The notes below the pieces were generated by a model. That model saw nothing but the letters and a program-made list of their open reading frames with translations. It did no database searches and was not told where the DNA came from. The position numbers were made by a program, and so were the translations under genes. Shown piece by piece: positions 1 to 64,000 of a stretch of DNA of 64,000 bases (position 1 is its first letter; each line of letters starts with the position of its first letter). Source of the DNA: Pseudomonas azotoformans (GTDB lineage: Bacteria; Pseudomonadota; Gammaproteobacteria; Pseudomonadales; Pseudomonadaceae); assembly GCF_900103345.1 (NCBI RefSeq), contig NZ_LT629702.1:2542001-2606000 (forward strand). The letters run 5' to 3'.

Positions 1-450
<450 letters not shown>

Positions 451-507
451 TTTATGACGTTTAACACCTTGGGCTACAGCGTAACCCAGGGTGACTGTCG
501 GGGGTAC

Positions 508-864
508 TTAAGCCAAGGTGGCTTTAGCTTTCTCGACAATCGCAGCAAACGCCGCTTTTTCGTTCACTGCCAGATCAGCCAGAACCTTACGGTCGATCTC
601 GATGGACGCTTTTTTCAGGCCGGCGATGAAACGGCTGTAGGACAGACCGTTAACACGTGCACCAGCATTGATACGAGCGATCCACAGAGCGCGGAACTGA
701 CGTTTTTTCTGACGACGGTCACGGTAGGCGTATTGGCCTGCCTTGATTACCGCTTGCTTGGCAACACGGAATACGCGTGAACGCGCGCCGTAGTAGCCTT
801 TAGCAAGTTTCAGAATTTTTTTGTGACGCTTACGGGCAATGACGCCACGCTTTACACGAGCCAT
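508..864 (-). CDS. rplT: 50S ribosomal protein L20
   Basis: L20 is an early-assembling protein that binds 23S rRNA and, in enterobacteria, represses its own operon by binding the mRNA. The 118-residue product has the normal length, starts [16 protein letters not shown] and is very rich in Lys and Arg. ATG at 862-864. It follows rpmI by 30 bp and precedes the rplT-pheS hairpin, the standard IF3 operon order. Confidence 0.98.
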
Positions 865-894
865 GAGTTACTTCCTCTATTCTTGATCCAAAAA

Positions 895-1089
895 TTAACG
901 AAGGCGCAGCATGCGCTCGACTTTTGCCACGTCAGACGGATGCAGCAAGCTGCTACCGCGCAATTGACGCTTACGCTTGGTCGACATTTTGGTCAGGATG
1001 TGGCTCTTGAAAGCGTGCTTGTGCTTGATACCGTTAGCAGTTTTCAGAAACCGCTTAGCAGCACCACTTTTAGTCTTCATCTTTGGCAT
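895..1089 (-). CDS. rpmI: 50S ribosomal protein L35
   Basis: This 64-residue basic protein begins [20 protein letters not shown], a clear L35 N-terminus. It sits between infC and rplT as in most gammaproteobacteria and is a structural component of the large ribosomal subunit. The gap to infC is 60 bp and to rplT 30 bp, consistent with one transcript. Confidence 0.98.
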
Positions 1090-1149
1090 GTTCGGATACT
1101 CCGCATTCAGTTGATAAACATAATCAGAAGGCCTGCCGTGCCCTGTTGA

Positions 1150-1701
1150 TTACTTCTTCTTTTTCGGGGCGATGACCATGATCAGCTGGCGTCCTTCCAT
1201 CTTAGGATGCTGTTCGACCGAACCGTACTCGAGCAGGTCAGCTTCAACCCGCTTGAGGAGTTCCATCCCCAGCTCCTGGTGGGCCATCTCACGGCCGCGG
1301 AATCGCAAGGATACCTTGGCCCTGTCCCCATCACTCAGGAAACGTACCAGGTTGCGCAGTTTTACCTGGTAATCCCCTTCCTCCGTCCCTGGACGAAACT
1401 TGATTTCTTTTACTTGAATCTGCTTCTGGTTCTTCTTCGCCGCAGCAATCTGCTTCTTCTTCTCGAAGATCGACTTGCCGTAGTCCATCACCCGGCAAAC
1501 AGGCGGGACTGCGTCGGCGGAGATTTCCACCAGGTCCAATTTGGACTCTTCAGCGATACGAAGCGCTTCATCAATCGAGACGATGCCAATCTGCTCGCCG
1601 TCAGCGCCAATTAACCGAACCTCGCGTGCCGAGATATTCTCGTTGATCGGGGCTTTCGGTGCAGCTCGTTTATCTTGTCTCATTTCACGCTTAATAATAA
1701 T
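1150..1701 (-). CDS. infC: Translation initiation factor IF-3, probable ATT start
   Basis: IF-3 binds the 30S subunit, keeps it from joining 50S early and rejects non-standard start codons. The first ATG (1681-1683) would give 177 residues from [16 protein letters not shown]. Directly upstream in frame are three ATT codons (1693-1701) and then the thrS stop; no ATG, GTG or TTG precedes. Because infC is known to start with AUU in E. coli so that IF-3 represses itself, I place the start at the first ATT, giving 183 residues (M-I-I-K-R-E-M). That ATT shares one base with the thrS TAA, and the GGAG sequence lies in the last thrS codons. The second or third ATT would give better Shine-Dalgarno spacing (5 or 8 nt), so the exact ATT is uncertain. 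The C-terminus APKKKK is typical. Confidence 0.93.
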
Positions 1702-3623
1702 TACTCCGAATCTGGGCGACCACGCCGGGAAACCGCTTGCGCGAGGAACTCAGCGAACTGGGCGACGGGCATCGAGCCCAGGTCAGCACCTTCACGAGTA
1801 CGCACAGCGACAGTCTGCATCTCGACTTCCCGATCTCCGATAACCAAAAGATAGGGAACCTTGAGCAAAGTATGCTCGCGGATTTTAAAGCCGATCTTTT
1901 CATTTCTCAAGTCGGACTTGGCACGAAATCCGCTTTCGTTGAGTGTTTTTTCAACTTCAGCGGCAAAATCTGCCTGTTTATCAGTGATATTCATGATCAC
2001 TGCCTGGGTCGGAGCCAGCCACGCAGGGAACGCACCCTCGTAGTGCTCGATCAGGATCCCGACGAACCGTTCGAACGAGCCAAGGATCGCCCGGTGCAGC
2101 ATAACCGGGTGTTTACGGCTGTTGTCTTCGGACACATATTCGGCGCCCAGGCGGATCGGCAGGTTAAAATCGAGCTGCAGGGTACCACACTGCCAGACGC
2201 GGCCAAGGCAATCTTTCAGCGAGAACTCGATCTTCGGACCGTAGAAAGCGCCCTCGCCCGGCTGCAGATCGTACGCAAGGCCCGCACTGTCGAGCGCTGC
2301 GGCCAGTGCTGCTTCGGCGCGATCCCAAAGCTCGTCGGAACCGACGCGCTTTTCCGGACGAGTGGACAGCTTCATTTCGACTTCGGTGAAGCCGAAGTCG
2401 CGGTATACATCCATGGTCAGCTTGATGAACGCGGCGGACTCGGCCTGCATCTGCTCTTCGGTGCAGAAGATGTGCGCGTCGTCCTGGGTGAAGCCACGCA
2501 CGCGCATGATGCCGTGCAGTGCACCCGATGGTTCGTTACGGTGGCAGGCACCAAACTCGGCCAGGCGCATCGGCAACTCGCGGTAGCTCTTCAAGCCCTG
2601 ATTGAACACCTGCACATGGCAAGGGCAGTTCATTGGCTTGATGGCGTAGTCGCGGTTTTCCGACTGGGTGGTGAACATATTGTCGGCGTAGTTGGCCCAG
2701 TGCCCGGATTTCTCCCACAGGCTGCGGTCAACGACCTGCGGAGTCTTGATCTCCAGATACCCATTTTCGCGCTGAACTTTGCGCATGTATTGCTCAAGCA
2801 CCTGGTACAGGGTCCAGCCGTTCGGGTGCCAGAACACCATGCCCGGCGCTTCTTCCTGCAGGTGGAACAGGTTCAGGCGCTTGCCGATCTTGCGGTGGTC
2901 GCGCTTTTCAGCTTCTTCGATGCGCTGGATGTAGGCCGCAAGCTGCTTCTTGTCAGCCCAGGCGGTGCCGTAGATCCGCTGCAGTTGCTCGTTCTTAGCG
3001 TCGCCACGCCAGTAGGCGCCGGACAGCTTGGTCAGCTTGAAGGACTTGAGAAAGCGTGTGTTCGGCACGTGGGGGCCACGGCACATGTCGACGTATTCTT
3101 CGTGGTAGTACAGCCCCATGGCCTGCTCGTCCGGCATGTCTTCCACCAGACGCAGCTTGTAGTCTTCGCCACGGGCGGTGAACACGTCGATCACTTCGGC
3201 GCGCGGCGTGACCTTCTTGATCACGTCGTAGTCTTTTTCGATCAGCTGGTGCATGCGCTGTTCGATGGCCGCCAGGTCGTCCGGAGTGAAAGGACGCTCG
3301 TAGGCGATGTCGTAATAGAAGCCTTCATCGATGACCGGGCCGATCACCATCTTCGCGGTTGGGTACAGTTGCTTGACCGCATGGCCAATCAAGTGCGCGC
3401 AAGAGTGGCGAATGATCTCCAGCCCCTCTTGATCCTTGGGCGTGATGATTTGCAGGCTGGCATCGGAGGTGATCAGGTCGCTGGCATCGACCAGCTTGCC
3501 GTCGACCTTGCCGGCCACGGTGGCCTTGGCCAGGCCTGCACCAATGGATGCGGCGACCTCGGCTACGGAAACCGAATGATCGAATGAACGTTGACTGCCG
3601 TCGGGAAGAGTAATAGTTGGCAT
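1701..3623 (-). CDS. thrS: Threonyl-tRNA synthetase
   Basis: ThrRS charges tRNA-Thr. The 640-residue protein has the N-terminal TGS domain ([14 protein letters not shown]), the editing domain with [11 protein letters not shown] near residue 73, and the class II catalytic core with motif 2 ([15 protein letters not shown]) and a C-terminal anticodon-binding domain. The ATG at 3621-3623 is chosen over an upstream in-frame ATG because a GGAGG stands 5 nt before it and the protein then starts as other ThrRS do. The stop TAA overlaps the infC ATT start by one base, suggesting translational coupling. Confidence 0.98.
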
Positions 3624-3990
3624 GGCGCCTCCTCTCCTAGTGGTGACCCCTACCAAAGGTCACGTGGGTTGGGATGAGCCAGTACAAGATCCAACACCAG
3701 GCCGTTCAATGATGAACGCCTGCCTTACAGCGGCAGGAGCCTTTCGGCCAACCGATAATCGAACCAGAGTGACTGGAGTGAGCTAAAAAGAACATGGCAA
3801 GGCGGCAATTGGCGCGCCTGGAAATAGCCAAGCGCAAGATGCTAGCACAGATGAACGGTCATCGCGGCGCTGCTATCTTGTGTAACCACAAAATCCGCGC
3901 TTTATAGCTGCAAAAGTGAACTTGAGCTGTACGCAATGCCTCAAAGCCACTGAGAATCGCCGTTCGTCCTCGACTCAAAGGAGCATCCTC
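3624..3990. other. Divergent intergenic region upstream of thrS
   Basis: 367 bp between divergent genes with no supported coding region. It must hold the thrS promoter on the minus strand and that of the small secreted protein on the plus strand. An inverted repeat CCTGCC-N7-GGCAGG lies at 3719-3737 within the probable thrS leader. I see no convincing tRNA-like operator or T-box. Confidence 0.5.
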
Positions 3991-4305
3991 ATGATGCGTT
4001 TTACTTCTACCCTCGCTCTCGCCGCCTCCCTGACCCTCCTTTCCCTCGGTGCACAGGCAGCCGCCCCGTCGAACTGGCCAGCCGGTGCCCGTGACAGCTT
4101 CGTCAATGACTGCAGCGCCGCCGCCAGCCAGAACGTAGACGTCAAGACAGCCAAAGACCACTGCGAATGTGGCGCAGACAAGATCAACGCCGAATTGAGC
4201 ACTGCCGAAATCAAAGAACTCATGACCAACCCGAACGCCAAGCCGGAGCTTAAAAACAAAGCCGTCGCGGCTATTTCGTCCTGCAAAGTCGTGAAGAAAA
4301 AGTAA
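3991..4305 (+). CDS. Small secreted protein of unknown function
   Basis: I do not recognise a named family. The 104-residue product has a clear Sec signal peptide: MMR, a hydrophobic core and a cleavage region LGAQA-AAPS near residue 20. The mature part has four cysteines (DC, HCEC, SC), which could form two disulfides in the periplasm, and ends in KKK. An AAAGGAG at 3977-3983 stands 7 nt before the ATG, which decides the start over an upstream in-frame ATG. It is a single gene divergent from thrS. Confidence 0.8.
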   Translation: MMRFTSTLALAASLTLLSLGAQAAAPSNWPAGARDSFVNDCSAAASQNVDVKTAKDHCECGADKINAELSTAEIKELMTNPNAKPELKNKAVAAISSCKVVKKK

Positions 4306-4594
4306 GAACCGCCACAGATCAGACGGCTTTTTTACGGGTAAAACGGCCTGAAAACTGCCATTTCTCACAAATTACGCAGCTTTTACGGCTTTTTTTACCA
4401 GTTGATATTTCGAGCGAAAGCCCCGTAGACCGTGGCTTTCAGCCGGAACAGGTACTAAACGCAACGCTATTGATTAGCAAACAATGCCTTGGGGGGGCTC
4501 CCAAGCCGAACATTTCGACTATGATAGCCCGGTGTGCCCAGTTGGCCTGAGCAGCACAGCACTACTGAAAATATATGTTTCTTGGAGATACACC
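4306..4594 (+). other. Long leader/promoter region of the cold-shock gene
   Basis: This 289-bp gap holds no gene. It starts with T-rich runs after the secreted protein gene (4325-4332, 4390-4396), which may serve as its terminator. CTTGGG-N5-CCCAAG near 4488-4505 can form a hairpin, and TATGAT at 4520-4525 is a possible -10 box, with no clear -35. A structured leader would be expected for a cspA-type mRNA, but the exact start is not evident. Confidence 0.4.
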
Positions 4595-4807
4595 ATGTCT
4601 AATCGCCAAACCGGCACCGTTAAATGGTTCAACGATGAAAAAGGCTTCGGCTTCATCACTCCTCAAGGTGGCGGTGACGACCTGTTCGTACACTTCAAAG
4701 CTATCGAAAGCGACGGTTTCAAAAGCCTGAAAGAAGGCCAAACCGTTTCCTTCGTGGCTGAGAAAGGCCAAAAGGGTATGCAAGCTGCACAGGTTCGCGG
4801 CGAGTAA
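4595..4807 (+). CDS. CspA-family cold-shock protein
   Basis: Cold-shock domain proteins bind single-stranded RNA and DNA and loosen mRNA structure. The 70-residue product starts [17 protein letters not shown] and contains RNP1 (KGFGFI) and RNP2 (DLFVHF). The ATG at 4595 follows CTTGGAGA at good spacing; longer in-frame extensions upstream have no family support. It is monocistronic and ends in a strong terminator. Which of the several Pseudomonas csp paralogues it is cannot be decided here. Confidence 0.97.
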
Positions 4808-4822
4808 TTCTCCGCTGAGCTA

Positions 4823-4853
4823 AAAAAACCCCGTCCATGTGACGGGGTTTTTT
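4823..4853 (+). terminator. Terminator of the cold-shock gene
   Basis: AACCCCGTC and GACGGGGTT form a GC-rich stem flanked by A-run and T-run (AAAAAA...TTTTTT), so it can act on both strands. It lies 15 bp after the csp stop and just before the convergent lipoprotein gene. Confidence 0.92.
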
Positions 4854-4880
4854 ATGGGTGGTGCAAAAGCCTTGTGAGAC

Positions 4881-5201
4881 TTAGCCGCAATTGACCCGCG
4901 TGATCACCAGGTTGTCGTCAGTATTAAGGTTCAGGCGGTCGGAGCGATACTCCAGGGTGATCATGTCATTTGGCTTGAGGATCCGCGCGTTCTGCGCACC
5001 GGCACGGGTACGCGCCTGTTCCAGCAACTGGGGCGAGGCTTTCTGGCCGATCGTGAATTCGGCGGCCTTCGACTCACAGCGGCTATGACCGGCATCGGTC
5101 ACGGCGGCGTCTTTGGCTGGCTCAGAGGCACCCGGGGTGCTGCAACCCGCCAACGCGAGTGCTGCCAACAAAGTACCGAATGATGCGAGCTTCCAAGGCA
5201 T
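4881..5201 (-). CDS. Lipoprotein resembling I78-family peptidase inhibitors
   Basis: The 106-residue product has a lipoprotein signal (LALAGC lipobox, Cys near residue 20). The rest matches the pattern of the I78 inhibitor family: a Cys early (HSRCESKAAEFTIGQ), a central A-x-A-G-A block (TRAGAQNARILKPND) and the ending YRSDRLNLNTDDN...VNCG. I78 proteins inhibit serine peptidases; here the target is unknown and the protein would be membrane anchored. The ATG at 5199-5201 follows AGGAGG. Assignment is by motif recognition only. An alternative is an unnamed lipoprotein. Confidence 0.8.
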   Translation of the reverse strand: MPWKLASFGTLLAALALAGCSTPGASEPAKDAAVTDAGHSRCESKAAEFTIGQKASPQLLEQARTRAGAQNARILKPNDMITLEYRSDRLNLNTDDNLVITRVNCG

Positions 5202-5345
5202 GAAGCCTCCTATGATAAAAAATGGACAGAGATCGTGCGACAGCAATTGGGCGGATTGGTTTCAAGACGTAAACCGCCGCCGGGCAAGTCTGCCTGAGTC
5301 TGGACAGGCATTCGCCCGTTCAATCGTGACCAGATATGAATGTGT

Positions 5346-5654
5346 TCAGTAGATGTCGATGTAGTCGAACGCAGGCTTTGGCCAGTTTTCCTTTAGTGCA
5401 TTGAAGATCTGTGTCACCCAGACTTCATCACTGGCGGCAACATTGCCTACGTATCCGGAGCCCTTGGCCCACGTCTCCAGGCGAAACAGCAGGCCGTCGA
5501 TATCCACGCCACCTACAACCCTTCCTGTAGAGATATAGGCGATCCCGGCCTTGGTCACCCGCAACTGAGCATGTTCGTCGTCACTGGCACTGGCGAGAAG
5601 TTGGCGCACATTCGCAAGCGTCAGGTTCTCGGGATTGTTCAAGTCGATCTGCAC
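5346..5654 (-). CDS. Conserved small cytoplasmic protein, unknown function
   Basis: 102 residues, no signal peptide or membrane segment. It starts at GTG (5652-5654) after GGGGAG, with sequence MQIDLNNPENLTLANVRQ. Charge and composition look like a folded soluble protein; C-terminus FDYIDIY. I do not recognise a domain. It is flanked by the lipoprotein gene and a divergent small gene with no operon partner. Confidence 0.65.
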   Translation of the reverse strand: MQIDLNNPENLTLANVRQLLASASDDEHAQLRVTKAGIAYISTGRVVGGVDIDGLLFRLETWAKGSGYVGNVAASDEVWVTQIFNALKENWPKPAFDYIDIY

Positions 5655-5825
5655 GCGGTGCTCCCCGGCAATTAAACAGGCAGACAGTGTCGCACAGCAG
5701 CAACGTCATGCCGAATCACCTCATGCCTAAGTATCAGTGCCAAACACGATGCAAAATGGTTAACTGGCCCGGTAAAAACCGCGTTCCAGCGCATTGCCCA
5801 GTACTTTCAGCCCCGCGAGACCTTC

Positions 5826-6038
5826 ATGACCACCGTAACGCTCCAAGCCGATATCAAAGCCAAGTGGCCCCAAGGACAAAGCTCATACAGCCCCGGCAGC
5901 CCAGAGGAATTGGCGATTATCGGCATCGACCTGCTGGTCAAGGAACTGGGTACGCAGGCAGCGCAAGCGTTCATCGGCCAGATATTCGAGAAATACCCGG
6001 CCGATCACATGGGGGCACACGACCCCGAGCGCGAATAA
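5826..6038 (+). CDS. Small protein of unknown function
   Basis: 70 residues starting MTTVTLQADIKAKWPQ; soluble and acidic at the end (DPERE). The start has only a weak purine-rich stretch (GCGAGA) upstream. Codon use resembles its neighbours, which supports a real gene. It ends 33 bp before the convergent nucleoside hydrolase. No family recognised. Confidence 0.6.
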   Translation: MTTVTLQADIKAKWPQGQSSYSPGSPEELAIIGIDLLVKELGTQAAQAFIGQIFEKYPADHMGAHDPERE

Positions 6039-6071
6039 GAACCGGCTGGCGAACGCCGACCGGTCAACCCA

Positions 6072-7100
6072 TTACTTCAGACGCGCCAGGCGCTCGGTCA
6101 GCAGATCGAAGAAGCCTTGGGCATCACCGTTCTCCACCCAGAACGCGTTCTTCGGTTGTTTCAGGCCGTCGTACCAGTCGACGATGGTCTGGCCGAAGGT
6201 CGGGCCTTCACGGCTGTCCACCACCACGTTGACCTCGCGGCCGCTGAACAGCGAAGGTTTGAGCAGGTAGGCGATGACGGTAGCGTCATGCACCGGACCG
6301 CCTGGAATGCCGTAATGCTCCATGTCGCCCTTGACGTACTCGTTAAGAATATCGCCAACCACCTTGCTCGCATTGTTCTTGAGATCGGCGATCTTTTTCA
6401 GGCGCGCTTCACTGGTCAACACCTTGTGGGTCACGTCCAATGGCAGATAGGTCAGCTTGACGCCACTTTTGAGCACAATCTCGGCTGCAACAGGATCGGC
6501 GAACAGATTGAACTCCGCCACCGGCGTGATATTGCCGCCGTTGAAGTGCGCGCCGCCCATCACCACCACTTCCTTGATGCCTTGGGTGATGTCAGGTGCC
6601 TGGGTCAACGCCAGCGCCAGGTTGGTCTGCGGACCCAGCATGGCGATGGTGATGCTGTGCGGTTTGGCGGTGCTCAGGGTCTTGATCAGGTAGTCAACGG
6701 CATTGCCGTCAGCCAGGCCTTTTTTGGGCTCGTGCACAGTGACGCCGGAAATACCTTCCTTGCCATGGATATTCTCGGCGTAGATCGGCGTGCGCAGCAG
6801 CGGTGCGGGCGCACCGGCGTACACCGGGATTTCCTCGCGCCCTGCCCACTCGCGGGCCAGACGGGCGTTACGGGAAGTCTTGTCCAGGCGCACGTTGCCG
6901 GCGACGGTGGTGAGCGCACGAATGTTCAGTTCCTCCGGAGAGGCCATGGCGAACAGCAATGCCACCACATCATCGGCACCAGGGTCGGTGTCGATGATCA
7001 GGTCGATTTTTTCCGCCGCCTGGGCGCTTGCAGCAGTGAGCGCAGACAAAAGCAGGACACTCCGGAACAGGTTTTTCAGGGTTGGAAGACCATATTGCAT
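6072..7100 (-). CDS. Exported inosine-uridine-type nucleoside hydrolase
   Basis: These hydrolases split nucleosides into base plus ribose. The 342-residue protein has an N-terminal signal peptide (hydrophobic stretch about 11-28, ending ASAQAAE), so it should act in the periplasm. The calcium-site motif DTDPGADD starts at residue 37, NLALAL and the HD in PGGPVHDATV match the family. It is the last gene of the rbs operon, 25 bp after rbsD, which suggests it feeds ribose from external nucleosides to the RbsABC importer. Substrate preference cannot be read from sequence. Confidence 0.92.
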   Translation of the reverse strand: MQYGLPTLKNLFRSVLLLSALTAASAQAAEKIDLIIDTDPGADDVVALLFAMASPEELNIRALTTVAGNVRLDKTSRNARLAREWAGREEIPVYAGAPAPLLRTPIYAENIHGKEGISGVTVHEPKKGLADGNAVDYLIKTLSTAKPHSITIAMLGPQTNLALALTQAPDITQGIKEVVVMGGAHFNGGNITPVAEFNLFADPVAAEIVLKSGVKLTYLPLDVTHKVLTSEARLKKIADLKNNASKVVGDILNEYVKGDMEHYGIPGGPVHDATVIAYLLKPSLFSGREVNVVVDSREGPTFGQTIVDWYDGLKQPKNAFWVENGDAQGFFDLLTERLARLK

Positions 7101-7125
7101 AAAACACTCCTTGTCGTTGAGAACG

Positions 7126-7530
7126 CTAGAACGTTACGCCGGACACCAGCGCGATATTGCAGTAGGGCTGGCATTCACCGGTGCGCACTACCGCGCGCGC
7201 CTTGTGACTGAGCTGCTTGAATTCGTCATGGCTGACCAGGCGCCGCTCACCGAGGGCCGCCTGTTCTGTGAGCGCATTCAGTTCGGCCAACGCCGGTGGT
7301 TGCTTGAGCAAGATTTCTTCCGCCAGCACATGGCGCTCCACCTGCATCTCGCTGAGCACGATACGCAAGGTGCTGATGAAATCCGGAATGCCCTGGGTCA
7401 ACGCCAGGTCGATCAGCTCGACACCCGGGGGCACCGGCAGGCCAGCGTCACCGATCACCAGGATGTCACCATGCCCAAGCGAGGCGATCACGCGCGACAG
7501 GGCAATATTGAGCAGAGGTGTCTTTTTCAT
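7126..7530 (-). CDS. rbsD: D-ribose pyranase
   Basis: RbsD converts beta-pyranose to beta-furanose ribose, the form used by ribokinase. The 134-residue protein begins [22 protein letters not shown], with the conserved His in GHGD, and contains the family stretch [13 protein letters not shown] near the C-terminus. It overlaps the rbsK stop by 4 bp (7527-7530). Confidence 0.97.
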
Positions 7531-8444
7531 GAGGGCACAAAACCTTGTACGTCGTGCAGCGTTGGAATAGAGGGTTGCGCACCGGCGCGGGTGACCGACA
7601 ACGCCGCCGCGACCTGGCCAAAACGAATGGCCTCGGCCTCGCTCTTGCCGTTGGCCAACGCCGCAGCAAAGCCACCGACGAAGGTATCGCCCGCTGCCGT
7701 TGTGTCTACCGCCTTGACCTTGGGCGCAAGCAGATGCTCAAAATTCTGGCCGTCGGTAAACAGTGCGCCCTGAGAGCCCAGGGTGATGATGACTTTGCCG
7801 GCGCCCGCCTGGATCAGGTGGATGGCCGCGGCCTTGGCACTGTCAATGGAGTCGACGGCCACACCACTCAGTGCGGCAGCTTCGCTTTCATTGGGGATCA
7901 GGTAGTCAATCGAGGCGTACCACTCAGCCGGCAACGGCGCGCTGGCCGGTGCAGGGTTGAGGATCACCGTCTTGCCCAGCTCACGACCGCGCTTAAGGGC
8001 GTAGCCCACCGTATTCATCGGCACTTCCAGCTGGCAGACGATCACCTCAGCCGCCTGCAGCACCGCATCAAACGCCTGCAATGAGGCTGGCGTCAGTTCG
8101 CCGTTACTGCCCGCCACGATCACAATCGCGTTCTGGCTGCTGTCATCGACCACGATCAAGGCCACGCCACTGGAACCGTCCACGGTGCTGACGGCCTGGC
8201 AATCGATGCCTTCCACCACCAACGCATCGCGCAACTGGATGCCATAGGCATCGCTGCCGACACAGCCGATCATCGACACATCGGCCCCCAAGCGTGCGCA
8301 GGCAACCGCCTGGTTCGCGCCCTTGCCACCAGGCACGGTTGAGAATGTCTGGCCGATCAAGGTTTCACCGGCACGGGGCAACCGACTGGCACGGGTGACC
8401 AGGTCCATGTTCAAGCTGCCTATTACCACTACTTTTGCTGGCAT
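7527..8444 (-). CDS. rbsK: Ribokinase
   Basis: Phosphorylates D-ribose to ribose 5-phosphate. 305 residues, PfkB family: N-terminal GSLNMDLV, substrate-site [10 protein letters not shown] near residue 40, and C-terminal anion-hole/catalytic motif [14 protein letters not shown]. It lies 23 bp after rbsR and overlaps rbsD by 4 bp, so both products are probably made from one coupled message. Confidence 0.97.
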
Positions 8445-8467
8445 ACATCAGTACTCATCAATTCGGT

Positions 8468-9490
8468 TCAGCGGTATTGGGCGAACGTACCGGAGACAGG
8501 CGCCGTCGACTCACGCAACACGATGCTCGGCGTCACGATGCGTTGATCGATCGGCATTTGGGGTGTTGCAATTCTTCGCAATAACAGTTCGGCCGCCGTC
8601 TCGCCCAGTTGCACGATCGACTGCCCGACCGTGGTCAGCGCCGGGTAGACGTAACGGCTCATTTGAATATCATCGAAACCGATCACCGACAGCTCACCCG
8701 GTACGCGGATATTGCGCTCTGCCGCTGCACGCAACACGCCAAAACCAATCATGTCGTTGCTGGCAAAAATCGCACTGGGCGGGTTTTGCGCCAGCAAATG
8801 CACAGCAGCGGCATAACCGCCCGTGCTGGTGAAATCGCTTTCCTGGGTGCGGTTGGCGGCCACCTCGACACCGGCCTCTCGCAGCGCACGGTGATAGCCC
8901 GCCAAACGCATTTGCGCAACACGGGTATGGGCAGGGCCGCCGATACAAGCAATGTCGCGATGGCCCAGTTCGAGCAAGTGCCGGGTCGCCAGATAGGCGC
9001 CCTCCTCGTGATCGATACGCACCAGGTCCACATCAATGCCATCCAGCGCCCGGTCGACAATCACCATGGGCGTGCGCACCGCGCTCAAGCCGGCGGCGAG
9101 ACCACTGTCATCGCCGCCCACCGAAGTGACGATCAAGCCGTCGATGCGCTTTTCCAGCAATACGCGCAAATAGTTGCGCTGTTTTTCGGCATTGTCGTCG
9201 GAGTTGCACAGGATCACGCAGTAGCCGTTACGCTCACAGTAATCCTCGATCCCCCGGGCCAACTCCGCAAAATACGGGTTGAGGCTGTTGGGCACCAGCA
9301 AACCGATGGTGGCCGTGGTCTTGGCCTTGAGTGAGCGCGCGACGGCACTGGGTACGTAGTCGAGCTGCTTGATCGCCGCTTCAACCTTGATGCGCACCGG
9401 CTCACTGACCGGGCGCGTCTTGTTCACCACATGGGACACCGTGGTGTAGGAAATACCCGCAAGCGCCGCCACATCCTTGATCGTTGCCAT
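8468..9490 (-). CDS. rbsR: LacI-family repressor of the ribose operon
   Basis: 340 residues. The N-terminal helix-turn-helix is MATIKDVAALAGISYTTVSHV, followed by a hinge helix (PSAVARSLK) and a periplasmic-binding-protein-like sugar domain. RbsR normally leaves its operator when ribose binds. Here it is encoded inside the operon, 3 bp after rbsC, and so would control its own level. The likely operator is the perfect palindrome at 13161-13174. Confidence 0.94.
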   Translation of the reverse strand: MATIKDVAALAGISYTTVSHVVNKTRPVSEPVRIKVEAAIKQLDYVPSAVARSLKAKTTATIGLLVPNSLNPYFAELARGIEDYCERNGYCVILCNSDDNAEKQRNYLRVLLEKRIDGLIVTSVGGDDSGLAAGLSAVRTPMVIVDRALDGIDVDLVRIDHEEGAYLATRHLLELGHRDIACIGGPAHTRVAQMRLAGYHRALREAGVEVAANRTQESDFTSTGGYAAAVHLLAQNPPSAIFASNDMIGFGVLRAAAERNIRVPGELSVIGFDDIQMSRYVYPALTTVGQSIVQLGETAAELLLRRIATPQMPIDQRIVTPSIVLRESTAPVSGTFAQYR

Positions 9491-9493
9491 GAT

Positions 9494-10471
9494 TCAGCCC
9501 CGCCGACTGGCGCGCTGGCTGCGGTAGGTATCGAGGACAACGGCAATCACGATCACGGCACCGGTGATGATGCGCTTCGTGGGTTCCGTGGCACCGATCT
9601 GCGCCAGGCCAGCCGCCAGTACCGAAATAATCAACACACCAAAAAAAGTACTGATCACCGAGCCGCGCCCGCCCATCAGGCTGGTGCCGCCGATCACCAC
9701 GGCCGCAATCACTTGCAGCTCCAGGCCGGAACCGGCGTTCGGGTCCGCCGCTTCCAGGCGCGAAATCTGGAACAGCGCGGCCACACCGGCCAGCAGCCCC
9801 ATGAGGCTGAACACCAGGATCTTGTAAGGCTTGGGATTGATCCCCGCCAGGCGCACGGCCTCTTCGTTGGTGCCGATACCGATCAGGTAACGACCAAACA
9901 CAGTACGGGTCAACACCAGTTGCGCGACGATGATCACCAGCAACGCGATGATGAACGACGGCGAGATACCAAAGGCAATCGGGTTGGACAGCCAGGCGAA
10001 CGAATCACCGATGTAGGCGGTACGCGAGCCGGTCATCTGGTACGCCACGCCCCGGGCCATTTCCAGCACGCCGAGGGACACGATAAACGAAGGTATGCGC
10101 CAAGCCACGGTGATCGAGCCGGTGATGGTACCGGCCAATGCGGCACAGCCCATGCCCAGCACGGCAGCCGGCAGCACACTCCAGCCCCAACCGAGGATTG
10201 CTACGCTGACAGCCGATGCAGCCAGTGCCAGCACCGAGCCCACCGATAGGTCGATCCCGCCGATGATCAGGATGAACGTCATGCCCACCGCCAGCACCAT
10301 CAGGTCCGGAATCTGGTTGGCCAGGGTACTGAAGGTGTCATAAGACAGGAAGTGATCGCTGAGCACCGAGAACAGCGCAATCATCGCCAGCAAGGCACCC
10401 GCCAGGCCCAGGTAGGTGCCCAGGCCGTAGAAGTTGCCGCCGGTCTTGCCAGGGGAGGTTGTAGTTTTCAT
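9494..10471 (-). CDS. rbsC: Ribose ABC transporter permease
   Basis: Inner-membrane channel of the ribose importer. 325 residues with about eight to ten hydrophobic segments; conserved GGIDLSVGSVLAL and the C-terminal GATEPTKRIITGAVIV are typical of BPD_transp_2 sugar permeases. It overlaps rbsA by 4 bp. Confidence 0.96.
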   Translation of the reverse strand: MKTTTSPGKTGGNFYGLGTYLGLAGALLAMIALFSVLSDHFLSYDTFSTLANQIPDLMVLAVGMTFILIIGGIDLSVGSVLALAASAVSVAILGWGWSVLPAAVLGMGCAALAGTITGSITVAWRIPSFIVSLGVLEMARGVAYQMTGSRTAYIGDSFAWLSNPIAFGISPSFIIALLVIIVAQLVLTRTVFGRYLIGIGTNEEAVRLAGINPKPYKILVFSLMGLLAGVAALFQISRLEAADPNAGSGLELQVIAAVVIGGTSLMGGRGSVISTFFGVLIISVLAAGLAQIGATEPTKRIITGAVIVIAVVLDTYRSQRASRRG

Positions 10472-12021
10472 GGGTTATCCCTAAGCACTGCGTCGTTGAG
10501 CAGCGCATCACGTTTCTGATAGCCGGCGAAGGCCGCGGCGAGCAATTCATCCTGGGTCCAGCTGTCGCGCTCGAATGTCTCGATCAAACGCCCGGCGGAC
10601 AATACGCCGATGCGGTCGCAGATCAGCATGAGTTCGCGCAGGTCGCTGGACACCACCACCAGCGCTTTGCCCTGGCGGGTCAACTCGCCAAGCAAGGCGT
10701 AAATATCGAATTTGGCACCCACGTCGATGCCACGGGTCGGTTCGTCAAACAACATCACCGAGCAGTCGCGTTCCAGCCAGCGGCCAATCACTACCTTCTG
10801 CTGGTTACCGCCGGACAGTTCGGAAACCAGCTGCGCCGGACTGGAACTGCGGATGCGCATGGCGTCGATCTGACGCTTGGCCAAGGCCGTTTCATTGCGG
10901 CTGTTGACCACCCCACCGCCGGAAATTTCCGGCATGTTGCCCAGGGCAATGTTGGCACTGATGGACTGGGTCAGCAGCAGGCCTTCACCCTTGCGGTCTT
11001 CGGTGATCAGCGCAATGCCATGGCCCACCGCGTCCACCGGCGAGCGAATGCTTACCACCTGGGCCGGCGAACCGAGCGCCACGGTGCCGCTGTCGGCCAG
11101 GTCGGCGCCGAAGATCAGGCGCAACAACTCAGTACGACCGGCACCAATCAGGCCGGAGATGCCGTAGATCTCGCCCGCGTGCACTTCAAAGGACACGTCG
11201 CGAACCTTGTCCGAGCGGGTCAGGCCTTTTACCGTCAGGGCCGGGCCGCCGATGGTGCGCGGGCCCAGGTCGATGTGTTCACCCAGCTCACGACCGACCA
11301 TCAAGGTGACCAGTTGCTCACTGTTGTAATTGGCCATCGGCTCGACACAGACCAGCTTGCCATCACGCAGGACCGCAATGCGCTGGGCAACACGGGCCAG
11401 CTCTTCCAGCCGGTGCGAAATATAAATGATCGCCACGCCCCGGGCCTGCAAGCGGGTGATCTGTTCAAACAGCATCTCGACTTCACGGGCCGTCAGCATG
11501 GCCGTGGGTTCGTCAAGGATCAGTACGTGGCAGTCGCCGATCAGGTTGCGGGCGATTTCGACCATTTGCTGATGGCCAATACCCAGGCTGCCAACCAGCG
11601 TATCAGGGTCGATGGCGTCCAACCCGACCTGGGCCATGGCCTCGATCGCGGCTTTTCGCAGTTGCTTGCGGCTGATCCAGCCACAGTGGCTGGGCAGGTT
11701 ATCCAGGAACAGGTTTTCGGCAACGGTCAGCGTCGGCAGCAGGTTGAGCTCCTGCATGACCATGCGCACGCCCAGCTCTTCGGCCTGGGTGCGGCTACCA
11801 GGGCGGAAGTCCTGGCCGTTGAACTGCATGTGCCCGGTGGTCGGCGTGACCAGCCCACCAATGATCTTCGACAGCGTGCTTTTGCCTGCGCCGTTCTCAC
11901 CGGTCAGCGCCAGCACCTCCCCGCGATTCAGCGTCAGGGTGATGTCGGACAGAACCGGTTGGGCATAGGTCTTGCCGATACCGCTGACCGAGAGGACAGC
12001 GTTCGGGGCGGAAGATGACAT
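10468..12021 (-). CDS. rbsA: Ribose ABC transporter ATP-binding protein
   Basis: 517 residues with two fused ATPase domains. The first has Walker A GENGAGKST and LDEPTAML; the second has the degenerate GAGRTELLRL typical of sugar importers and the signature ELSGGNQQKVVIGRWL with FDEPTRGIDVG. It powers uptake through RbsC. A GC-rich hairpin separates it from rbsB, and it overlaps rbsC by 4 bp. Confidence 0.97.
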   Translation of the reverse strand: MSSSAPNAVLSVSGIGKTYAQPVLSDITLTLNRGEVLALTGENGAGKSTLSKIIGGLVTPTTGHMQFNGQDFRPGSRTQAEELGVRMVMQELNLLPTLTVAENLFLDNLPSHCGWISRKQLRKAAIEAMAQVGLDAIDPDTLVGSLGIGHQQMVEIARNLIGDCHVLILDEPTAMLTAREVEMLFEQITRLQARGVAIIYISHRLEELARVAQRIAVLRDGKLVCVEPMANYNSEQLVTLMVGRELGEHIDLGPRTIGGPALTVKGLTRSDKVRDVSFEVHAGEIYGISGLIGAGRTELLRLIFGADLADSGTVALGSPAQVVSIRSPVDAVGHGIALITEDRKGEGLLLTQSISANIALGNMPEISGGGVVNSRNETALAKRQIDAMRIRSSSPAQLVSELSGGNQQKVVIGRWLERDCSVMLFDEPTRGIDVGAKFDIYALLGELTRQGKALVVVSSDLRELMLICDRIGVLSAGRLIETFERDSWTQDELLAAAFAGYQKRDALLNDAVLRDNP

Positions 12022-12035
12022 AGGAAAATCTCCAG

Positions 12036-12060
12036 GCGCCCGCTCAGGACGAGCGGGCGC
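12036..12060 (-). terminator. Hairpin between rbsB and rbsA
   Basis: GCGCCCGCTC and GAGCGGGCGC form a perfect 10-bp stem with a 5-nt loop. No T-run follows on the minus strand, so it is more likely to stabilise or partly terminate the message, leaving more rbsB than rbsA transcript, as is common for binding-protein genes. Confidence 0.7.
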
Positions 12061-12078
12061 TGTTGGGTGCTGCCAGGA

Positions 12079-13035
12079 TTACTTCTTGCGGACGAGTTCG
12101 ACCGGGGTTTCGATCACGCCATCTTTGGCATCGACTTTCTCACCCTTGACCAGCTTGAGCGCATTCTGGATACCGAACACGGCTTGCTGGGCAGCGGCCT
12201 GGTCGGCGGTCGCCAGGACACGGCCGTCCTGCAGCATCGGCTTGATGGCTTCGATGTTGTCGTAGCCTACGACCTGCACCTTGCCAGCCTTGCCGGCCGC
12301 ACGCACGGCAGAAACTGCGCCCAAGGCCATGTTGTCGTTACCGGCCAGCAGGGCCTTGAGGTCAGGGTATTCACTCAGCATGGCGGACGCCACTTTCTGA
12401 CCCTGGTCGATTTCCCAGTTGCCGGATTGGGTGGAGACAATCTTCATGCCGGCAGCGTCCATCGCATCCTTATAGCCTGCGGTACGTTGCTGGGCGTTGG
12501 TGGTGGTCGGCACGCCTTCGATGATGCCGACCTTGTCACCCGAGGCCAGTTGCTTGGCCAGGTAGTCGCCGACCAGCTTGGAACCTTTGCGGTTGTCCGG
12601 ACCTACGAAAGGGATGTCGAGGTTCTTGCTTTTGAGCACGTCCGGGTCCAGGCGGTTGTCGATGTTGACGACCTTGATACCGGCATCGGAAGCCTTCTTC
12701 AGCACGGTGACCAGTGCCTTGGAGTCGGCAGGCGCGATGACGATGGCGTTGACCTTGGCGAGGATCATCTGGTTGACGATGTCGATCTGCGCGCTGGTGT
12801 CGGTTTCGTTCTTGATACCGTTGGTGATCATGTCGAAATCGGCGGCGTGCTCTTTCTGATATGTCTTGGCACCTTCCTGCATGGTGACGAAGAATTCATT
12901 GGCAAGGGATTTCATGACCAGGCCGACCTTGGGTTTGGCGGCGTCATCGGCAAATGCAGAGGAGAGAGGCAGGGCAGCAGATGCAGCAGCAAGCACAGCG
13001 ACAGCAAGAAGACGTCCAGCGAATGGCAGCTTCAT
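12079..13035 (-). CDS. rbsB: Periplasmic ribose-binding protein
   Basis: 318 residues. Signal peptide at about 1-30 (LAVAVLAAASAALPL, cleavage after SAFA) followed by a type I sugar-binding fold: VGLVMKSLANEFFV, the repeated A-x-V-I-A-P-A-D-S block and the C-terminal GVIETPVELVRKK. It captures ribose for RbsAC. First gene of the rbs operon, directly behind the promoter and operator at 13161-13211. Confidence 0.96.
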   Translation of the reverse strand: MKLPFAGRLLAVAVLAAASAALPLSSAFADDAAKPKVGLVMKSLANEFFVTMQEGAKTYQKEHAADFDMITNGIKNETDTSAQIDIVNQMILAKVNAIVIAPADSKALVTVLKKASDAGIKVVNIDNRLDPDVLKSKNLDIPFVGPDNRKGSKLVGDYLAKQLASGDKVGIIEGVPTTTNAQQRTAGYKDAMDAAGMKIVSTQSGNWEIDQGQKVASAMLSEYPDLKALLAGNDNMALGAVSAVRAAGKAGKVQVVGYDNIEAIKPMLQDGRVLATADQAAAQQAVFGIQNALKLVKGEKVDAKDGVIETPVELVRKK

Positions 13036-13160
13036 GGGTTCACTCCGATCTTATGATTATTGTGAGCAACGCTTGCACCGAAGACCCCTTCGGCAGCCTT
13101 CCCACCCGGGCGGCTGGTACGAGCTGTCACGATACTCAAGGAGTGCTCCGTGAAACATCT

Positions 13161-13211
13161 CGCAAACGTTTGCGTTATTCAAACTATGAGAACCTTGTCG
13201 AGATTTGTCAA
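13161..13211 (-). promoter_or_regulatory. rbs promoter with RbsR-type operator
   Basis: On the minus strand a perfect -35 TTGACA (13206-13211), 17-bp spacer and -10 CATAGT (13183-13188) precede rbsB. The perfect 14-bp palindrome CGCAAACGTTTGCG at 13161-13174 would cover roughly +2 to +15. Palindromes centred on CG and flanked by AAA/TTT are the usual operators of LacI-family sugar repressors, and rbsR is in this operon. Confidence 0.85.
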
Positions 13212-13354
13212 CGGTTGAAAACAGCCTTTCATCCACGCCATCCCTCACGCTTGACCATGGATGCAGTTAAACATCGCACACCCCCAGTCGTTCTCTAAAA
13301 CGACAGGCTGGTGCGCATGATTCATGCATCCCCCAAAGCCTGGCGGTCAACTTT

Positions 13355-13399
13355 TTCGGACAACCGAACGCAATACAGTCCGATGTTCGGAAAGCCGGA
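13355..13399 (+). promoter_or_regulatory. Two AauR-type activator sites upstream of ansB
   Basis: TTCGGACAACCGAA (13355-13368) matches exactly TTCGG-N4-CCGAA, the motif described for AauR, the sigma-54 activator of acidic amino acid uptake and periplasmic glutaminase/asparaginase in P. putida. A second copy with one mismatch, TTCGGAAAGCCGGA, is at 13386-13399. The two start 31 bp apart, about three helical turns, so proteins bound there would face the same side. Confidence 0.82.
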
Positions 13400-13445
13400 C
13401 AAGCACATGATCAACAAGCCCGAAAAATCAATATTAATTGTTATA

Positions 13446-13458
13446 AATCAATAATTTA
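13446..13458 (+). promoter_or_regulatory. Predicted IHF site
   Basis: AATCAATAATTTA fits the IHF consensus WATCAA-N4-TTR exactly and lies in an AT-rich stretch between the upstream activator sites and the -24/-12 promoter, where IHF bends DNA at sigma-54 promoters. Confidence 0.65.
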
Positions 13459-13484
13459 AATTGTTTTTGCGTTCACGCTGAGCC

Positions 13485-13500
13485 TGGTACAGATCCTGCT
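13485..13500 (+). promoter_or_regulatory. Sigma-54 promoter of ansB
   Basis: TGGTACAGATCCTGCT has GG and GC separated by exactly 10 nt, matching the -24/-12 consensus TGGCAC-N5-TTGCW with three differences. Transcription would begin near 13511, about 78 nt before the ansB ATG. Confidence 0.78.
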
Positions 13501-13549
13501 CTACCCCATCACCTCGTGGCATTCAGAACCGCCCGGGTGTTCTAGATGA

Positions 13550-14677
<1,128 letters not shown>

Positions 14678-14694
14678 TTCCTGACTGCCCCCCC

Positions 14695-14722
14695 TGTAGG
14701 AGCGAGCTTGCTCGCTCCTACA
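14695..14722. repeat. REP-like hairpin after ansB
   Basis: TGTAGGAGCGAG-CTTG-CTCGCTCCTACA is a perfect 12-bp inverted repeat, a common Pseudomonas REP-type palindrome. It sits 18 bp after the ansB stop and may also end that transcript, though no T-run follows. Confidence 0.75.
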
Positions 14723-14790
14723 CCATCATGCCCCGCCCTACACCCAGTTGCCTGAAGTGCTGTAAGACGAACTTCTTGAATTTTAAGTGG

Positions 14791-14831
14791 TTGCGAAATC
14801 GCCTACAGTTAAATACTGTATGTGCGTACAG
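14791..14831 (+). promoter_or_regulatory. SOS (LexA) box over a promoter
   Basis: CTGTATGTGCGTACAG at 14816-14831 fits the LexA consensus CTGT-N8-ACAG with both half sites intact. TTGCGA at 14791-14796 and TACTGT at 14814-14819 form a -35/-10 pair with a 17-bp spacer, so bound LexA would block the -10 element. The downstream genes are DUF1654 and endonuclease I. Confidence 0.8.
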
Positions 14832-14849
14832 CTTATTAAGGAATACTCC

Positions 14850-15101
14850 GTGGCAAAGTCCTCTTCCGCAGCGCCAACCGCACCTGATGCCTACGAACGC
14901 CTGGCTGTTCGCGTGCAAAAGATCATCAATTCAACCAACGCCCAGAAAGCCAAGGCAGCGTTGATCTTCCGTTTGCCGGAAGAGCCTGAGGATGAATGGG
15001 CGCGCTTACTGGAGGAAATCGCTGAGAACGACAATGTCACCCTCGCCTATCGTGACGACGGTGGCGTACAGATTTTCTGGGTTGTACCGAAGGAAGATTG
15101 A
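14850..15101 (+). CDS. DUF1654 protein, probably SOS-controlled
   Basis: 83 residues from a GTG start (14850) placed 7 nt after AAGGA; starting here gives the usual DUF1654 beginning VAKSSSAAPTAPDAYERL. The core RVQKIINSTNAQKAKAAL...FRLPEEPEDEWARLLEEIAE is characteristic of this Pseudomonas-restricted family of unknown function. No signal or membrane segment. Lies 4 bp before endA, so the two are almost surely co-transcribed from the LexA-boxed promoter. A link to DNA damage or DNA processing is inferred from context only. Confidence 0.85.
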   Translation: MAKSSSAAPTAPDAYERLAVRVQKIINSTNAQKAKAALIFRLPEEPEDEWARLLEEIAENDNVTLAYRDDGGVQIFWVVPKED

Positions 15102-15105
15102 TTCA

Positions 15106-15795
15106 ATGAGTGTCCGTTTTATCGCGGTGTGCTGCCTGTTTTTTGCCGTCACCGCCCACGCCCAGGCGCCACGCACGTTCAGCGAAGCCAAGAAAATCGC
15201 CTGGAAGCTCTACGCCCCACAATCCACCGAGTTCTATTGCGGCTGCAAATACACCGGCAACCGCGTGGACTTGAAAGCCTGTGGCTACATCCCCCGCAAA
15301 AACGCCAACCGTGCCGCACGCATCGAATGGGAGCACATTGTTCCCGCCTGGCAGATCGGGCATCAGCGCCAATGTTGGCAGGACGGTGGGCGCAAGAACT
15401 GCACGCGCCGTGATGACGTGTTCAAACGCGCCGAAGCGGACCTGCATAACCTGGTGCCAAGCATCGGCGAGGTCAACGGCGACCGTAATAACTTCAGTTT
15501 TGGCTGGCTGCCGGTACAAAGCGGGCAGTACGGGTCATGCCTGACCCAGGTGGATTTCAAGGCCAAGAAGGTCATGCCACGCCCTTCCATCCGGGGAATG
15601 ATCGCCCGCACCTATTTTTATATGAGCAAACAGTACGGCTTGCGCCTGTCGAAACAGGATCGCCAGTTGTACGAAGCCTGGAACAAAACCTACCCGGTGC
15701 AAGCCTGGGAGCGCCAGCGCAACCAGACTGTGGCGTGTGTGATGGGGCGCGGCAATGAGTTTGTCGGCCCGGTGAATCTGAAAGCCTGCAGTTGA
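15106..15795 (+). CDS. endA: Endonuclease I, exported
   Basis: Periplasmic or secreted nonspecific DNA nuclease of the EndA/NucM family with a beta-beta-alpha metal fold. 229 residues; signal peptide about 1-20 (FIAVCCLFFAVTAHA-QA). Catalytic block EWEHIVPAW, then DLHNLVPSIGEVNGDRNNF containing the metal-binding Asn, and several Cys (CGC, C in KACGY, CW, NC) for disulfides. The ATG at 15106 starts the signal peptide; a longer in-frame extension overlaps DUF1654 and has no support. Second gene behind the LexA box. Confidence 0.93.
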   Translation: MSVRFIAVCCLFFAVTAHAQAPRTFSEAKKIAWKLYAPQSTEFYCGCKYTGNRVDLKACGYIPRKNANRAARIEWEHIVPAWQIGHQRQCWQDGGRKNCTRRDDVFKRAEADLHNLVPSIGEVNGDRNNFSFGWLPVQSGQYGSCLTQVDFKAKKVMPRPSIRGMIARTYFYMSKQYGLRLSKQDRQLYEAWNKTYPVQAWERQRNQTVACVMGRGNEFVGPVNLKACS

Positions 15796-15826
15796 AAATG
15801 GGCGAAACTCCCGCCCACCCGACGCG

Positions 15827-16207
15827 TTACTGCGCAACCTTGTGCTCGATAACCTGCGATTCGGTATCCGTTTTCTTGGCGCGGGCCATTTTCTCGTTGA
15901 GCAGCGCCTGCTTGGCCTCCGCTTCAGCTTTGGTCGCGAACGGGCCCAGCAGGACTTCGTCCTTACCGTCCACCTTCACGATGTAAAAGTTGAAACCATG
16001 TTCCAGCAACCAGGCCGTAAGGTCGGTGATAGCTTGTAGCTTGTGGTCCGGCGGCCCTACCCACACGTCCCATTCCTGCGCGGCAATTGCGCCGGTCTGA
16101 GGCTGGCTTTCGGTCACGGCAGGCTTGGTCTTGGGTGCCTCGACCCGCTTGCCCTCACCGCAACCTACCAACGCCAACACCGCCATTGCCATCGCTACTT
16201 TACGCAC
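15827..16207 (-). CDS. Lipoprotein with SPOR-like C-terminus
   Basis: 126 residues. Lipobox LALVGC gives an acylated Cys at about residue 16. The C-terminal half (WVGPPDHKLQAITDLTAWLL...YIVKVDGKDEVLLGPFATKAEAEAKQALLN) matches the SPOR fold pattern, which binds denuded peptidoglycan glycan strands. It therefore may sit at the septum or cell wall. Convergent with endA and divergent from rsmE. The SPOR call is by pattern, not alignment. Confidence 0.78.
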   Translation of the reverse strand: MRKVAMAMAVLALVGCGEGKRVEAPKTKPAVTESQPQTGAIAAQEWDVWVGPPDHKLQAITDLTAWLLEHGFNFYIVKVDGKDEVLLGPFATKAEAEAKQALLNEKMARAKKTDTESQVIEHKVAQ

Positions 16208-16440
16208 TGCCCTGCTCCTTTAAAGATAAAGAGGCGACTTTATCATTCACTGTCTATTCTGGCCGTCATAAACGTTGGCTTAAACAATGCGAATCATGTA
16301 TCGCAGACCTGTATGATGCCGCCATGGGAATTAATGTCGCCTCTATGCGTCCTAAAAAGAGGCAGTCACAGGGAAGCGCTTAGCAGTAAGCTACACACAT
16401 CCGACACCTGCCCTGTCTGAAACATGTGTCCTTAAAAGTA

Positions 16441-16451
16441 ATCAAGGAGAA
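16441..16451 (+). promoter_or_regulatory. RsmE/CsrA-type binding site over the rsmE ribosome-binding site
   Basis: ATCAAGGAGAA overlaps the Shine-Dalgarno GGAG (16446-16449) and differs at one position from the SELEX-type motif A-U/C-C-A-N-GGA-N-G-U/A. Binding by RsmA/RsmE would block translation of rsmE itself, in line with known negative autoregulation of these proteins. Confidence 0.6.
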
Positions 16452-16455
16452 GTCC

Positions 16456-16650
16456 ATGCTGATACTCACCCGAAAAGTTGGTGAAAGCATAAACATCGGT
16501 GATGACATCACGATCACCATCCTGGGCGTCAGCGGCCAGCAAGTACGAATCGGCATCAACGCACCCAAGGATGTTGCCGTGCATCGCGAGGAGATCTACC
16601 AGCGCATCCAGGCCGGCCTGACCGCTCCGGACAAAAACCAGACGCCTTGA
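16456..16650 (+). CDS. rsmE: CsrA-family translational repressor RsmE
   Basis: 64-residue RNA-binding dimer that blocks GGA-containing ribosome-binding sites; part of the Gac/Rsm pathway where small RNAs titrate it. Starts [20 protein letters not shown] and ends [11 protein letters not shown]; this tail is that of RsmE rather than RsmA. The ATG at 16456 follows AAGGAG; the upstream in-frame ATG would add a non-family extension. It is a single gene, not next to alaS/lysC as rsmA usually is. RsmE versus another paralogue is judged from remembered sequence. Confidence 0.9.
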
Positions 16651-16861
16651 AGTGCCTTCAGTAGCCAGCCCTTTCGTTCACTGTAATGGCTGGCGAAAAA
16701 ACCTTCCCACCGCTCTTGTCCTTGCTGCGTGACTGACGTCGCCAATGTGTTCATCTTCATGGAAAGATGAAACTGTCTTCACGCTTGGAACTAGTTGTTT
16801 CGCTCACAGCCGAATCTCCTGACTGACATCCAACCCTCCATGTGCATTCAGGAGCACGTCG
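16651..16861 (+). other. Gap after rsmE with hairpins
   Basis: 211 bp without a gene. GCCAGCC (from 16672) pairs with GGCTGGC and is followed by GAAAAAACC, a possible but loose rsmE terminator. TTCATCTT-N6-AAGATGAA lies near 16754-16775. Nothing else recognised. Confidence 0.4.
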
Positions 16862-17101
16862 ATGAGGCCTACTACCACGCCGCCGTTTGCCTACAGGTCT
16901 TGGATGATTGCCTTATTGATAGGGCTGGTGTTTGTAGCGCTGGCGTATGGCTTAAGGTTTGCAATCGAAGGCGCTGGCTTGGCAGCACCTCACTCCTGGC
17001 TGGACTTGTCGCTGCTGCTTGGCGGCTATCTGTTTCTTTTCTGCCTCCAGCCCATCCAGAAAGCCATACAGCGCAGGCTGTGCCGGCAAACGACGCGTTG
17101 A
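16862..17101 (+). CDS. Small inner-membrane protein, unknown function
   Basis: 79 residues with two predicted membrane helices (MIALLIGLVFVALAYGL about 15-31, and LDLSLLLGGYLFLFCL about 47-62) and a basic C-terminus (QRRLCRQTTR). An AGGAG lies 7 nt before the ATG. No family recognised. Positive charges at the end suggest a cytoplasmic C-terminus. Confidence 0.6.
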   Translation: MRPTTTPPFAYRSWMIALLIGLVFVALAYGLRFAIEGAGLAAPHSWLDLSLLLGGYLFLFCLQPIQKAIQRRLCRQTTR

Positions 17102-17195
17102 TGGCGGGTTCTTCGCTATCAGATCGCCGGTATTCTCAGCACCACAACACCACCTATGCTTGGCCGTGCATGGTCTGTGAAAGGTACTAGAGCAA

Positions 17196-17489
17196 ATGGA
17201 TACCCTGAGTAAATCCCAAATCGAATCAGCACTTGCGGCCCGCCTGCCTAGTTATCAGGTGACCTGCACATTGCACGCCGACGGGACCCTTTCGGCCGTA
17301 CTCAGCGGCCCGGAAACCGACCATTTTGCCATTACCGGGATTGTGCGCGCGCATTATCGCGGCACCAAAGCGATCGCACGGCTCGCCAATGAAATCCTCC
17401 GGGAGATGGTTCTGTCCCGCCAAGGCATGAGGAATGAACGGATGCAGCCTCCTGATGCTGCCAGCGCCGAACAAGACCTAGACCGGTAA
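17196..17489 (+). CDS. Conserved Pseudomonas protein of unknown function
   Basis: 97 residues, soluble. The pattern CTLHADGTLSAVLSGP...ITGI...AIARLANEILREM resembles the short Pseudomonas DUF1652-type proteins, but I am not certain of that family. The C-terminal 25 residues are polar and likely disordered. Convergent with the HAD phosphatase gene. Confidence 0.65.
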   Translation: MDTLSKSQIESALAARLPSYQVTCTLHADGTLSAVLSGPETDHFAITGIVRAHYRGTKAIARLANEILREMVLSRQGMRNERMQPPDAASAEQDLDR

Positions 17490-17508
17490 CGAGTCCGGTC
17501 TTTCCGTA

Positions 17509-18186
17509 TCAGCCTGCCACGCTCTGCAAGTACAACAGGCCGTCTGCATCACGCTGTACTTTTATCTGCTGGTACCCATCAATCGAAGGATGGTCAGTGG
17601 CCATAAGCGTGTGATGCGTCGACGTCACGACCATCACATCCGCCCCAGCAGCCTCTCCTGCACGAATGCCCACCGTCGCATCTTCAAACACCAGGCATTC
17701 CTGCACCGGCACACCCAGGCGCTGCGCCCCCAACACATAACAATCTGGATTCGGCTTGCCGACGGCCACATCTTCAGCCGTCACCAATACCGCCGGCGGC
17801 GCAATGCCCGCGGCTTGCAGTCGACGCAACGCCAACTCCCTTGGAGCAGAAGTGACCAACGCCCATTGATCACCCGGCAGGCGGTTCAGAAACGCCACGG
17901 CGCCGGAAATCGCCACAACACCTTCGACATCATTGATTTCAGCCTCGGTGATCCACTGCGCTTCAACCTCGGGATCGACGCCAGGCAATGCCTGGCGTGT
18001 GATGGTGTCGATCGCGCGGGCACCGTGAATAGTGGTCAAGAAAGCCGCCACGTCCAGGCCATGACGTTCAGCCCAGATGCTCCACACCCGCTCAGCAGCG
18101 GCAATGGAGTTGAGCAAGGTCCCATCCATATCAAACAAAAAGGCACGGTAACGGCGATTGAACACGGCTGAACCTCGGATAGACAC
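17509..18186 (-). CDS. HAD-superfamily phosphatase (sugar-phosphate phosphatase type)
   Basis: 225 residues. Motif I FDMDGTLLNS with nucleophile Asp and acid/base Asp two residues later, motif II TSAP, motif III Lys in VGKPNPDCY, motif IV VFEDATVGIRAG. An alpha-helical cap lies between motifs I and II (subfamily IA). Closest in style to YfbT/YniC-like sugar-phosphate phosphatases; the substrate cannot be read from the sequence. Divergent from the exported hydrolase gene. Confidence 0.9.
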   Translation of the reverse strand: MSIRGSAVFNRRYRAFLFDMDGTLLNSIAAAERVWSIWAERHGLDVAAFLTTIHGARAIDTITRQALPGVDPEVEAQWITEAEINDVEGVVAISGAVAFLNRLPGDQWALVTSAPRELALRRLQAAGIAPPAVLVTAEDVAVGKPNPDCYVLGAQRLGVPVQECLVFEDATVGIRAGEAAGADVMVVTSTHHTLMATDHPSIDGYQQIKVQRDADGLLYLQSVAG

Positions 18187-18275
18187 TGAGCGAATTCCTC
18201 ATGGGCGCAAAAATGATAGGCCCGATGCAATCTACGGATCGCCTTGGCGCTTGTAAACGCTACCGAGGTCGATTG

Positions 18276-18293
18276 CATTACAGGTTTGTAATG
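18276..18293 (+). promoter_or_regulatory. Cop-box-like inverted repeat (site 1)
   Basis: CATTACAGGTTTGTAATG is a perfect 7-4-7 inverted repeat about 100 bp before the exported alpha/beta hydrolase. It resembles the boxes bound by CopR/CusR-type regulators (ATTACA...TGTAAT), and such a regulator is encoded at 19561. Confidence 0.65.
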
Positions 18294-18391
18294 GAGCGGT
18301 AAGTCTTACCAGCACCCTCACTTCATACAGTGAAGTCGTCAGTCACCCACACCGGATGACGCCACTTCCCACTGATGAAAAGGGTCCCCCG

Positions 18392-19162
18392 ATGAAACCT
18401 GCAAGCAAACTCTGCCTGATCGCCGCCAGCCTGCTGATGCTGGGCACGGGTACCGCCATGGCCGGCACCGTGGCGCCGGTCAAAGCCAATAACGTGGTGC
18501 TGGTTCACGGTTCCTGGGCTGACGGTTCAAGTTGGTCCGAGGTGATTACCCGCCTCCAGGCCGCCGGTCTGCACGTCACTGCGGTGCAGAACCCGCTGAC
18601 CTCGGTGGCCGACGATGTCGCCGCCACCAACCGTGTACTGGACCAGCAGGACGGCCCCACTGTGCTGGTCGGCCACTCCTACGCTGGCACCGTGGTCAGC
18701 GACGCCGGGGCCAACCTGAAGGTCAGCTCCCTGGTGTACGTGGCCGCACGCGCGCCGGACGCCAATGAAGACTTTGTCGCGCTCTCGGCAAAGTATCCGA
18801 GCATGCCGGTGCGAGCCGGCGTTGAAGACCACGACGGCTACCTCACCCTGAGCCAGGAGGCCTTCCTCAAGTATTTTGCCGGCGATGTGCCGCATGCCAA
18901 GGCCCTGGAGCTGTACGCCGTGCAGCAGCCCATCACCAAGACCCTGTTCAGCGGTCGCACCGTCAACGCCGCCTGGCACACCAAGCCTTCTTGGTATGCG
19001 GTGTCGGCGAATGACCAGACCATCAATCCGGACCTGGAGCGCTTCCTCGCCAAGCGCATGAACGCCACCACCATCGAGCTGCCTTCAAGCCACCTGTCGC
19101 TGGTGTCCCACGCCAAGGAAATCACCGACCTGATCCTCGAAGCCTCCGGCCGCCAGCCCTGA
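18392..19162 (+). CDS. Exported alpha/beta hydrolase
   Basis: 256 residues from the ATG at 18392, which begins a signal peptide (LIAASLLMLGTGTAMA-GT). Alpha/beta-hydrolase fold: HGSW oxyanion loop (VLVHGSWADGSSW), nucleophile elbow GHSYAG, a late Asp (SANDQTIN) and His in SSHLSLVSH. Similar proteins are annotated as exported esterases; the substrate is unknown. The in-frame ATG 36 bp upstream would bury the signal peptide. It shares its box type with the DUF2790 and CopR-like genes downstream, which suggests metal- or oxidant-responsive expression. Confidence 0.88.
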   Translation: MKPASKLCLIAASLLMLGTGTAMAGTVAPVKANNVVLVHGSWADGSSWSEVITRLQAAGLHVTAVQNPLTSVADDVAATNRVLDQQDGPTVLVGHSYAGTVVSDAGANLKVSSLVYVAARAPDANEDFVALSAKYPSMPVRAGVEDHDGYLTLSQEAFLKYFAGDVPHAKALELYAVQQPITKTLFSGRTVNAAWHTKPSWYAVSANDQTINPDLERFLAKRMNATTIELPSSHLSLVSHAKEITDLILEASGRQP

Positions 19163-19168
19163 GCCCTG

Positions 19169-19186
19169 CATTACAAACTTGTCATC
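19169..19186 (+). promoter_or_regulatory. Cop-box-like inverted repeat (site 2)
   Basis: CATTACAAACTTGTCATC repeats site 1 with two changes in the right half. It lies about 90 bp before the DUF2790 gene, which heads DUF2790-regulator-kinase, and would allow autoregulation of the two-component system. Confidence 0.6.
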
Positions 19187-19273
19187 ATCCTGTTGGTTGG
19201 CTGTTCGGGGTGCCTGGTTACTGTGAACTCACCGCCACGATCTGGCAGCCAACCCCTTAAGAGAGATACCGCC

Positions 19274-19519
19274 ATGAAACTGTTTATCCTCGGCTTTGCC
19301 GCTCTGCTCGCTACCGGTTCCGTGTTTGCTGCTGAACCTGTGATCCATGACAAAACCGGCTTCTTCGTACACCTGGATGTGGCCAAAGTGCTGTCGAGCA
19401 CCGATACCTACGGCCAATGCGGCATCGTCCCAGCACGACTCGACTATCTGGACAGCCAGGGCCGCGAACACGTGCTGGACTACCAGGTCCAGGGCATCGG
19501 TTGCGCCAGTGATAATTGA
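19274..19519 (+). CDS. DUF2790 periplasmic protein (PtrA-like)
   Basis: 81 residues with signal peptide ([19 protein letters not shown]). The conserved core [32 protein letters not shown] with two Cys and ending GIGC is DUF2790. PtrA of P. aeruginosa, a member of this family, is copper induced and controlled by CopR. It lies 41 bp before the response-regulator gene and 83 bp after a Cop-box-like repeat, which agrees with a metal-linked role. Molecular function unknown. Confidence 0.88.
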
Positions 19520-19560
19520 TCGGGCTACACTTGCGCCACGCATTGAGACAGGGCACTCCC

Positions 19561-20232
19561 ATGAACATTCTCGTAGTCGAAGACGAACCCAAGGCCGGCA
19601 ATTACCTGCTCAACGGCCTTCAGGAACTGGGCTACTCCGTCAGCCTCGCCCGTGATGGCGTGGACGGTTTGCACCAGGCCCTGGAAACACCGTTCGACGT
19701 GATCGTGCTGGATGTGATGATGCCAAAAATGGACGGCTGGGAAGTGCTGCGTCGCCTGCGCAAGGAAGCGGATACGCCGGTACTTTTTCTGACGGCTCGC
19801 GATGACATTGCCGACCGCATCAAGGGCTTGGAGCTAGGTGCCGATGATTACCTGATCAAGCCTTTTTCCTTCGCTGAACTGGTGGCACGCTTGCGAACCC
19901 TGACCCGTCGCGGCCCAAGCCGCGAAGAGGAACAACTGCAGATCGCCGACTTGCAAATCGATGTGCTCAAGCGTCGCGTCACCCGGGCCGGCACCCGTAT
20001 CACCCTGACCAACAAAGAGTTTGCCTTACTGCACCTGTTCGCAACTCATCAGGACCAGGTGCTGTCCCGTTCACTGATCGCGTCGCGGGTGTGGGACATG
20101 AATTTTGACAGCGACACCAATGTGGTTGACGTGGCCGTACGGCGCCTGCGTCTGAAAATCGACGACCCTTTCCAGCTCAAGCTGATCCACAGCGTGCGTG
20201 GCATCGGCTACCGCTTCGATACCCAACCATGA
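19561..20232 (+). CDS. OmpR-family response regulator, heavy-metal type
   Basis: 223 residues. Receiver domain with phosphoacceptor Asp51 ([12 protein letters not shown]), Thr (LTARD) and Lys (IKPFSFAEL), then a winged-helix DNA-binding domain (C-terminus [11 protein letters not shown]). The sequence style is that of CopR/IrlR/CinR regulators. ATG at 19561, just after the DUF2790 gene. It overlaps the kinase gene by 4 bp. It probably binds the repeats at 18276 and 19169. Confidence 0.95.
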
Positions 20233-21629
20233 ACACACGCCATCATTACTCCCTGACCCTGCGCCTGGCGTTGATCTTCGCCCTGCTCGCCTTCGCCTTG
20301 CTGGCGACCCTCGGCGTGGCACTGTATCGCGAGTTGGAGCGGGAACTGATCATGCGTGACGACGCAGCCTTGATCTACCGCATCGATCAGTTGCGCAACC
20401 TGCTCAATGACAGCAACACCCTGGACCTGATCAAGACCAAGCCGGAGTTGTTCCAGAACATGCTCGGCAACCGTGAGTCAGTGCTGAGCATCGCCGCGCC
20501 AGGCCAGAAGCCGCTGCTGACGGTCAATCCCGGCAATATCGACCTGCCAGACGTTCCGCCGGTCCCCAATAACCACGAACTGACGTTTGCCGACGTGCAC
20601 CATTTTCCCGGCATCAATGGGGTACCCTTTGCAACCCTGGCCGCGTCCATCGACTCCGGTGACCTGGGCAGCCTGCAAGTCACCACGGGGCGCCTGATGA
20701 CCGAACGCACCGCCGTACTCGCCAGCTATCGCTTGAGCGTTTACATCCTGGCGGGCATTGCTGCAATTATCCTGGCAGTGGTCGGTTACCTGCTGGTTCA
20801 TCGTGGGCTGGTGCCGTTGCGCCGCCTGGCCCGGCACGCCCAGGGCATTGGTGTCGGCAACCTTGCCGAACGCCTCGACAGCCACGGTGCGCCGAAAGAA
20901 CTGCTGCCGATGATTGATTCGTTCAATACCATGCTTGAGCGGCTGGCCAAGGGCTTTGTGCAACTGGGCCAGGTATCCACCGACATGGCCCACGAGCTGC
21001 GCACGCCCATCAACAATTTGCTGGGGGAAACCCAGGTCGCCCTGCAACAGCACCGCAGCATTGAAAGTTACCAGCAGTTGCTTGCGTCCAATGTCGAAGA
21101 GCTTGAACGCCTGGCGCGGATGCTCGACAACATGCTGTTCCTCGCGCGCACCGACCCGGCGAGCGCTTTGCGTCTACGCCAGGAACTCAGCGCCGTGGAT
21201 GAGGTGGAACGCATCGCCGAGTACTTTGAGGGCTTGGCGGGCGATGTGGATATCAGCATTCGTGCCGAAGGTGAAGGCGTGATCTGGGCGGAGCCGATGC
21301 TGCTGCGCAGAGCCCTGGCAAATCTGTGTGCCAATGCCATCAAATATGGTGCACCAAGTACCGAGCTGGAGATCCGCGCCGTGCCAAGCGCCGAGGGCAT
21401 TCACCTGAGGGTCAGCAACCAAGGAGAGACTATCGCCGCCGAGCATCTGCCGCGCCTGTTCGAACGATTTTACCGAGTGGATGAGTCACGGGAACGTTCG
21501 GCGCTATCAAACGGGTTGGGGTTATCGATTGTGGCAACCATCATGCAACTGCACAACGGACGGTACAGCGTGAGCAGTGAGGCAGGTGTGACGTGTTTTG
21601 AGTTGTTCTTTCCGAAACGGGAAGACTGA
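20229..21629 (+). CDS. Heavy-metal sensor histidine kinase
   Basis: 466 residues. TM1 about 10-32, a periplasmic sensor of about 135 residues with several His ([13 protein letters not shown]) that could bind metal, TM2 169-190, HAMP about 190-243, HisKA with phosphorylated His255 ([12 protein letters not shown]), and an HATPase domain (N box [19 protein letters not shown]). Architecture matches the CopS/IrlS/CusS family. Partner of the regulator it overlaps. Copper is the likely signal from context; zinc or cadmium is possible. Confidence 0.94.
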
Positions 21630-21756
21630 GCGCAAACGCCCGGTGTTATTTTGCAAAGGTTTGTCTCTTAACCGCTCGACGCAAGCCAGGCTAATCTTGC
21701 TTCCCAATCGGCTCAAGGTAGAGCCGGCAGCGGTAAAACAATGGAGAGATTCCGAA

Positions 21757-21981
21757 ATGGAAATGCGATTAGGTTTACTGGAAAAGGGGCTGGCTGAAAT
21801 GAATGAGAAGCTGATCACCGTTTCGAGCAAGGCAGATGCCATGGACAAGCACTTCGCTTCCAAGGCAGACCTGGCAACTACTGAACTGAACCTTATCAAG
21901 TGGTACGTGGCAACCGCATTCGCCATGACTGGCCTGGCTTGCGCGATCACCTTCGGGCTTACCCGTCTGTTTGCGATTTGA
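21757..21981 (+). CDS. Small coiled-coil protein with C-terminal membrane anchor
   Basis: 74 residues. The first about 50 are charged and heptad-like (LLEKGLAEMNEKLITVSSKAD), the last 23 form one membrane helix (WYVATAFAMTGLACAITFGL). The layout resembles XhlA-like or phage-lysis accessory proteins, but no lysis genes lie nearby. Start at 21757, 9 nt after GGAGA; the longer frame overlaps the kinase gene. Function unknown. Confidence 0.65.
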   Translation: MEMRLGLLEKGLAEMNEKLITVSSKADAMDKHFASKADLATTELNLIKWYVATAFAMTGLACAITFGLTRLFAI

Positions 21982-21996
21982 GGAGCATCGGGCCGA

Positions 21997-22641
21997 TCAA
22001 CTGACCTGCCCGCCCGCTTCCTCTGCATCCACCGCTGTTTTCCACGCCGCCAGCACAGCTGTCTGCAGCCCCGCAACCAATGTATCCAACGCCATTGAGG
22101 GCCGCTGAGAATCTGCCACCTGCTCTGGCAGAAAAGGTACGTGGATAAACCCACTGCGTACCCCAGAACCTGCGAGCGCATGCTGCAACAAATAAAACAC
22201 CTGGTTACACACAAATGTCCCAGCCGTCTGCGATACCGAGGCCGCGACTCCTGCTTCGCGCACGGCCTTGACCATTGCCTTGATCGGCAAGGTCGTGAAG
22301 TAGGCCGCCGGGCCACCGGCTACGACAGCCGTATCGATAGGCTGCTCCCCGAGGTTATCGGGGATGCGTGCATCATTGATATTGATCGCCACCCGCTCGA
22401 CTGATATATCGCTACGCCCAGGCCCCAGGCCAGTCGCAATCACCATCGCCGGGTGCAACTCGTCGATCAGCCCTGTCAGGCACACACCCACCGTGGCAAA
22501 TGCGCAAGGCAGTCGACGCGCAACAATCCGCACATCGTTCCCCAGTCGCACGCCGTCCAGTTGGCGCACGGCTTCCCAGGAGGGGTTCACCTGGTCTTGA
22601 TCAAAGGGCTCGAAACCCGTCAGCAGTACAATTTGCATCAT
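21997..22641 (-). CDS. pcp: Pyroglutamyl-peptidase I
   Basis: Removes N-terminal pyroglutamate (5-oxoproline) from peptides. 214 residues, peptidase family C15: Glu82 in SVERVAIN, nucleophile Cys145 in GTFVCNQVFY, His167 in FIHVPFLPEQ. Start could be the first or second Met. It is the last gene of a DUF969-DUF979-pcp set, 4 bp after DUF979, an arrangement conserved in many bacteria, which suggests the two membrane proteins handle pyroglutamate or its peptides. Confidence 0.95.
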   Translation of the reverse strand: MMQIVLLTGFEPFDQDQVNPSWEAVRQLDGVRLGNDVRIVARRLPCAFATVGVCLTGLIDELHPAMVIATGLGPGRSDISVERVAININDARIPDNLGEQPIDTAVVAGGPAAYFTTLPIKAMVKAVREAGVAASVSQTAGTFVCNQVFYLLQHALAGSGVRSGFIHVPFLPEQVADSQRPSMALDTLVAGLQTAVLAAWKTAVDAEEAGGQVS

Positions 22642-22645
22642 GGCC

Positions 22646-23596
22646 TCACATCAACAGGTAAAGCAGCACAATATTGACCACCAGCATCATCAACGCGGTC
22701 GGAAGTTGGGCCTTGATCACCGCATTCTTGTCCGGCAGCTCAAGCAACGCCGCCGGGACGATATTGAAGTTGGCGGCCATTGGGGTCATCAGGGTACCGC
22801 AGTAGCCAGAGAACATGCCGATCGCCGCCATCACCGCCGGGTTACCGCCATAGATACCCACCAGCACCGGCACGCCGACGCCGCCGGTCATCACCGGGAA
22901 AGCCGCAAAGCCATTCCCCATGATCACCGTGAACAACGCCATGCCCAGCACATAGACCATCACCGCCACCAACTTGTAATCCAGGTTGATATAAGTGGTG
23001 GTGACATGCGCGACAGCCGTACCAACCCCGGCCTCGTTGAACAGCAAGCCCAGCATTGCCAGCATCTGCGGCAGCACCATGGCCCAGCCAAGCGCTTCAG
23101 TCAGGCGACGGGATTCGCGCAAGGCTTGCACCGGCGTATCACGGGTCAACCAACACGCCAGGCCAAGGGCGATCAGGCAGCCGATACCGAGAGAAACGAA
23201 GGTCGTGTTTTTTGGGTCCAATAACGGCAGTCCGCCTATCTCGGTGTGCTTGAGCAACACCGATCCGATCACCGTGGTCAGCGGGATCGCCAACGCCGGG
23301 ATGAACAGCTTGTGCCCCAGGCGACCGGCACTGGCACGGGATGCCTTGTCGTGCAGCTCGGCATGTTTGCCACGGCCCACGCCGCCCATGCCGGCGATCA
23401 AGGCCATCACCACTATGCCACCCCCGATGGCCACCGACGGCAGTCGCTCACCGATCAGGAACGGAATGGCGAACAACAGCCAGAACAATGCACTGGTCCA
23501 GCGTTTGGGATGGGTGCGGTCCATCAGGATCATGCCCGCCGTGATCAGCAGCAGAACCCCGGCCAGCCAGTACAGGTATTGAATGGAAATAATCAT
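22646..23596 (-). CDS. DUF979 membrane protein, probable permease subunit
   Basis: 316 residues with about nine hydrophobic segments, DUF979 family (internal GNGFAAFPVMTGGVGVPVLV). Overlaps the DUF969 gene by 4 bp and precedes pcp by 4 bp. The two DUF families occur as a pair and look like halves of one transporter. Uptake of pyroglutamate-containing substrates is an inference from the pcp neighbour. Confidence 0.87.
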   Translation of the reverse strand: MIISIQYLYWLAGVLLLITAGMILMDRTHPKRWTSALFWLLFAIPFLIGERLPSVAIGGGIVVMALIAGMGGVGRGKHAELHDKASRASAGRLGHKLFIPALAIPLTTVIGSVLLKHTEIGGLPLLDPKNTTFVSLGIGCLIALGLACWLTRDTPVQALRESRRLTEALGWAMVLPQMLAMLGLLFNEAGVGTAVAHVTTTYINLDYKLVAVMVYVLGMALFTVIMGNGFAAFPVMTGGVGVPVLVGIYGGNPAVMAAIGMFSGYCGTLMTPMAANFNIVPAALLELPDKNAVIKAQLPTALMMLVVNIVLLYLLM

Positions 23597-24309
23597 TGTG
23601 CGGCCTCCACGGATGCAGCGACCGGCGTCATCTCTCGGGTGAGCCTGCGATCAAACCGATGCAAGCGGATCGCATGAATGATGAAGGCACAGATCGCCGT
23701 AGGAATCCCCCACACCGCAATATGCAGCGGCTCCACATCAATACCCGAGCCCAACAGGAAGGTGTGCATCAAGGCGATTGCACCGAAGGCGACAAAGATA
23801 TCCTCACCAAAAAACAAGCCGACATTGTCAGTTGCCGCGCACATCGCCAGCACCTTATGGCGCAGTTTGTCGGGGAGCTTTCCGTAGCGTTTTTCCGCAG
23901 CCCCCTCAGCCATCGGCGCCAGCAACGGACGCACCATCTGCGGGTGTCCGCCGAGGCTGGTCAAGCCCATGGCAGCCGTGGATTCACGCACAAACAGATA
24001 GATAATCAACAAGCGCCCGACCGTAGCGCGCTCAAACCGTGCAATCCAGTTCTGCGCATGCAGGCGCAGCCCATGTCGCTCCAGCAGCCCAATGACCGCC
24101 AGGGGCAGCAACAGAATCAATTGCAGGGCGCGGGTCTGAAGGAAGCCATCGCCCATGGTGGCGAGGATTTTTTCCAATGGGAAATGGGCGGCAAGCCCGG
24201 TGGCGATAGCGGCGGCGGTGACCACCAATAGAGGGTTGATGCGCAAAACAAAGCCAACCACGATCACAAGTACGCCGATCAACGGCCATAAGTTCACAAC
24301 AGTTTGCAT
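23593..24309 (-). CDS. DUF969 membrane protein, partner of DUF979
   Basis: 238 residues, about six membrane segments, starting MQTVVNLWPLIGVLVIVVGF. Contains the polar loop RESTAAMGLTSLGGHPQMVRP and GEDIFVAFGAIALM typical of DUF969. First gene of the DUF969-DUF979-pcp operon. Predicted inner-membrane transporter half; substrate not shown. Confidence 0.87.
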   Translation of the reverse strand: MQTVVNLWPLIGVLVIVVGFVLRINPLLVVTAAAIATGLAAHFPLEKILATMGDGFLQTRALQLILLLPLAVIGLLERHGLRLHAQNWIARFERATVGRLLIIYLFVRESTAAMGLTSLGGHPQMVRPLLAPMAEGAAEKRYGKLPDKLRHKVLAMCAATDNVGLFFGEDIFVAFGAIALMHTFLLGSGIDVEPLHIAVWGIPTAICAFIIHAIRLHRFDRRLTREMTPVAASVEAAQ

Positions 24310-24650
24310 GGCGTGAGGTCCTTAAGTGCGCGCTGCGGCGCCATTACAGCAGGATGTGAACAAAGGGTTCACAGCAGGAAGTGGCGTGCAGTCGGCTCGG
24401 TTTTTTATTGTTGACCCGGAAGGTCGAGCGTCAGTGGCGGCAACTTTGCTGCCTGGGGGCGGGAGGTGTCCAACAAGAAAAATTGTTGCTGCGAACCAAT
24501 AAATTTTGTGGGTGGTTGAGCCGCGCGCACGTAACAAGATGTGGACAGACCAATAGGCATTCACGCATCTTAGCGCCGCTTATTTAACAGGCCTGCGCGA
24601 ATGACCTGCGCACGCCTCTCCCTCCTAACTGCTGTGGATACGGAAATTCA
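24310..24650. other. Divergent intergenic region, no gene seen
   Basis: 341 bp between divergent DUF969 and lipoprotein genes. It is relatively T/A-rich around 24400-24560 and must contain both promoters. I see no clear operator, terminator or small reading frame with coding character. Confidence 0.5.
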
Positions 24651-25196
24651 ATGAGAACCCAAAAGGCCCTGATCGCCCTCTCCTGCGCCGTTGCGCTGTC
24701 CATGCTGGGTGGTTGCGCCGCCAAGGTAAAAAGTGGCGGCAGCGCCGCGCTGGCGATCCCGGATTCCGCTAAACACAACCTTGTGGTCAGCATCAAGGGC
24801 GAAGGCCAGGTCGAGCAAAACCCTGACTGGAACCTGCTCAAGCGTGACTGGAACAACGCACTCCAGGTCGAAGCCCGACAGGCCGGCTTCAATGTCACTG
24901 AAAGCACGGCGGTGACACCGAGCGGTGAAGAAGGCGTCGGCATCAAGATAAATGTGAGCAAGTTTCGTTACATCGAGCCGGGCTCACGATATGTCGCCGG
25001 TGCGCTGGTAGGCAACGCCTGGGTGTTCTCCCGCGCGGATTACTCCGACCTGAAATCCGGCACGCCGATTGGCTCGCGCACCTACGACACCTCGTCATCC
25101 GCCTGGGAAGGCATTGCCTCGGCCATGACGCAGAAGCAGGTGCAGGCGATTGCCAAACAGATGATCAGCGATATCAAGAACGCCAAGGCCAAGTAA
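24651..25196 (+). CDS. Lipoprotein of unknown function
   Basis: 181 residues. Lipobox SMLGGC places the acylated Cys near residue 22. The mature protein looks like a compact alpha/beta domain with a Gly-Ala-rich segment (GALVGNAWVF) and a Lys-rich C-terminus. In style it recalls DUF4410-like outer-membrane lipoproteins (NALQVEARQAGF...), but I am unsure of the family. Monocistronic or with the 54-residue gene that follows by 9 bp. Confidence 0.8.
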   Translation: MRTQKALIALSCAVALSMLGGCAAKVKSGGSAALAIPDSAKHNLVVSIKGEGQVEQNPDWNLLKRDWNNALQVEARQAGFNVTESTAVTPSGEEGVGIKINVSKFRYIEPGSRYVAGALVGNAWVFSRADYSDLKSGTPIGSRTYDTSSSAWEGIASAMTQKQVQAIAKQMISDIKNAKAK

Positions 25197-25205
25197 GCCG
25201 CCATC

Positions 25206-25370
25206 GTGAGCGAGTTTCTCGAGTTCATCTGGAAGCTGCTTGAGTTCGCAGGCGACTACACCCCACCACGGCGAAAACGCGTGTTCTCATTTGGGTTCGT
25301 GCTGTTTTTGCTGCTGGTGGCGGTTGTTGAACTGGTGTTGCTGCAGATTTTTCTTGGAGATACGGGCTGA
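25206..25370 (+). CDS. 54-residue membrane protein
   Basis: GTG-started frame encoding VSEFLEFIWKLLEFAGDY, then a basic stretch PPRRKRV and one membrane helix (FVLFLLLVAVVELVLL), ending FLGDTG. It lies 9 bp after the lipoprotein stop. No strong Shine-Dalgarno is seen, so coupling to the upstream gene is possible. The amphipathic start, basic cluster and helix look protein-like, not random. Function unknown. Confidence 0.5.
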   Translation: MSEFLEFIWKLLEFAGDYTPPRRKRVFSFGFVLFLLLVAVVELVLLQIFLGDTG

Positions 25371-25378
25371 AGAGAGGG

Positions 25379-25397
25379 TTTGCAAAAGTTTTGCAAA
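25379..25397. promoter_or_regulatory. Perfect 19-bp palindrome
   Basis: TTTGCAAAA-G-TTTTGCAAA has two exact 9-bp arms. It sits between the 54-residue gene and the tRNA-Val terminator. It may be a protein-binding site or part of a transcript end; no gene starts just beside it. Confidence 0.4.
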
Positions 25398-25408
25398 TCG
25401 CAGGCAAC

Positions 25409-25440
25409 AAAAAAGGGCCCACCTTTCGGTGAGCCCTTCT
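25409..25440 (-). terminator. Terminator of tRNA-Val (GAC)
   Basis: On the minus strand AGGGCTCACC-GAAA-GGTGGGCCCT forms a stem with one mismatch, followed by a T-run. It lies about 28 bp beyond the tRNA-Val 3' end and may also stop plus-strand transcripts. Confidence 0.88.
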
Positions 25441-25467
25441 AGACCGCCCAGCAGAGCGGATTTTGTT

Positions 25468-25544
25468 TGGTAGGCGCGATTGGACTCGAACCAACGACCC
25501 CCACCATGTCAAGGTGGTGCTCTAACCAACTGAGCTACGTGCCT
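25468..25544 (-). tRNA. tRNA-Val (anticodon GAC)
   Basis: 77 nt including encoded CCA. Anticodon arm CCACC-TTGACAT-GGTGG gives GAC; D arm GCTC...GAGC; T arm GTTGG-TTCGAGT-CCAAT. The acceptor stem AGGCACG/CGCGCCT contains one A-C mismatch at position 5-68. Confidence 0.96.
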
Positions 25545-25728
25545 GCTGTGAGGCGGCATTCTACGGAATTCCGGAGGGGTGTCAACATCTTTTTTGCAGC
25601 TAACCCTATGAATATGCGAATTTTTTATTTACGCGGGGCACACCCGCGGATTTCGGGTGGCTGGCAGGCAATTTTCAACTCAGGTAGGATCGGCGCAATC
25701 GTAAAAAATATAAAACAGAGGTTCCAGG

Positions 25729-27012
25729 ATGGCGAACACCCCCTATCCCCAGTCGTATTACGCCGCTTCCGCGAATGCCGTTCCACCTCGCCCGACCCTG
25801 CAAGGCGAAGTCGAAACCGATGTGTGCGTGATCGGCGCCGGCTACACCGGCCTCTCCAGTGCGCTGTTCCTGCTGGAGAACGGTTTTCGCGTAACGGTGC
25901 TCGAAGCCGCCAAGGTGGGTTTTGGCGCCTCGGGCCGTAACGGCGGGCAGATCGTCAACAGCTACAGCCGGGATATCGATGTGATCGAGCGCAGCGTCGG
26001 CCCCAAGCAGGCGGAGCTGCTGGGGCAGATGGCGTTTGAAGGCGGCAAGATCATTCGCGAGCGGGTGGCCAAGTATCAGATTCAGTGCGACCTGAAGGAC
26101 GGCGGTGTATTTGCCGCTCTCAACAGCAAGCACATGGGCCACCTGGAGTCACAGAAGCGCCTGTGGGAGCGCTACGGCCACACTCAACTGGAGCTGCTGG
26201 ACGAGCGTCGCATTCGCGAGGTCGTGGCCTGTGACAACTATGTGGGCGGCCTGCTGGACATGAGCGGCGGGCACATCCACCCGCTCAACCTGGCACTCGG
26301 CGAAGCGGCTGCCGTGGAGTCCCTGGGCGGTACGATCTACGAGCAATCCGCTGCCGTGCGTATCGAGCGCGGCGCCAACCCGGTGGTGCATACCGCCGAG
26401 GGCAAGGTCAGGGCCAAGTTCATCATCGTCGCGGGGAATGCCTACCTGGGCAACCTGGTGCCGGAGTTGGCCGCCAAGTCGATGCCGTGCGGCACGCAAG
26501 TAATCACCACCGCCCCCTTGGGCGACGAGCTGGCGAAAACTTTGCTGCCGCAAGATTACTGCGTCGAAGACTGCAACTACCTGCTCGATTACTACCGCCT
26601 CACCAACGACAAGCGCCTGATCTTCGGCGGCGGCGTGGTGTATGGCGCACGCGACCCGGCAAACATCGAAGCGATCATCCGCCCGAAGATGCTCAAGGCC
26701 TTCCCACAGCTCAAAGACGTGAAGATTGACTACGCTTGGACCGGAAACTTCCTGCTGACCCTGTCGCGCTTGCCGCAGGTAGGTCGCCTGGGCGACAACA
26801 TCTACTACTCACAGGGCTGCAGCGGCCATGGCGTGACGTATACGCACCTGGCGGGCAAGGTACTGGCGGAGGCACTGCGAGGCCAGGCAGAGCGTTTTGA
26901 CGCGTTTGCCGACCTGCCACACTACCCGTTCCCGGGCGGGCAACTGTTGCGCACACCGTTTGCGGCAATGGGCGCCTGGTACTATGGGCTACGCGACAAA
27001 TTGGGATTCTGA
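25729..27012 (+). CDS. puuB: FAD-dependent oxidoreductase, gamma-glutamylputrescine oxidase type
   Basis: 427 residues, DAO family. The N-terminal FAD-binding motif GAGYTGLSSA lies near residue 36 after the typical leader YPQSYYAAS, followed by FGASGRNGGQIV. The C-terminal part has YSQGCSGHGVTYTHLAGKVLAEA. Closest in style to PuuB, which oxidises gamma-glutamylputrescine in putrescine breakdown. Other puu/spu genes are not adjacent, so the exact substrate is less certain. Single gene, ending in a hairpin at 27017. Confidence 0.83.
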   Translation: MANTPYPQSYYAASANAVPPRPTLQGEVETDVCVIGAGYTGLSSALFLLENGFRVTVLEAAKVGFGASGRNGGQIVNSYSRDIDVIERSVGPKQAELLGQMAFEGGKIIRERVAKYQIQCDLKDGGVFAALNSKHMGHLESQKRLWERYGHTQLELLDERRIREVVACDNYVGGLLDMSGGHIHPLNLALGEAAAVESLGGTIYEQSAAVRIERGANPVVHTAEGKVRAKFIIVAGNAYLGNLVPELAAKSMPCGTQVITTAPLGDELAKTLLPQDYCVEDCNYLLDYYRLTNDKRLIFGGGVVYGARDPANIEAIIRPKMLKAFPQLKDVKIDYAWTGNFLLTLSRLPQVGRLGDNIYYSQGCSGHGVTYTHLAGKVLAEALRGQAERFDAFADLPHYPFPGGQLLRTPFAAMGAWYYGLRDKLGF

Positions 27013-27015
27013 CTC

Positions 27016-27054
27016 GAACCTGCAGGAGCTCGTTTGCGGGCTCCTCCAGGTTGC
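27016..27054 (+). terminator. Hairpin after puuB
   Basis: AACCTGCAGGAGC and GCTCCTCCAGGTT form a long stem with one mismatch around a loop TCGTTTGCGG. It lies directly after the puuB stop. It looks like a degenerate REP-type palindrome that may protect or end the message. Confidence 0.6.
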
Positions 27055-27073
27055 ATTATCAAATCGCAGACAC

Positions 27074-27100
27074 AAAAAACCCCGGTCTTTCGACCAGGGT
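27074..27100 (-). terminator. Terminator of the Val-Asp-Asp tRNA operon
   Basis: Minus-strand ACCCTGGTC-GAAA-GACCGGGGT forms a 9-bp stem (one G-U) followed by TTTTT. It lies about 75 bp beyond the last tRNA-Asp. Confidence 0.82.
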
Positions 27101-27174
27101 CTTTGCTATCGGATCAAAGTAGCCAGAGGCTTACTTTGTGCTCCAAGGCGTTCAGTGGGCCTTGAGGCAGATAT

Positions 27175-27251
27175 GGCGCAGCGGACGGGACTCGAACCCG
27201 CGACCCCCGGCGTGACAGGCCGGTATTCTAACCGACTGAACTACCGCTGCG
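27175..27251 (-). tRNA. tRNA-Asp (GTC), copy 1
   Basis: 77 nt with encoded CCA. Acceptor GCAGCGG, anticodon loop CTGTCAC gives GTC, T arm GCGGG-TTCGAGT-CCCGT. Identical to the second copy 105 bp upstream in the same operon. Confidence 0.97.
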
Positions 27252-27355
27252 TATCGCTTGACCGGCTGAACATAAAGCCTCAACCGTCTTTAAACATCTG
27301 ACCGATCAGCCTTGGCTGTTCAATCTCAAGCCCGACAACTCGAACCTGGAAAATA

Positions 27356-27432
27356 TGGCGCAGCGGACGGGACTCGAACCCGCGACCCCCGGCGTGACAG
27401 GCCGGTATTCTAACCGACTGAACTACCGCTGC
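27356..27432 (-). tRNA. tRNA-Asp (GTC), copy 2
   Basis: 77 nt with encoded CCA, identical to the copy at 27175-27251. Middle gene of the Val-Asp-Asp cluster. Confidence 0.97.
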
Positions 27433-27487
27433 GCGTCGGTGCAACCTTTAACGTTGCGTCTTGCACTGAAGCAAAACTCTCAAGAAG

Positions 27488-27563
27488 TGGTGGGTGATGA
27501 CGGGATCGAACCGCCGACCCTCTGCTTGTAAGGCAGATGCTCTCCCAGCTGAGCTAATCACCC
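27488..27563 (-). tRNA. tRNA-Val (TAC)
   Basis: 76 nt with encoded CCA. Acceptor GGGTGAT/ATCACCC, anticodon arm TCTGC-CTTACAA-GCAGA gives TAC. First gene of the cluster read on the minus strand. Confidence 0.97.
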
Positions 27564-27670
27564 TTTGCTTCGTTGAGGCCGCGAAATTTACGCAGGTAGC
27601 GGACCTAAGTCAATAGCCCGCTTGAAGTTTTTCTGAAAAAGACAAAATTGCTTCAAGACGGCTATCCACC

Positions 27671-28450
27671 CTACTCGCTGTAAATCATCTTCTTGCTCAT
27701 GCCACCGTCCACGACAAACTCTTGCCCGGTGACAAACCCCGCCTGGCGCGACAGCAGCCATGCCACCATCGCCGCCACATCTTCCACGGCCCCCACCCTA
27801 CCCGCCGGATGCTGGGCGTGATCGGCGTCACTCAACGGCTCGGCACGCCGGGCCGCCGGGTCACGCGCATCGATCCAGCCGGGGCTGACCGCGTTGACCC
27901 GCACTTCCGGCCCCAGGCTCATCGCCAGGGCGTGCGTCAGGGCCAACAAGCCACCCTTGCTCGCCGCATAGGCCTCGGTGTCCGGCTCAGACTGCCGAGC
28001 CCGGGTCGACGCCAGGTTGACGATGGCACCGCCGTGGGCACGCAGATAAGGCGCACAGTGTTTGGCCAACAACATCGGCCCACTGAGGTTCACCGCGAGC
28101 ACTCGGTTCCAGTACGCCAGGTCCAAGCTTTCCAGGGTGATATTGCGCGGGTCGGCCACCGCCGCGTTGCAGACCAACGCGTCCAGGCGCCCAAACTGCC
28201 CCAACACCTCGGCAACACCCTGGGCGACTTGCTTCTCGTCGCCCACGTCCATGCTGATAAACCAGGCGTTGTCTCCCAGCACCTTGGACACCTTGGAACC
28301 GCGCTCGCGGTCCAGGTCGGTCAACACCACCTGCCAACCTTCGCTGATCAGCCACGCGGCAATCCCGAGGCCAATGCCCCGTGCCGCCCCCGTCACCAGC
28401 GCAACACGCCCGTTACTGGCCGCCGCAGCCTCCATGGACCACTCGATCAC
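27671..28450 (-). CDS. SDR-family oxidoreductase
   Basis: 259 residues, classical short-chain dehydrogenase: cofactor motif [12 protein letters not shown] near residue 20, CNAAVAD, catalytic Ser in VNLAST and YAASKGG with Tyr and Lys, C-terminal [11 protein letters not shown]. An Asp after beta-2 (LTDLDRE) suggests NAD(H). The GTG start overlaps the metZ stop (GTGA), a coupled arrangement; a later ATG (28433-28435) is also possible. Substrate unknown. Confidence 0.88.
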
Positions 28451-29658
28451 AAGGCTGCCAGCCCGCGAGCCAGGTCAGCTTGCAAGTCAGCCACGTCTTC
28501 CAGGCCTACGGCGATGCGGATCAGACTGTCACGGATACCCGCTGCCTCACGCTCCTGCGGCGCCAGGCGACCGTGGGAGGTGGTGCTCGGGTGGGTAATG
28601 GTGGTCTTGCTGTCACCCAGGTTGGCGGTGATGGAGATCAGGCGTGTTGCATCGATAAAGCGCCAGGCGCCCTCTTTGCCGCCCTTGACTTCAAAGCTCA
28701 CCACAGCACCGAAACCGCGCTGCTGACGCTGGGCCAGTTCGTGTTGCGGGTGGCTCTTGAGGCCTGCGTAGTGCACCTTCTCGATACCGCCCTGCTGCTC
28801 CAGCCACTCGGCCAGCGCCTGGGCGTTGGCGCAGTGGGCCTTCATGCGCAGACTCAGGGTCTCCAGGCCCTTGAGGAAGATCCAGGCATTGAACGGGCTC
28901 AAGGTAGGGCCAGCGGTGCGCAGGAAGCCGACGACCTCCTTCATCTGCTCGCTGCGCCCCGCCACCACACCGCCCATGCAACGGCCCTGGCCGTCGATGA
29001 ACTTGGTGGCCGAGTGCACAACGATATCCGCGCCCAGCTTCAACGGCTGTTGCAGCGCCGGGGTGCAGAAGCAGTTGTCGACCACCAGCATTGCGCCCTT
29101 GGCGTGCGCCACTTCGGACAACGCCGCGATATCCACCAGTTCGGCCAATGGGTTGGACGGCGACTCGACGAACAGCAGCTTGGTGTTGGCCTTGATCGCC
29201 GCATCCCAGCCGGACAGGTCCGCCAGGGGCACGTAGTCCACTTGAATGCCGAAGCGCTTGAAGTACTTCTCGAACAGGCTAATGGTCGAACCGAACACGC
29301 TGCGCGACACCAGCACATGGTCGCCAGCGCTGCACAGACTCATCACCACCGCCAGGATGGCTGCCATGCCGGTCGCCGTTGCAACCGCCTGCTCAGCGCC
29401 TTCCAGCGCCGCGATACGCTCTTCGAACGCGCGCACGGTCGGGTTGGTGTAACGCGAATACACGTTGCCCGGCACTTCGCCAGCAAAGCGCGCAGCGGCA
29501 TCAGCCGCAGTACGGAACACGTAGCTGGAGGTGAAGAACATCGGATCACCGTGCTCACCTTCCGGGGTGCGGTGCTGGCCGGCACGCACAGCCAGGGTAT
29601 CGAAAGCTACGCCATCGAGGTCGCTGTCCAACCGACCGGCATCCCATTCCTGACTCAT
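28447..29658 (-). CDS. metZ: O-succinylhomoserine sulfhydrylase
   Basis: Makes homocysteine directly from O-succinylhomoserine and sulfide. 403 residues, Cys/Met-metabolism PLP family: [29 protein letters not shown], and the PLP Lys in [13 protein letters not shown]. The start [28 protein letters not shown]... fits MetZ, and purF is the usual neighbour in Pseudomonas. Separated from purF by a terminator. Confidence 0.96.
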
Positions 29659-29697
29659 GCTGCCACTCCTTACTCAATTCTTTATTTAAGATACAAA

Positions 29698-29719
29698 ACC
29701 GGCCCCTCAGGGCCGGTTG
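29698..29719 (-). terminator. Terminator between purF and metZ
   Basis: AACCGGCCC and GGGCCGGTT form a perfect 9-bp stem with a 4-nt loop, followed on the minus strand by TTGTAT. It lies 4 bp after the purF stop. Confidence 0.85.
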
Positions 29720-29723
29720 TCAC

Positions 29724-31229
29724 TCAGTTGTTGTACAGGTCGATGATCGCGCTGACCGCCTGGGTCTTGATCTTCGACGAGTCGTTACGCGCCTGCTCGA
29801 TCTTGTTCAGGTAGGCCTCGTCAACGTCGCCAGTCACGTACTTGCCGTCAAACACGGCGCAATCGAACTGCTCGATCTTGATCTTGCCACCGCCGACCGC
29901 TTCGATCAGGTCTGGCAGGTCCTGGTAGATCAGCCAGTCGGCGCCGATCAGGTCGGCCACGTCCTGGGTCGAACGGTTGTGTGCGATCAGCTCGTGGGCG
30001 CTCGGCATGTCGATGCCGTACACGTTCGGGTAACGCACGGCAGGCGCTGCGGAACAGAAGTAGACGTTCTTCGCACCGGCTTCGCGGGCCATCTGGATGA
30101 TTTGCTTGCAGGTGGTGCCACGCACGATGGAGTCATCCACCAGCATCACGTTCTTGCCACGGAACTCCAGCTCGATGGCATTGAGCTTCTGGCGTACCGA
30201 CTTCTTGCGCGCTGCCTGGCCCGGCATGATGAACGTGCGGCCAATGTAGCGGTTCTTCACGAAGCCTTCGCGGAACTTGACGCCCAGGTGGTTGGCCAGC
30301 TCCAACGCAGCGGTACGGCTGGTGTCCGGGATCGGGATCACCACGTCGATATCGTGCTCGGGACGCTCGCGCAGGATCTTCTCGGCCAGCTTCTCGCCCA
30401 TGCGCAGGCGCGCCTTGTAGACCGAAACGCCGTCGATGATCGAATCCGGACGCGCCAGGTAGACGTGTTCGAAGATGCACGGGGTGAGTTTCGGAGCCAC
30501 GGCGCACTGGCGGGTGTGCAGCTTGCCGTCTTCGGTGATGTACACCGCTTCGCCTGGCGCGAGGTCGCGGATCAGGGTAAAGCCCAGCACGTCCAGGGAC
30601 ACGCTTTCGGAAGCGATCATGTACTCGACGCCTTCGTCGGTGTGGCGCTGGCCGAACACGATCGGACGGATGCCGTGCGGGTCGCGGAAACCGACGATGC
30701 CATAGCCGGTGACCATGGCCACTACCGCGTAACCACCGACGCAACGGTTATGCACGTCAGTCACTGCAGCGAATACGTCTTCTTCGGTCGGCTGCAGCTT
30801 GCCGCGCTGGGCCAGCTCGTGGGCGAACACGTTGAGCAGCACTTCCGAGTCGGAGCTGGTGTTGACGTGGCGCAGGTCAGACTCGTAAATCTCCTTGGCC
30901 AGTTGTTCAACGTTGGTCAGGTTGCCGTTGTGCGCCAGGGTAATGCCGTAAGGCGAGTTGACGTAGAACGGTTGAGCTTCGGCCGAAGTCGAGCTACCGG
31001 CAGTCGGATAACGCACATGGCCAATACCCATGTGCCCGACCAGGCGCTGCATGTGACGCTGATGAAACACGTCACGTACCAGGCCATTGTCCTTGCGCAG
31101 GAATAACCGGCCGTCGTGGCTGGTCACAATACCGGCAGCGTCCTGGCCGCGGTGCTGGAGGACGGTTAGCGCGTCATACAGCGCCTGATTGACGTTCGAC
31201 TTACCGACGATACCGACGATGCCACACAT
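29724..31229 (-). CDS. purF: Amidophosphoribosyltransferase
   Basis: First committed step of purine synthesis: PRPP plus glutamine to phosphoribosylamine. 501 residues. Start at 31229 exposes the N-terminal Cys of MCGIVGIVG, the glutaminase nucleophile; the in-frame ATG three codons earlier would bury it. PRPP loop is [13 protein letters not shown]. Follows cvpA by 41 bp in the conserved cvpA-purF pair. Confidence 0.97.
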
Positions 31230-31270
31230 GCGACGCAACCCCTACTTAATGAATCTTGACTGAACACAAC

Positions 31271-31828
31271 TTACTGAGGCGTTTTGGCCGGCAAGAGGTG
31301 TTCCTTGAACGGAAGATCAGCGGGTACGCTGATTCCGCTGGCCAGCCACTGACTGCTCCACCCCAGAATGAGGTTCTTGGACCAGTCTGCAACCAATAGA
31401 AATTTTGGCACGAGTACCGACTCCTGCCACCACGAATCCTGCTGTACCGGCCCCAGGCTCAACAGCCCGACCGCCACGACCACCAGCAGCGCGCCACGCG
31501 CGGCGCCGAAGGCCATGCCGAGAAATCGATCGGTCCCGGAGAGGCCGGTGACACGTATCAACTCGCCAATAAGATAATTGACCATTGCCCCCACCAGCAG
31601 CGTGGCGATGAACATGATGGCGCAGCCCGCGATGACGCGAGCCGAAGGTGTCTCGATGTATCCGGCCAGGTAGACCGACAATGAACCACCGAACATCCAG
31701 GCTACGACTCCTGCGATGATCCAGGTCAGCAACGACAGTGCTTCTTTGACGAAGCCGCGGCTTAGACTGATCAAAGCGGAGATGGCGACGATTGCAACAA
31801 TCGCCCAATCAACCCAGGTAAATGGCAC
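31271..31828 (-). CDS. cvpA: CvpA-family membrane protein
   Basis: 185 residues with four membrane helices; starts MPFTWVDWAIVAIVAISALISL and contains SRGFVKEALSLLTWI, typical of CvpA, first found as needed for colicin V export. Its basic role is unresolved. It precedes purF as in most gammaproteobacteria. Confidence 0.94.
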   Translation of the reverse strand: MPFTWVDWAIVAIVAISALISLSRGFVKEALSLLTWIIAGVVAWMFGGSLSVYLAGYIETPSARVIAGCAIMFIATLLVGAMVNYLIGELIRVTGLSGTDRFLGMAFGAARGALLVVVAVGLLSLGPVQQDSWWQESVLVPKFLLVADWSKNLILGWSSQWLASGISVPADLPFKEHLLPAKTPQ

Positions 31829-31962
31829 GTTGGAGCCTACGGACAGATGAGGCGGCGCATTTTAGCAGAGCGTCGGGCTGTCGGTAAGCTGTGATTGTGG
31901 CTGCCTTGCAAATCAGTAGTTTGGGACGAGTGAATCCAATTTCAAGCACACCCCAAAACAAC

Positions 31963-31989
31963 TGTGGGAGGGGTAATCCCCCTCCCACA
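31963..31989. repeat. REP-type hairpin between dedD and cvpA
   Basis: TGTGGGAGGGG and CCCCTCCCACA make an 11-bp perfect stem with a short loop. The arms equal the outer part of the REP elements at 40610, 43872 and 59331, but the inner GCTTG core is lost, so it may be a decayed REP. Confidence 0.7.
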
Positions 31990-32023
31990 CTTGAACGCAT
32001 TTCAAACTCAAACCGCTGCGAAA

Positions 32024-32683
32024 TCAACCGCGCTCAGGCTGGAACCGGGTCACGAAACCCTTGAGGTTCTGCTGGCGATCCAGCAAATCGCGCAGGCGAT
32101 CGGCCTCGGCACGCTCGATCAGCGGTCCGATAAACACGCGGTTCTTGCCATCGGCACTACGAATATAGGCGTTGTAGCCTTGGCTACGCAGCTTCTTCTG
32201 CAACGCGTCGGCCCCCTCGCGGTTACCCAGGCTGGCCACCTGGATCGACCAACTGATCGGCAAGCCATTCGGATCGATGCGGCTCTGGCCGACGTCCGGC
32301 TTGCCTGGCGCGGCAGGCTGCGGCGCAACCGGCTTGGGCGCAGGTGCGGGCGCAGCAGGCTTGGCCGCTACAGTCGGCGCAGGCGCCGGCTTCACCACCG
32401 GCACACTTGGCTGTACCGGCATCGACGGTGCCTGCTGTGCGGCCACCTCATCATTGGTCGGCACGGGCTCGTCCTCAGGCAACGCCTGGGGCTCAGGCAC
32501 CACCACCGGCTGAACCTGCACCTGAGGCACTGCGGGCGCCTGGGGCGCGGCCGGCGCCTCGACGACGACCTGACGCTCTTCGTCCTGACGGGAAAACAGC
32601 ATTGGCAGGAAGATCACCGCCAATGCAACCAGCACCAGGGCACCGACCATTCGCTGCTTGTATGCGCTATCCAGTAATGCCAT
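32024..32683 (-). CDS. dedD: SPOR-domain cell-division protein DedD
   Basis: 219 residues. Short cytoplasmic start [11 protein letters not shown], one membrane helix (MVGALVLVALAVIFLPMLF), a long Pro/Ala/Val-rich periplasmic linker, and a C-terminal SPOR domain (WSIQVASLGNREGADALQKKL...YIRSADGKNRVFIGP). It binds septal peptidoglycan. The start at 32683 overlaps the folC 3' end by 17 bp. A longer in-frame extension lacks family support. Confidence 0.93.
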   Translation of the reverse strand: MALLDSAYKQRMVGALVLVALAVIFLPMLFSRQDEERQVVVEAPAAPQAPAVPQVQVQPVVVPEPQALPEDEPVPTNDEVAAQQAPSMPVQPSVPVVKPAPAPTVAAKPAAPAPAPKPVAPQPAAPGKPDVGQSRIDPNGLPISWSIQVASLGNREGADALQKKLRSQGYNAYIRSADGKNRVFIGPLIERAEADRLRDLLDRQQNLKGFVTRFQPERG

Positions 32684-33974
32684 GTGCAGCTTCCTCCGTG
32701 GAGCGCCGGGCCAACCACTCAAGCGCCTCGGCAACACAATAAAATGACCCGAACAACAGAATCTCATCATCGGGCGTGGCAATGGCGCACTGTGCTTCAA
32801 GGGCATCGGTGACGCTTGCATACGACGTCACGGGCACAGCAAGGTTCTGCAAGGCCACTTCCAGCTCGGCGGCCGGACGGCTGCGCGGCGTATCCAGCGG
32901 CGCAACAGCCCAGGCCTGGACACGACCCAGCAAGGGTGCGACCACACCGTCCAGGTCCTTATCGGCCAGCAGACCGAATACGGCAAGGCGTTGGCCGACC
33001 GGCGGCGTACGCGACAGACGCTGCGCCAGGTACTCGGCCGCATGGGGGTTATGCCCCACATCCAGCATCAGGTTTAGCCGCTTGCCCTGCCATTCGAATT
33101 CACGACGGTCCAGACGCCCCACCACGCGAGTCGCCAGCAAGGTGGCCGAGATCTGCTCGACCTTCCACGGCAGATCAAGCAACAGATACGCTTGCAGCGC
33201 CAGCGCGGCGTTTTCCATCGGCAGGTTCAGCAGCGGCAAATCGCGCAACTCGACGGCCTGGCCACGGGCATCGCGCCCACGCCATTGCCAGTGCTGATCA
33301 CCGATCTCGAGGTTGAATTCGCGGCCCCGCAGGAAAAATGGGCAATCCAGCTCACGCACCTTGTCCAGCAAGGTGTACGGCGGGTCAATATCACCACACA
33401 GCGCCGGCTTGCCCTGGCGGAAGATCCCAGCCTTTTCATAGGCCACGGACTCACGGGTATTACCCAGGTAGTCGGCGTGGTCCACACCAATACTGGTGAC
33501 CAATGCCAAGTCGGCATCGACCACGTTGACCGTGTCCAGGCGCCCACCCAGACCGACTTCCAGCACCACCACATCCAGTTGCGCACGCTCGAACAGCCAG
33601 AACGCCGCCAGGGTGCCCATCTCGAAGTAGGTCAGGGAGATCTCGCCCCGGCCCGCATCGAGTGCGGCGAAGGCTTCGCAGAGTTGCTCGTCGGTGGCTT
33701 CGACACCATTGAGCTGCACCCGCTCGTTATAACGCAGCAGGTGCGGGGAATTATAGACGCCGACTTTCAGCCCCTGGGCCTGCAGCAGCGCCGCGACAAA
33801 GGCGCAGGTAGAGCCTTTGCCGTTGGTACCGGTCACCGTGATCACACGCGGCGCCGGGCGGCCCAACCCAAGGCGGGCCGCTACCTGTTGCGAGCGCTCC
33901 AGGCCCATGTCGATGGCGGACGGATGCAACTGCTCAAGGTAGGCGAGCCATTCGCCCAGGGTACGTTGGGTCAT
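32667..33974 (-). CDS. folC: Folylpolyglutamate/dihydrofolate synthase
   Basis: Adds glutamate to dihydropteroate and folates. 435 residues, Mur-ligase family: ATP loop [13 protein letters not shown] near residue 47, [10 protein letters not shown], and [14 protein letters not shown]. Starts [18 protein letters not shown], typical. Overlaps accD by 4 bp and dedD by 17 bp. Confidence 0.96.
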
Positions 33975-34891
33975 AGGTTTGCAGGCACCGGCGGTACGAC
34001 GATCGGCTCGACTTTAGGCGCGACGTACACCGGGGTCGGCAGGCCCATCATTTGCGCCAGCAGGTTACCCAGGCGTGGACGCAACTCACCGCGCGGGATG
34101 ATCAGGTCGATCGCGCCGTGCTCCAGCAGGAACTCGCTGCGCTGGAAACCTTCCGGCAGTTTTTCACGCACGGTCTGCTCGATCACGCGGGGGCCGGCAA
34201 AGCCGATCAGCGCCTTGGGCTCGCCGACGATCACGTCACCCAGCATGGCCAGGCTGGCGGATACGCCACCGTAGACCGGGTCGGTCAGCACGGAGATGAA
34301 CGGGATGCCTTCTTCGCGCAGACGCGCCAGCACCGCAGAAGTCTTGGCCATTTGCATCAGGGAGATCAGGGCTTCCTGCATGCGCGCACCGCCGGAAGCG
34401 GCGAAGCAGATCATCGGGCAACGGTTTTCCAGGGCGTAGTTGGCGGCGCGGACAAAGCGCTCACCGACGATGGCACCCATGGAGCCGCCCATGAAGGAGA
34501 ACTCGAACGCCGACACCACGACCGGCATGCCCAGCAGCTTGCCGCTGACGGAAATCAGTGCGTCTTTCTCACCGGTCTGCTTCTGCGCGGCGACCAGGCG
34601 GTCCTTGTACTTCTTGCCATCGCGGAACTTCAGACGGTCAACCGGCTCCAGGTCGGCACCCAGTTCGTTACGGCCTTCGGCGTCCAGGAAGATATCGATG
34701 CGGGCGCGAGCGCCGATACGCATGTGGTGGTTGCACTTGGGGCAAACGTCCAGGGTCTTTTCCAGCTCCGGGCGGTACAGCACCGCGTCGCAGGACGGGC
34801 ACTTATGCCACAGACCTTCAGGAACCGAGCTTTTCTTCACCTCGGAACGCATGATCGAAGGGATCAGTTTGTCTACTAACCAGTTGCTCAT
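33971..34891 (-). CDS. accD: Acetyl-CoA carboxylase carboxyltransferase subunit beta
   Basis: Beta subunit of the carboxyltransferase that makes malonyl-CoA. 306 residues; zinc ribbon Cys31, Cys34, Cys50, Cys53 (CPSC...CPKC), then crotonase-like core ([29 protein letters not shown]). The ATG at 34891 gives the standard start [12 protein letters not shown]. Confidence 0.97.
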
Positions 34892-35134
34892 GCTTTCTTT
34901 CTCCAGTACCGGTGGCTTGAACACAGCCCCGCGTATGCCCTTGAGCTAAATTCATATGTGGCGATGACACAGGCTGGACGGGGTCAGACGTTCGACCGGC
35001 CTTTTCCTGCCTGTATCCTCAGCCTTCCAGACAACCTGCCAGCGCAGGGTTGCCACTTCGTTTCCGGGCCACCACAGGCGGCGCCGGGCTGTTTTACACA
35101 GTGGTAGTTATGGACGGCGGCAGACTGCCAGCCG
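34892..35134 (-). other. Gap between trpF and accD
   Basis: 243 bp with no gene. It contains the trpF-end hairpin at its right edge and presumably the accD promoter; no convincing boxes noted. Confidence 0.4.
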
Positions 35135-35136
35135 TC
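35113..35136 (-). terminator. Hairpin at the end of trpF
   Basis: GACGGC-GGCAG and CTGCC-GCCGTC form an 11-bp stem with one bulge, overlapping the trpF stop. There is no T-run, so it may stabilise the message end or act in Rho-independent termination only weakly. Confidence 0.5.
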
Positions 35137-35767
35137 ACATTGCACCACTGCTGTTGCGCACGGCCTGCATGAATGCGCGAATCTTGCTGTGATCCTTGAT
35201 GCCCTTGCCCTGCTCCACCCCGCCGCTGACATCCACGGCATACGGCCGCACCTGTTCGATTGCCGCCCCGACATTTGCGGGGTTGAGCCCGCCGGCCAGG
35301 ATGATCGGCTTGCTCAAGCCTGCGGGAATCAGCGACCAGTCGAACGCTTCGCCCGTACCGCCGGGTACGCCTTCGACATAGGTGTCCAGCAAAATCCCGC
35401 GGGCACTGCCGTAGGCGGAACACGCCGCCGCGATATCATCCCCGGCCTTGACGCGCAGCGCCTTGATATACGGCCGCTGGTAACTTTCACATTCCTCAGG
35501 CGTTTCGTCGCCATGGAACTGCAACATGTCCAAGGGTACGGCATCCAGGGTTTCGTTGAGTTCGCAGCGGCTGGCGTTAACGAACAAACCCACGGTGGTC
35601 ACGAATGGCGGCAACGCCGCGATGATCGCCCGCGCCTGCACCACATTCACCGCCCGCGGGCTCTTGGCATAAAACACGAAACCGATGGCATCCGCCCCTG
35701 CCTCGACCGCCGTCAGCGCGTCTTCTATGCGGGTAATCCCGCAAATCTTGCTGCGAACGGCTGACAT
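35135..35767 (-). CDS. trpF: Phosphoribosylanthranilate isomerase
   Basis: Third-step enzyme of tryptophan synthesis. 210 residues, TIM barrel: start [17 protein letters not shown] with catalytic Cys, [23 protein letters not shown] with catalytic Asp, and [23 protein letters not shown]. The ATG at 35767 is chosen because the in-frame extension lacks family support. Stand-alone trpF between truA and accD is usual for Pseudomonas. Confidence 0.97.
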
Positions 35768-35830
35768 GTCGTGGAAACTCCAGGGTTGGACCGAGAAAGT
35801 CCCGGATGGTAACAAAAGCTATTCCAGGCG

Positions 35831-36685
35831 TCAGCCGCCAAGTTCGCTGAAACCTGTGAGGAAGTGTGGCCCGATGAAGCGCTCCGGCAACTCGAACTCG
35901 TCGCGGTACTCCACATCCACCAGGTACAGGCCGAACGGATGTGCCGTAACCCCACCCGTGCGACGCACGCGGCTTTCCAGCACTTCCCTGGCCCACTCCA
36001 CCGGGCGCTCGCCGGTACCAATGGTCATCAGCACCCCGGCGATGTTGCGCACCATGTGATGCAGGAAGGCCCCGGCGCGGATATCCAGCACGATCATCTT
36101 GCCGTGGCGGGTCACCCGCAGGTGGTGGACTTCCTTGATCGGCGACTTGGCCTGGCACTGGCCAGCACGGAAGGCGCTGAAATCATGCACACCCACCAGG
36201 TGCTGCGCGGCCTCGGCCATGCGCTCGGCGTCCAACGGACGGTGGTTCCAGGTGATTTCTTCGTTGAGGTGCGCCGGGCGGATCTGGTCGTTGTAGATCA
36301 CATAGCGATAGCGCCGGGCGATGGCCTTGAAACGCGCATGAAAGTGCGCCGGCATGACCTTGGCCCAACTGACGCTGACGTCATGGGGCAAATTGATATT
36401 TGCGCCCATCACCCAGGCCTTCATTGACCGCTCGGCCTGAGTATCGAAGTGCACCACCTGGCCACACGCATGCACACCGGCGTCGGTACGCCCGGCACAC
36501 ATCAGCGATACGGGTGAATCGGCGACTTTCGACAGGGCGTTTTCCAGGGTCTCCTGCACCGTCAGCACGCCGGACGCCTGACGCTGCCAGCCGCGATAGC
36601 GCGAGCCCTTGTATTCCACGCCCAAGGCGATGCGGTAAAAGCCTGCGGCCGCCATTTCGGCGGTCGGGTTATCTATATTTGCCAA
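35831..36685 (-). CDS. truA: tRNA pseudouridine(38-40) synthase
   Basis: Modifies U38-40 in the anticodon arm. 284 residues from a TTG (36685); the first ATG (36655) would give 274 residues beginning MAAAGFYRIALGVEYKG, and neither start has a strong Shine-Dalgarno. Catalytic Asp is in AGRTDAGVHA; RYRYVIYN and FLHHMVRNIAGVL are family motifs. Confidence 0.95.
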   Translation of the reverse strand: MANIDNPTAEMAAAGFYRIALGVEYKGSRYRGWQRQASGVLTVQETLENALSKVADSPVSLMCAGRTDAGVHACGQVVHFDTQAERSMKAWVMGANINLPHDVSVSWAKVMPAHFHARFKAIARRYRYVIYNDQIRPAHLNEEITWNHRPLDAERMAEAAQHLVGVHDFSAFRAGQCQAKSPIKEVHHLRVTRHGKMIVLDIRAGAFLHHMVRNIAGVLMTIGTGERPVEWAREVLESRVRRTGGVTAHPFGLYLVDVEYRDEFELPERFIGPHFLTGFSELGG

Positions 36686-36753
36686 GAACTGAGAGCCTGA
36701 TGAGTTGCGCGAAGGCGGCCATTATGCCGGTTTGCAGGGGAGCCCACAAAAGC

Positions 36754-36777
36754 AAAACGGCGACCCGAAGGTCGCCG
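36754..36777 (-). terminator. Terminator of fimV
   Basis: CGGCGACC and GGTCGCCG form a perfect 8-bp stem with loop CGAA; the minus-strand continuation is TTTTGCTTTTG. It lies about 20 bp after the fimV stop. Confidence 0.88.
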
Positions 36778-36796
36778 CTGTTTGAACAACGGGCTG

Positions 36797-39346
36797 TTAC
36801 GCCAACCGGCCGAGCATTTCCTTGGCCTCGCCGCGTTGAACCTCATCACCTTCGGTCAACACTTCGGAAAGGATATCCCGAGCACCGTCCGCATCCCCCA
36901 TGTCGATATAGGCCTGGGCGAGGTCGAGCTTGGTGGCCACCTCATCCGTGCCGGAGAGGAAGTCGAATTCCGGCTCATCATCGCCCTGCGCCGCATCTTC
37001 TGCGGTGAAAGACGGCTCGATGGATGGATGCTCCAGGCTCTGGGACAAGCGATCCAGCTCGGCGTTGACATCATCCAGCTCCGACGTGAACGCATCGGGC
37101 TTGGCGGCGGCTTCCGGCTCATCGGCCAGGGACAGGTCGAAATCTTCTGGCAAATCGAAGTCATCCAGCGCCGCAGGCGTGAGGGTCGGCGGCTCGACGG
37201 CCGGCACGTCCTTCATCTGCTCTTCCAGGCCCGAGAGGAAGTCGTCATCGGATTGTGCCGAAGCGGGGGCATCCAGTTGCAGGTCCAGATCGAAGTCCGA
37301 CAGGTCATCCGGGCTGGCCTTGGCTTCGGTCTGCTGCTGCAGCAGCGACTCGAACGTCTGCTGATCGTCCTTGACCTCGGCCGGGGACGCCTGCTCAAGC
37401 TCGTCGAGGCTCAGATCGAAATCGGTGTCGAAGGCCTCGGGCGCAGGAGCAGCCGGCTTGTCTTCCAGCAAATCCTTGACGTATTGAGCGTCCAGGGCAG
37501 CTGCAGCCACTGCGGCGCTAACACCCGCCGCCAACACCGCCATGGCCGGGAAGCGACTCTTGAGCTGTTCGACCTGGGCATGGTTTTCACCATTGGCCAC
37601 GAGTTGACGCTCCTGGGTCACGAAGCCGTCCTTGTCGTTTTGCAGGCCGTAGACTTCCATCAGCTTCAAGCGCAGGTCGCTGCGCTTGGGCTCATGCTTG
37701 ATCGCTTGCTCCAGCACGTCGGCGGCCTGGTTCAGGTGACCACGGTCGATATGGGACTGGGCTTGGGCCAGCGCATCGTTTGAGTTCACCGGAGCCACGG
37801 CAACAGCCAGCGGCGCCAGTACGGAAGCAACGGTCGGCACAACAGGCGCCGGCTCAACCACCGGAGCCGGGGCCGGTGCGGCGGCCAGCTTTACGCTGGG
37901 CGGCGGCGTCTCCAGGCCTTCGAAGCTGCTTGGCGGCAGGTCGTCATGGAGGTTCGAGGTGAACTCCGGCTCTTCAGCCAGGGCCCGCGCCATGCGCAAG
38001 TGTTTTTCCTCTTCGCGGCGCGCATTGCGATGGCGCGCCCACAACAACAGGAGCAACAACACCAACAGGCCCGCTGCGCCCCCGATCACACCGAGTACGA
38101 TCGGGTTGGTCAGCAGTTCGTTGAATTTGCCGTCGGGGCTGGCCGGTGCCACACCTGTCTTGACCGGTTCAGGCGCTGGCGCGACGGGTGCAGGGGTGAC
38201 GGCATCGGGCGTAGCAGGTGCAGTGGATGGCTCGCCTGCCAACTGCGCAGGCATTGCTGCAGTCGCCGGAGCAGCCGGAACACCCTTTTCAGCCTGCAAA
38301 CGCGCCAGTTGATCGTTTTTCAGTTGAATCAGTTTTTGCAGCTTGTCCAACTGACTTTGCAGGTCTGCCGCGCGGCTTTTCAGCTCTTCGTTGTCGCGTC
38401 GGGTGGTGTCCAGTTGCTCCTGGGTCATCGCCAGCTTGTCGCTGAGTGCCGCACTGTCGCCCGCCTTGCCCTTGGCGCCCTTCTTGGCGGCTTCGGCCGA
38501 CACCAGGCTCAAGTTGTCCTTGGCGTTGGTGCTTGCAGGCGCGTTGCCTGCCTGGGTGCGCTTGGTGGCGTCCAGTTGCTGTTTGCCCGCTGCCGGATTG
38601 GTGGCGGCGCGTCGACCCTGACGCCAGGCGGCATTTTGCGCGCTGACCTCAGCAATTGCCTGGGGTTGCGGCAGCGCGGTGCTTTGTACGGCATCCGGCA
38701 GGCGCAGGACCTGGCCGGTTTTCAGACGGTTGATATTGCCGTCGATGAACGCATCCGGGTTCAGCGCCTGGATCGCCAGCATGGTCTGCTGCACGGAGCC
38801 GCCATTGCGGTGCTTCGCGGCAATTTCCCACAGGGTGTCGCGGGAGGTGGTGGTGTGTTGTGCCGGTTTGCTCGCTGCGGTCGCGGTGCTGGCCGGAGCA
38901 GCCAGACGCGGCGCAGGCGCGACAGCTGCGGGTGCCGACTGGTCGAACTTGGCCGGGTCGAGCAAGACGCTGTAGTCACGCATCAAACGGCCATTAGGCC
39001 ATTGCACCTGCAACAGAAAACGTACGTAGGAGTCCGGCAACGGCTTGCTGGAGGTGACGCGCACCACGCTGCGGCCATTGGGGTTGATCACCGGGGTGAA
39101 CGTCAGGTCATTGAGAAACGCCTGGCGATCGACGCCGGCATCCACAAACGCCTGGGCAGACGCCAGGCTTGGCGTGATCTCGGTAGCGGTGAGGCCACCG
39201 ACATCGAGCAATTCGATTTCCACCGCCAACGGCTGATTCAACTTCGACTTGAGGGTCATCTCCCCCAGCTGCAGCGCCTGCGCCATACCGGAGGACAGCG
39301 CCGAGGCGGCCGCTATTGCTAACACCAGCTTGCGAACTTGAACCAT
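36797..39346 (-). CDS. fimV: FimV/HubP-type polar hub protein
   Basis: 849 residues. Signal peptide (LVLAIAAASALSSGMAQA), FimV N-terminal domain (LQLGEMTLKSKLNQPLAVEI), LysM peptidoglycan-binding domain (DTLWEIAAKHRN...LKTGQVLRLP about 190-240), a coiled coil (LAMTQEQLDTTRRDNEEL), one membrane helix (VLGVIGGAAGLLVLLLLLLW about 435-455), then a long acidic cytoplasmic part with TPR and the C-terminal FimV domain (TKLDLAQAYIDMGDADGARD). Organises the cell pole for type IV pili and cAMP signalling in P. aeruginosa. The ATG at 39346 follows AGGATGAGG and starts the signal peptide. Confidence 0.95.
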   Translation of the reverse strand: MVQVRKLVLAIAAASALSSGMAQALQLGEMTLKSKLNQPLAVEIELLDVGGLTATEITPSLASAQAFVDAGVDRQAFLNDLTFTPVINPNGRSVVRVTSSKPLPDSYVRFLLQVQWPNGRLMRDYSVLLDPAKFDQSAPAAVAPAPRLAAPASTATAASKPAQHTTTSRDTLWEIAAKHRNGGSVQQTMLAIQALNPDAFIDGNINRLKTGQVLRLPDAVQSTALPQPQAIAEVSAQNAAWRQGRRAATNPAAGKQQLDATKRTQAGNAPASTNAKDNLSLVSAEAAKKGAKGKAGDSAALSDKLAMTQEQLDTTRRDNEELKSRAADLQSQLDKLQKLIQLKNDQLARLQAEKGVPAAPATAAMPAQLAGEPSTAPATPDAVTPAPVAPAPEPVKTGVAPASPDGKFNELLTNPIVLGVIGGAAGLLVLLLLLLWARHRNARREEEKHLRMARALAEEPEFTSNLHDDLPPSSFEGLETPPPSVKLAAAPAPAPVVEPAPVVPTVASVLAPLAVAVAPVNSNDALAQAQSHIDRGHLNQAADVLEQAIKHEPKRSDLRLKLMEVYGLQNDKDGFVTQERQLVANGENHAQVEQLKSRFPAMAVLAAGVSAAVAAAALDAQYVKDLLEDKPAAPAPEAFDTDFDLSLDELEQASPAEVKDDQQTFESLLQQQTEAKASPDDLSDFDLDLQLDAPASAQSDDDFLSGLEEQMKDVPAVEPPTLTPAALDDFDLPEDFDLSLADEPEAAAKPDAFTSELDDVNAELDRLSQSLEHPSIEPSFTAEDAAQGDDEPEFDFLSGTDEVATKLDLAQAYIDMGDADGARDILSEVLTEGDEVQRGEAKEMLGRLA

Positions 39347-39508
39347 AGCCTCATCCTTTGTTTGAACACTCCCCGGCCTGCGAGAAGGTTGGTAACCGCT
39401 GCCATAAGGCATGGCGAGCCGATAGGTCACCGACGCGCAACTTTTCCTGCCTGGGGCCAAGCATAGCGCCTGGCTAGAATCAATCTACAAATTGCCGCCA
39501 AGTATCTT

Positions 39509-40519
39509 TTACGCAAGGCCTTTTATCAACAACTGCGCCAGCTGTACGGCATTCAGTGCGGCGCCTTTGCGTACGTTATCTGACGTCAGCCACAGATTTA
39601 GTTCCGCCGGGTCATCCACGCCTGCCCGGACGCGACCGACATAGACCACATCCTGGCCCACTGCATCGCCGACTGCTGTAGGAAAATCCCCTTCATCCAC
39701 GAGCTCGATGCCCGGCGCAGCGTCAAGTGCGCGGCTCACCGCAACCAGATCGACCGCCGCCCCCAGTTGCAGGGACACTGTCAGGCTATCGCCAAAAAAC
39801 ACCGGGGCTTGAACGCAGGTTGCGGAAATCTTTAGCAAAGGTAATCCCAGCACTGCACGCAACTCGTGGACCAGGCGTTTTTCCAGGGTCGTATGCCCCT
39901 GGGCATCCGGCGTACCGACCTGCGCCAACAGGTTGAAGGCGACCTGCCGATCAAAGAACTTCGGCTCCAGCGGGCGCATATTCAGCAGCTCGGCGGTTTG
40001 CCGGGCCAGTTCGCTGACGGCTTCACGCCCCTGGGCCGACATCGCCAGGCTGGCGGTGACGCTCACCCGCTGGATATCCAGCAAGCCCCGCAAAGGCGCC
40101 AGCACCACCGCCAGGTTGGTCGCAGACGGGCTCGGGCTGCCGAGCTGGAACGGCTTCTTCAGGCCTTCCAGCACGTGGGCATTGGCCTCCGGCACCACCT
40201 GCGGCGCCTGTTCGGCCGGCAACGCACCGGACAAGTCGATCACCGAGCACCCCGCCGCCGTGGCACGCGGCGCAAAACTCAGGGTGACAGCCGGCCCCGC
40301 CGCAAAGAACGCCAGCTGCGCCTTGCTGAAGTCAAATTCGTCGACTTCCTTGACCCGCACATTCTTGCCGCGAAAGGGCACGGAGGCGCCGGCCGAGTTG
40401 TTGCCCGCCAGCAAATACAGGGTGCCTACCGGAAAATCCAGCTCTTCGAGGATCTGCACCAGGGTTTCACCGACGGTGCCGGTGGCGCCGATCACGGCGA
40501 TTTCAAAGGTCTGGGTCAT
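39509..40519 (-). CDS. Aspartate-semialdehyde-dehydrogenase-like protein (USG-1 type)
   Basis: 336 residues from MTQTFEIAVIGATGTVGE. NADP-binding GATGTVG and the dimerisation domain of ASDH are present, but where true enzymes have the catalytic Cys (PNCST) this protein reads SPSPSATN, placing Ser132 there. The gene order with true asd next to fimV/truA matches the usg gene. Probably not an active dehydrogenase; a regulatory or structural role is unknown. Start at 40519 gives the standard family N-terminus. Confidence 0.88.
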   Translation of the reverse strand: MTQTFEIAVIGATGTVGETLVQILEELDFPVGTLYLLAGNNSAGASVPFRGKNVRVKEVDEFDFSKAQLAFFAAGPAVTLSFAPRATAAGCSVIDLSGALPAEQAPQVVPEANAHVLEGLKKPFQLGSPSPSATNLAVVLAPLRGLLDIQRVSVTASLAMSAQGREAVSELARQTAELLNMRPLEPKFFDRQVAFNLLAQVGTPDAQGHTTLEKRLVHELRAVLGLPLLKISATCVQAPVFFGDSLTVSLQLGAAVDLVAVSRALDAAPGIELVDEGDFPTAVGDAVGQDVVYVGRVRAGVDDPAELNLWLTSDNVRKGAALNAVQLAQLLIKGLA

Positions 40520-40609
40520 GGGGGCTGCCTCGGGCATTGCGGGGGGAGCGGCACTTTACCGGGTGGTGGGGGGTGAGGCAATTAAGCTGGGGTTTGTGGT
40601 GGGGCTGAT

Positions 40610-40693
40610 GGCCTCATCGGGGGCAAGCCCCCTCCCACATTTTGACCTGCGAACCCGTTCGAGTGTGGGAGGGGGCTTGCCCCCCGATGAGGC
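40610..40693. repeat. REPIN (paired inverted REP)
   Basis: Two REP units, GGCCTCATCGGGGGCAAGCC...CCCACA and its inverse, face each other around a 23-nt spacer and can fold into one long hairpin. Each unit has its own GGGGGCTTGCCCCC-type palindrome. It lies between asd and the asd-like gene. Confidence 0.92.
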
Positions 40694-40707
40694 CCGACCA
40701 AACAACA

Positions 40708-40740
40708 AAAAACCCGCGCCTGTCACCAGAACGCGGGTTT
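40708..40740 (-). terminator. Terminator of asd
   Basis: AAACCCGCG and CGCGGGTTT form a 9-bp stem around a 13-nt loop, with AAAAA on the left (T-run on the minus strand). It lies about 20 bp after the asd stop. Confidence 0.78.
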
Positions 40741-40759
40741 CTCTCATTGCCTTACGCGA

Positions 40760-41872
40760 TCAACGCTCCAGCAAAATCCGCAACATGCGGCGCAGCGGTT
40801 CGGCCGCGCCCCACAGCAGCTGGTCGCCCACGGTGAATGCACCAAGGAACTGACTGCCCATGTTCAGTTTGCGCAGACGGCCCACCGGTACATTCAGGGT
40901 GCCGGTGACCTTGGTCGGGCTCAGCTCCTGCATGCTGATATCACGGTTGTTCGGCACCAGCTTGACCCAAGGGTTGTGCTGACTGATCAACGCTTCGATA
41001 TCGGCAATCGGCACGTCTTTGTTCAGCTTGATGGTCAGCGCCTGGCTGTGGCAGCGCATCGCGCCGATACGCACGCAGATGCCGTCTACCGGGATCGGGC
41101 TCTTGAAGCGGCCGAGGATCTTGTTGGTCTCGGCCTGGGCCTTCCACTCTTCGCGGCTCTGGCCGTTCGGCAGTTCCTTGTCGATCCACGGGATCAGGCT
41201 ACCGGCCAACGGCACGCCGAAGTTTTCAGTCGGGTAGGCATCGCTGCGCATGGCTTCGGCCACGCGGCGGTCAATGTCGAGGATCGCGCTGGCCGGGTCG
41301 GCCAGTTGATCGGCGACGGCGGCGTGGGTCGCGCCCATCTGCTTGATCAGCTCGCGCATGTTCTGTGCGCCGGCACCCGAGGCCGCCTGATAGGTCATGG
41401 CACTCATCCACTCGACCAGGCCGGCTTCGAACAAGCCGCCCAGGCCCATCAGCATCAGGCTGACGGTGCAGTTGCCGCCGACGTAGTTCTTGGTGCCCGC
41501 GTCCAACTGCTGGTCGATGACCTTGCGGTTCACCGGGTCGAGGATGATCACCGCGTCGTCCTGCATGCGCAGGCTCGAGGCGGCGTCGATCCAGTAACCC
41601 TGCCAGCCGGCTTCGCGCAGCTTGGGGAAGACTTCGCTGGTGTAGTCGCCACCCTGACAGGTCAGAATCACGTCGAGGGTTTTCAGCTCTTCAATGTTGT
41701 AGGCGTCCTTGAGCGGAGCAATATCCTTGCCCACGGACGGCCCCTGGCCACCCACATTCGAAGTGGTGAAAAACACCGGCTCAATAAGATCGAAATCCTG
41801 CTCTTCCAGCATCCGCTGCATGAGCACGGAACCGACCATACCGCGCCAACCGATCAGACCTACACGTTTCAT
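40760..41872 (-). CDS. asd: Aspartate-semialdehyde dehydrogenase
   Basis: Reduces aspartyl phosphate to the semialdehyde for Lys, Met, Thr and diaminopimelate. 370 residues, [11 protein letters not shown] nucleotide loop, active-site Cys135 in [10 protein letters not shown], acid/base His in [11 protein letters not shown]. Starts [14 protein letters not shown]. Sixty-four bases after leuB. Confidence 0.98.
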
Positions 41873-41936
41873 CGCAACTACACCTTGTTAAAAAGTGGGC
41901 CGCCTTGCAGCAACAACTGCAAGCGGGCCCGAGAGA

Positions 41937-43019
<1,083 letters not shown>

Positions 43020-43072
43020 GCGTTCCTCATTTCATCAAGCGACCCGCCCGTGGGCAGGTCGGGAAAAATCAA

Positions 43073-43837
43073 TCAGCGTTCGGCGAAAACCACCAGCACG
43101 TCGGTGCTGAAGGTGCCGTCGGCTTGAATTTCGTAATAATCACGCACTTCCTGGCCCATCGCCGTTTGCAGCTCAAGAATCGCGGCACGCAGAACCTGCG
43201 GCGTGCGCATGCGCTCGACCCAAGAGGTGTACTCCAGGCGCAAACGCTGGCGGCTGCTGGTGCGCACATGCAAGCCGGACTCGCTGAGCTGCTGCATCCA
43301 CTCGGCGGCGGAGTAGTCGCGCACGTGGCTGGTGTCGCGCAGCACTTCGACGGTTTGCAGGTAAGTGTCCAACAGCGGGCTGCCCGGTGACAAGACGTCG
43401 ACGAAGGCCGCCACGCCACCCGGCTTGAGCACCCGGCGTACTTCACGCAGGGCCAGGCCGAGGTCGCTCCAGTGGTGGGCCGAGTAGCGGCTGAACACGA
43501 AGTCGAACTCGCCATCGGCGAACGGCAGGCGCTCAGCGGCGCCGTTCACGGTGCGGATGTTGCCCAGGCCACGGTCCGTCGCAGCAGCGGCGACCACGTC
43601 GAGCATCTGTTGGGACAGGTCGTAGGCGACCACTTCCTTGACCAGGGGCGCGACGTGGAAGCTGACATGACCGGCACCGCAGCCCAGGTCCAGCAGTCGT
43701 GCACTGCCCTGCCCGGTCAGTTCGGCCTGGAGTAGCGCGAATTCGGTGCCCTGGGCGTGCACGGCACTGCTCAGGTAGGCGGAGGCTTGCTCGCCGAATT
43801 GTTTTTGCACGACTTGGGTGTGGGCGGTGGTGGTCAT
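43073..43837 (-). CDS. Class I SAM-dependent methyltransferase
   Basis: 254 residues. SAM motif I LLDLGCGAGHVSFHVAP, motif post-I VVAYDLSQQMLDVV, motif III RYSAHHWSDLGLALREVRRVLKPGG. Resembles UbiE/COQ5 or biotin-type (BioC-like) methyltransferases; the acceptor is unknown. It lies within the leucine operon between leuD and leuB, an arrangement seen in Pseudomonas, but no chemical link to leucine synthesis is evident. Confidence 0.88.
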   Translation of the reverse strand: MTTTAHTQVVQKQFGEQASAYLSSAVHAQGTEFALLQAELTGQGSARLLDLGCGAGHVSFHVAPLVKEVVAYDLSQQMLDVVAAAATDRGLGNIRTVNGAAERLPFADGEFDFVFSRYSAHHWSDLGLALREVRRVLKPGGVAAFVDVLSPGSPLLDTYLQTVEVLRDTSHVRDYSAAEWMQQLSESGLHVRTSSRQRLRLEYTSWVERMRTPQVLRAAILELQTAMGQEVRDYYEIQADGTFSTDVLVVFAER

Positions 43838-43871
43838 GGCGGTTTCCTTGGGACTTGTGTTGTTGACACTG

Positions 43872-43950
43872 GCCTCATCGGGGGCAAGCCCCCTCCCACA
43901 CTTGAATGTGTTCGCAGCTCAAAATGTGGGAGGGGGCTTGCCCCCGATAG
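43872..43950. repeat. REPIN between leuD and the methyltransferase gene
   Basis: GGCCTCATCGGGGGCAAGCC...CCCACA and its inverse ...GGGGGCTTGCCCCCGAT face each other around a spacer, the same design as at 40610. It may separate the leuCD message from the downstream genes. Confidence 0.92.
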
Positions 43951-43967
43951 CGGCGAGCCTACCTACA

Positions 43968-44609
43968 TCAATCGCGAAACAACCAAGGCTGACTCGCCCG
44001 GTGCTTGGCCTCAAACGCGGCAATCGCATCGCCGTCCTGCAGGGTCAGGCCGATATCGTCCAGGCCGTTGATCAGGCAGTGCTTGCGGAAGGCATCCACC
44101 TCAAAGTGGTACACCTTGCCATCGGGACGGGTCACGGTCTGCGCGGCCAGGTCGACGGTCAGTTGGTAGCCCTCTTCGGCCTCAACCTGCTTGAACAACT
44201 CGTCCACTTCAGCATCGCTCAAGATGATCGGCAGCAAGCCGTTCTTGAAGCTGTTGTTGAAGAAGATGTCGGCATAGCTCGGCGCGATGATGCTGCGAAA
44301 GCCATACTCTTCCAGGGCCCACGGCGCGTGTTCACGGCTGGAACCGCAACCGAAGTTTTCCCGGGCCAGCAAGACGCTGGCGCCCTGATAACGCTCGGCA
44401 TTGAGCACGAAGTCCTTGTTCAGCGGGCGCTTGGAGTTGTCCTGGTAGGCGTAGCCCACGTCCAGGTAGCGCCACTCGTCGAACAGGTTGGGGCCGAAGC
44501 CGGTGCGCTTGATCGACTTCAAGAACTGCTTGGGGATGATCTGGTCTGTGTCGACGTTGGCGCGATCCAGAGGGGCGACAAGGCCGGTGTGTTGAGTAAA
44601 AGCACGCAT
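43968..44609 (-). CDS. leuD: 3-isopropylmalate dehydratase small subunit
   Basis: 213 residues, swivelling domain of isopropylmalate isomerase: start [28 protein letters not shown]..., and [14 protein letters not shown]. Ten bases after leuC. Confidence 0.98.
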
Positions 44610-44619
44610 CGGGTATTCC

Positions 44620-46038
44620 TCAGATCAATTCGCGAACGTCGATGAAACGACCGTTGACGGCAGCGGCGGCGGCCATGGCCGGGCTGACCAGGTGGGTACG
44701 CCCACCGGCGCCCTGGCGCCCTTCGAAGTTACGGTTGGAAGTGGACGCGCAATGCTCACCCGACTCCAAACGGTCCGGGTTCATCGCCAGGCACATCGAG
44801 CAGCCTGGCTCACGCCATTCAAAACCGGCTTCGAGGAAGATCTTGTCCAGGCCTTCGGCTTCAGCCTGCGCCTTGACCAGGCCCGAGCCCGGCACCACGA
44901 TGGCTTGCTTGATGGTCGAGGCAACTTTGCGGCCCTTGGCGATCACTGCCGCGGCGCGCAGGTCTTCGATCCGCGAGTTGGTGCAGGAACCGATGAACAC
45001 GCGATCCAACTGAATGTCGGTAATCGCCTGGTTGGCCTTCAAGCCCATGTACTTCAAGGCACGCTCAATGGAGCCGCGCTTGACCAGGTCGGCTTCCCGG
45101 GCCGGGTCGGGCACGTTCTGGTCGACGGCCAGGACCATCTCCGGCGAAGTGCCCCAACTGACCTGCGGCTTGATCTGGGCAGCGTCCAACTCGACCACGG
45201 TGTCGAACATCGCATCGGCGTCGGAGACCAGGTCTTTCCAGGCCTCGACAGCGGCGTCCCAGTCCTTGCCTTGTGGGGCAAATGGACGGCCCTTGACGTA
45301 TTCAACGGTCTTTTCGTCCGCCGCCACCATGCCCACGCGGGCACCGGCTTCGATGGACATGTTGCAGATGGTCATGCGGCCTTCGATGGACAGGTCGCGA
45401 ATCGCGCTGCCGGCAAACTCGATGGCATGGCCGTTACCGCCGGCGGTGCCGATCTTGCCGATCACGGCGAGCACGATGTCCTTGGCGGTCACGCCGAACG
45501 GCAACTGGCCTTCGACTTTAACCAACATGTTCTTCATCTTCTTGGCGACCAGGCACTGGGTGGCGAACACATGCTCCACCTCGGAGGTGCCGATGCCGTG
45601 GGCCAGGGCGCCGAACGCACCGTGGGTGGAGGTGTGGGAGTCGCCGCAGACCACGGTCATGCCCGGCAAGGTAGCGCCCTGCTCCGGGCCGATCACGTGC
45701 ACGATGCCTTGACGCACGTCATTCATCTTGAATTCAGTGATGCCATATTCGTCGCAGTAGTCGTCGAGGGTCTGCACCTGCAAACGCGACACCTGGTCGG
45801 CAATGGCTTCGATGCCGCCCTTGCGCTCAGGCGTGGTCGGTACGTTGTGGTCCGGGGTGGCGATGATGGAGTCGACGCGCCAAGGCTTGCGCCCGGCCAG
45901 CCGCAGGCCTTCGAACGCTTGGGGCGAGGTCACTTCATGGATGATGTGACGGTCGATATAGATCAGCGACGAGCCATCGTCGCGCCGTTTCACTTCATGG
46001 GAATCCCAAAGCTTGTCGTAAAGCGTTTTGCCGGCCAT
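44620..46038 (-). CDS. leuC: 3-isopropylmalate dehydratase large subunit
   Basis: 472 residues, aconitase family; starts [16 protein letters not shown]. The 4Fe-4S Cys ligands are in [13 protein letters not shown] and [13 protein letters not shown]. Catalyses 2- to 3-isopropylmalate with LeuD. Divergent from a LysR gene; an inverted repeat CATA-N5-TATG lies between them. Confidence 0.98.
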
Positions 46039-46138
46039 CAGTCGGTCCTCATCAGCGGTATTTCTCTATGCCGGGCTTTTCAATAACCCTTTGGCTTGTG
46101 AGGCTGATGGTATGGCGCTACATTAAATAACTCAAATT

Positions 46139-46151
46139 CATATTTTTTATG
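46139..46151. promoter_or_regulatory. Possible LysR-type binding site in the leuC/regulator gap
   Basis: CATA-N5-TATG (CATATTTTTTATG) fits the T-N11-A style of LysR sites and lies in the 140-bp divergent region, 27 bp before the regulator ATG. Weak evidence, supported by position. Confidence 0.4.
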
Positions 46152-46178
46152 CTTTGGATTACCAACTGGAATACATGA

Positions 46179-47069
46179 ATGGACCTGGCCAACCTCAATG
46201 CCTTTATCGCCATCGCCGAGACCGGCAGCTTCTCCGGTGCCGGTGAACGCCTGCACCTGACCCAGCCAGCCATCAGCAAGCGCATTGCCGGCCTGGAGCA
46301 ACAATTGAAAGTGCGTTTGTTCGACCGCCTGGGCCGTGAAGTCGGCCTGACTGAGGCCGGACGGGCCTTGCTGCCACGCGCCTATCAGATCCTCAACGTG
46401 CTGGACGACACGCGCCGCGCCCTCACCAACCTCACCGGCGAAGTCAGCGGGCGCCTGACCCTGGCCACCAGCCACCATATCGGCCTGCATCGTTTGCCGC
46501 CGGTGCTGCGCGCATTCACCCGGGAATACCCGAATGTGGCACTGGATATTCAGTTCCTCGATTCGGAAGTGGCCTACGAAGAAATCCTCCACGGCCGCGC
46601 CGAAGTGGCGGTGATCACCCTGGCACCCGATCCCCACCATCTGGTGCGTGCCACTCCGGTGTGGGACGACCCGCTGGACTTCGTGGTGGCGCCGGAGCAC
46701 AGCCTGATCAGCAACGGCCACGTGAACCTGGCCGACATTGCCGGCCACCCGGCGGTGTTCCCCGGCGGCAACACCTTCACCCACCATATTGTCAGCCGGC
46801 TGTTCGAGGCCCAGGGCCTCACGCCAAATATCGCGATGAGCACTAACTACCTGGAAACGATCAAGATGATGGTATCGATCGGCCTGGCCTGGAGCGTCCT
46901 GCCGCGCACCATGCTCGATGATCAGGTGGCAAGTATCGCTTTGCCGGGCATACAACTCAGTCGCCAGCTAGGCTATATCGTGCACACCGAAAGGACGCTG
47001 TCGAATGCTGCGCGGGCTTTCATGAGCCTATTGGATGCACAGGTCGATCTGCCAGGGATACCGGCATGA
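46179..47069 (+). CDS. LysR-family regulator divergent from leuC
   Basis: 296 residues. N-terminal winged helix-turn-helix (MDLANLNAFIAIAETGSFSGAG...RLHLTQPAISKRIAGLE) and a C-terminal effector-binding domain. Its divergent position suggests control of leuCD, but the ligand is not known. Start ATG at 46179. Confidence 0.92.
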   Translation: MDLANLNAFIAIAETGSFSGAGERLHLTQPAISKRIAGLEQQLKVRLFDRLGREVGLTEAGRALLPRAYQILNVLDDTRRALTNLTGEVSGRLTLATSHHIGLHRLPPVLRAFTREYPNVALDIQFLDSEVAYEEILHGRAEVAVITLAPDPHHLVRATPVWDDPLDFVVAPEHSLISNGHVNLADIAGHPAVFPGGNTFTHHIVSRLFEAQGLTPNIAMSTNYLETIKMMVSIGLAWSVLPRTMLDDQVASIALPGIQLSRQLGYIVHTERTLSNAARAFMSLLDAQVDLPGIPA

Positions 47070-47135
47070 AACCGTGCGGCCTCCAGGTCTGAACTGAACC
47101 GCGCCTTACGCCCATCGAGCCAAGGCCCTTTGATA

Positions 47136-50100
47136 ATGCGCAACCCCGTCGACTCCTTGCCACCCCTGCCCCGCATTTACGCCCTGGACCCCCAAGAGGC
47201 GGAACAAAGCTGGGACAGCGCCCCGCAACTGCTGGCCGCGCTCAATGCCGCCCGGCTGGGCGCCTGGTGCTGGGAAATCGACACCGGCAGGATAAGCTGG
47301 TCGCGGGGCACCCAGGCGCTGTTCGGCTTTGACCCGCGCCAACCGCTACCCAAGGACCTGGACTATCTGGACCTGCTCGCGCCACAGGATCGCGCCCGCG
47401 TGGTGCGGGCCTTTCACGCGGTATTGGCCGGCGAGCCGTTCGAACAGGCGATGCATCACCATATCCAGTGGCCGGACGGCACCCACCACTGGCTGGAAAT
47501 CAATGGCAGCCTGGCACCTGACAAAGCCGGGCGGCGGCGCATGATCGGGGTGATCCGCGAGACCACCCGCCAGCGCGAACGGGAGCACGCCCTCAGCCAC
47601 TCGGAAAAACGCTTCGCCACGCTGTTTCACCTGTGCCCCAACATGGTCTTGCTGACTCGCCAGTCCGACGGACTGATCAGTGAGGCCAACCAGTATTTCG
47701 AGATGCTTTTCGGCTGGCCGGTCGCCGATGCCATCGGCCGCACCACCCTGGACCTGGGCCTGTGGCGCCATCCGGAACAGCGTGCGCAACTGGTCAAGGC
47801 GACCCAGCGCAAGGGCCTGCCCATCACCATGGAGGTGCAGTTCTGCGCCAGCAACGGCCAGATCCACGACGGCACCCTCAGCGCACAAAAGGTGGAATTG
47901 GACGGCGAGGCTTACCTGCTCAGTACCTTTCTGGACACCACCGAGCGCAAAATAGCCGAGCAGGCCCTCAAGGACAGCCAGGAACGCCTCGACCTGGCCC
48001 TGGATTCAGCGCAACTGGGTACCTGGGACTGGCACATCCCCACCGGCATGCTCTATGGCTCGGCCCGCGCCGCCCAATTGCATGGCCTGCCGCCGGAGCC
48101 GTTCCACGAGTCCTTTGACGCCTTCTTCGATGGCATGCCCAATGACGAGCGCGAGAGCATGCGCAACGCCTACCGCACCCTGCGCGAAGGCCCGGCCGGC
48201 AATTATCAGCTGACGTATCGCGTGCCCATGGAAGACGGCAGCTCACGCTACCTCGAAAGCCGCGCCCGCCTGTACCGTGATGAGCACGGCGCGCCGCTGC
48301 GCATGGCCGGCACGTTGCTGGACATCACCGACCAGGTGGAACGCGAACAACGCCTGACCGCCTCCGAGGAAAAATTCGCCAGCCTGTTCCAGGCCAGCCC
48401 GGACCCGATCTGCGTCACCTGCCTGGAGGGCGGCGCGTTTATCGAAATCAACCCCGCGTTTACCCAGACCTTTGGCTGGACGGCCGCCGAGGTCATCGAC
48501 AAAAGCGCCGAGCAGATTGGCCTATGGGACGAGTCGAGCAAGCGCCTGCAGCGTATCGAGCGGATGATCCGCGAGCAGGCATTGAACAATGTGGCGATCG
48601 TGGTGCATCACAAGAACGGCCAGACCCTGACATGCGTCATCTCCAGCCGCTTGATCAAGGTGGGTGACCAGCCGTGCATCGTCACCACGCTGCGCGATAT
48701 CACCCAGCAGCAGCGCTCGGAAGCGGCGCTCAAGGCCAGCGAAGAGAAATTCGCCAAGGCCTTCCATTCCAGCCCCGACGCCATTTCCATCACTGAGCGC
48801 GACACCGGCCGCTATGTGGAGGTCAACGACGGCTTCTGCCGCCTGACCGGCTATCGCGCCGAGGAAGCCATCGGCTTGACCCTGTATCAGATCGGCATCT
48901 GGGCCGATGAAAACCAGCGCGCCGCGCTGCTGGCCGAGTTGCAGATCAAGGGCCGCATTCATCATCTGGAAATGCTCTGGCACAACAAGCGCGGCGAGTT
49001 GCTGGCGGTGGAAGTCTCGGTGGAGCCCATCACCCTGAATGAAACCCCGTGCCTGTTGCTGACCGCCCGCGACGTGAGCCTGCTGAAAAACGCCCAGGCG
49101 CAGATCCGCCACCTGGCCTATCACGACCCGTTGACCAACCTGCCCAACCGCGCCCTGCTGATGGACCGCCTGAGCCAGCAGATCGCCCTGCTCAAGCGGC
49201 ATAATCTGCGCGGCGCGCTGCTGTTTCTTGACCTCGACCACTTCAAGCACATCAACGACTCCCTCGGCCACCCGGTGGGCGACACCGTGTTGAGGATTGT
49301 CACTGCACGCCTGGAAGCCAGCGTGCGCATGGAAGACACCGTGGCGCGCCTGGGAGGCGATGAGTTCGTGGTGCTGCTCAGTGGCCTGGAGGGATCGCGC
49401 ATGGAAGTCAGCGCCCAAGTGCAGGAGCTGGCCGATACCCTGCGTGAACTGCTCTCGGAGCCGATGTTCCTGGACGGTCATCGACTGCAGGTCACGCCAA
49501 GTATCGGCGTAGCACTGATTCCCGATCATGGTTCAACGCCAGCGGATCTGCTCAAACGTGCCGACATCGCTCTGTATCGCGCCAAGGATTCGGGGCGCAA
49601 CACCACGCAGATGTTTCACAACAGCATGCAAAAAACCGCCAGTGAACGCCTGCGCATGGAAACAGACTTGCGCCTGGCCTTGTCACGTGGCGAATTCAGT
49701 GTGCATTACCAACCCCAGGTGGACGCACGGGGCAACAAGATCGTCGGCGCCGAGGCCCTGGTGCGCTGGCAACACCCCCAACTGGGTGCGCAGTCACCTT
49801 CCGAGTTCATCAAGGTGCTGGAAGACAGCGGCCTGATCCTTGAGGTGGGCACCTGGATCCTGGATGAAGCCTGCGCGGCCTTTCAACAACTGATCCACGA
49901 AGGCTTGGTAGACCCACTGAATTTCAGCCTGTGCGTGAACATCAGCCCCCGGCAGTTTCGCCAGAACGACTTCGTGGAGCGGGTGGAGCGCAGCCTCAAG
50001 CAACATCAGTTGCCATTCAGCCTTTTGAAACTGGAGATCACCGAAGGCATCGTGATCCAGAACCTGGACGACACCATCAGCAAAATGCGCCGCCTGAAAA

Positions 50101-50414
50101 AACTCGGCGTGAGCTTTGCGATGGATGACTTCGGTACTGGCTATTCATCGCTCACTTATCTCAAGCGCCTGCCGGTGGATGCACTGAAGATCGACCAATC
50201 CTTTGTGCGCGACGCGACCCATGACCCCAACGACGCTGAAATCATCCGTGCAATTGTGGCAATGGCCCGCAGCCTGAACCTGGAAGTGATCGCCGAAGGC
50301 GTGGAGACCCCGGAGCAACTGGCGTTCCTGCAAAAACTGGGCTGCCATCTGTTCCAGGGTTATTTGCATAGCCGCCCCTTGCCGATCGAGGGGTTCCGGC
50401 AACTGCTGAGGTAG
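47136..50414 (+). CDS. Five-PAS GGDEF-EAL cyclic-di-GMP protein
   Basis: 1092 residues, no membrane segment. About five PAS domains (roughly 28-145, 150-270, 280-400, 405-525, 530-650), each ending in a PAC-like coil (e.g. DITDQVEREQRLTASEEKF). GGDEF motif intact at 740-744 (RLGGDEFVVLL), EAL intact at 873-875 (GAEALVRW), with EITEGIVI, MDDFGTGYSSL and EGVETPEQ. Both activities may therefore be possible; net effect on c-di-GMP is unknown. Start taken at the ATG 47136; a TTG at 47130 would add two residues. Confidence 0.94.
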   Translation: MRNPVDSLPPLPRIYALDPQEAEQSWDSAPQLLAALNAARLGAWCWEIDTGRISWSRGTQALFGFDPRQPLPKDLDYLDLLAPQDRARVVRAFHAVLAGEPFEQAMHHHIQWPDGTHHWLEINGSLAPDKAGRRRMIGVIRETTRQREREHALSHSEKRFATLFHLCPNMVLLTRQSDGLISEANQYFEMLFGWPVADAIGRTTLDLGLWRHPEQRAQLVKATQRKGLPITMEVQFCASNGQIHDGTLSAQKVELDGEAYLLSTFLDTTERKIAEQALKDSQERLDLALDSAQLGTWDWHIPTGMLYGSARAAQLHGLPPEPFHESFDAFFDGMPNDERESMRNAYRTLREGPAGNYQLTYRVPMEDGSSRYLESRARLYRDEHGAPLRMAGTLLDITDQVEREQRLTASEEKFASLFQASPDPICVTCLEGGAFIEINPAFTQTFGWTAAEVIDKSAEQIGLWDESSKRLQRIERMIREQALNNVAIVVHHKNGQTLTCVISSRLIKVGDQPCIVTTLRDITQQQRSEAALKASEEKFAKAFHSSPDAISITERDTGRYVEVNDGFCRLTGYRAEEAIGLTLYQIGIWADENQRAALLAELQIKGRIHHLEMLWHNKRGELLAVEVSVEPITLNETPCLLLTARDVSLLKNAQAQIRHLAYHDPLTNLPNRALLMDRLSQQIALLKRHNLRGALLFLDLDHFKHINDSLGHPVGDTVLRIVTARLEASVRMEDTVARLGGDEFVVLLSGLEGSRMEVSAQVQELADTLRELLSEPMFLDGHRLQVTPSIGVALIPDHGSTPADLLKRADIALYRAKDSGRNTTQMFHNSMQKTASERLRMETDLRLALSRGEFSVHYQPQVDARGNKIVGAEALVRWQHPQLGAQSPSEFIKVLEDSGLILEVGTWILDEACAAFQQLIHEGLVDPLNFSLCVNISPRQFRQNDFVERVERSLKQHQLPFSLLKLEITEGIVIQNLDDTISKMRRLKKLGVSFAMDDFGTGYSSLTYLKRLPVDALKIDQSFVRDATHDPNDAEIIRAIVAMARSLNLEVIAEGVETPEQLAFLQKLGCHLFQGYLHSRPLPIEGFRQLLR

Positions 50415-50417
50415 CCC

Positions 50418-51716
50418 TCACACCAGCTTCAATGCCCACATTGTTCTATCGGACCACCCCGATGACGTCAAGCCGAGCTTTTGGCCGTAGTTGTCCACCG
50501 AACCGCTGACTGCCAACACCGAATGCATATTGTCAGCGAGCGTGCCAATGGCGCCTTTGGCCAACTCTTGCGCAGTGCTCTGCCGCACGTGGGCAATCAA
50601 CCCCAATCTGCGCAACGCCTGGCCTGGCGCTTCTCCGTCATTCAACGAGTGCATGGCGTCCTCAAAACTGCGACCAGCACGCATGTCGTTGTTTTCCAGT
50701 TGCGCACGCTTGGCGCTCACGGCGTATAAAAAGTTGGCGTCGTCCTTGAGCGCCTGGTCAGAACCGTCCAGGTTTGACCCCTGCTCGGCCTTGCGCCGCT
50801 CTTCATGACTCAGAAACAGCTTGAAGCCATCGCGCATGATCACCTCAAAACCGCCCGATACAGCGCTGATGTTTTTGTAAATACCCGCAGGATTCTGACC
50901 AAACTTCATCATCGCGGCCTTGATCGCCGATATCGTGACGCAATTGCCCTCGGCACCTTGATAAAAGCCGCTCCATATATTTCTGGGTTTCATGCCCACC
51001 GGCATCTGTGAAACAACCGTGTTATTGCGATTGGCCGAAGCCTTCTCGAGCGGGGTTTTGTCGTTGAACAAGCGGTAGCCGTAGCCTCGGTCAACACGGC
51101 GCCTTTCGGTGTAGTCGTGCCTGACGCCATCAAGGACAAACGCACTGCCTCGGGTATGTGTCTCAAGCACACCTGCCACCCCATCCCCGACCATCTGATG
51201 AGTCGGAACATATTGCGACAGTCCGTACAAGCCCATGCCCCGCAGGCACCGCAGGGTCGTCTCACCCTGCAAGGTATCAGCCAAGGCGCCGTCGAAAGTG
51301 TGATAGCCGCCCATAACCTGCTTGCGTTTGACATAGGCGGTGAGCGCGACGTTGGCGCTGTCGACGGCACCGCTGTCCGCACCGGTGAAGCGGGAGGCGC
51401 GCCTTGTCTGTTCGAGTTCATGCTGGGAAATCACCACCTTGAACTCGTCTTTCATGGTGATGGCGTACCCCCCGGCAACCGGCACGAATTGGGCAAACAT
51501 GTCTTTCGGGCTTGACCCAAAGGTTGCCATCATCATCTTGATGACCGCCGCATGGGTGCTGGTATCAAAATTCTCGCCAAAATGACGCCGAGAAGCTTCA
51601 AAGCCGACCCCCTTTGTGGTCGGCTTGGCAACCGCCTGTCCCGTAGCGTGGGTAACGTGCCTGTAGTCCGGTGAACGCCCCCAGCCGACAGGAGGAGCAA
51701 AGACAGCAAAGGTCAT
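50418..51716 (-). CDS. Tandem-domain protein with papain-like Cys-His-Asp motif; candidate secreted effector
   Basis: 432 residues; I do not recognise a named family. It consists of two homologous domains. Domain 2 (about 245-415) has Cys259 in EGNCVTISAIKAAMMKFG, His398 in DNMHSVLAVSG and Asp408 in SVDNYGQ, an order seen in papain-fold peptidases. Domain 1 (about 43-205) aligns with it (VIKMMMATFG, GGYAITMKDEFKVVIS, ANVALTAYVKRKQ), but has Ser53 and Gly190 in place of Cys and His. No signal peptide; no acidic residue in the first 16, as is common for type III substrates. It follows the hrp-boxed repeat gene by 140 bp with a hairpin between. Peptidase activity is an inference. Start follows GGAGG. 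Confidence 0.82.
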   Translation of the reverse strand: MTFAVFAPPVGWGRSPDYRHVTHATGQAVAKPTTKGVGFEASRRHFGENFDTSTHAAVIKMMMATFGSSPKDMFAQFVPVAGGYAITMKDEFKVVISQHELEQTRRASRFTGADSGAVDSANVALTAYVKRKQVMGGYHTFDGALADTLQGETTLRCLRGMGLYGLSQYVPTHQMVGDGVAGVLETHTRGSAFVLDGVRHDYTERRRVDRGYGYRLFNDKTPLEKASANRNNTVVSQMPVGMKPRNIWSGFYQGAEGNCVTISAIKAAMMKFGQNPAGIYKNISAVSGGFEVIMRDGFKLFLSHEERRKAEQGSNLDGSDQALKDDANFLYAVSAKRAQLENNDMRAGRSFEDAMHSLNDGEAPGQALRRLGLIAHVRQSTAQELAKGAIGTLADNMHSVLAVSGSVDNYGQKLGLTSSGWSDRTMWALKLV

Positions 51717-51758
51717 AAACCCTCCGAAACCAAATTGAATAAGTGAAAAAACGCTGCC

Positions 51759-51799
51759 CCCAACCAGCCCTCCCCAATCGCACCTGTGATTGGGGAGGC
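51759..51799 (-). terminator. Hairpin between the two accessory genes
   Basis: CCAGCC-TCCCCAATC and GATTGGGGA-GGCTGG form a long stem with one bulge. A TTTTTT follows about 15 nt later on the minus strand. It is likely a partial terminator that lowers expression of the downstream tandem-domain gene. Confidence 0.6.
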
Positions 51800-51856
51800 T
51801 GGATCCCTCATCAAGCTTTTAAGACGAGCCGGCTGACATCAAGACTCGTCTGCACC

Positions 51857-53491
51857 TCAGGCCCTTACCCCTTCCAATCGGGGATTCATGACCCTGCGAG
51901 GGGCGGTGGGGGTTTTCACTTCTACAGTTGGCTCTGCATCAACCTTGTCCGAAGGTTGTGGCCCTGGAGTGGCCGGCGTCTGTACCTTCGGCTCAGTCTC
52001 GACCTTTACCTCGACCTTTTGCTCCGGGGTCGGTGGCACCTGTACCTCTGGCTCAGCCTCGACCTTTACCTCGACCTTGCGCTCCGGGGTCGGTGGCACC
52101 TGTACCTCTGGCTCAGCCTCGACCTTTACCTCGACCTTTTGCTCCGGGGTCGGTGGCACCTGTACCTCTGGCTCAGCCTCGACCTTTACCTCGACCTTTT
52201 GCTCCGGGGTCGGTGGCACCTGTACCTCTGGCTCAACCTCGACCTTGTGCTCTGGGGTGGGCGGCATCTGGACCTTCGGCTCTGCACCGACTGCTACCTC
52301 AGCCTGTTGCTCCCCGTTCGACTCGCCATTCACCTTGGGTTCAGTACCGACTCTAGCCTCTGCCTTCAACTGAGAAATGGTCTTTACTTCCGCCTCCGGC
52401 TGCTTACCCAGCGCCGCATGCGTCGACTGCCTCGGGGTAATGTCACGGATTGTTACTGGTTGGTTCTCCCCCCACCCCTCCGAACTAATCCGCACGTTGA
52501 CACCAGCCTCCACACGTACCCTGAACTGCTTACCTTCCTCAGCTGTAACGCTCACTTGCGTACTGCCATCTGGCATAACCTGCACCTGGGCATCACCACC
52601 CGACGTCCCCACCTGCGCGTCACTGCCAACATCCCTTTGAACGCTCTTTCCGACAGTCTGCGCAGACGAACTATTGCTAAAACCAGTGATTTTCATCTGC
52701 GCGCTGCCACTCGCGTCGGCCTTGACATTACCGTCCTTGCCCACAGTGACTGTCGCCACTTTATTATCGCCTGGGGCTTTAACTTGCACAGCGCCGTCAG
52801 CATCAACATTGACCTTGGCGTCCTTACCCGCAGTGACTGTCATCGATTTATTATTATCGCCAGCAGTCTTCACTTGCATGGAGGTGTCAGCACCGATGCT
52901 TACATCACCGTCCTTGCCCACCGTGACTGTCGCCGCTTTATTATCGCCTGGGACTTTAACTTGCACGGCACCGTCAGCATCAACATTGACCTTGGCGTCC
53001 TTACCCGCAGTGACTGTCGTCGACTTATTATTATCGCCAGCAGTCTTCAATTGCGTGGAGCCATTTGCATTGATATTCACACCCACAATGCCGCCGGAAA
53101 CCCGGTCATCTTTCTTTACAGCAGGTGACGGCTTCCCTTTGGAATTCAACCCGCCCTCCACAGACACTTCAATACCACTCTCCGCCTTTGCTGCATGCGG
53201 TACTACCGTCGCGGCGTTAGAACTGAATGACCTGCCGGACAACAGGCTGCGCATGGCCTTGAAGACCAGATCAAACATCTCGAATAATTTTTCCAGCGCA
53301 TCAGAGTTAACGGAAATCTCCTTTGCCCCCATCACAGTTTTATTAACCTCTCGTGCAGCCCCTTTAATACCGAGATCCGTAGCGAGCGTGCTAACGCGTT
53401 CAACATCTTTCACAAGACCGGTAGAACTTTGGCCACCCAACTGGAGTTCCGGAACAAAAACTTTAGGCGTGCCAAGCGATACATTGGACAT
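51857..53491 (-). CDS. Repeat protein behind a hrp box; candidate type III substrate
   Basis: 544 residues; no named family recognised. The first 12 residues MSNVSLGTPKVF contain no acidic residue and have Val at position 4, as expected for type III export. Residues about 60-90 look amphipathic (ALEKLFEMFDLVFKAMRSLL). Residues about 140-290 hold degenerate 29-30-residue repeats (DGAVQVK-x-PGDNK-x-ATVTVGKD). Residues about 410-500 hold 20-residue repeats PPTPEQKVEVKVEAEPEVQV. No signal peptide. ATG at 53489-53491 follows GAGG. A hrp box lies 102 bp upstream. A harpin- or helper-like role is an inference. Confidence 0.83.
   Translation of the reverse strand: MSNVSLGTPKVFVPELQLGGQSSTGLVKDVERVSTLATDLGIKGAAREVNKTVMGAKEISVNSDALEKLFEMFDLVFKAMRSLLSGRSFSSNAATVVPHAAKAESGIEVSVEGGLNSKGKPSPAVKKDDRVSGGIVGVNINANGSTQLKTAGDNNKSTTVTAGKDAKVNVDADGAVQVKVPGDNKAATVTVGKDGDVSIGADTSMQVKTAGDNNKSMTVTAGKDAKVNVDADGAVQVKAPGDNKVATVTVGKDGNVKADASGSAQMKITGFSNSSSAQTVGKSVQRDVGSDAQVGTSGGDAQVQVMPDGSTQVSVTAEEGKQFRVRVEAGVNVRISSEGWGENQPVTIRDITPRQSTHAALGKQPEAEVKTISQLKAEARVGTEPKVNGESNGEQQAEVAVGAEPKVQMPPTPEHKVEVEPEVQVPPTPEQKVEVKVEAEPEVQVPPTPEQKVEVKVEAEPEVQVPPTPERKVEVKVEAEPEVQVPPTPEQKVEVKVETEPKVQTPATPGPQPSDKVDAEPTVEVKTPTAPRRVMNPRLEGVRA
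51985..52260 (-). repeat. 60-bp tandem repeats inside the repeat protein
   Basis: Units beginning GCTCCGGGGTCGGTGGCACC recur at 52021, 52081, 52141 and 52201 with a strict 60-bp period and almost no differences; degenerate copies flank them. The unit encodes the 20-residue PPTPEQ/KVEVKVEAEPEVQV motif. Near-identity implies recent duplication or gene conversion. Confidence 0.95.
52725..53075 (-). repeat. 177-bp duplication inside the repeat protein
   Basis: The stretch CAACATTGACCTTGGCGTCC at 52804 recurs at 52981, with nearly identical sequence around it (offset 177 bp). Each block encodes two 29-30-residue repeats. This is a second repeat class in the same gene. Confidence 0.9.
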
Positions 53492-53592
53492 CTTGTAACC
53501 TCATGATTAGTTATGTGCTGCCTCGAAGCATTTAGAAACCCGGACAGCAATTAATATAAAACTGGAAACAATCACATCTCGCAGTCCCTATT

Positions 53593-53620
53593 TTCGTGGA
53601 CTAAAACGCGATCAAGTTCC
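53593..53620 (-). promoter_or_regulatory. hrp box (HrpL-type promoter)
   Basis: On the minus strand GGAACT (53615-53620), 15-nt spacer, CCACGAA (53593-53599) fits GGAACY-N15/16-CCACNNA, the promoter of the ECF sigma factor HrpL that switches on type III secretion genes in plant-associated Pseudomonas. It would start transcription near 53585, about 95 nt before the repeat-protein ATG. Confidence 0.72.
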
Positions 53621-53961
53621 AATAATCCGACTTCACATAAGGCAAACAAAATTGAAAATCAGATTTTAGCCCATGACTATTTGAGGAAACGCTCTAAACC
53701 CACTGCGCCAGCGAACGCCGCATGGACAAACACGGTAACAACCAAGCCTAAATCGAAAATAATGAAACCATTAACCCCCAACAAAACCCAACACTTATGT
53801 TAGTTGCGCACGGGCCCGTATCAGAAAACAATCAAATTGCGTTCTTCCTGAAAAATTAAAATACCAATCAAATAACTGCATACATTCAACCGCCCTATTC
53901 AACATCAGTAAACATGAGTCCGCCCTCTTCAGCCCCCGGAGCATTCACTTAAACACAGTAC
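53621..53961. other. AT-rich non-coding stretch
   Basis: About 340 bp, clearly AT-richer than the rest of the window, between the hrp box and the dusC terminator. No reading frame with coding character, tRNA or insertion sequence seen. The composition suggests acquired DNA or decayed remnants. Confidence 0.5.
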
Positions 53962-53985
53962 AAAAAAAGGGCGCCAAGGGCGCCC
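53962..53985 (-). terminator. Terminator of dusC
   Basis: GGGCGCC and GGCGCCC form a 7-bp stem with a 3-nt loop and T7 on the minus strand. It lies about 60 bp beyond the dusC stop. Confidence 0.92.
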
Positions 53986-54043
53986 ATTCATCAATGCTTT
54001 TGTAAACTTATTAAATATAAACGCTATTTTTCAGCACCGTCAC

Positions 54044-55003
54044 TCACTGCGTGTCTACCGGCACCATACCGAGCAAACGGCTCACTTGTGCCAGCTCGGT
54101 TTCCCGGCGCATGGCCGTAAACAGCTCCACCGCTTCCGGATAGTTGCGCGTCAGCATCGCCAGCCATTGCTTCAAACGACCTGGTGCCTGACGCTCGGTC
54201 AGTTGCGCCACCGACTGGGTCCAGAAGTCCTGGAGCATGGGCTGCATCTGCGCCCAGGTCATTTCAACCACCTCCTCACCCGCCCGCGCCGCAGCGATCT
54301 GCCGCGCCAGGTCCGGGCGCGCCACCAGGCCACGGCCCAGCATGATGTCTTCGGCACCGCTGATTTCGCGGCAACGCTTCCAGTCTTCGACGCTCCAGAT
54401 ATCGCCATTGGCGAACACCGGCACCTTGACCACATCCTGCACCCGCGGGATCCATTCCCAGTGCGCGGGCGGCTTGTAGCCATCCGTTTTGGTACGCGCA
54501 TGCACCACGATATGCGCCGCGCCGCCTTCGGCCAGGGCCGTGGCGCAGACCAGGGCGCCGTCCGGGCTGTCGAAACCCAGGCGCATCTTGGCAGTCACCG
54601 GGATGTGCGCCGGCACAGCACGGCGTACGTGCTCGACGATCTGGTTGAGCAGCTCCGGCTCCTTGAGCAGTACCGCACCGCCACGGGACTTGTTGACGGT
54701 CTTGGCCGGGCAACCGAAGTTGAGGTCGATGACCTGGGAACCGAGCTCACAGGCCAGGGCGGCGTTTTCCGCCAGGCACACCGGGTCGGAGCCGAGCAAC
54801 TGCACGCGCAGCGGCACACCGGCAGCGGTGTGGGCACCGTGCAGCAGTTCCGGAGCGAGCTTATGGAAATACGCAGGGGTGAGCAGGCGGTCGTTGACGC
54901 GGATGAACTCGGTCACGCACCAGTCGATACCGCCGACACGGGTCAGCACGTCCCGCAGGATGTTGTCGACCAACCCCTCCATGGGCGCCAAAGCAATTTG
55001 CAT
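54044..55003 (-). CDS. dusC: tRNA-dihydrouridine(16) synthase
   Basis: Flavin enzyme that reduces U16 in tRNA. 319 residues from [14 protein letters not shown]; catalytic Cys in [22 protein letters not shown], and FANGDIWS with FMN-binding residues. The short N-terminus and APMEG motif are those of DusC rather than DusA or DusB. Start at 55003. Confidence 0.94.
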
Positions 55004-55058
55004 GGAAAACACTCAACAAAAATCGTGGCGCAGTTTACTGGGTTTCCCACAGCAACCG

Positions 55059-55493
55059 TTAACCCCCTGTCAGGGCGGGGCCATAACCGTCGAGGAATTC
55101 AGCCGGCATGCGCTTGGGCTTGCCGGTGGACAGCTCAATGCAGACGAAGGTGGTTTGTGCACGCAACAGGGTCGCGCCGTCACGGGGGCGGACCAGTTGG
55201 AAGCGCCGGGTCATTTTCAGGCGCTGGTCCCAGTCGACGATCCAGGTGGCCAGTTGCAGCTCATCGCCTTCATAGCCAGCGGCCAGGTAATCGATCTCAT
55301 GGCGCACCACGGCCATGGCGCGATCCAGGCGGCGATATTCGCTCAGGTCCAGGCCCAGGCGCTGGGAGTGGCGCCAGGCGCAGCGCTCCAGCCAGGACAC
55401 GTATACCGCGTTATTGGCGTGCCCCAGGCCGTCGATATCTTCAGGAGCAACCTGCAGATCGATGATAAACGGCGTTGCCAAATCCCAGCCCAT
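55059..55493 (-). CDS. Acyl-CoA thioesterase, hotdog fold (4HBT)
   Basis: 144 residues. The hotdog motif DIDGLGHANNAVYVSWLERCAWRHS has the D-x-x-x-H-x-N-N pattern of 4-hydroxybenzoyl-CoA-type thioesterases. Substrate unknown. The ATG at 55493 removes a non-conserved extension that would overlap the next gene. Confidence 0.9.
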   Translation of the reverse strand: MGWDLATPFIIDLQVAPEDIDGLGHANNAVYVSWLERCAWRHSQRLGLDLSEYRRLDRAMAVVRHEIDYLAAGYEGDELQLATWIVDWDQRLKMTRRFQLVRPRDGATLLRAQTTFVCIELSTGKPKRMPAEFLDGYGPALTGG

Positions 55494-55533
55494 ATCTTGC
55501 TCCCTATCGATTAATGTCGGCGGGGAGAGTGTA

Positions 55534-56370
55534 TCAGGCGCTTTGCCGCTCCTGTAAACGAGCACCGGCCAGCAACGCCAGCACACCATCGATCACGCGC
55601 GGATCGGCCAAGACTTTCTGGTGACCGCCCTGCTCCAGCCGCAACAGGCGACTGTCGAACCAGGCTTCGTGAATGGCCTGGGAGGCTTTGACCGGAACGA
55701 AGGTATCGTCTTCGGCGTGCACGATCAGGCCGGGAATATTCATCTGGTAGTGGGCCACATCCAGATGCTTGAGCGGCATTCCGAAGGTCTGCTCGACCTC
55801 CTGGATAAATGCTGAACGTGCCCGCGCCGGCAAACCAACCATCTTGGTAAAACCACGCAGCACATCCAGAAAGCGCGACGGCGCGGCGATACTCACCAAC
55901 GCCTCGGTGCGCAGCCCCAACTGCACCGCCAGCATCGCACTGGCGCCGCCCATGGAGTGGCCGATCACGGCGTGCAGCGGCGGCAACTCGGCGGCAGCTT
56001 CGAGCATGGCGCGGGCAAACAGCAGCACATGGGCTTCACGCCCCGGCGAACGGCCATGGGCAGGACCATCAAGGGCAATCACCGAGTAGCCGTTATCGAC
56101 CAATGCGGTGATCAGGCTGGCAAATTGGGTGGGGCGCCCTTCCCAACCGTGCATCAACAGCACCGCCGGCCCCTGGCCCCAGCGCAACGCGGACAAGCCG
56201 AAACGCAGGGTGATGCGCTCCGATTGCGCCAGTAGCGGCAGTTCCCAGTCACGTGGCGGCAGGTCGCGGGGCGTCATGAAGGCGCGACGCATGCGATTGG
56301 CGACCGTTTGTGGTGCCAGGTGCCCCAGCGTGCCGTTGAAACGACGAATCCAGGTAAGCGTGCCCATCAT
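55534..56370 (-). CDS. Alpha/beta hydrolase
   Basis: 278 residues. Oxyanion loop LMHGWEGRPTQ, nucleophile GHSMGGASAM, a late Asp (HAEDDTFVP) and His in EQGGHQKVL complete a catalytic triad. No signal peptide. Lies 11 bp after the TetR gene and so probably shares its promoter and its control. Substrate unknown. Confidence 0.9.
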   Translation of the reverse strand: MMGTLTWIRRFNGTLGHLAPQTVANRMRRAFMTPRDLPPRDWELPLLAQSERITLRFGLSALRWGQGPAVLLMHGWEGRPTQFASLITALVDNGYSVIALDGPAHGRSPGREAHVLLFARAMLEAAAELPPLHAVIGHSMGGASAMLAVQLGLRTEALVSIAAPSRFLDVLRGFTKMVGLPARARSAFIQEVEQTFGMPLKHLDVAHYQMNIPGLIVHAEDDTFVPVKASQAIHEAWFDSRLLRLEQGGHQKVLADPRVIDGVLALLAGARLQERQSA

Positions 56371-56381
56371 GCTGCCCTCTT

Positions 56382-56924
56382 CTAGCGCACAGCCGACTTG
56401 GCGGCGCGCAACACACGGTCAGACAACTCGCCCGGTCCCAAGGCGCGGGCCAGGGCCAGGCCACCGATCATCAGCGCCATGTCAGCCAGGGCCTTGTCGG
56501 TGTCCTCGGGGCTGGCGGCCAACTGCGCGGCCATCAGCTCACAGTGCTCATTCAGCGCCTGGCGGAACTCATCCGGCAGGCGGCTCATCTCGCCGACAGT
56601 GGCCGGGATCGGACAGGCCTGGGCGGTGGAGTCACGGTGCTTGCGCGACAGGTAGAACGCCGCCACCAGGCTTCTGCGCTCCTCTCCGGTCAGCTGTGAG
56701 TCCATGTCATCAATCGACGCACGACGCTTGGCCAGCAACTGAGTGAAGGCCTCCAGCATCAATGCATCCTTGCTTTCGAAGTGCGCATAGAAACCACCGA
56801 CCGTCAGCCCCGCCGCACCCATCACTTCACCCACACTCGGTTCGGCCGGGCCACGCTGGATCAGCGCGGCGCTGGCGGCCTGCAAAATGCGTTCGCGGGT
56901 TTGCGCTTTTTTATCGCTCATCAT
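56382..56924 (-). CDS. TetR-family repressor
   Basis: 180 residues. N-terminal helix-turn-helix (TRERILQAASAALIQRGPAE...MGAAGLTVGGFYAHFESKDALM) typical of TetR, then a ligand-binding helical domain. It heads the operon with the hydrolase. The palindrome at 56947-56969 just upstream is its likely operator. Ligand unknown. Confidence 0.93.
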   Translation of the reverse strand: MMSDKKAQTRERILQAASAALIQRGPAEPSVGEVMGAAGLTVGGFYAHFESKDALMLEAFTQLLAKRRASIDDMDSQLTGEERRSLVAAFYLSRKHRDSTAQACPIPATVGEMSRLPDEFRQALNEHCELMAAQLAASPEDTDKALADMALMIGGLALARALGPGELSDRVLRAAKSAVR

Positions 56925-56946
56925 TGCCTCCGATGTTCATGGGTTG

Positions 56947-56969
56947 AATATTATTACCATAATAATATT
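56947..56969. promoter_or_regulatory. Predicted TetR operator
   Basis: AATATTATT-N5-AATAATATT is a perfect 9-bp inverted repeat 22 bp before the TetR start codon, in a local AT-rich patch, as expected for autoregulation. Confidence 0.75.
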
Positions 56970-57041
56970 TGGCAAGCGACAGCCATGACCGCTGGTCAGA
57001 AGAAAAAGTAGGGAAGGAAAAAGAATTGGCCAAACGCCAGA

Positions 57042-57077
57042 CAAACAAAAGGGCCATTCAATAATTGAATGACCCTT
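57042..57077 (-). terminator. Terminator of the Ala/Glu tRNA cluster
   Basis: AAGGGTCATTCAAT pairs with ATTGAATGGCCCTT (one mismatch) on the minus strand, followed by TTGTTTG. It lies about 25 bp beyond the last tRNA-Glu. Confidence 0.8.
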
Positions 57078-57102
57078 AAAAATCCCGCAGAGCGGGTAAT
57101 CG

Positions 57103-57178
57103 TGGCGTCCCCTAGGGGACTCGAACCCCTGTTACCGCCGTGAAAGGGCGGTGTCCTAGGCCACTAGACGAAGGGGAC
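57103..57178 (-). tRNA. tRNA-Glu (TTC), copy 1
   Basis: 76 nt with encoded CCA. Acceptor GTCCCCT/AGGGGAC, anticodon loop CTTTCAC gives TTC. Identical to the copy at 57382. Confidence 0.97.
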
Positions 57179-57255
57179 ACAAACCTTCTGTACACTGATC
57201 AGGCTGAGACTGATCGATCCAAGGACGGTGTGGCCGGAACCTTGGAACTGTAAAT

Positions 57256-57331
<76 letters not shown>

Positions 57332-57381
57332 GGATTTTTCGTCTCGCGACGCAGCAGGCCTTGCGAACTGCTTGTTGAAAC

Positions 57382-57457
57382 TGGCGTCCCCTAGGGGACT
57401 CGAACCCCTGTTACCGCCGTGAAAGGGCGGTGTCCTAGGCCACTAGACGAAGGGGAC
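57382..57457 (-). tRNA. tRNA-Glu (TTC), copy 2
   Basis: 76 nt with encoded CCA, identical to copy 1; same flanking spacer (CTTCTGTACA...GATCGAT). Confidence 0.97.
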
Positions 57458-57535
57458 AAAACCTTCTGTACATCTGATCAGCGCTGAGAGCTGATCGATT
57501 CAAGGACGGTGTGGCCAGACCTTGAACCTGTAAAT

Positions 57536-57611
<76 letters not shown>

Positions 57612-57712
57612 TCATCGGTGAGGACGGGGCGAATCTTAATGGCGGTTTGGAAGTGTGTCAAATTTATTTTCAACAATTTCCAAAATTTTTTGCCGGGATA
57701 ACAATCACTTAC

Positions 57713-57744
57713 CGGCGAAACCCCGAAAAACCGGGGTTTCGCCG
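57713..57744 (-). terminator. Hairpin after gltX
   Basis: CGGCGAAACCCCG and CGGGGTTTCGCCG form a perfect 13-bp stem with a 6-nt loop 15 bp beyond the gltX stop. No long T-run follows. Confidence 0.8.
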
Positions 57745-57758
57745 TTTCAACCGCTTGC

Positions 57759-59240
57759 TCAGGCGATGGCGCCCAGCAGCTTTTCCCACTCTTTGTTTTC
57801 TTTCTTCGATACACCACCAAGCAAATCAAGGGCTTGGCGCAGACGGAAACGGGTCAGGTCCGGGCCCAGGATTTCCATCGCATCAAGCACCGACACCGAA
57901 CTGGCCTGCCCGGTGATCGCGGCAAACATCAACGGCATGGCGTCGCGTAGCTTCAATTCGAGGGACTCCACCACCGCCTGGATCGTCGCAGTGATCGCAT
58001 CCTTCTCCCACTGGCGCAGGCTTTCCAGCTTCCACAGGATCAACTGCATCAACTGGCGAACCTGGTCGCCCGACAGCTTCTTGGATTCAAACAGCTTGGC
58101 ATCCGGGTTCACGCCACCGGCAAAGAAGAAGCTGGCCAACGGTGCGACCTGGCTGAAGGTCTCCACCCTGCCCTGCACCAGCGGCGCAATCTTCATCATG
58201 TACTCTGGGTTCAACGCCCACTGCTGCACACGGCTGGCGAACTCTTCCACCGGCAGATCACGCAGCCACTGACCGTTGAGCCACGACAGCTTCTCGATGT
58301 CGAAAATCGGCCCGCCCAGCGACACACGGGACAGGTCGAAGTTGTCGACCATTTCCTGCAGCGAGAACTTTTCGCGCTCGTCCGGCATCGACCAGCCCAT
58401 GCGGCCCAGGTAGTTGAGCATCGCTTCCGGCATGAAGCCCATGCGCTCGTAGAAGGTCACCGAGGTCGGGTTCTTGCGCTTGGACAGCTTGCTCTTGTCC
58501 GGGTTACGCAGCAGCGGCATGTAGCACAGCTGCGGTTGTTCCCAGCCGAAGTACTCGTAGAGCAGGATCAGCTTGGGCGCCGACGGCAGCCATTCTTCGC
58601 CGCGCAATACGTGAGTGATGCCCATCAGGTGGTCGTCGACCACGTTGGCCAGGAAGTACGTCGGCAAGCCGTCGGTCTTCATCAGCACCTGCATGTCCAT
58701 GCGGTCCCACGGGATCTCGACGTCACCGCGCAGCATGTCCGGCACCACGCACACGCCTTCGCTCGGCACTTTCATGCGGATTACGTGAGGCTCGCCGGCA
58801 GCCAGGCGACGGGCCACTTCTTCTTTCGACAGCAGCAGCGCACGGCCATCGTAACGCGGGGTTTCGCCGCGGGCCTGTTGCTCGGCGCGCATCTGGTCCA
58901 GTTCTTCGGCGGTGCAGAAGCACGGGAACGCATGGCCCATGTCGACCAGCTGCTGGGTGTACTGCTTGTAGATGTCGCTGCGCTCACTCTGGCGATACGG
59001 GCCGTGCGGGCCGCCGACATCCGGGCCTTCCGCCCAGGTAATGCCCAGCCAGCGCAAAGCATCGAAAATCTGCTGTTCCGACTCGCGGGTGGAGCGCAGT
59101 TGGTCGGTGTCTTCGATCCGCAGGATGAACTCACCGCCGTGCTGCTTGGCAAAGCAGTAGTTGAACAAGGCGATGTAAGCAGTGCCGACGTGGGGATCCC
59201 CAGTAGGCGATGGCGCGATGCGCGTGCGGACGGTGGTCAT
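57759..59240 (-). CDS. gltX: Glutamyl-tRNA synthetase
   Basis: Charges tRNA-Glu. 493 residues, class I: HIGH-type motif [12 protein letters not shown] near residue 10, KMSKS-type motif KLSKRKNP, and helical anticodon-binding C-terminal half. The ATG at 59240 gives the normal start [12 protein letters not shown]. It lies next to the tRNA-Glu genes it serves, in the same direction. Confidence 0.97.
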
Positions 59241-59330
59241 GGCAGGTCTCGAATGGGCGATAAAACTGAAAATTGAAACAAGGGGCGAATGGTAACAGCC
59301 TGGGGGATTTCTGGAAAACCGAGGCGCAGC

Positions 59331-59403
59331 CATCGGGGGCAAGCCCCCTCCCACATTTGACGGTGTTCACATATCGACTGTGGGAGGGGGCTTGCCCCCG
59401 ATG
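59331..59403. repeat. REPIN between uvrB and gltX
   Basis: CATCGGGGGCAAGCCCCCTC and its inverse GTGGGAGGGGGCTTGCCCCC...GATG face each other around a 25-nt spacer, the same layout as at 40610 and 43872. Confidence 0.92.
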
Positions 59404-59425
59404 AGGCCGGTAAAACCACCGCAAA

Positions 59426-61441
<2,016 letters not shown>

Positions 61442-61784
61442 AACGTACCTCGTGTAGTCACCCCAGACTCGAAACCGCCAGGGACGAAATAGCTCAGCAA
61501 CCCGCGAATGATCATCGCAGGTTGCAGGAAAAAACCATGATAGCTGTAGAAGTGGTGCCGAATGTGACGGGTTTCAAGACCATCGTCCTACGTGCCGTGC
61601 CGGATCAATGTTGCAATAAGACTAACGGTCAGCAAATAAACCGAAAAACTTGGCCGAAAAGCCATTTCGGCTGTCGCCCTCGGCAGTGATGGCCTCTATA
61701 CTAGCTCCCCGTTTGTGCACCGCTCTAGTGCATTCGGCTGGAGCGCGACACGTCCCTCCTACCCCCCATAGAGCTGCCGCAAAA
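61442..61784. other. Divergent intergenic region between uvrB and tyrB
   Basis: 343 bp without a supported gene. TATACT at 61697-61702 is a possible -10 for the aminotransferase, with no good -35. An in-frame extension of the aminotransferase upstream of 61785 lacks family support. Confidence 0.45.
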
Positions 61785-62981
61785 ATGAGCCTGTTCTCCG
61801 CTGTCGAAATGGCACCACGCGATCCTATCCTGGGCCTCAACGAAGCATTCAACGCCGATACACGAACCACCAAGGTCAACCTTGGCGTGGGCGTTTACTG
61901 CAACGAGGAGGGGAAGATTCCACTCTTGCGTGCCGTTGCCGAAGCGGAAGCCATTCGCGTGGCGCAACACGCCGCCCGTGGCTACCTGCCGATCGACGGC
62001 ATCGCGGCCTACGACAAGGCCGTGCAAACCCTGCTGTTCGGCGCTGAATCGCCACTGCTCAGCGCTGGCCGCGTCACCACCGTACAAGCGGTCGGCGGCA
62101 CTGGCGCGCTGAAGCTGGGGGCTGATTTCCTCAAGCAACTGCTGCCCAACGCCGTCGTCGCCATCAGCGACCCGAGCTGGGAAAACCACCGCGCCCTGTT
62201 CGAAACCGCCGGTTTCCCGGTGCAGAACTACCGCTACTACGACGCCGCCACCCACGACGTGAACCGTGCCGGCCTGCTCGAAGACCTCAACGCCCTGCCG
62301 CCGCAATCCATCGTGGTACTGCACGCCTGCTGCCACAACCCGACCGGCGTCGACCTGAGCCCGGCCGACTGGCAGAACGTGCTGGACGTGGTCAAGGCCA
62401 AGAACCTGGTGCCGTTCCTCGACATGGCCTACCAGGGCTTTGGCGACGGCATCCACGAAGACGCCGCAGCGGTGCGCCTGTTCGCTGAATCGGGCCTGAC
62501 CTTCTTTGTGTCCAGCTCGTTCTCCAAGTCGTTCTCCCTGTACGGCGAACGGGTGGGCGCACTGTCCATCGTCGGCGAGTCCAAGGAAGAAAGCGCGCGC
62601 ATCCTGTCCCAGGTCAAGCGTGTGATCCGCACCAACTACTCCAACCCGCCCACCCACGGCGCGGCGATTGTTGCCGCAGTGCTGAACAGCCCTGAGCTGC
62701 GCGCCCAGTGGGAAGCCGAACTGGCCGAAATGCGCCTGCGCATCCGTGGCATGCGTGAGCAGATGGTCGCCGAACTGGCCAAGGCCGCTCCAGGCCACGA
62801 CTTCAGCTTCGTCGGCCGCCAGCGCGGGATGTTCTCCTACTCCGGCCTGACCGTTGAGCAAGTTACCCGCTTGCGCAGCGAATTCGGCATCTACGCACTG
62901 GATACCGGGCGTATCTGTGTGGCGGCGTTGAACCAGTCGAACATTGATGCAGTCACAAAGGCAATCGTTCAGGTGCTGTAA
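61785..62981 (+). CDS. tyrB: Aromatic/aspartate aminotransferase
   Basis: 398 residues, PLP class I aminotransferase of the TyrB/AspC group: start MSLFSAVEMAPRDPILGLNEAF, VGVYCNEEGKIPLL, HACCHNPTGVD, the PLP Lys in SSSFSKSFSLYGERVG, and QRGMFSYSGL. Transfers amino groups between glutamate and aromatic keto acids (and oxaloacetate). TyrB versus AspC cannot be settled by sequence motifs alone. Confidence 0.93.
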   Translation: MSLFSAVEMAPRDPILGLNEAFNADTRTTKVNLGVGVYCNEEGKIPLLRAVAEAEAIRVAQHAARGYLPIDGIAAYDKAVQTLLFGAESPLLSAGRVTTVQAVGGTGALKLGADFLKQLLPNAVVAISDPSWENHRALFETAGFPVQNYRYYDAATHDVNRAGLLEDLNALPPQSIVVLHACCHNPTGVDLSPADWQNVLDVVKAKNLVPFLDMAYQGFGDGIHEDAAAVRLFAESGLTFFVSSSFSKSFSLYGERVGALSIVGESKEESARILSQVKRVIRTNYSNPPTHGAAIVAAVLNSPELRAQWEAELAEMRLRIRGMREQMVAELAKAAPGHDFSFVGRQRGMFSYSGLTVEQVTRLRSEFGIYALDTGRICVAALNQSNIDAVTKAIVQVL

Positions 62982-63081
62982 ACCTGCAGTCGTTGCACCA
63001 GAAGGGGAAGCCGATGGCTTCCCCTTTTTCGTCTCCAGCCCCTAGACTGAACCTCGACCGCCCCTTTGCTGTGAGTACCTT

Positions 63082-63291
63082 ATGAGAAACGATGACCTGG
63101 ACCTGCGTGCCGACCGCGACGAACTCGACCACTTCACCCCGCGCGCGCCGCATGTAAAGCGCCAGAAGAGCCTGGTACTGCAAGTGGCACTCGGTGTGTT
63201 CCTCGGTGGCCTGGCACTGTGGCTGGTGCAGCTGGGCGCAACGGCACTGATGGCAAAACTGGCCATGGGCACCCTGCAATTTGGCGGCTGA
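63082..63291 (+). CDS. Small single-helix membrane protein
   Basis: 69 residues: an acidic, charged N-terminal 28 (MRNDDLDLRADRDELDHFTP), one membrane helix (LVLQVALGVFLGGLALWLV) and a short Gly-rich end. N-terminus probably cytoplasmic. The first codon is at 63082, 100 bp after the aminotransferase. Conserved-looking but of unknown function. Confidence 0.7.
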   Translation: MRNDDLDLRADRDELDHFTPRAPHVKRQKSLVLQVALGVFLGGLALWLVQLGATALMAKLAMGTLQFGG

Positions 63292-63300
63292 TACAGATCA

Positions 63301-63425
63301 AAATGTGGGAGGGGCGGTGCGACGATTCGACTTGCCCCCGATGGCGGTGGCTCAGACACAGATGTAGTGACTGGCACACTGCTATCGGGAGCAAGTCGAA
63401 TCGTCGCACCGCCCCTCCCACATTT
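63301..63425. repeat. Variant inverted REP pair with enlarged core
   Basis: Two arms reading AATGTGGGAGGGGCGGTGCG and ACGATTCGACTTGCCCCCGA face each other (63301-63345 and inverse 63380-63425). Compared with the other REPs the 5-nt GCTTG core is replaced by a 20-nt segment, and the GAT ends point inward instead of outward. A minority REP class. Confidence 0.85.
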
Positions 63426-64000
63426 GATTGCGTTCCTCCAACAGCTTCACGAAGCTGTTCAGGCTCTGCGACACCGTCCCCCGCCGCCAGATCAGCCAGG
63501 TGTGCAGAACCCGGAAGTTATCCGTCAGCGGCCACACACTCACCGCCGCCGACCCCGGCATGCTCTCCAGCATGCTGCGGGGCATCAGCGCCAGCCCGGC
63601 GCCGGCACTGACGCAGGCGAGCATGCCGTGGTAGGACTCGATCTCGAAGATCTTGCCCGGCACCGCGCCGTCCTGTGAAAACCAGCGTTCAAAATGGTGT
63701 CGGTATGAGCAGTTGGAACGGAAGGTGTAGATGTTCTCGCCGTTCACATCCTGGCCGCGCTTGATCGGCGCATGATGCAGCGGCGCAATCACCACCATCT
63801 CCTCTTCAAACACCGCCACCCCTTCCAGCGTGGCATGCAGCACCGGCCCGTCGACAAACGCCGCCGCCAGGCGCCCCGACAACACCCCCTCGATCATCGT
63901 GCCCGACGGTCCGGTGCTCAGGTCCAGCTCGACCTTGGTGTGTTTCTGGTTGTACGCCGCGAGCAACGCCGGGATACGCACCGCTGCCGTGCTTTCCAGC
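63382..64000 (-). CDS. LysR-family regulator, C-terminal part
   Basis: About 206 residues of the effector-binding domain, cut by the right window edge; the N-terminal DNA-binding part lies outside. It has LSTGPSGTMIEGVLSGRLAAAFVDGP and GLALMPRSML typical of LysR regulators. The last about 15 residues (NQMWEGRCDDSTCSR) are read from the variant REP at 63382-63425, so the stop lies in the repeat and the tail is not ancestral. Target unknown. Confidence 0.88.
   Translation of the reverse strand, partial: LESTAAVRIPALLAAYNQKHTKVELDLSTGPSGTMIEGVLSGRLAAAFVDGPVLHATLEGVAVFEEEMVVIAPLHHAPIKRGQDVNGENIYTFRSNCSYRHHFERWFSQDGAVPGKIFEIESYHGMLACVSAGAGLALMPRSMLESMPGSAAVSVWPLTDNFRVLHTWLIWRRGTVSQSLNSFVKLLEERNQMWEGRCDDSTCSR

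Follow-up and report, generated by a model that had tools for sequence, protein, structure and literature searches.

Among strains of the Pseudomonas fluorescens group, hrp boxes have been described ahead of hypothetical proteins with type III-like N-termini in A506, SS101, BG33R, WCS374, WCS417, and WH6, according to the available parts of the corresponding publications (PMC3390384; PMC4509608; PMC6647874; PMC2997014). The motif is of the type GGAACC-N15/16-CCACNNA, located 30-300 bp ahead of the gene, and a looser form, xGGAACx, permits a T (PMC6647874). The functions of type III systems in fluorescent pseudomonads have been termed enigmatic in one of these reports (PMC3390384), and the question addressed here is what the systems of these largely harmless or beneficial bacteria deliver, and into whom. 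A promoter-tagged, widely distributed multi-gene family with a predicted enzyme site offers a concrete object for this question.

We analyzed a 64-kb stretch of DNA, hereafter the window (C1:2542001-2606000 of a 6.73-Mb single contig). It contains an hrp box followed by two genes, a repeat-rich gene 1 and a papain-like gene 2, and comparison with relatives indicates that these together have been inserted into the interval that separates a dihydrouridine synthase gene from a convergent GGDEF/EAL gene (Table 1); we call this interval the slot. A preliminary description had read gene 1 as a candidate HrpL-controlled type III substrate; this holds as regards the presence of hrpL, the kept box, and the N-terminal features, but it omitted gene 2 and the paralogues that also lie behind boxes.

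Table 1. Coordinates of the features of the box operon and its borders, in window positions
Feature	Position	Strand	Basis
PAS/GGDEF/EAL gene, one insertion border, convergent	47130-50414	plus	profile match
Gene 2, 432 aa, two papain-like halves, 140 bp after gene 1	50418-51716	minus	ORF, family comparison
Gene 2 second half, residues 234-432, with Gln253, Cys259, His398, Asp408	50421-51017	minus	predicted papain-like fold
Gene 2 first half, residues 34-224, Ser53 opposite Cys259	51045-51617	minus	predicted papain-like fold
Hairpin CCTCCCCAATC/GATTGGGGAGG, six T 17 bases later	within the gene 1-gene 2 gap 51717-51856	minus	sequence
Gene 1, 544 aa, predicted type III substrate, mostly disordered	51857-53491	minus	ORF, ATG start
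Gene 1 tandem repeat, 60-bp unit x4.4 (96% matches), PEVQVPPTPEQKVEVKVEAE-type	51980-52246	minus	repeat detection
Gene 1 tandem repeat, 177-bp unit x1.9 (half-unit about 87 bp)	52725-53060	minus	repeat detection
Gene 1 N-terminal module, residues 1-90, helix ALEKLFEMFDLVFKAMRSLL at about residues 63-85	53222-53491	minus	conserved in relatives
hrp box (HrpL/RspL promoter-like motif) GGAACT-N15-CCACGAA, GGAACTTGATCGCGTTTTAGTCCACGAA	53593-53620	minus	pattern match
TTTGCCTTATGTG, the form taken in the window by a conserved element (TTTCCTTATRT-like) located about 25 bp ahead of the box	53634-53646	minus	20-leader alignment
Terminator-like hairpin after the dihydrouridine synthase gene, ahead of the operon	53969-53985	minus	consensus match
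Dihydrouridine synthase gene, other insertion border	54044-55012	minus	PF01207, E 8.8e-66

The box is present where the preliminary description had placed it. It is the GGAACT variant with a spacer of 15, lies 101 bp ahead of the ATG of gene 1, and is the single match to GGAACT-N14-18-CCACNNA in the window, against a mean of 0.07 in 100 shuffles, seven of which gave at least one match; GGAACC-N15-17-CCACNNA has none in the window. Matches to the loose pattern GGAAC-N15-18-CCACNNA across the whole genome show no enrichment (80 versus 88 in the reversed control), so that a match alone proves nothing and the case for the box is carried by its conservation across relatives. Placement in an HrpL position matrix, which had been suggested as a check, gave differing ranks. 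A first, cruder matrix (10+10 columns, unweighted) left the window box outside the top six under either training set, whereas a second one, built after the result of the first was known and trained without any box of the slot, ranked it top at 16.5, with the runner-up at 15.1. This second matrix had 8+7 columns, a GC-rich background, and down-weighted boxes from 29 hrpJ positions, and also took in 14 of the 15 paralogue boxes (the near-duplicate locus L101 being left out).

To compare relatives, we fetched 40 stretches around matches to the gene 2 family (26 at the slot and 14 elsewhere), and a further 20 at the slot or the corresponding position. We found the box ahead of the first gene in 31/31 intact filled intervals (22 from the first batches and nine from the last, the window excluded), always with a spacer of 15, and in 0/8 intervals of the same clade that do not carry the family; these loci share descent and are not independent trials, and the eight are mostly short, with L168 retaining about 630 bp of unassigned sequence. 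The count leaves out the contig-cut loci L080, L087, L091, and L098 and the more distant L169 and L170 as not comparable, while L165 was kept apart. Over L075-L114 and the window, both strands and 1,027,052 bases, the pattern gave 40 matches versus 10 in the reversed control. A chance match, which we had considered for the box, was rejected because of this conservation.

In 20 aligned leaders (without L081, L112, and L093) the ten core positions show no variation, against a mean identity of 57% in the spacer and 67% over the 60 bases upstream; the core was chosen by the pattern, yet every intact filled interval passed that pattern. The distance from box to start is 98-105 bp in 20 of the 21 gene-1 loci, window included, an agreement somewhat aided by our choice of starts, which covered 20-260 bp and favoured MS/MT; in the remaining locus, L093, the automatic start lies 49 bp from the box, or 97 bp if the MTNVS start is taken. 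A TTTCCTTATRT-like element near the box, perhaps the site of a second regulator, occurs in 24 of 36 filled-slot sources scanned, in 0/9 other slot loci, and in 0/14 paralogue loci, the pattern having been derived from these same sequences, with four of the 36 sources cut by a contig end and the window's own variant failing it. An Rfam search over 50300-54100 gave no match.

The genome was scanned for hrpL, as the preliminary description had advised, and an hrpL-like ECF sigma gene is found at C1:5597630-5598349 (minus strand), divergent to hrpJ and adjoining hrpJ/hrcV in an hrp/rsp cluster at 5.60 Mb, about 3 Mb from the window; the lack of an hrpL homologue, which would have overturned the earlier reading, is thereby excluded. 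It exceeds the cut-off for the ECF superfamily model TIGR02937 only, and we take it to be hrpL from its position. After hrpJ the order is hrcV, hrpQ, hrcN, hrcR, and others, followed further on by hrcC, hrpF-type genes, hrcJ, and an hrpR-like regulator, several of these names being likewise assumed from position. Profiles for SctV, SctC, SctJ, SctR, and SctD are over their cut-offs and those for SctN (589 of 605 bits) and SctW (80 of 89.5) slightly under, so that the genome encodes a type III apparatus. The hrcV model is over cut-off at 5599546 and at 2181779, and a third match, at 2861153, under cut-off, is probably the flagellar FlhA; none falls in the window, in line with the earlier remark that it holds no apparatus. 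The second hrcV (G000:C1:2181779-2183791, L044) suggests a second type III system in the genome. Inspection of the local hrp cluster by eye revealed neither a harpin nor a translocator gene, although a pilin may be encoded by a 54-codon ORF that precedes the hrpB-like gene; needle and translocon were not clearly identified. A whole-genome search with harpin PF04877 and NolX PF05819 gave no match, and is uninformative since the control genomes likewise gave none.

Box matches also precede hrpJ and stand at the head of the hrpF operon. At the hrpJ position a match is present in all 30 hrpL loci examined, out of 85 hrpL-positive genomes, with spacer 16 in 30/30 and an ending CCACACA or CCACATA, while the 31 slot boxes, all of spacer 15, end in CCACGAA in 25 cases; the two sets look like two promoter flavours. 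Among ten box loci viewed on the window's chromosome, L013, L025, L027, L032, and L036 precede, by 50-78 bp, ORFs with Ser/Thr-rich type III-like N-termini; in two of these, L025 and L036, the box lies within a longer frame. The HrpL regulon of this chromosome may therefore have further scattered members.

With gene 2 as query, the family was found in 42 of the 298 genus genomes. hrpL (E 1e-15 or better) is present in 85 of the 298 and in 42/42 family genomes, and the family in none of the 213 genomes without hrpL; 43 hrpL-positive genomes do not carry the family, four of them inside the clade (G029, G100, G170, and G175). We withdrew this co-occurrence as proof, since this hrpL type, the family, and the clade with at least 91% identity in the GGDEF neighbour (at least 44 genomes) coincide, and it adds little beyond the promoter evidence.

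Gene 1 is the 544-residue frame that the preliminary description had placed behind the box, and its observations on the protein are confirmed. The sequence begins MSNVSLGTPK, with Val at position 4, no acidic residue in the first 12 and the first one at position 15, which agrees with the published features of type III N-termini (at most one acidic residue in the first 12, an aliphatic one at 3 or 4, Ser/polar-rich); a hydrophobic leader is absent by eye, and the extensive repeats form two tandem arrays, of which the 60-bp unit varies in copy number among relatives. I, L, or V stands at position 3 or 4 in 19 of 23 proteins (exceptions L081, L088, L089, and L112), from starts picked with a preference for MS/MT. 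The predicted structure has a mean pLDDT of 32 (7-sequence alignment), pointing to disorder. No Pfam model matches above cut-off (DUF7259, HZS_alpha, and SH3_15 appear at E 1, all under it), nor does the harpin profile PF04877.

At least six relatives of gene 1 occur among 7993 scored database candidates, and the gene was found in 16 of 298 genus genomes; these few are explained by the rapid change of most of the protein past its N-terminal 90 residues. In 21 slot loci, window included, the first protein has a polar MS-type (once MT) start, a helix resembling KLFxMFExVFKAMRxxLSG, and a long tail, mostly Pro-rich rather than Gly-rich; Cys is present in 19 of the 21, and absent only in the window and L095. 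In a single hhalign comparison, the N-terminal profile of these 21 sequences matches that of 15 neighbouring single-domain papain-like proteins (probability 96%, E 3e-9). Considering this shared module and the disordered repeat tail, gene 1 resembles a type III substrate in which repeats have taken the place of the enzyme part. A 111-codon non-repeat block compared with P. extremorientalis gives dN 0.072 and dS 0.165 (for gene 2, dN 0.075 and dS 0.366), and G+C is 55.5% in gene 1, 57.3% in gene 2, and 41.3% in the gap ahead of gene 1, in a window of 59.9%. Within a unit of several genes, gene 1 comes first and changes rapidly.

Each half of gene 2 gives papain-like matches by predicted fold. 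In the second half, Gln, Cys, His, and Asp follow one another in the catalytic order and are invariant in 76/76 family members. The spacing of 6 between Gln and Cys is also that of papain. A manual register of the two halves sets Ser53 of the first half against Cys259, and the first half is a probable pseudoenzyme. No member of the family matches a Pfam peptidase model, C58 included, at E 0.01 (0/76), the only Pfam matches at that threshold being DUF7348 (three members) and DUF7141 (one); for the two window proteins, nothing in Pfam, NCBIfam, or PDB sequence is above cut-off. A profile search from alignment A1 gave 261 matches among about 8000 candidates, the best 120 of the 261 being of kinds already found. 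Gene 2 is probably the catalytic cargo. The hairpin in the gap could thin out its transcription; no terminator was called between the two genes at this hairpin (fold z -0.57). Terminator consensus sites, such as the one ahead of the operon, are about as frequent as in shuffles (4 versus 3.8).

Gene 1 followed by one or more papain-like genes is the order kept in most filled slots, and at L081, L112, and L174 a papain-like gene lies directly behind the box with no gene 1 detected. In G170 (L165), which is hrpL-positive and does not carry the family, the slot holds a box with spacer 16 (at 4872), followed at 99 bp by an unrelated Gly-rich ORF of 111 codons whose end looks amphipathic (L165:4409-4744, minus strand). 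The slot seems to swap its cargo. Family copies also occur elsewhere: in the 14 non-slot loci fetched, a subset of those found, a box matches at the 5' end of 15/15 family genes or arrays (spacer 16 in ten and 15 in five). One of these is a second copy in this same genome, at C1:3204586-3205146, with a box at 3205696-3205724. At L103, L106, and L114 the longest ORF, as called mechanically, includes the box, and translation must therefore begin at a more internal codon.

Based on these sequence comparisons, we propose that the box operon is probably an HrpL (RspL)-transcribed type III substrate operon, with gene 2 acting in a recipient cell. Once made, HrpL would start transcription just past 53593, and a single message would run through gene 1 into gene 2. 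The two proteins would exit via the distant hrp/rsp system. Gene 1, with its N-terminal secretion module, amphipathic helix, and long disordered repeat tail, would most likely be a secreted accessory or scaffold-type substrate. Gene 2 would most likely be a cysteine protease or another papain-fold acyl-transfer enzyme inside the recipient cell, with the second half active and the first an inactive copy, perhaps used in binding the target.

Gene 1 might instead be HrpL-controlled but serve as an extracellular helper, harpin-like or a translocon or needle accessory, so that gene 2 alone would be injected. The window protein is indeed devoid of Cys, predicted to be disordered, and highly variable in its repeats, no harpin gene was recognized by eye in the local hrp cluster, and the Gly-rich ORF of G170 occupies the same slot behind a box; yet the N-terminal module of gene 1 matches that of papain-like neighbours that look like effectors, it has no Pfam match above cut-off, and most of its counterparts contain Cys and are Pro-rich rather than Gly-rich, all of which makes us regard this alternative as unlikely. 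The conserved order of the two genes would also suit an inhibitor, a propeptide-like protein, or an export partner that holds the gene 2 product inactive inside the bacterium. We consider such a role very improbable, since papain-like genes stand directly behind the box at three slot loci, no gene 1 was detected at the paralogues elsewhere, and gene 1 is very variable for a conserved inhibitor.

That the box is fortuitous and both genes are expressed from another promoter would fit the unenriched loose pattern and the many stray matches in the published WH6 scan, which counts 115, of which 24 lie within 500 bp of a gene (PMC2997014), but is hardly credible against a box kept in every filled interval, missing from all those that do not hold the family, and set at a near-constant distance from the start codon. 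Within the proposed HrpL-transcribed substrate operon, a more far-reaching joint reading, which we offer as a rather doubtful conjecture, is that gene 1 is the founding member of a distinct class of type III substrates, with an effector-type N-terminal module that bears a repeat tail of quickly changing length in place of its former enzyme domain. Its role would be that of a spool, or of an aid to translocation, for tandem papain-like effectors with one active and one dead half; the fluorescent pseudomonads concerned seem to have no harpin or translocon genes in their hrp clusters. The slot would be a site of exchange, at which the HrpL promoter is retained and the cargo genes behind it are replaced.

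Concerning known proteins, AvrPphB, a papain-like type III effector of the peptidase C58 family, has a Cys-His-Asp set, which gene 2 shares, and gene 2 is predicted to have a papain-like fold as well; the AvrPphB structure 1ukf is listed at E 1.8. Gene 2 differs in its tandem active and inactive halves and in that none of the 76 family members matches a Pfam peptidase. The calpain protease core (2p0r, 1kxr) is 12% identical to gene 2, which is bacterial and in which the other calpain domains were not found. Gene 1 resembles harpins (PF04877) in being disordered, Cys-free in this strain, and located behind an hrp box, but has no Pfam match, and its orthologues are mostly Pro-rich and contain some Cys. 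Among the papers listed by the literature searches, none deals, judging by title or start of abstract, with a comparable tandem papain-like family. The predicted HrpL-controlled hypothetical effectors are a published class to which the window operon would add a member: those proteins likewise combine a box and type III-like N-termini in rsp-carrying fluorescent pseudomonads. The parts of the publications available to us give no domains for them, whereas the present locus is described as an operon with a common N-terminal module, tandem papain-like halves, and a slot comparison. Some of the published hypothetical effectors of the P. fluorescens group may be members of the gene 2 family.
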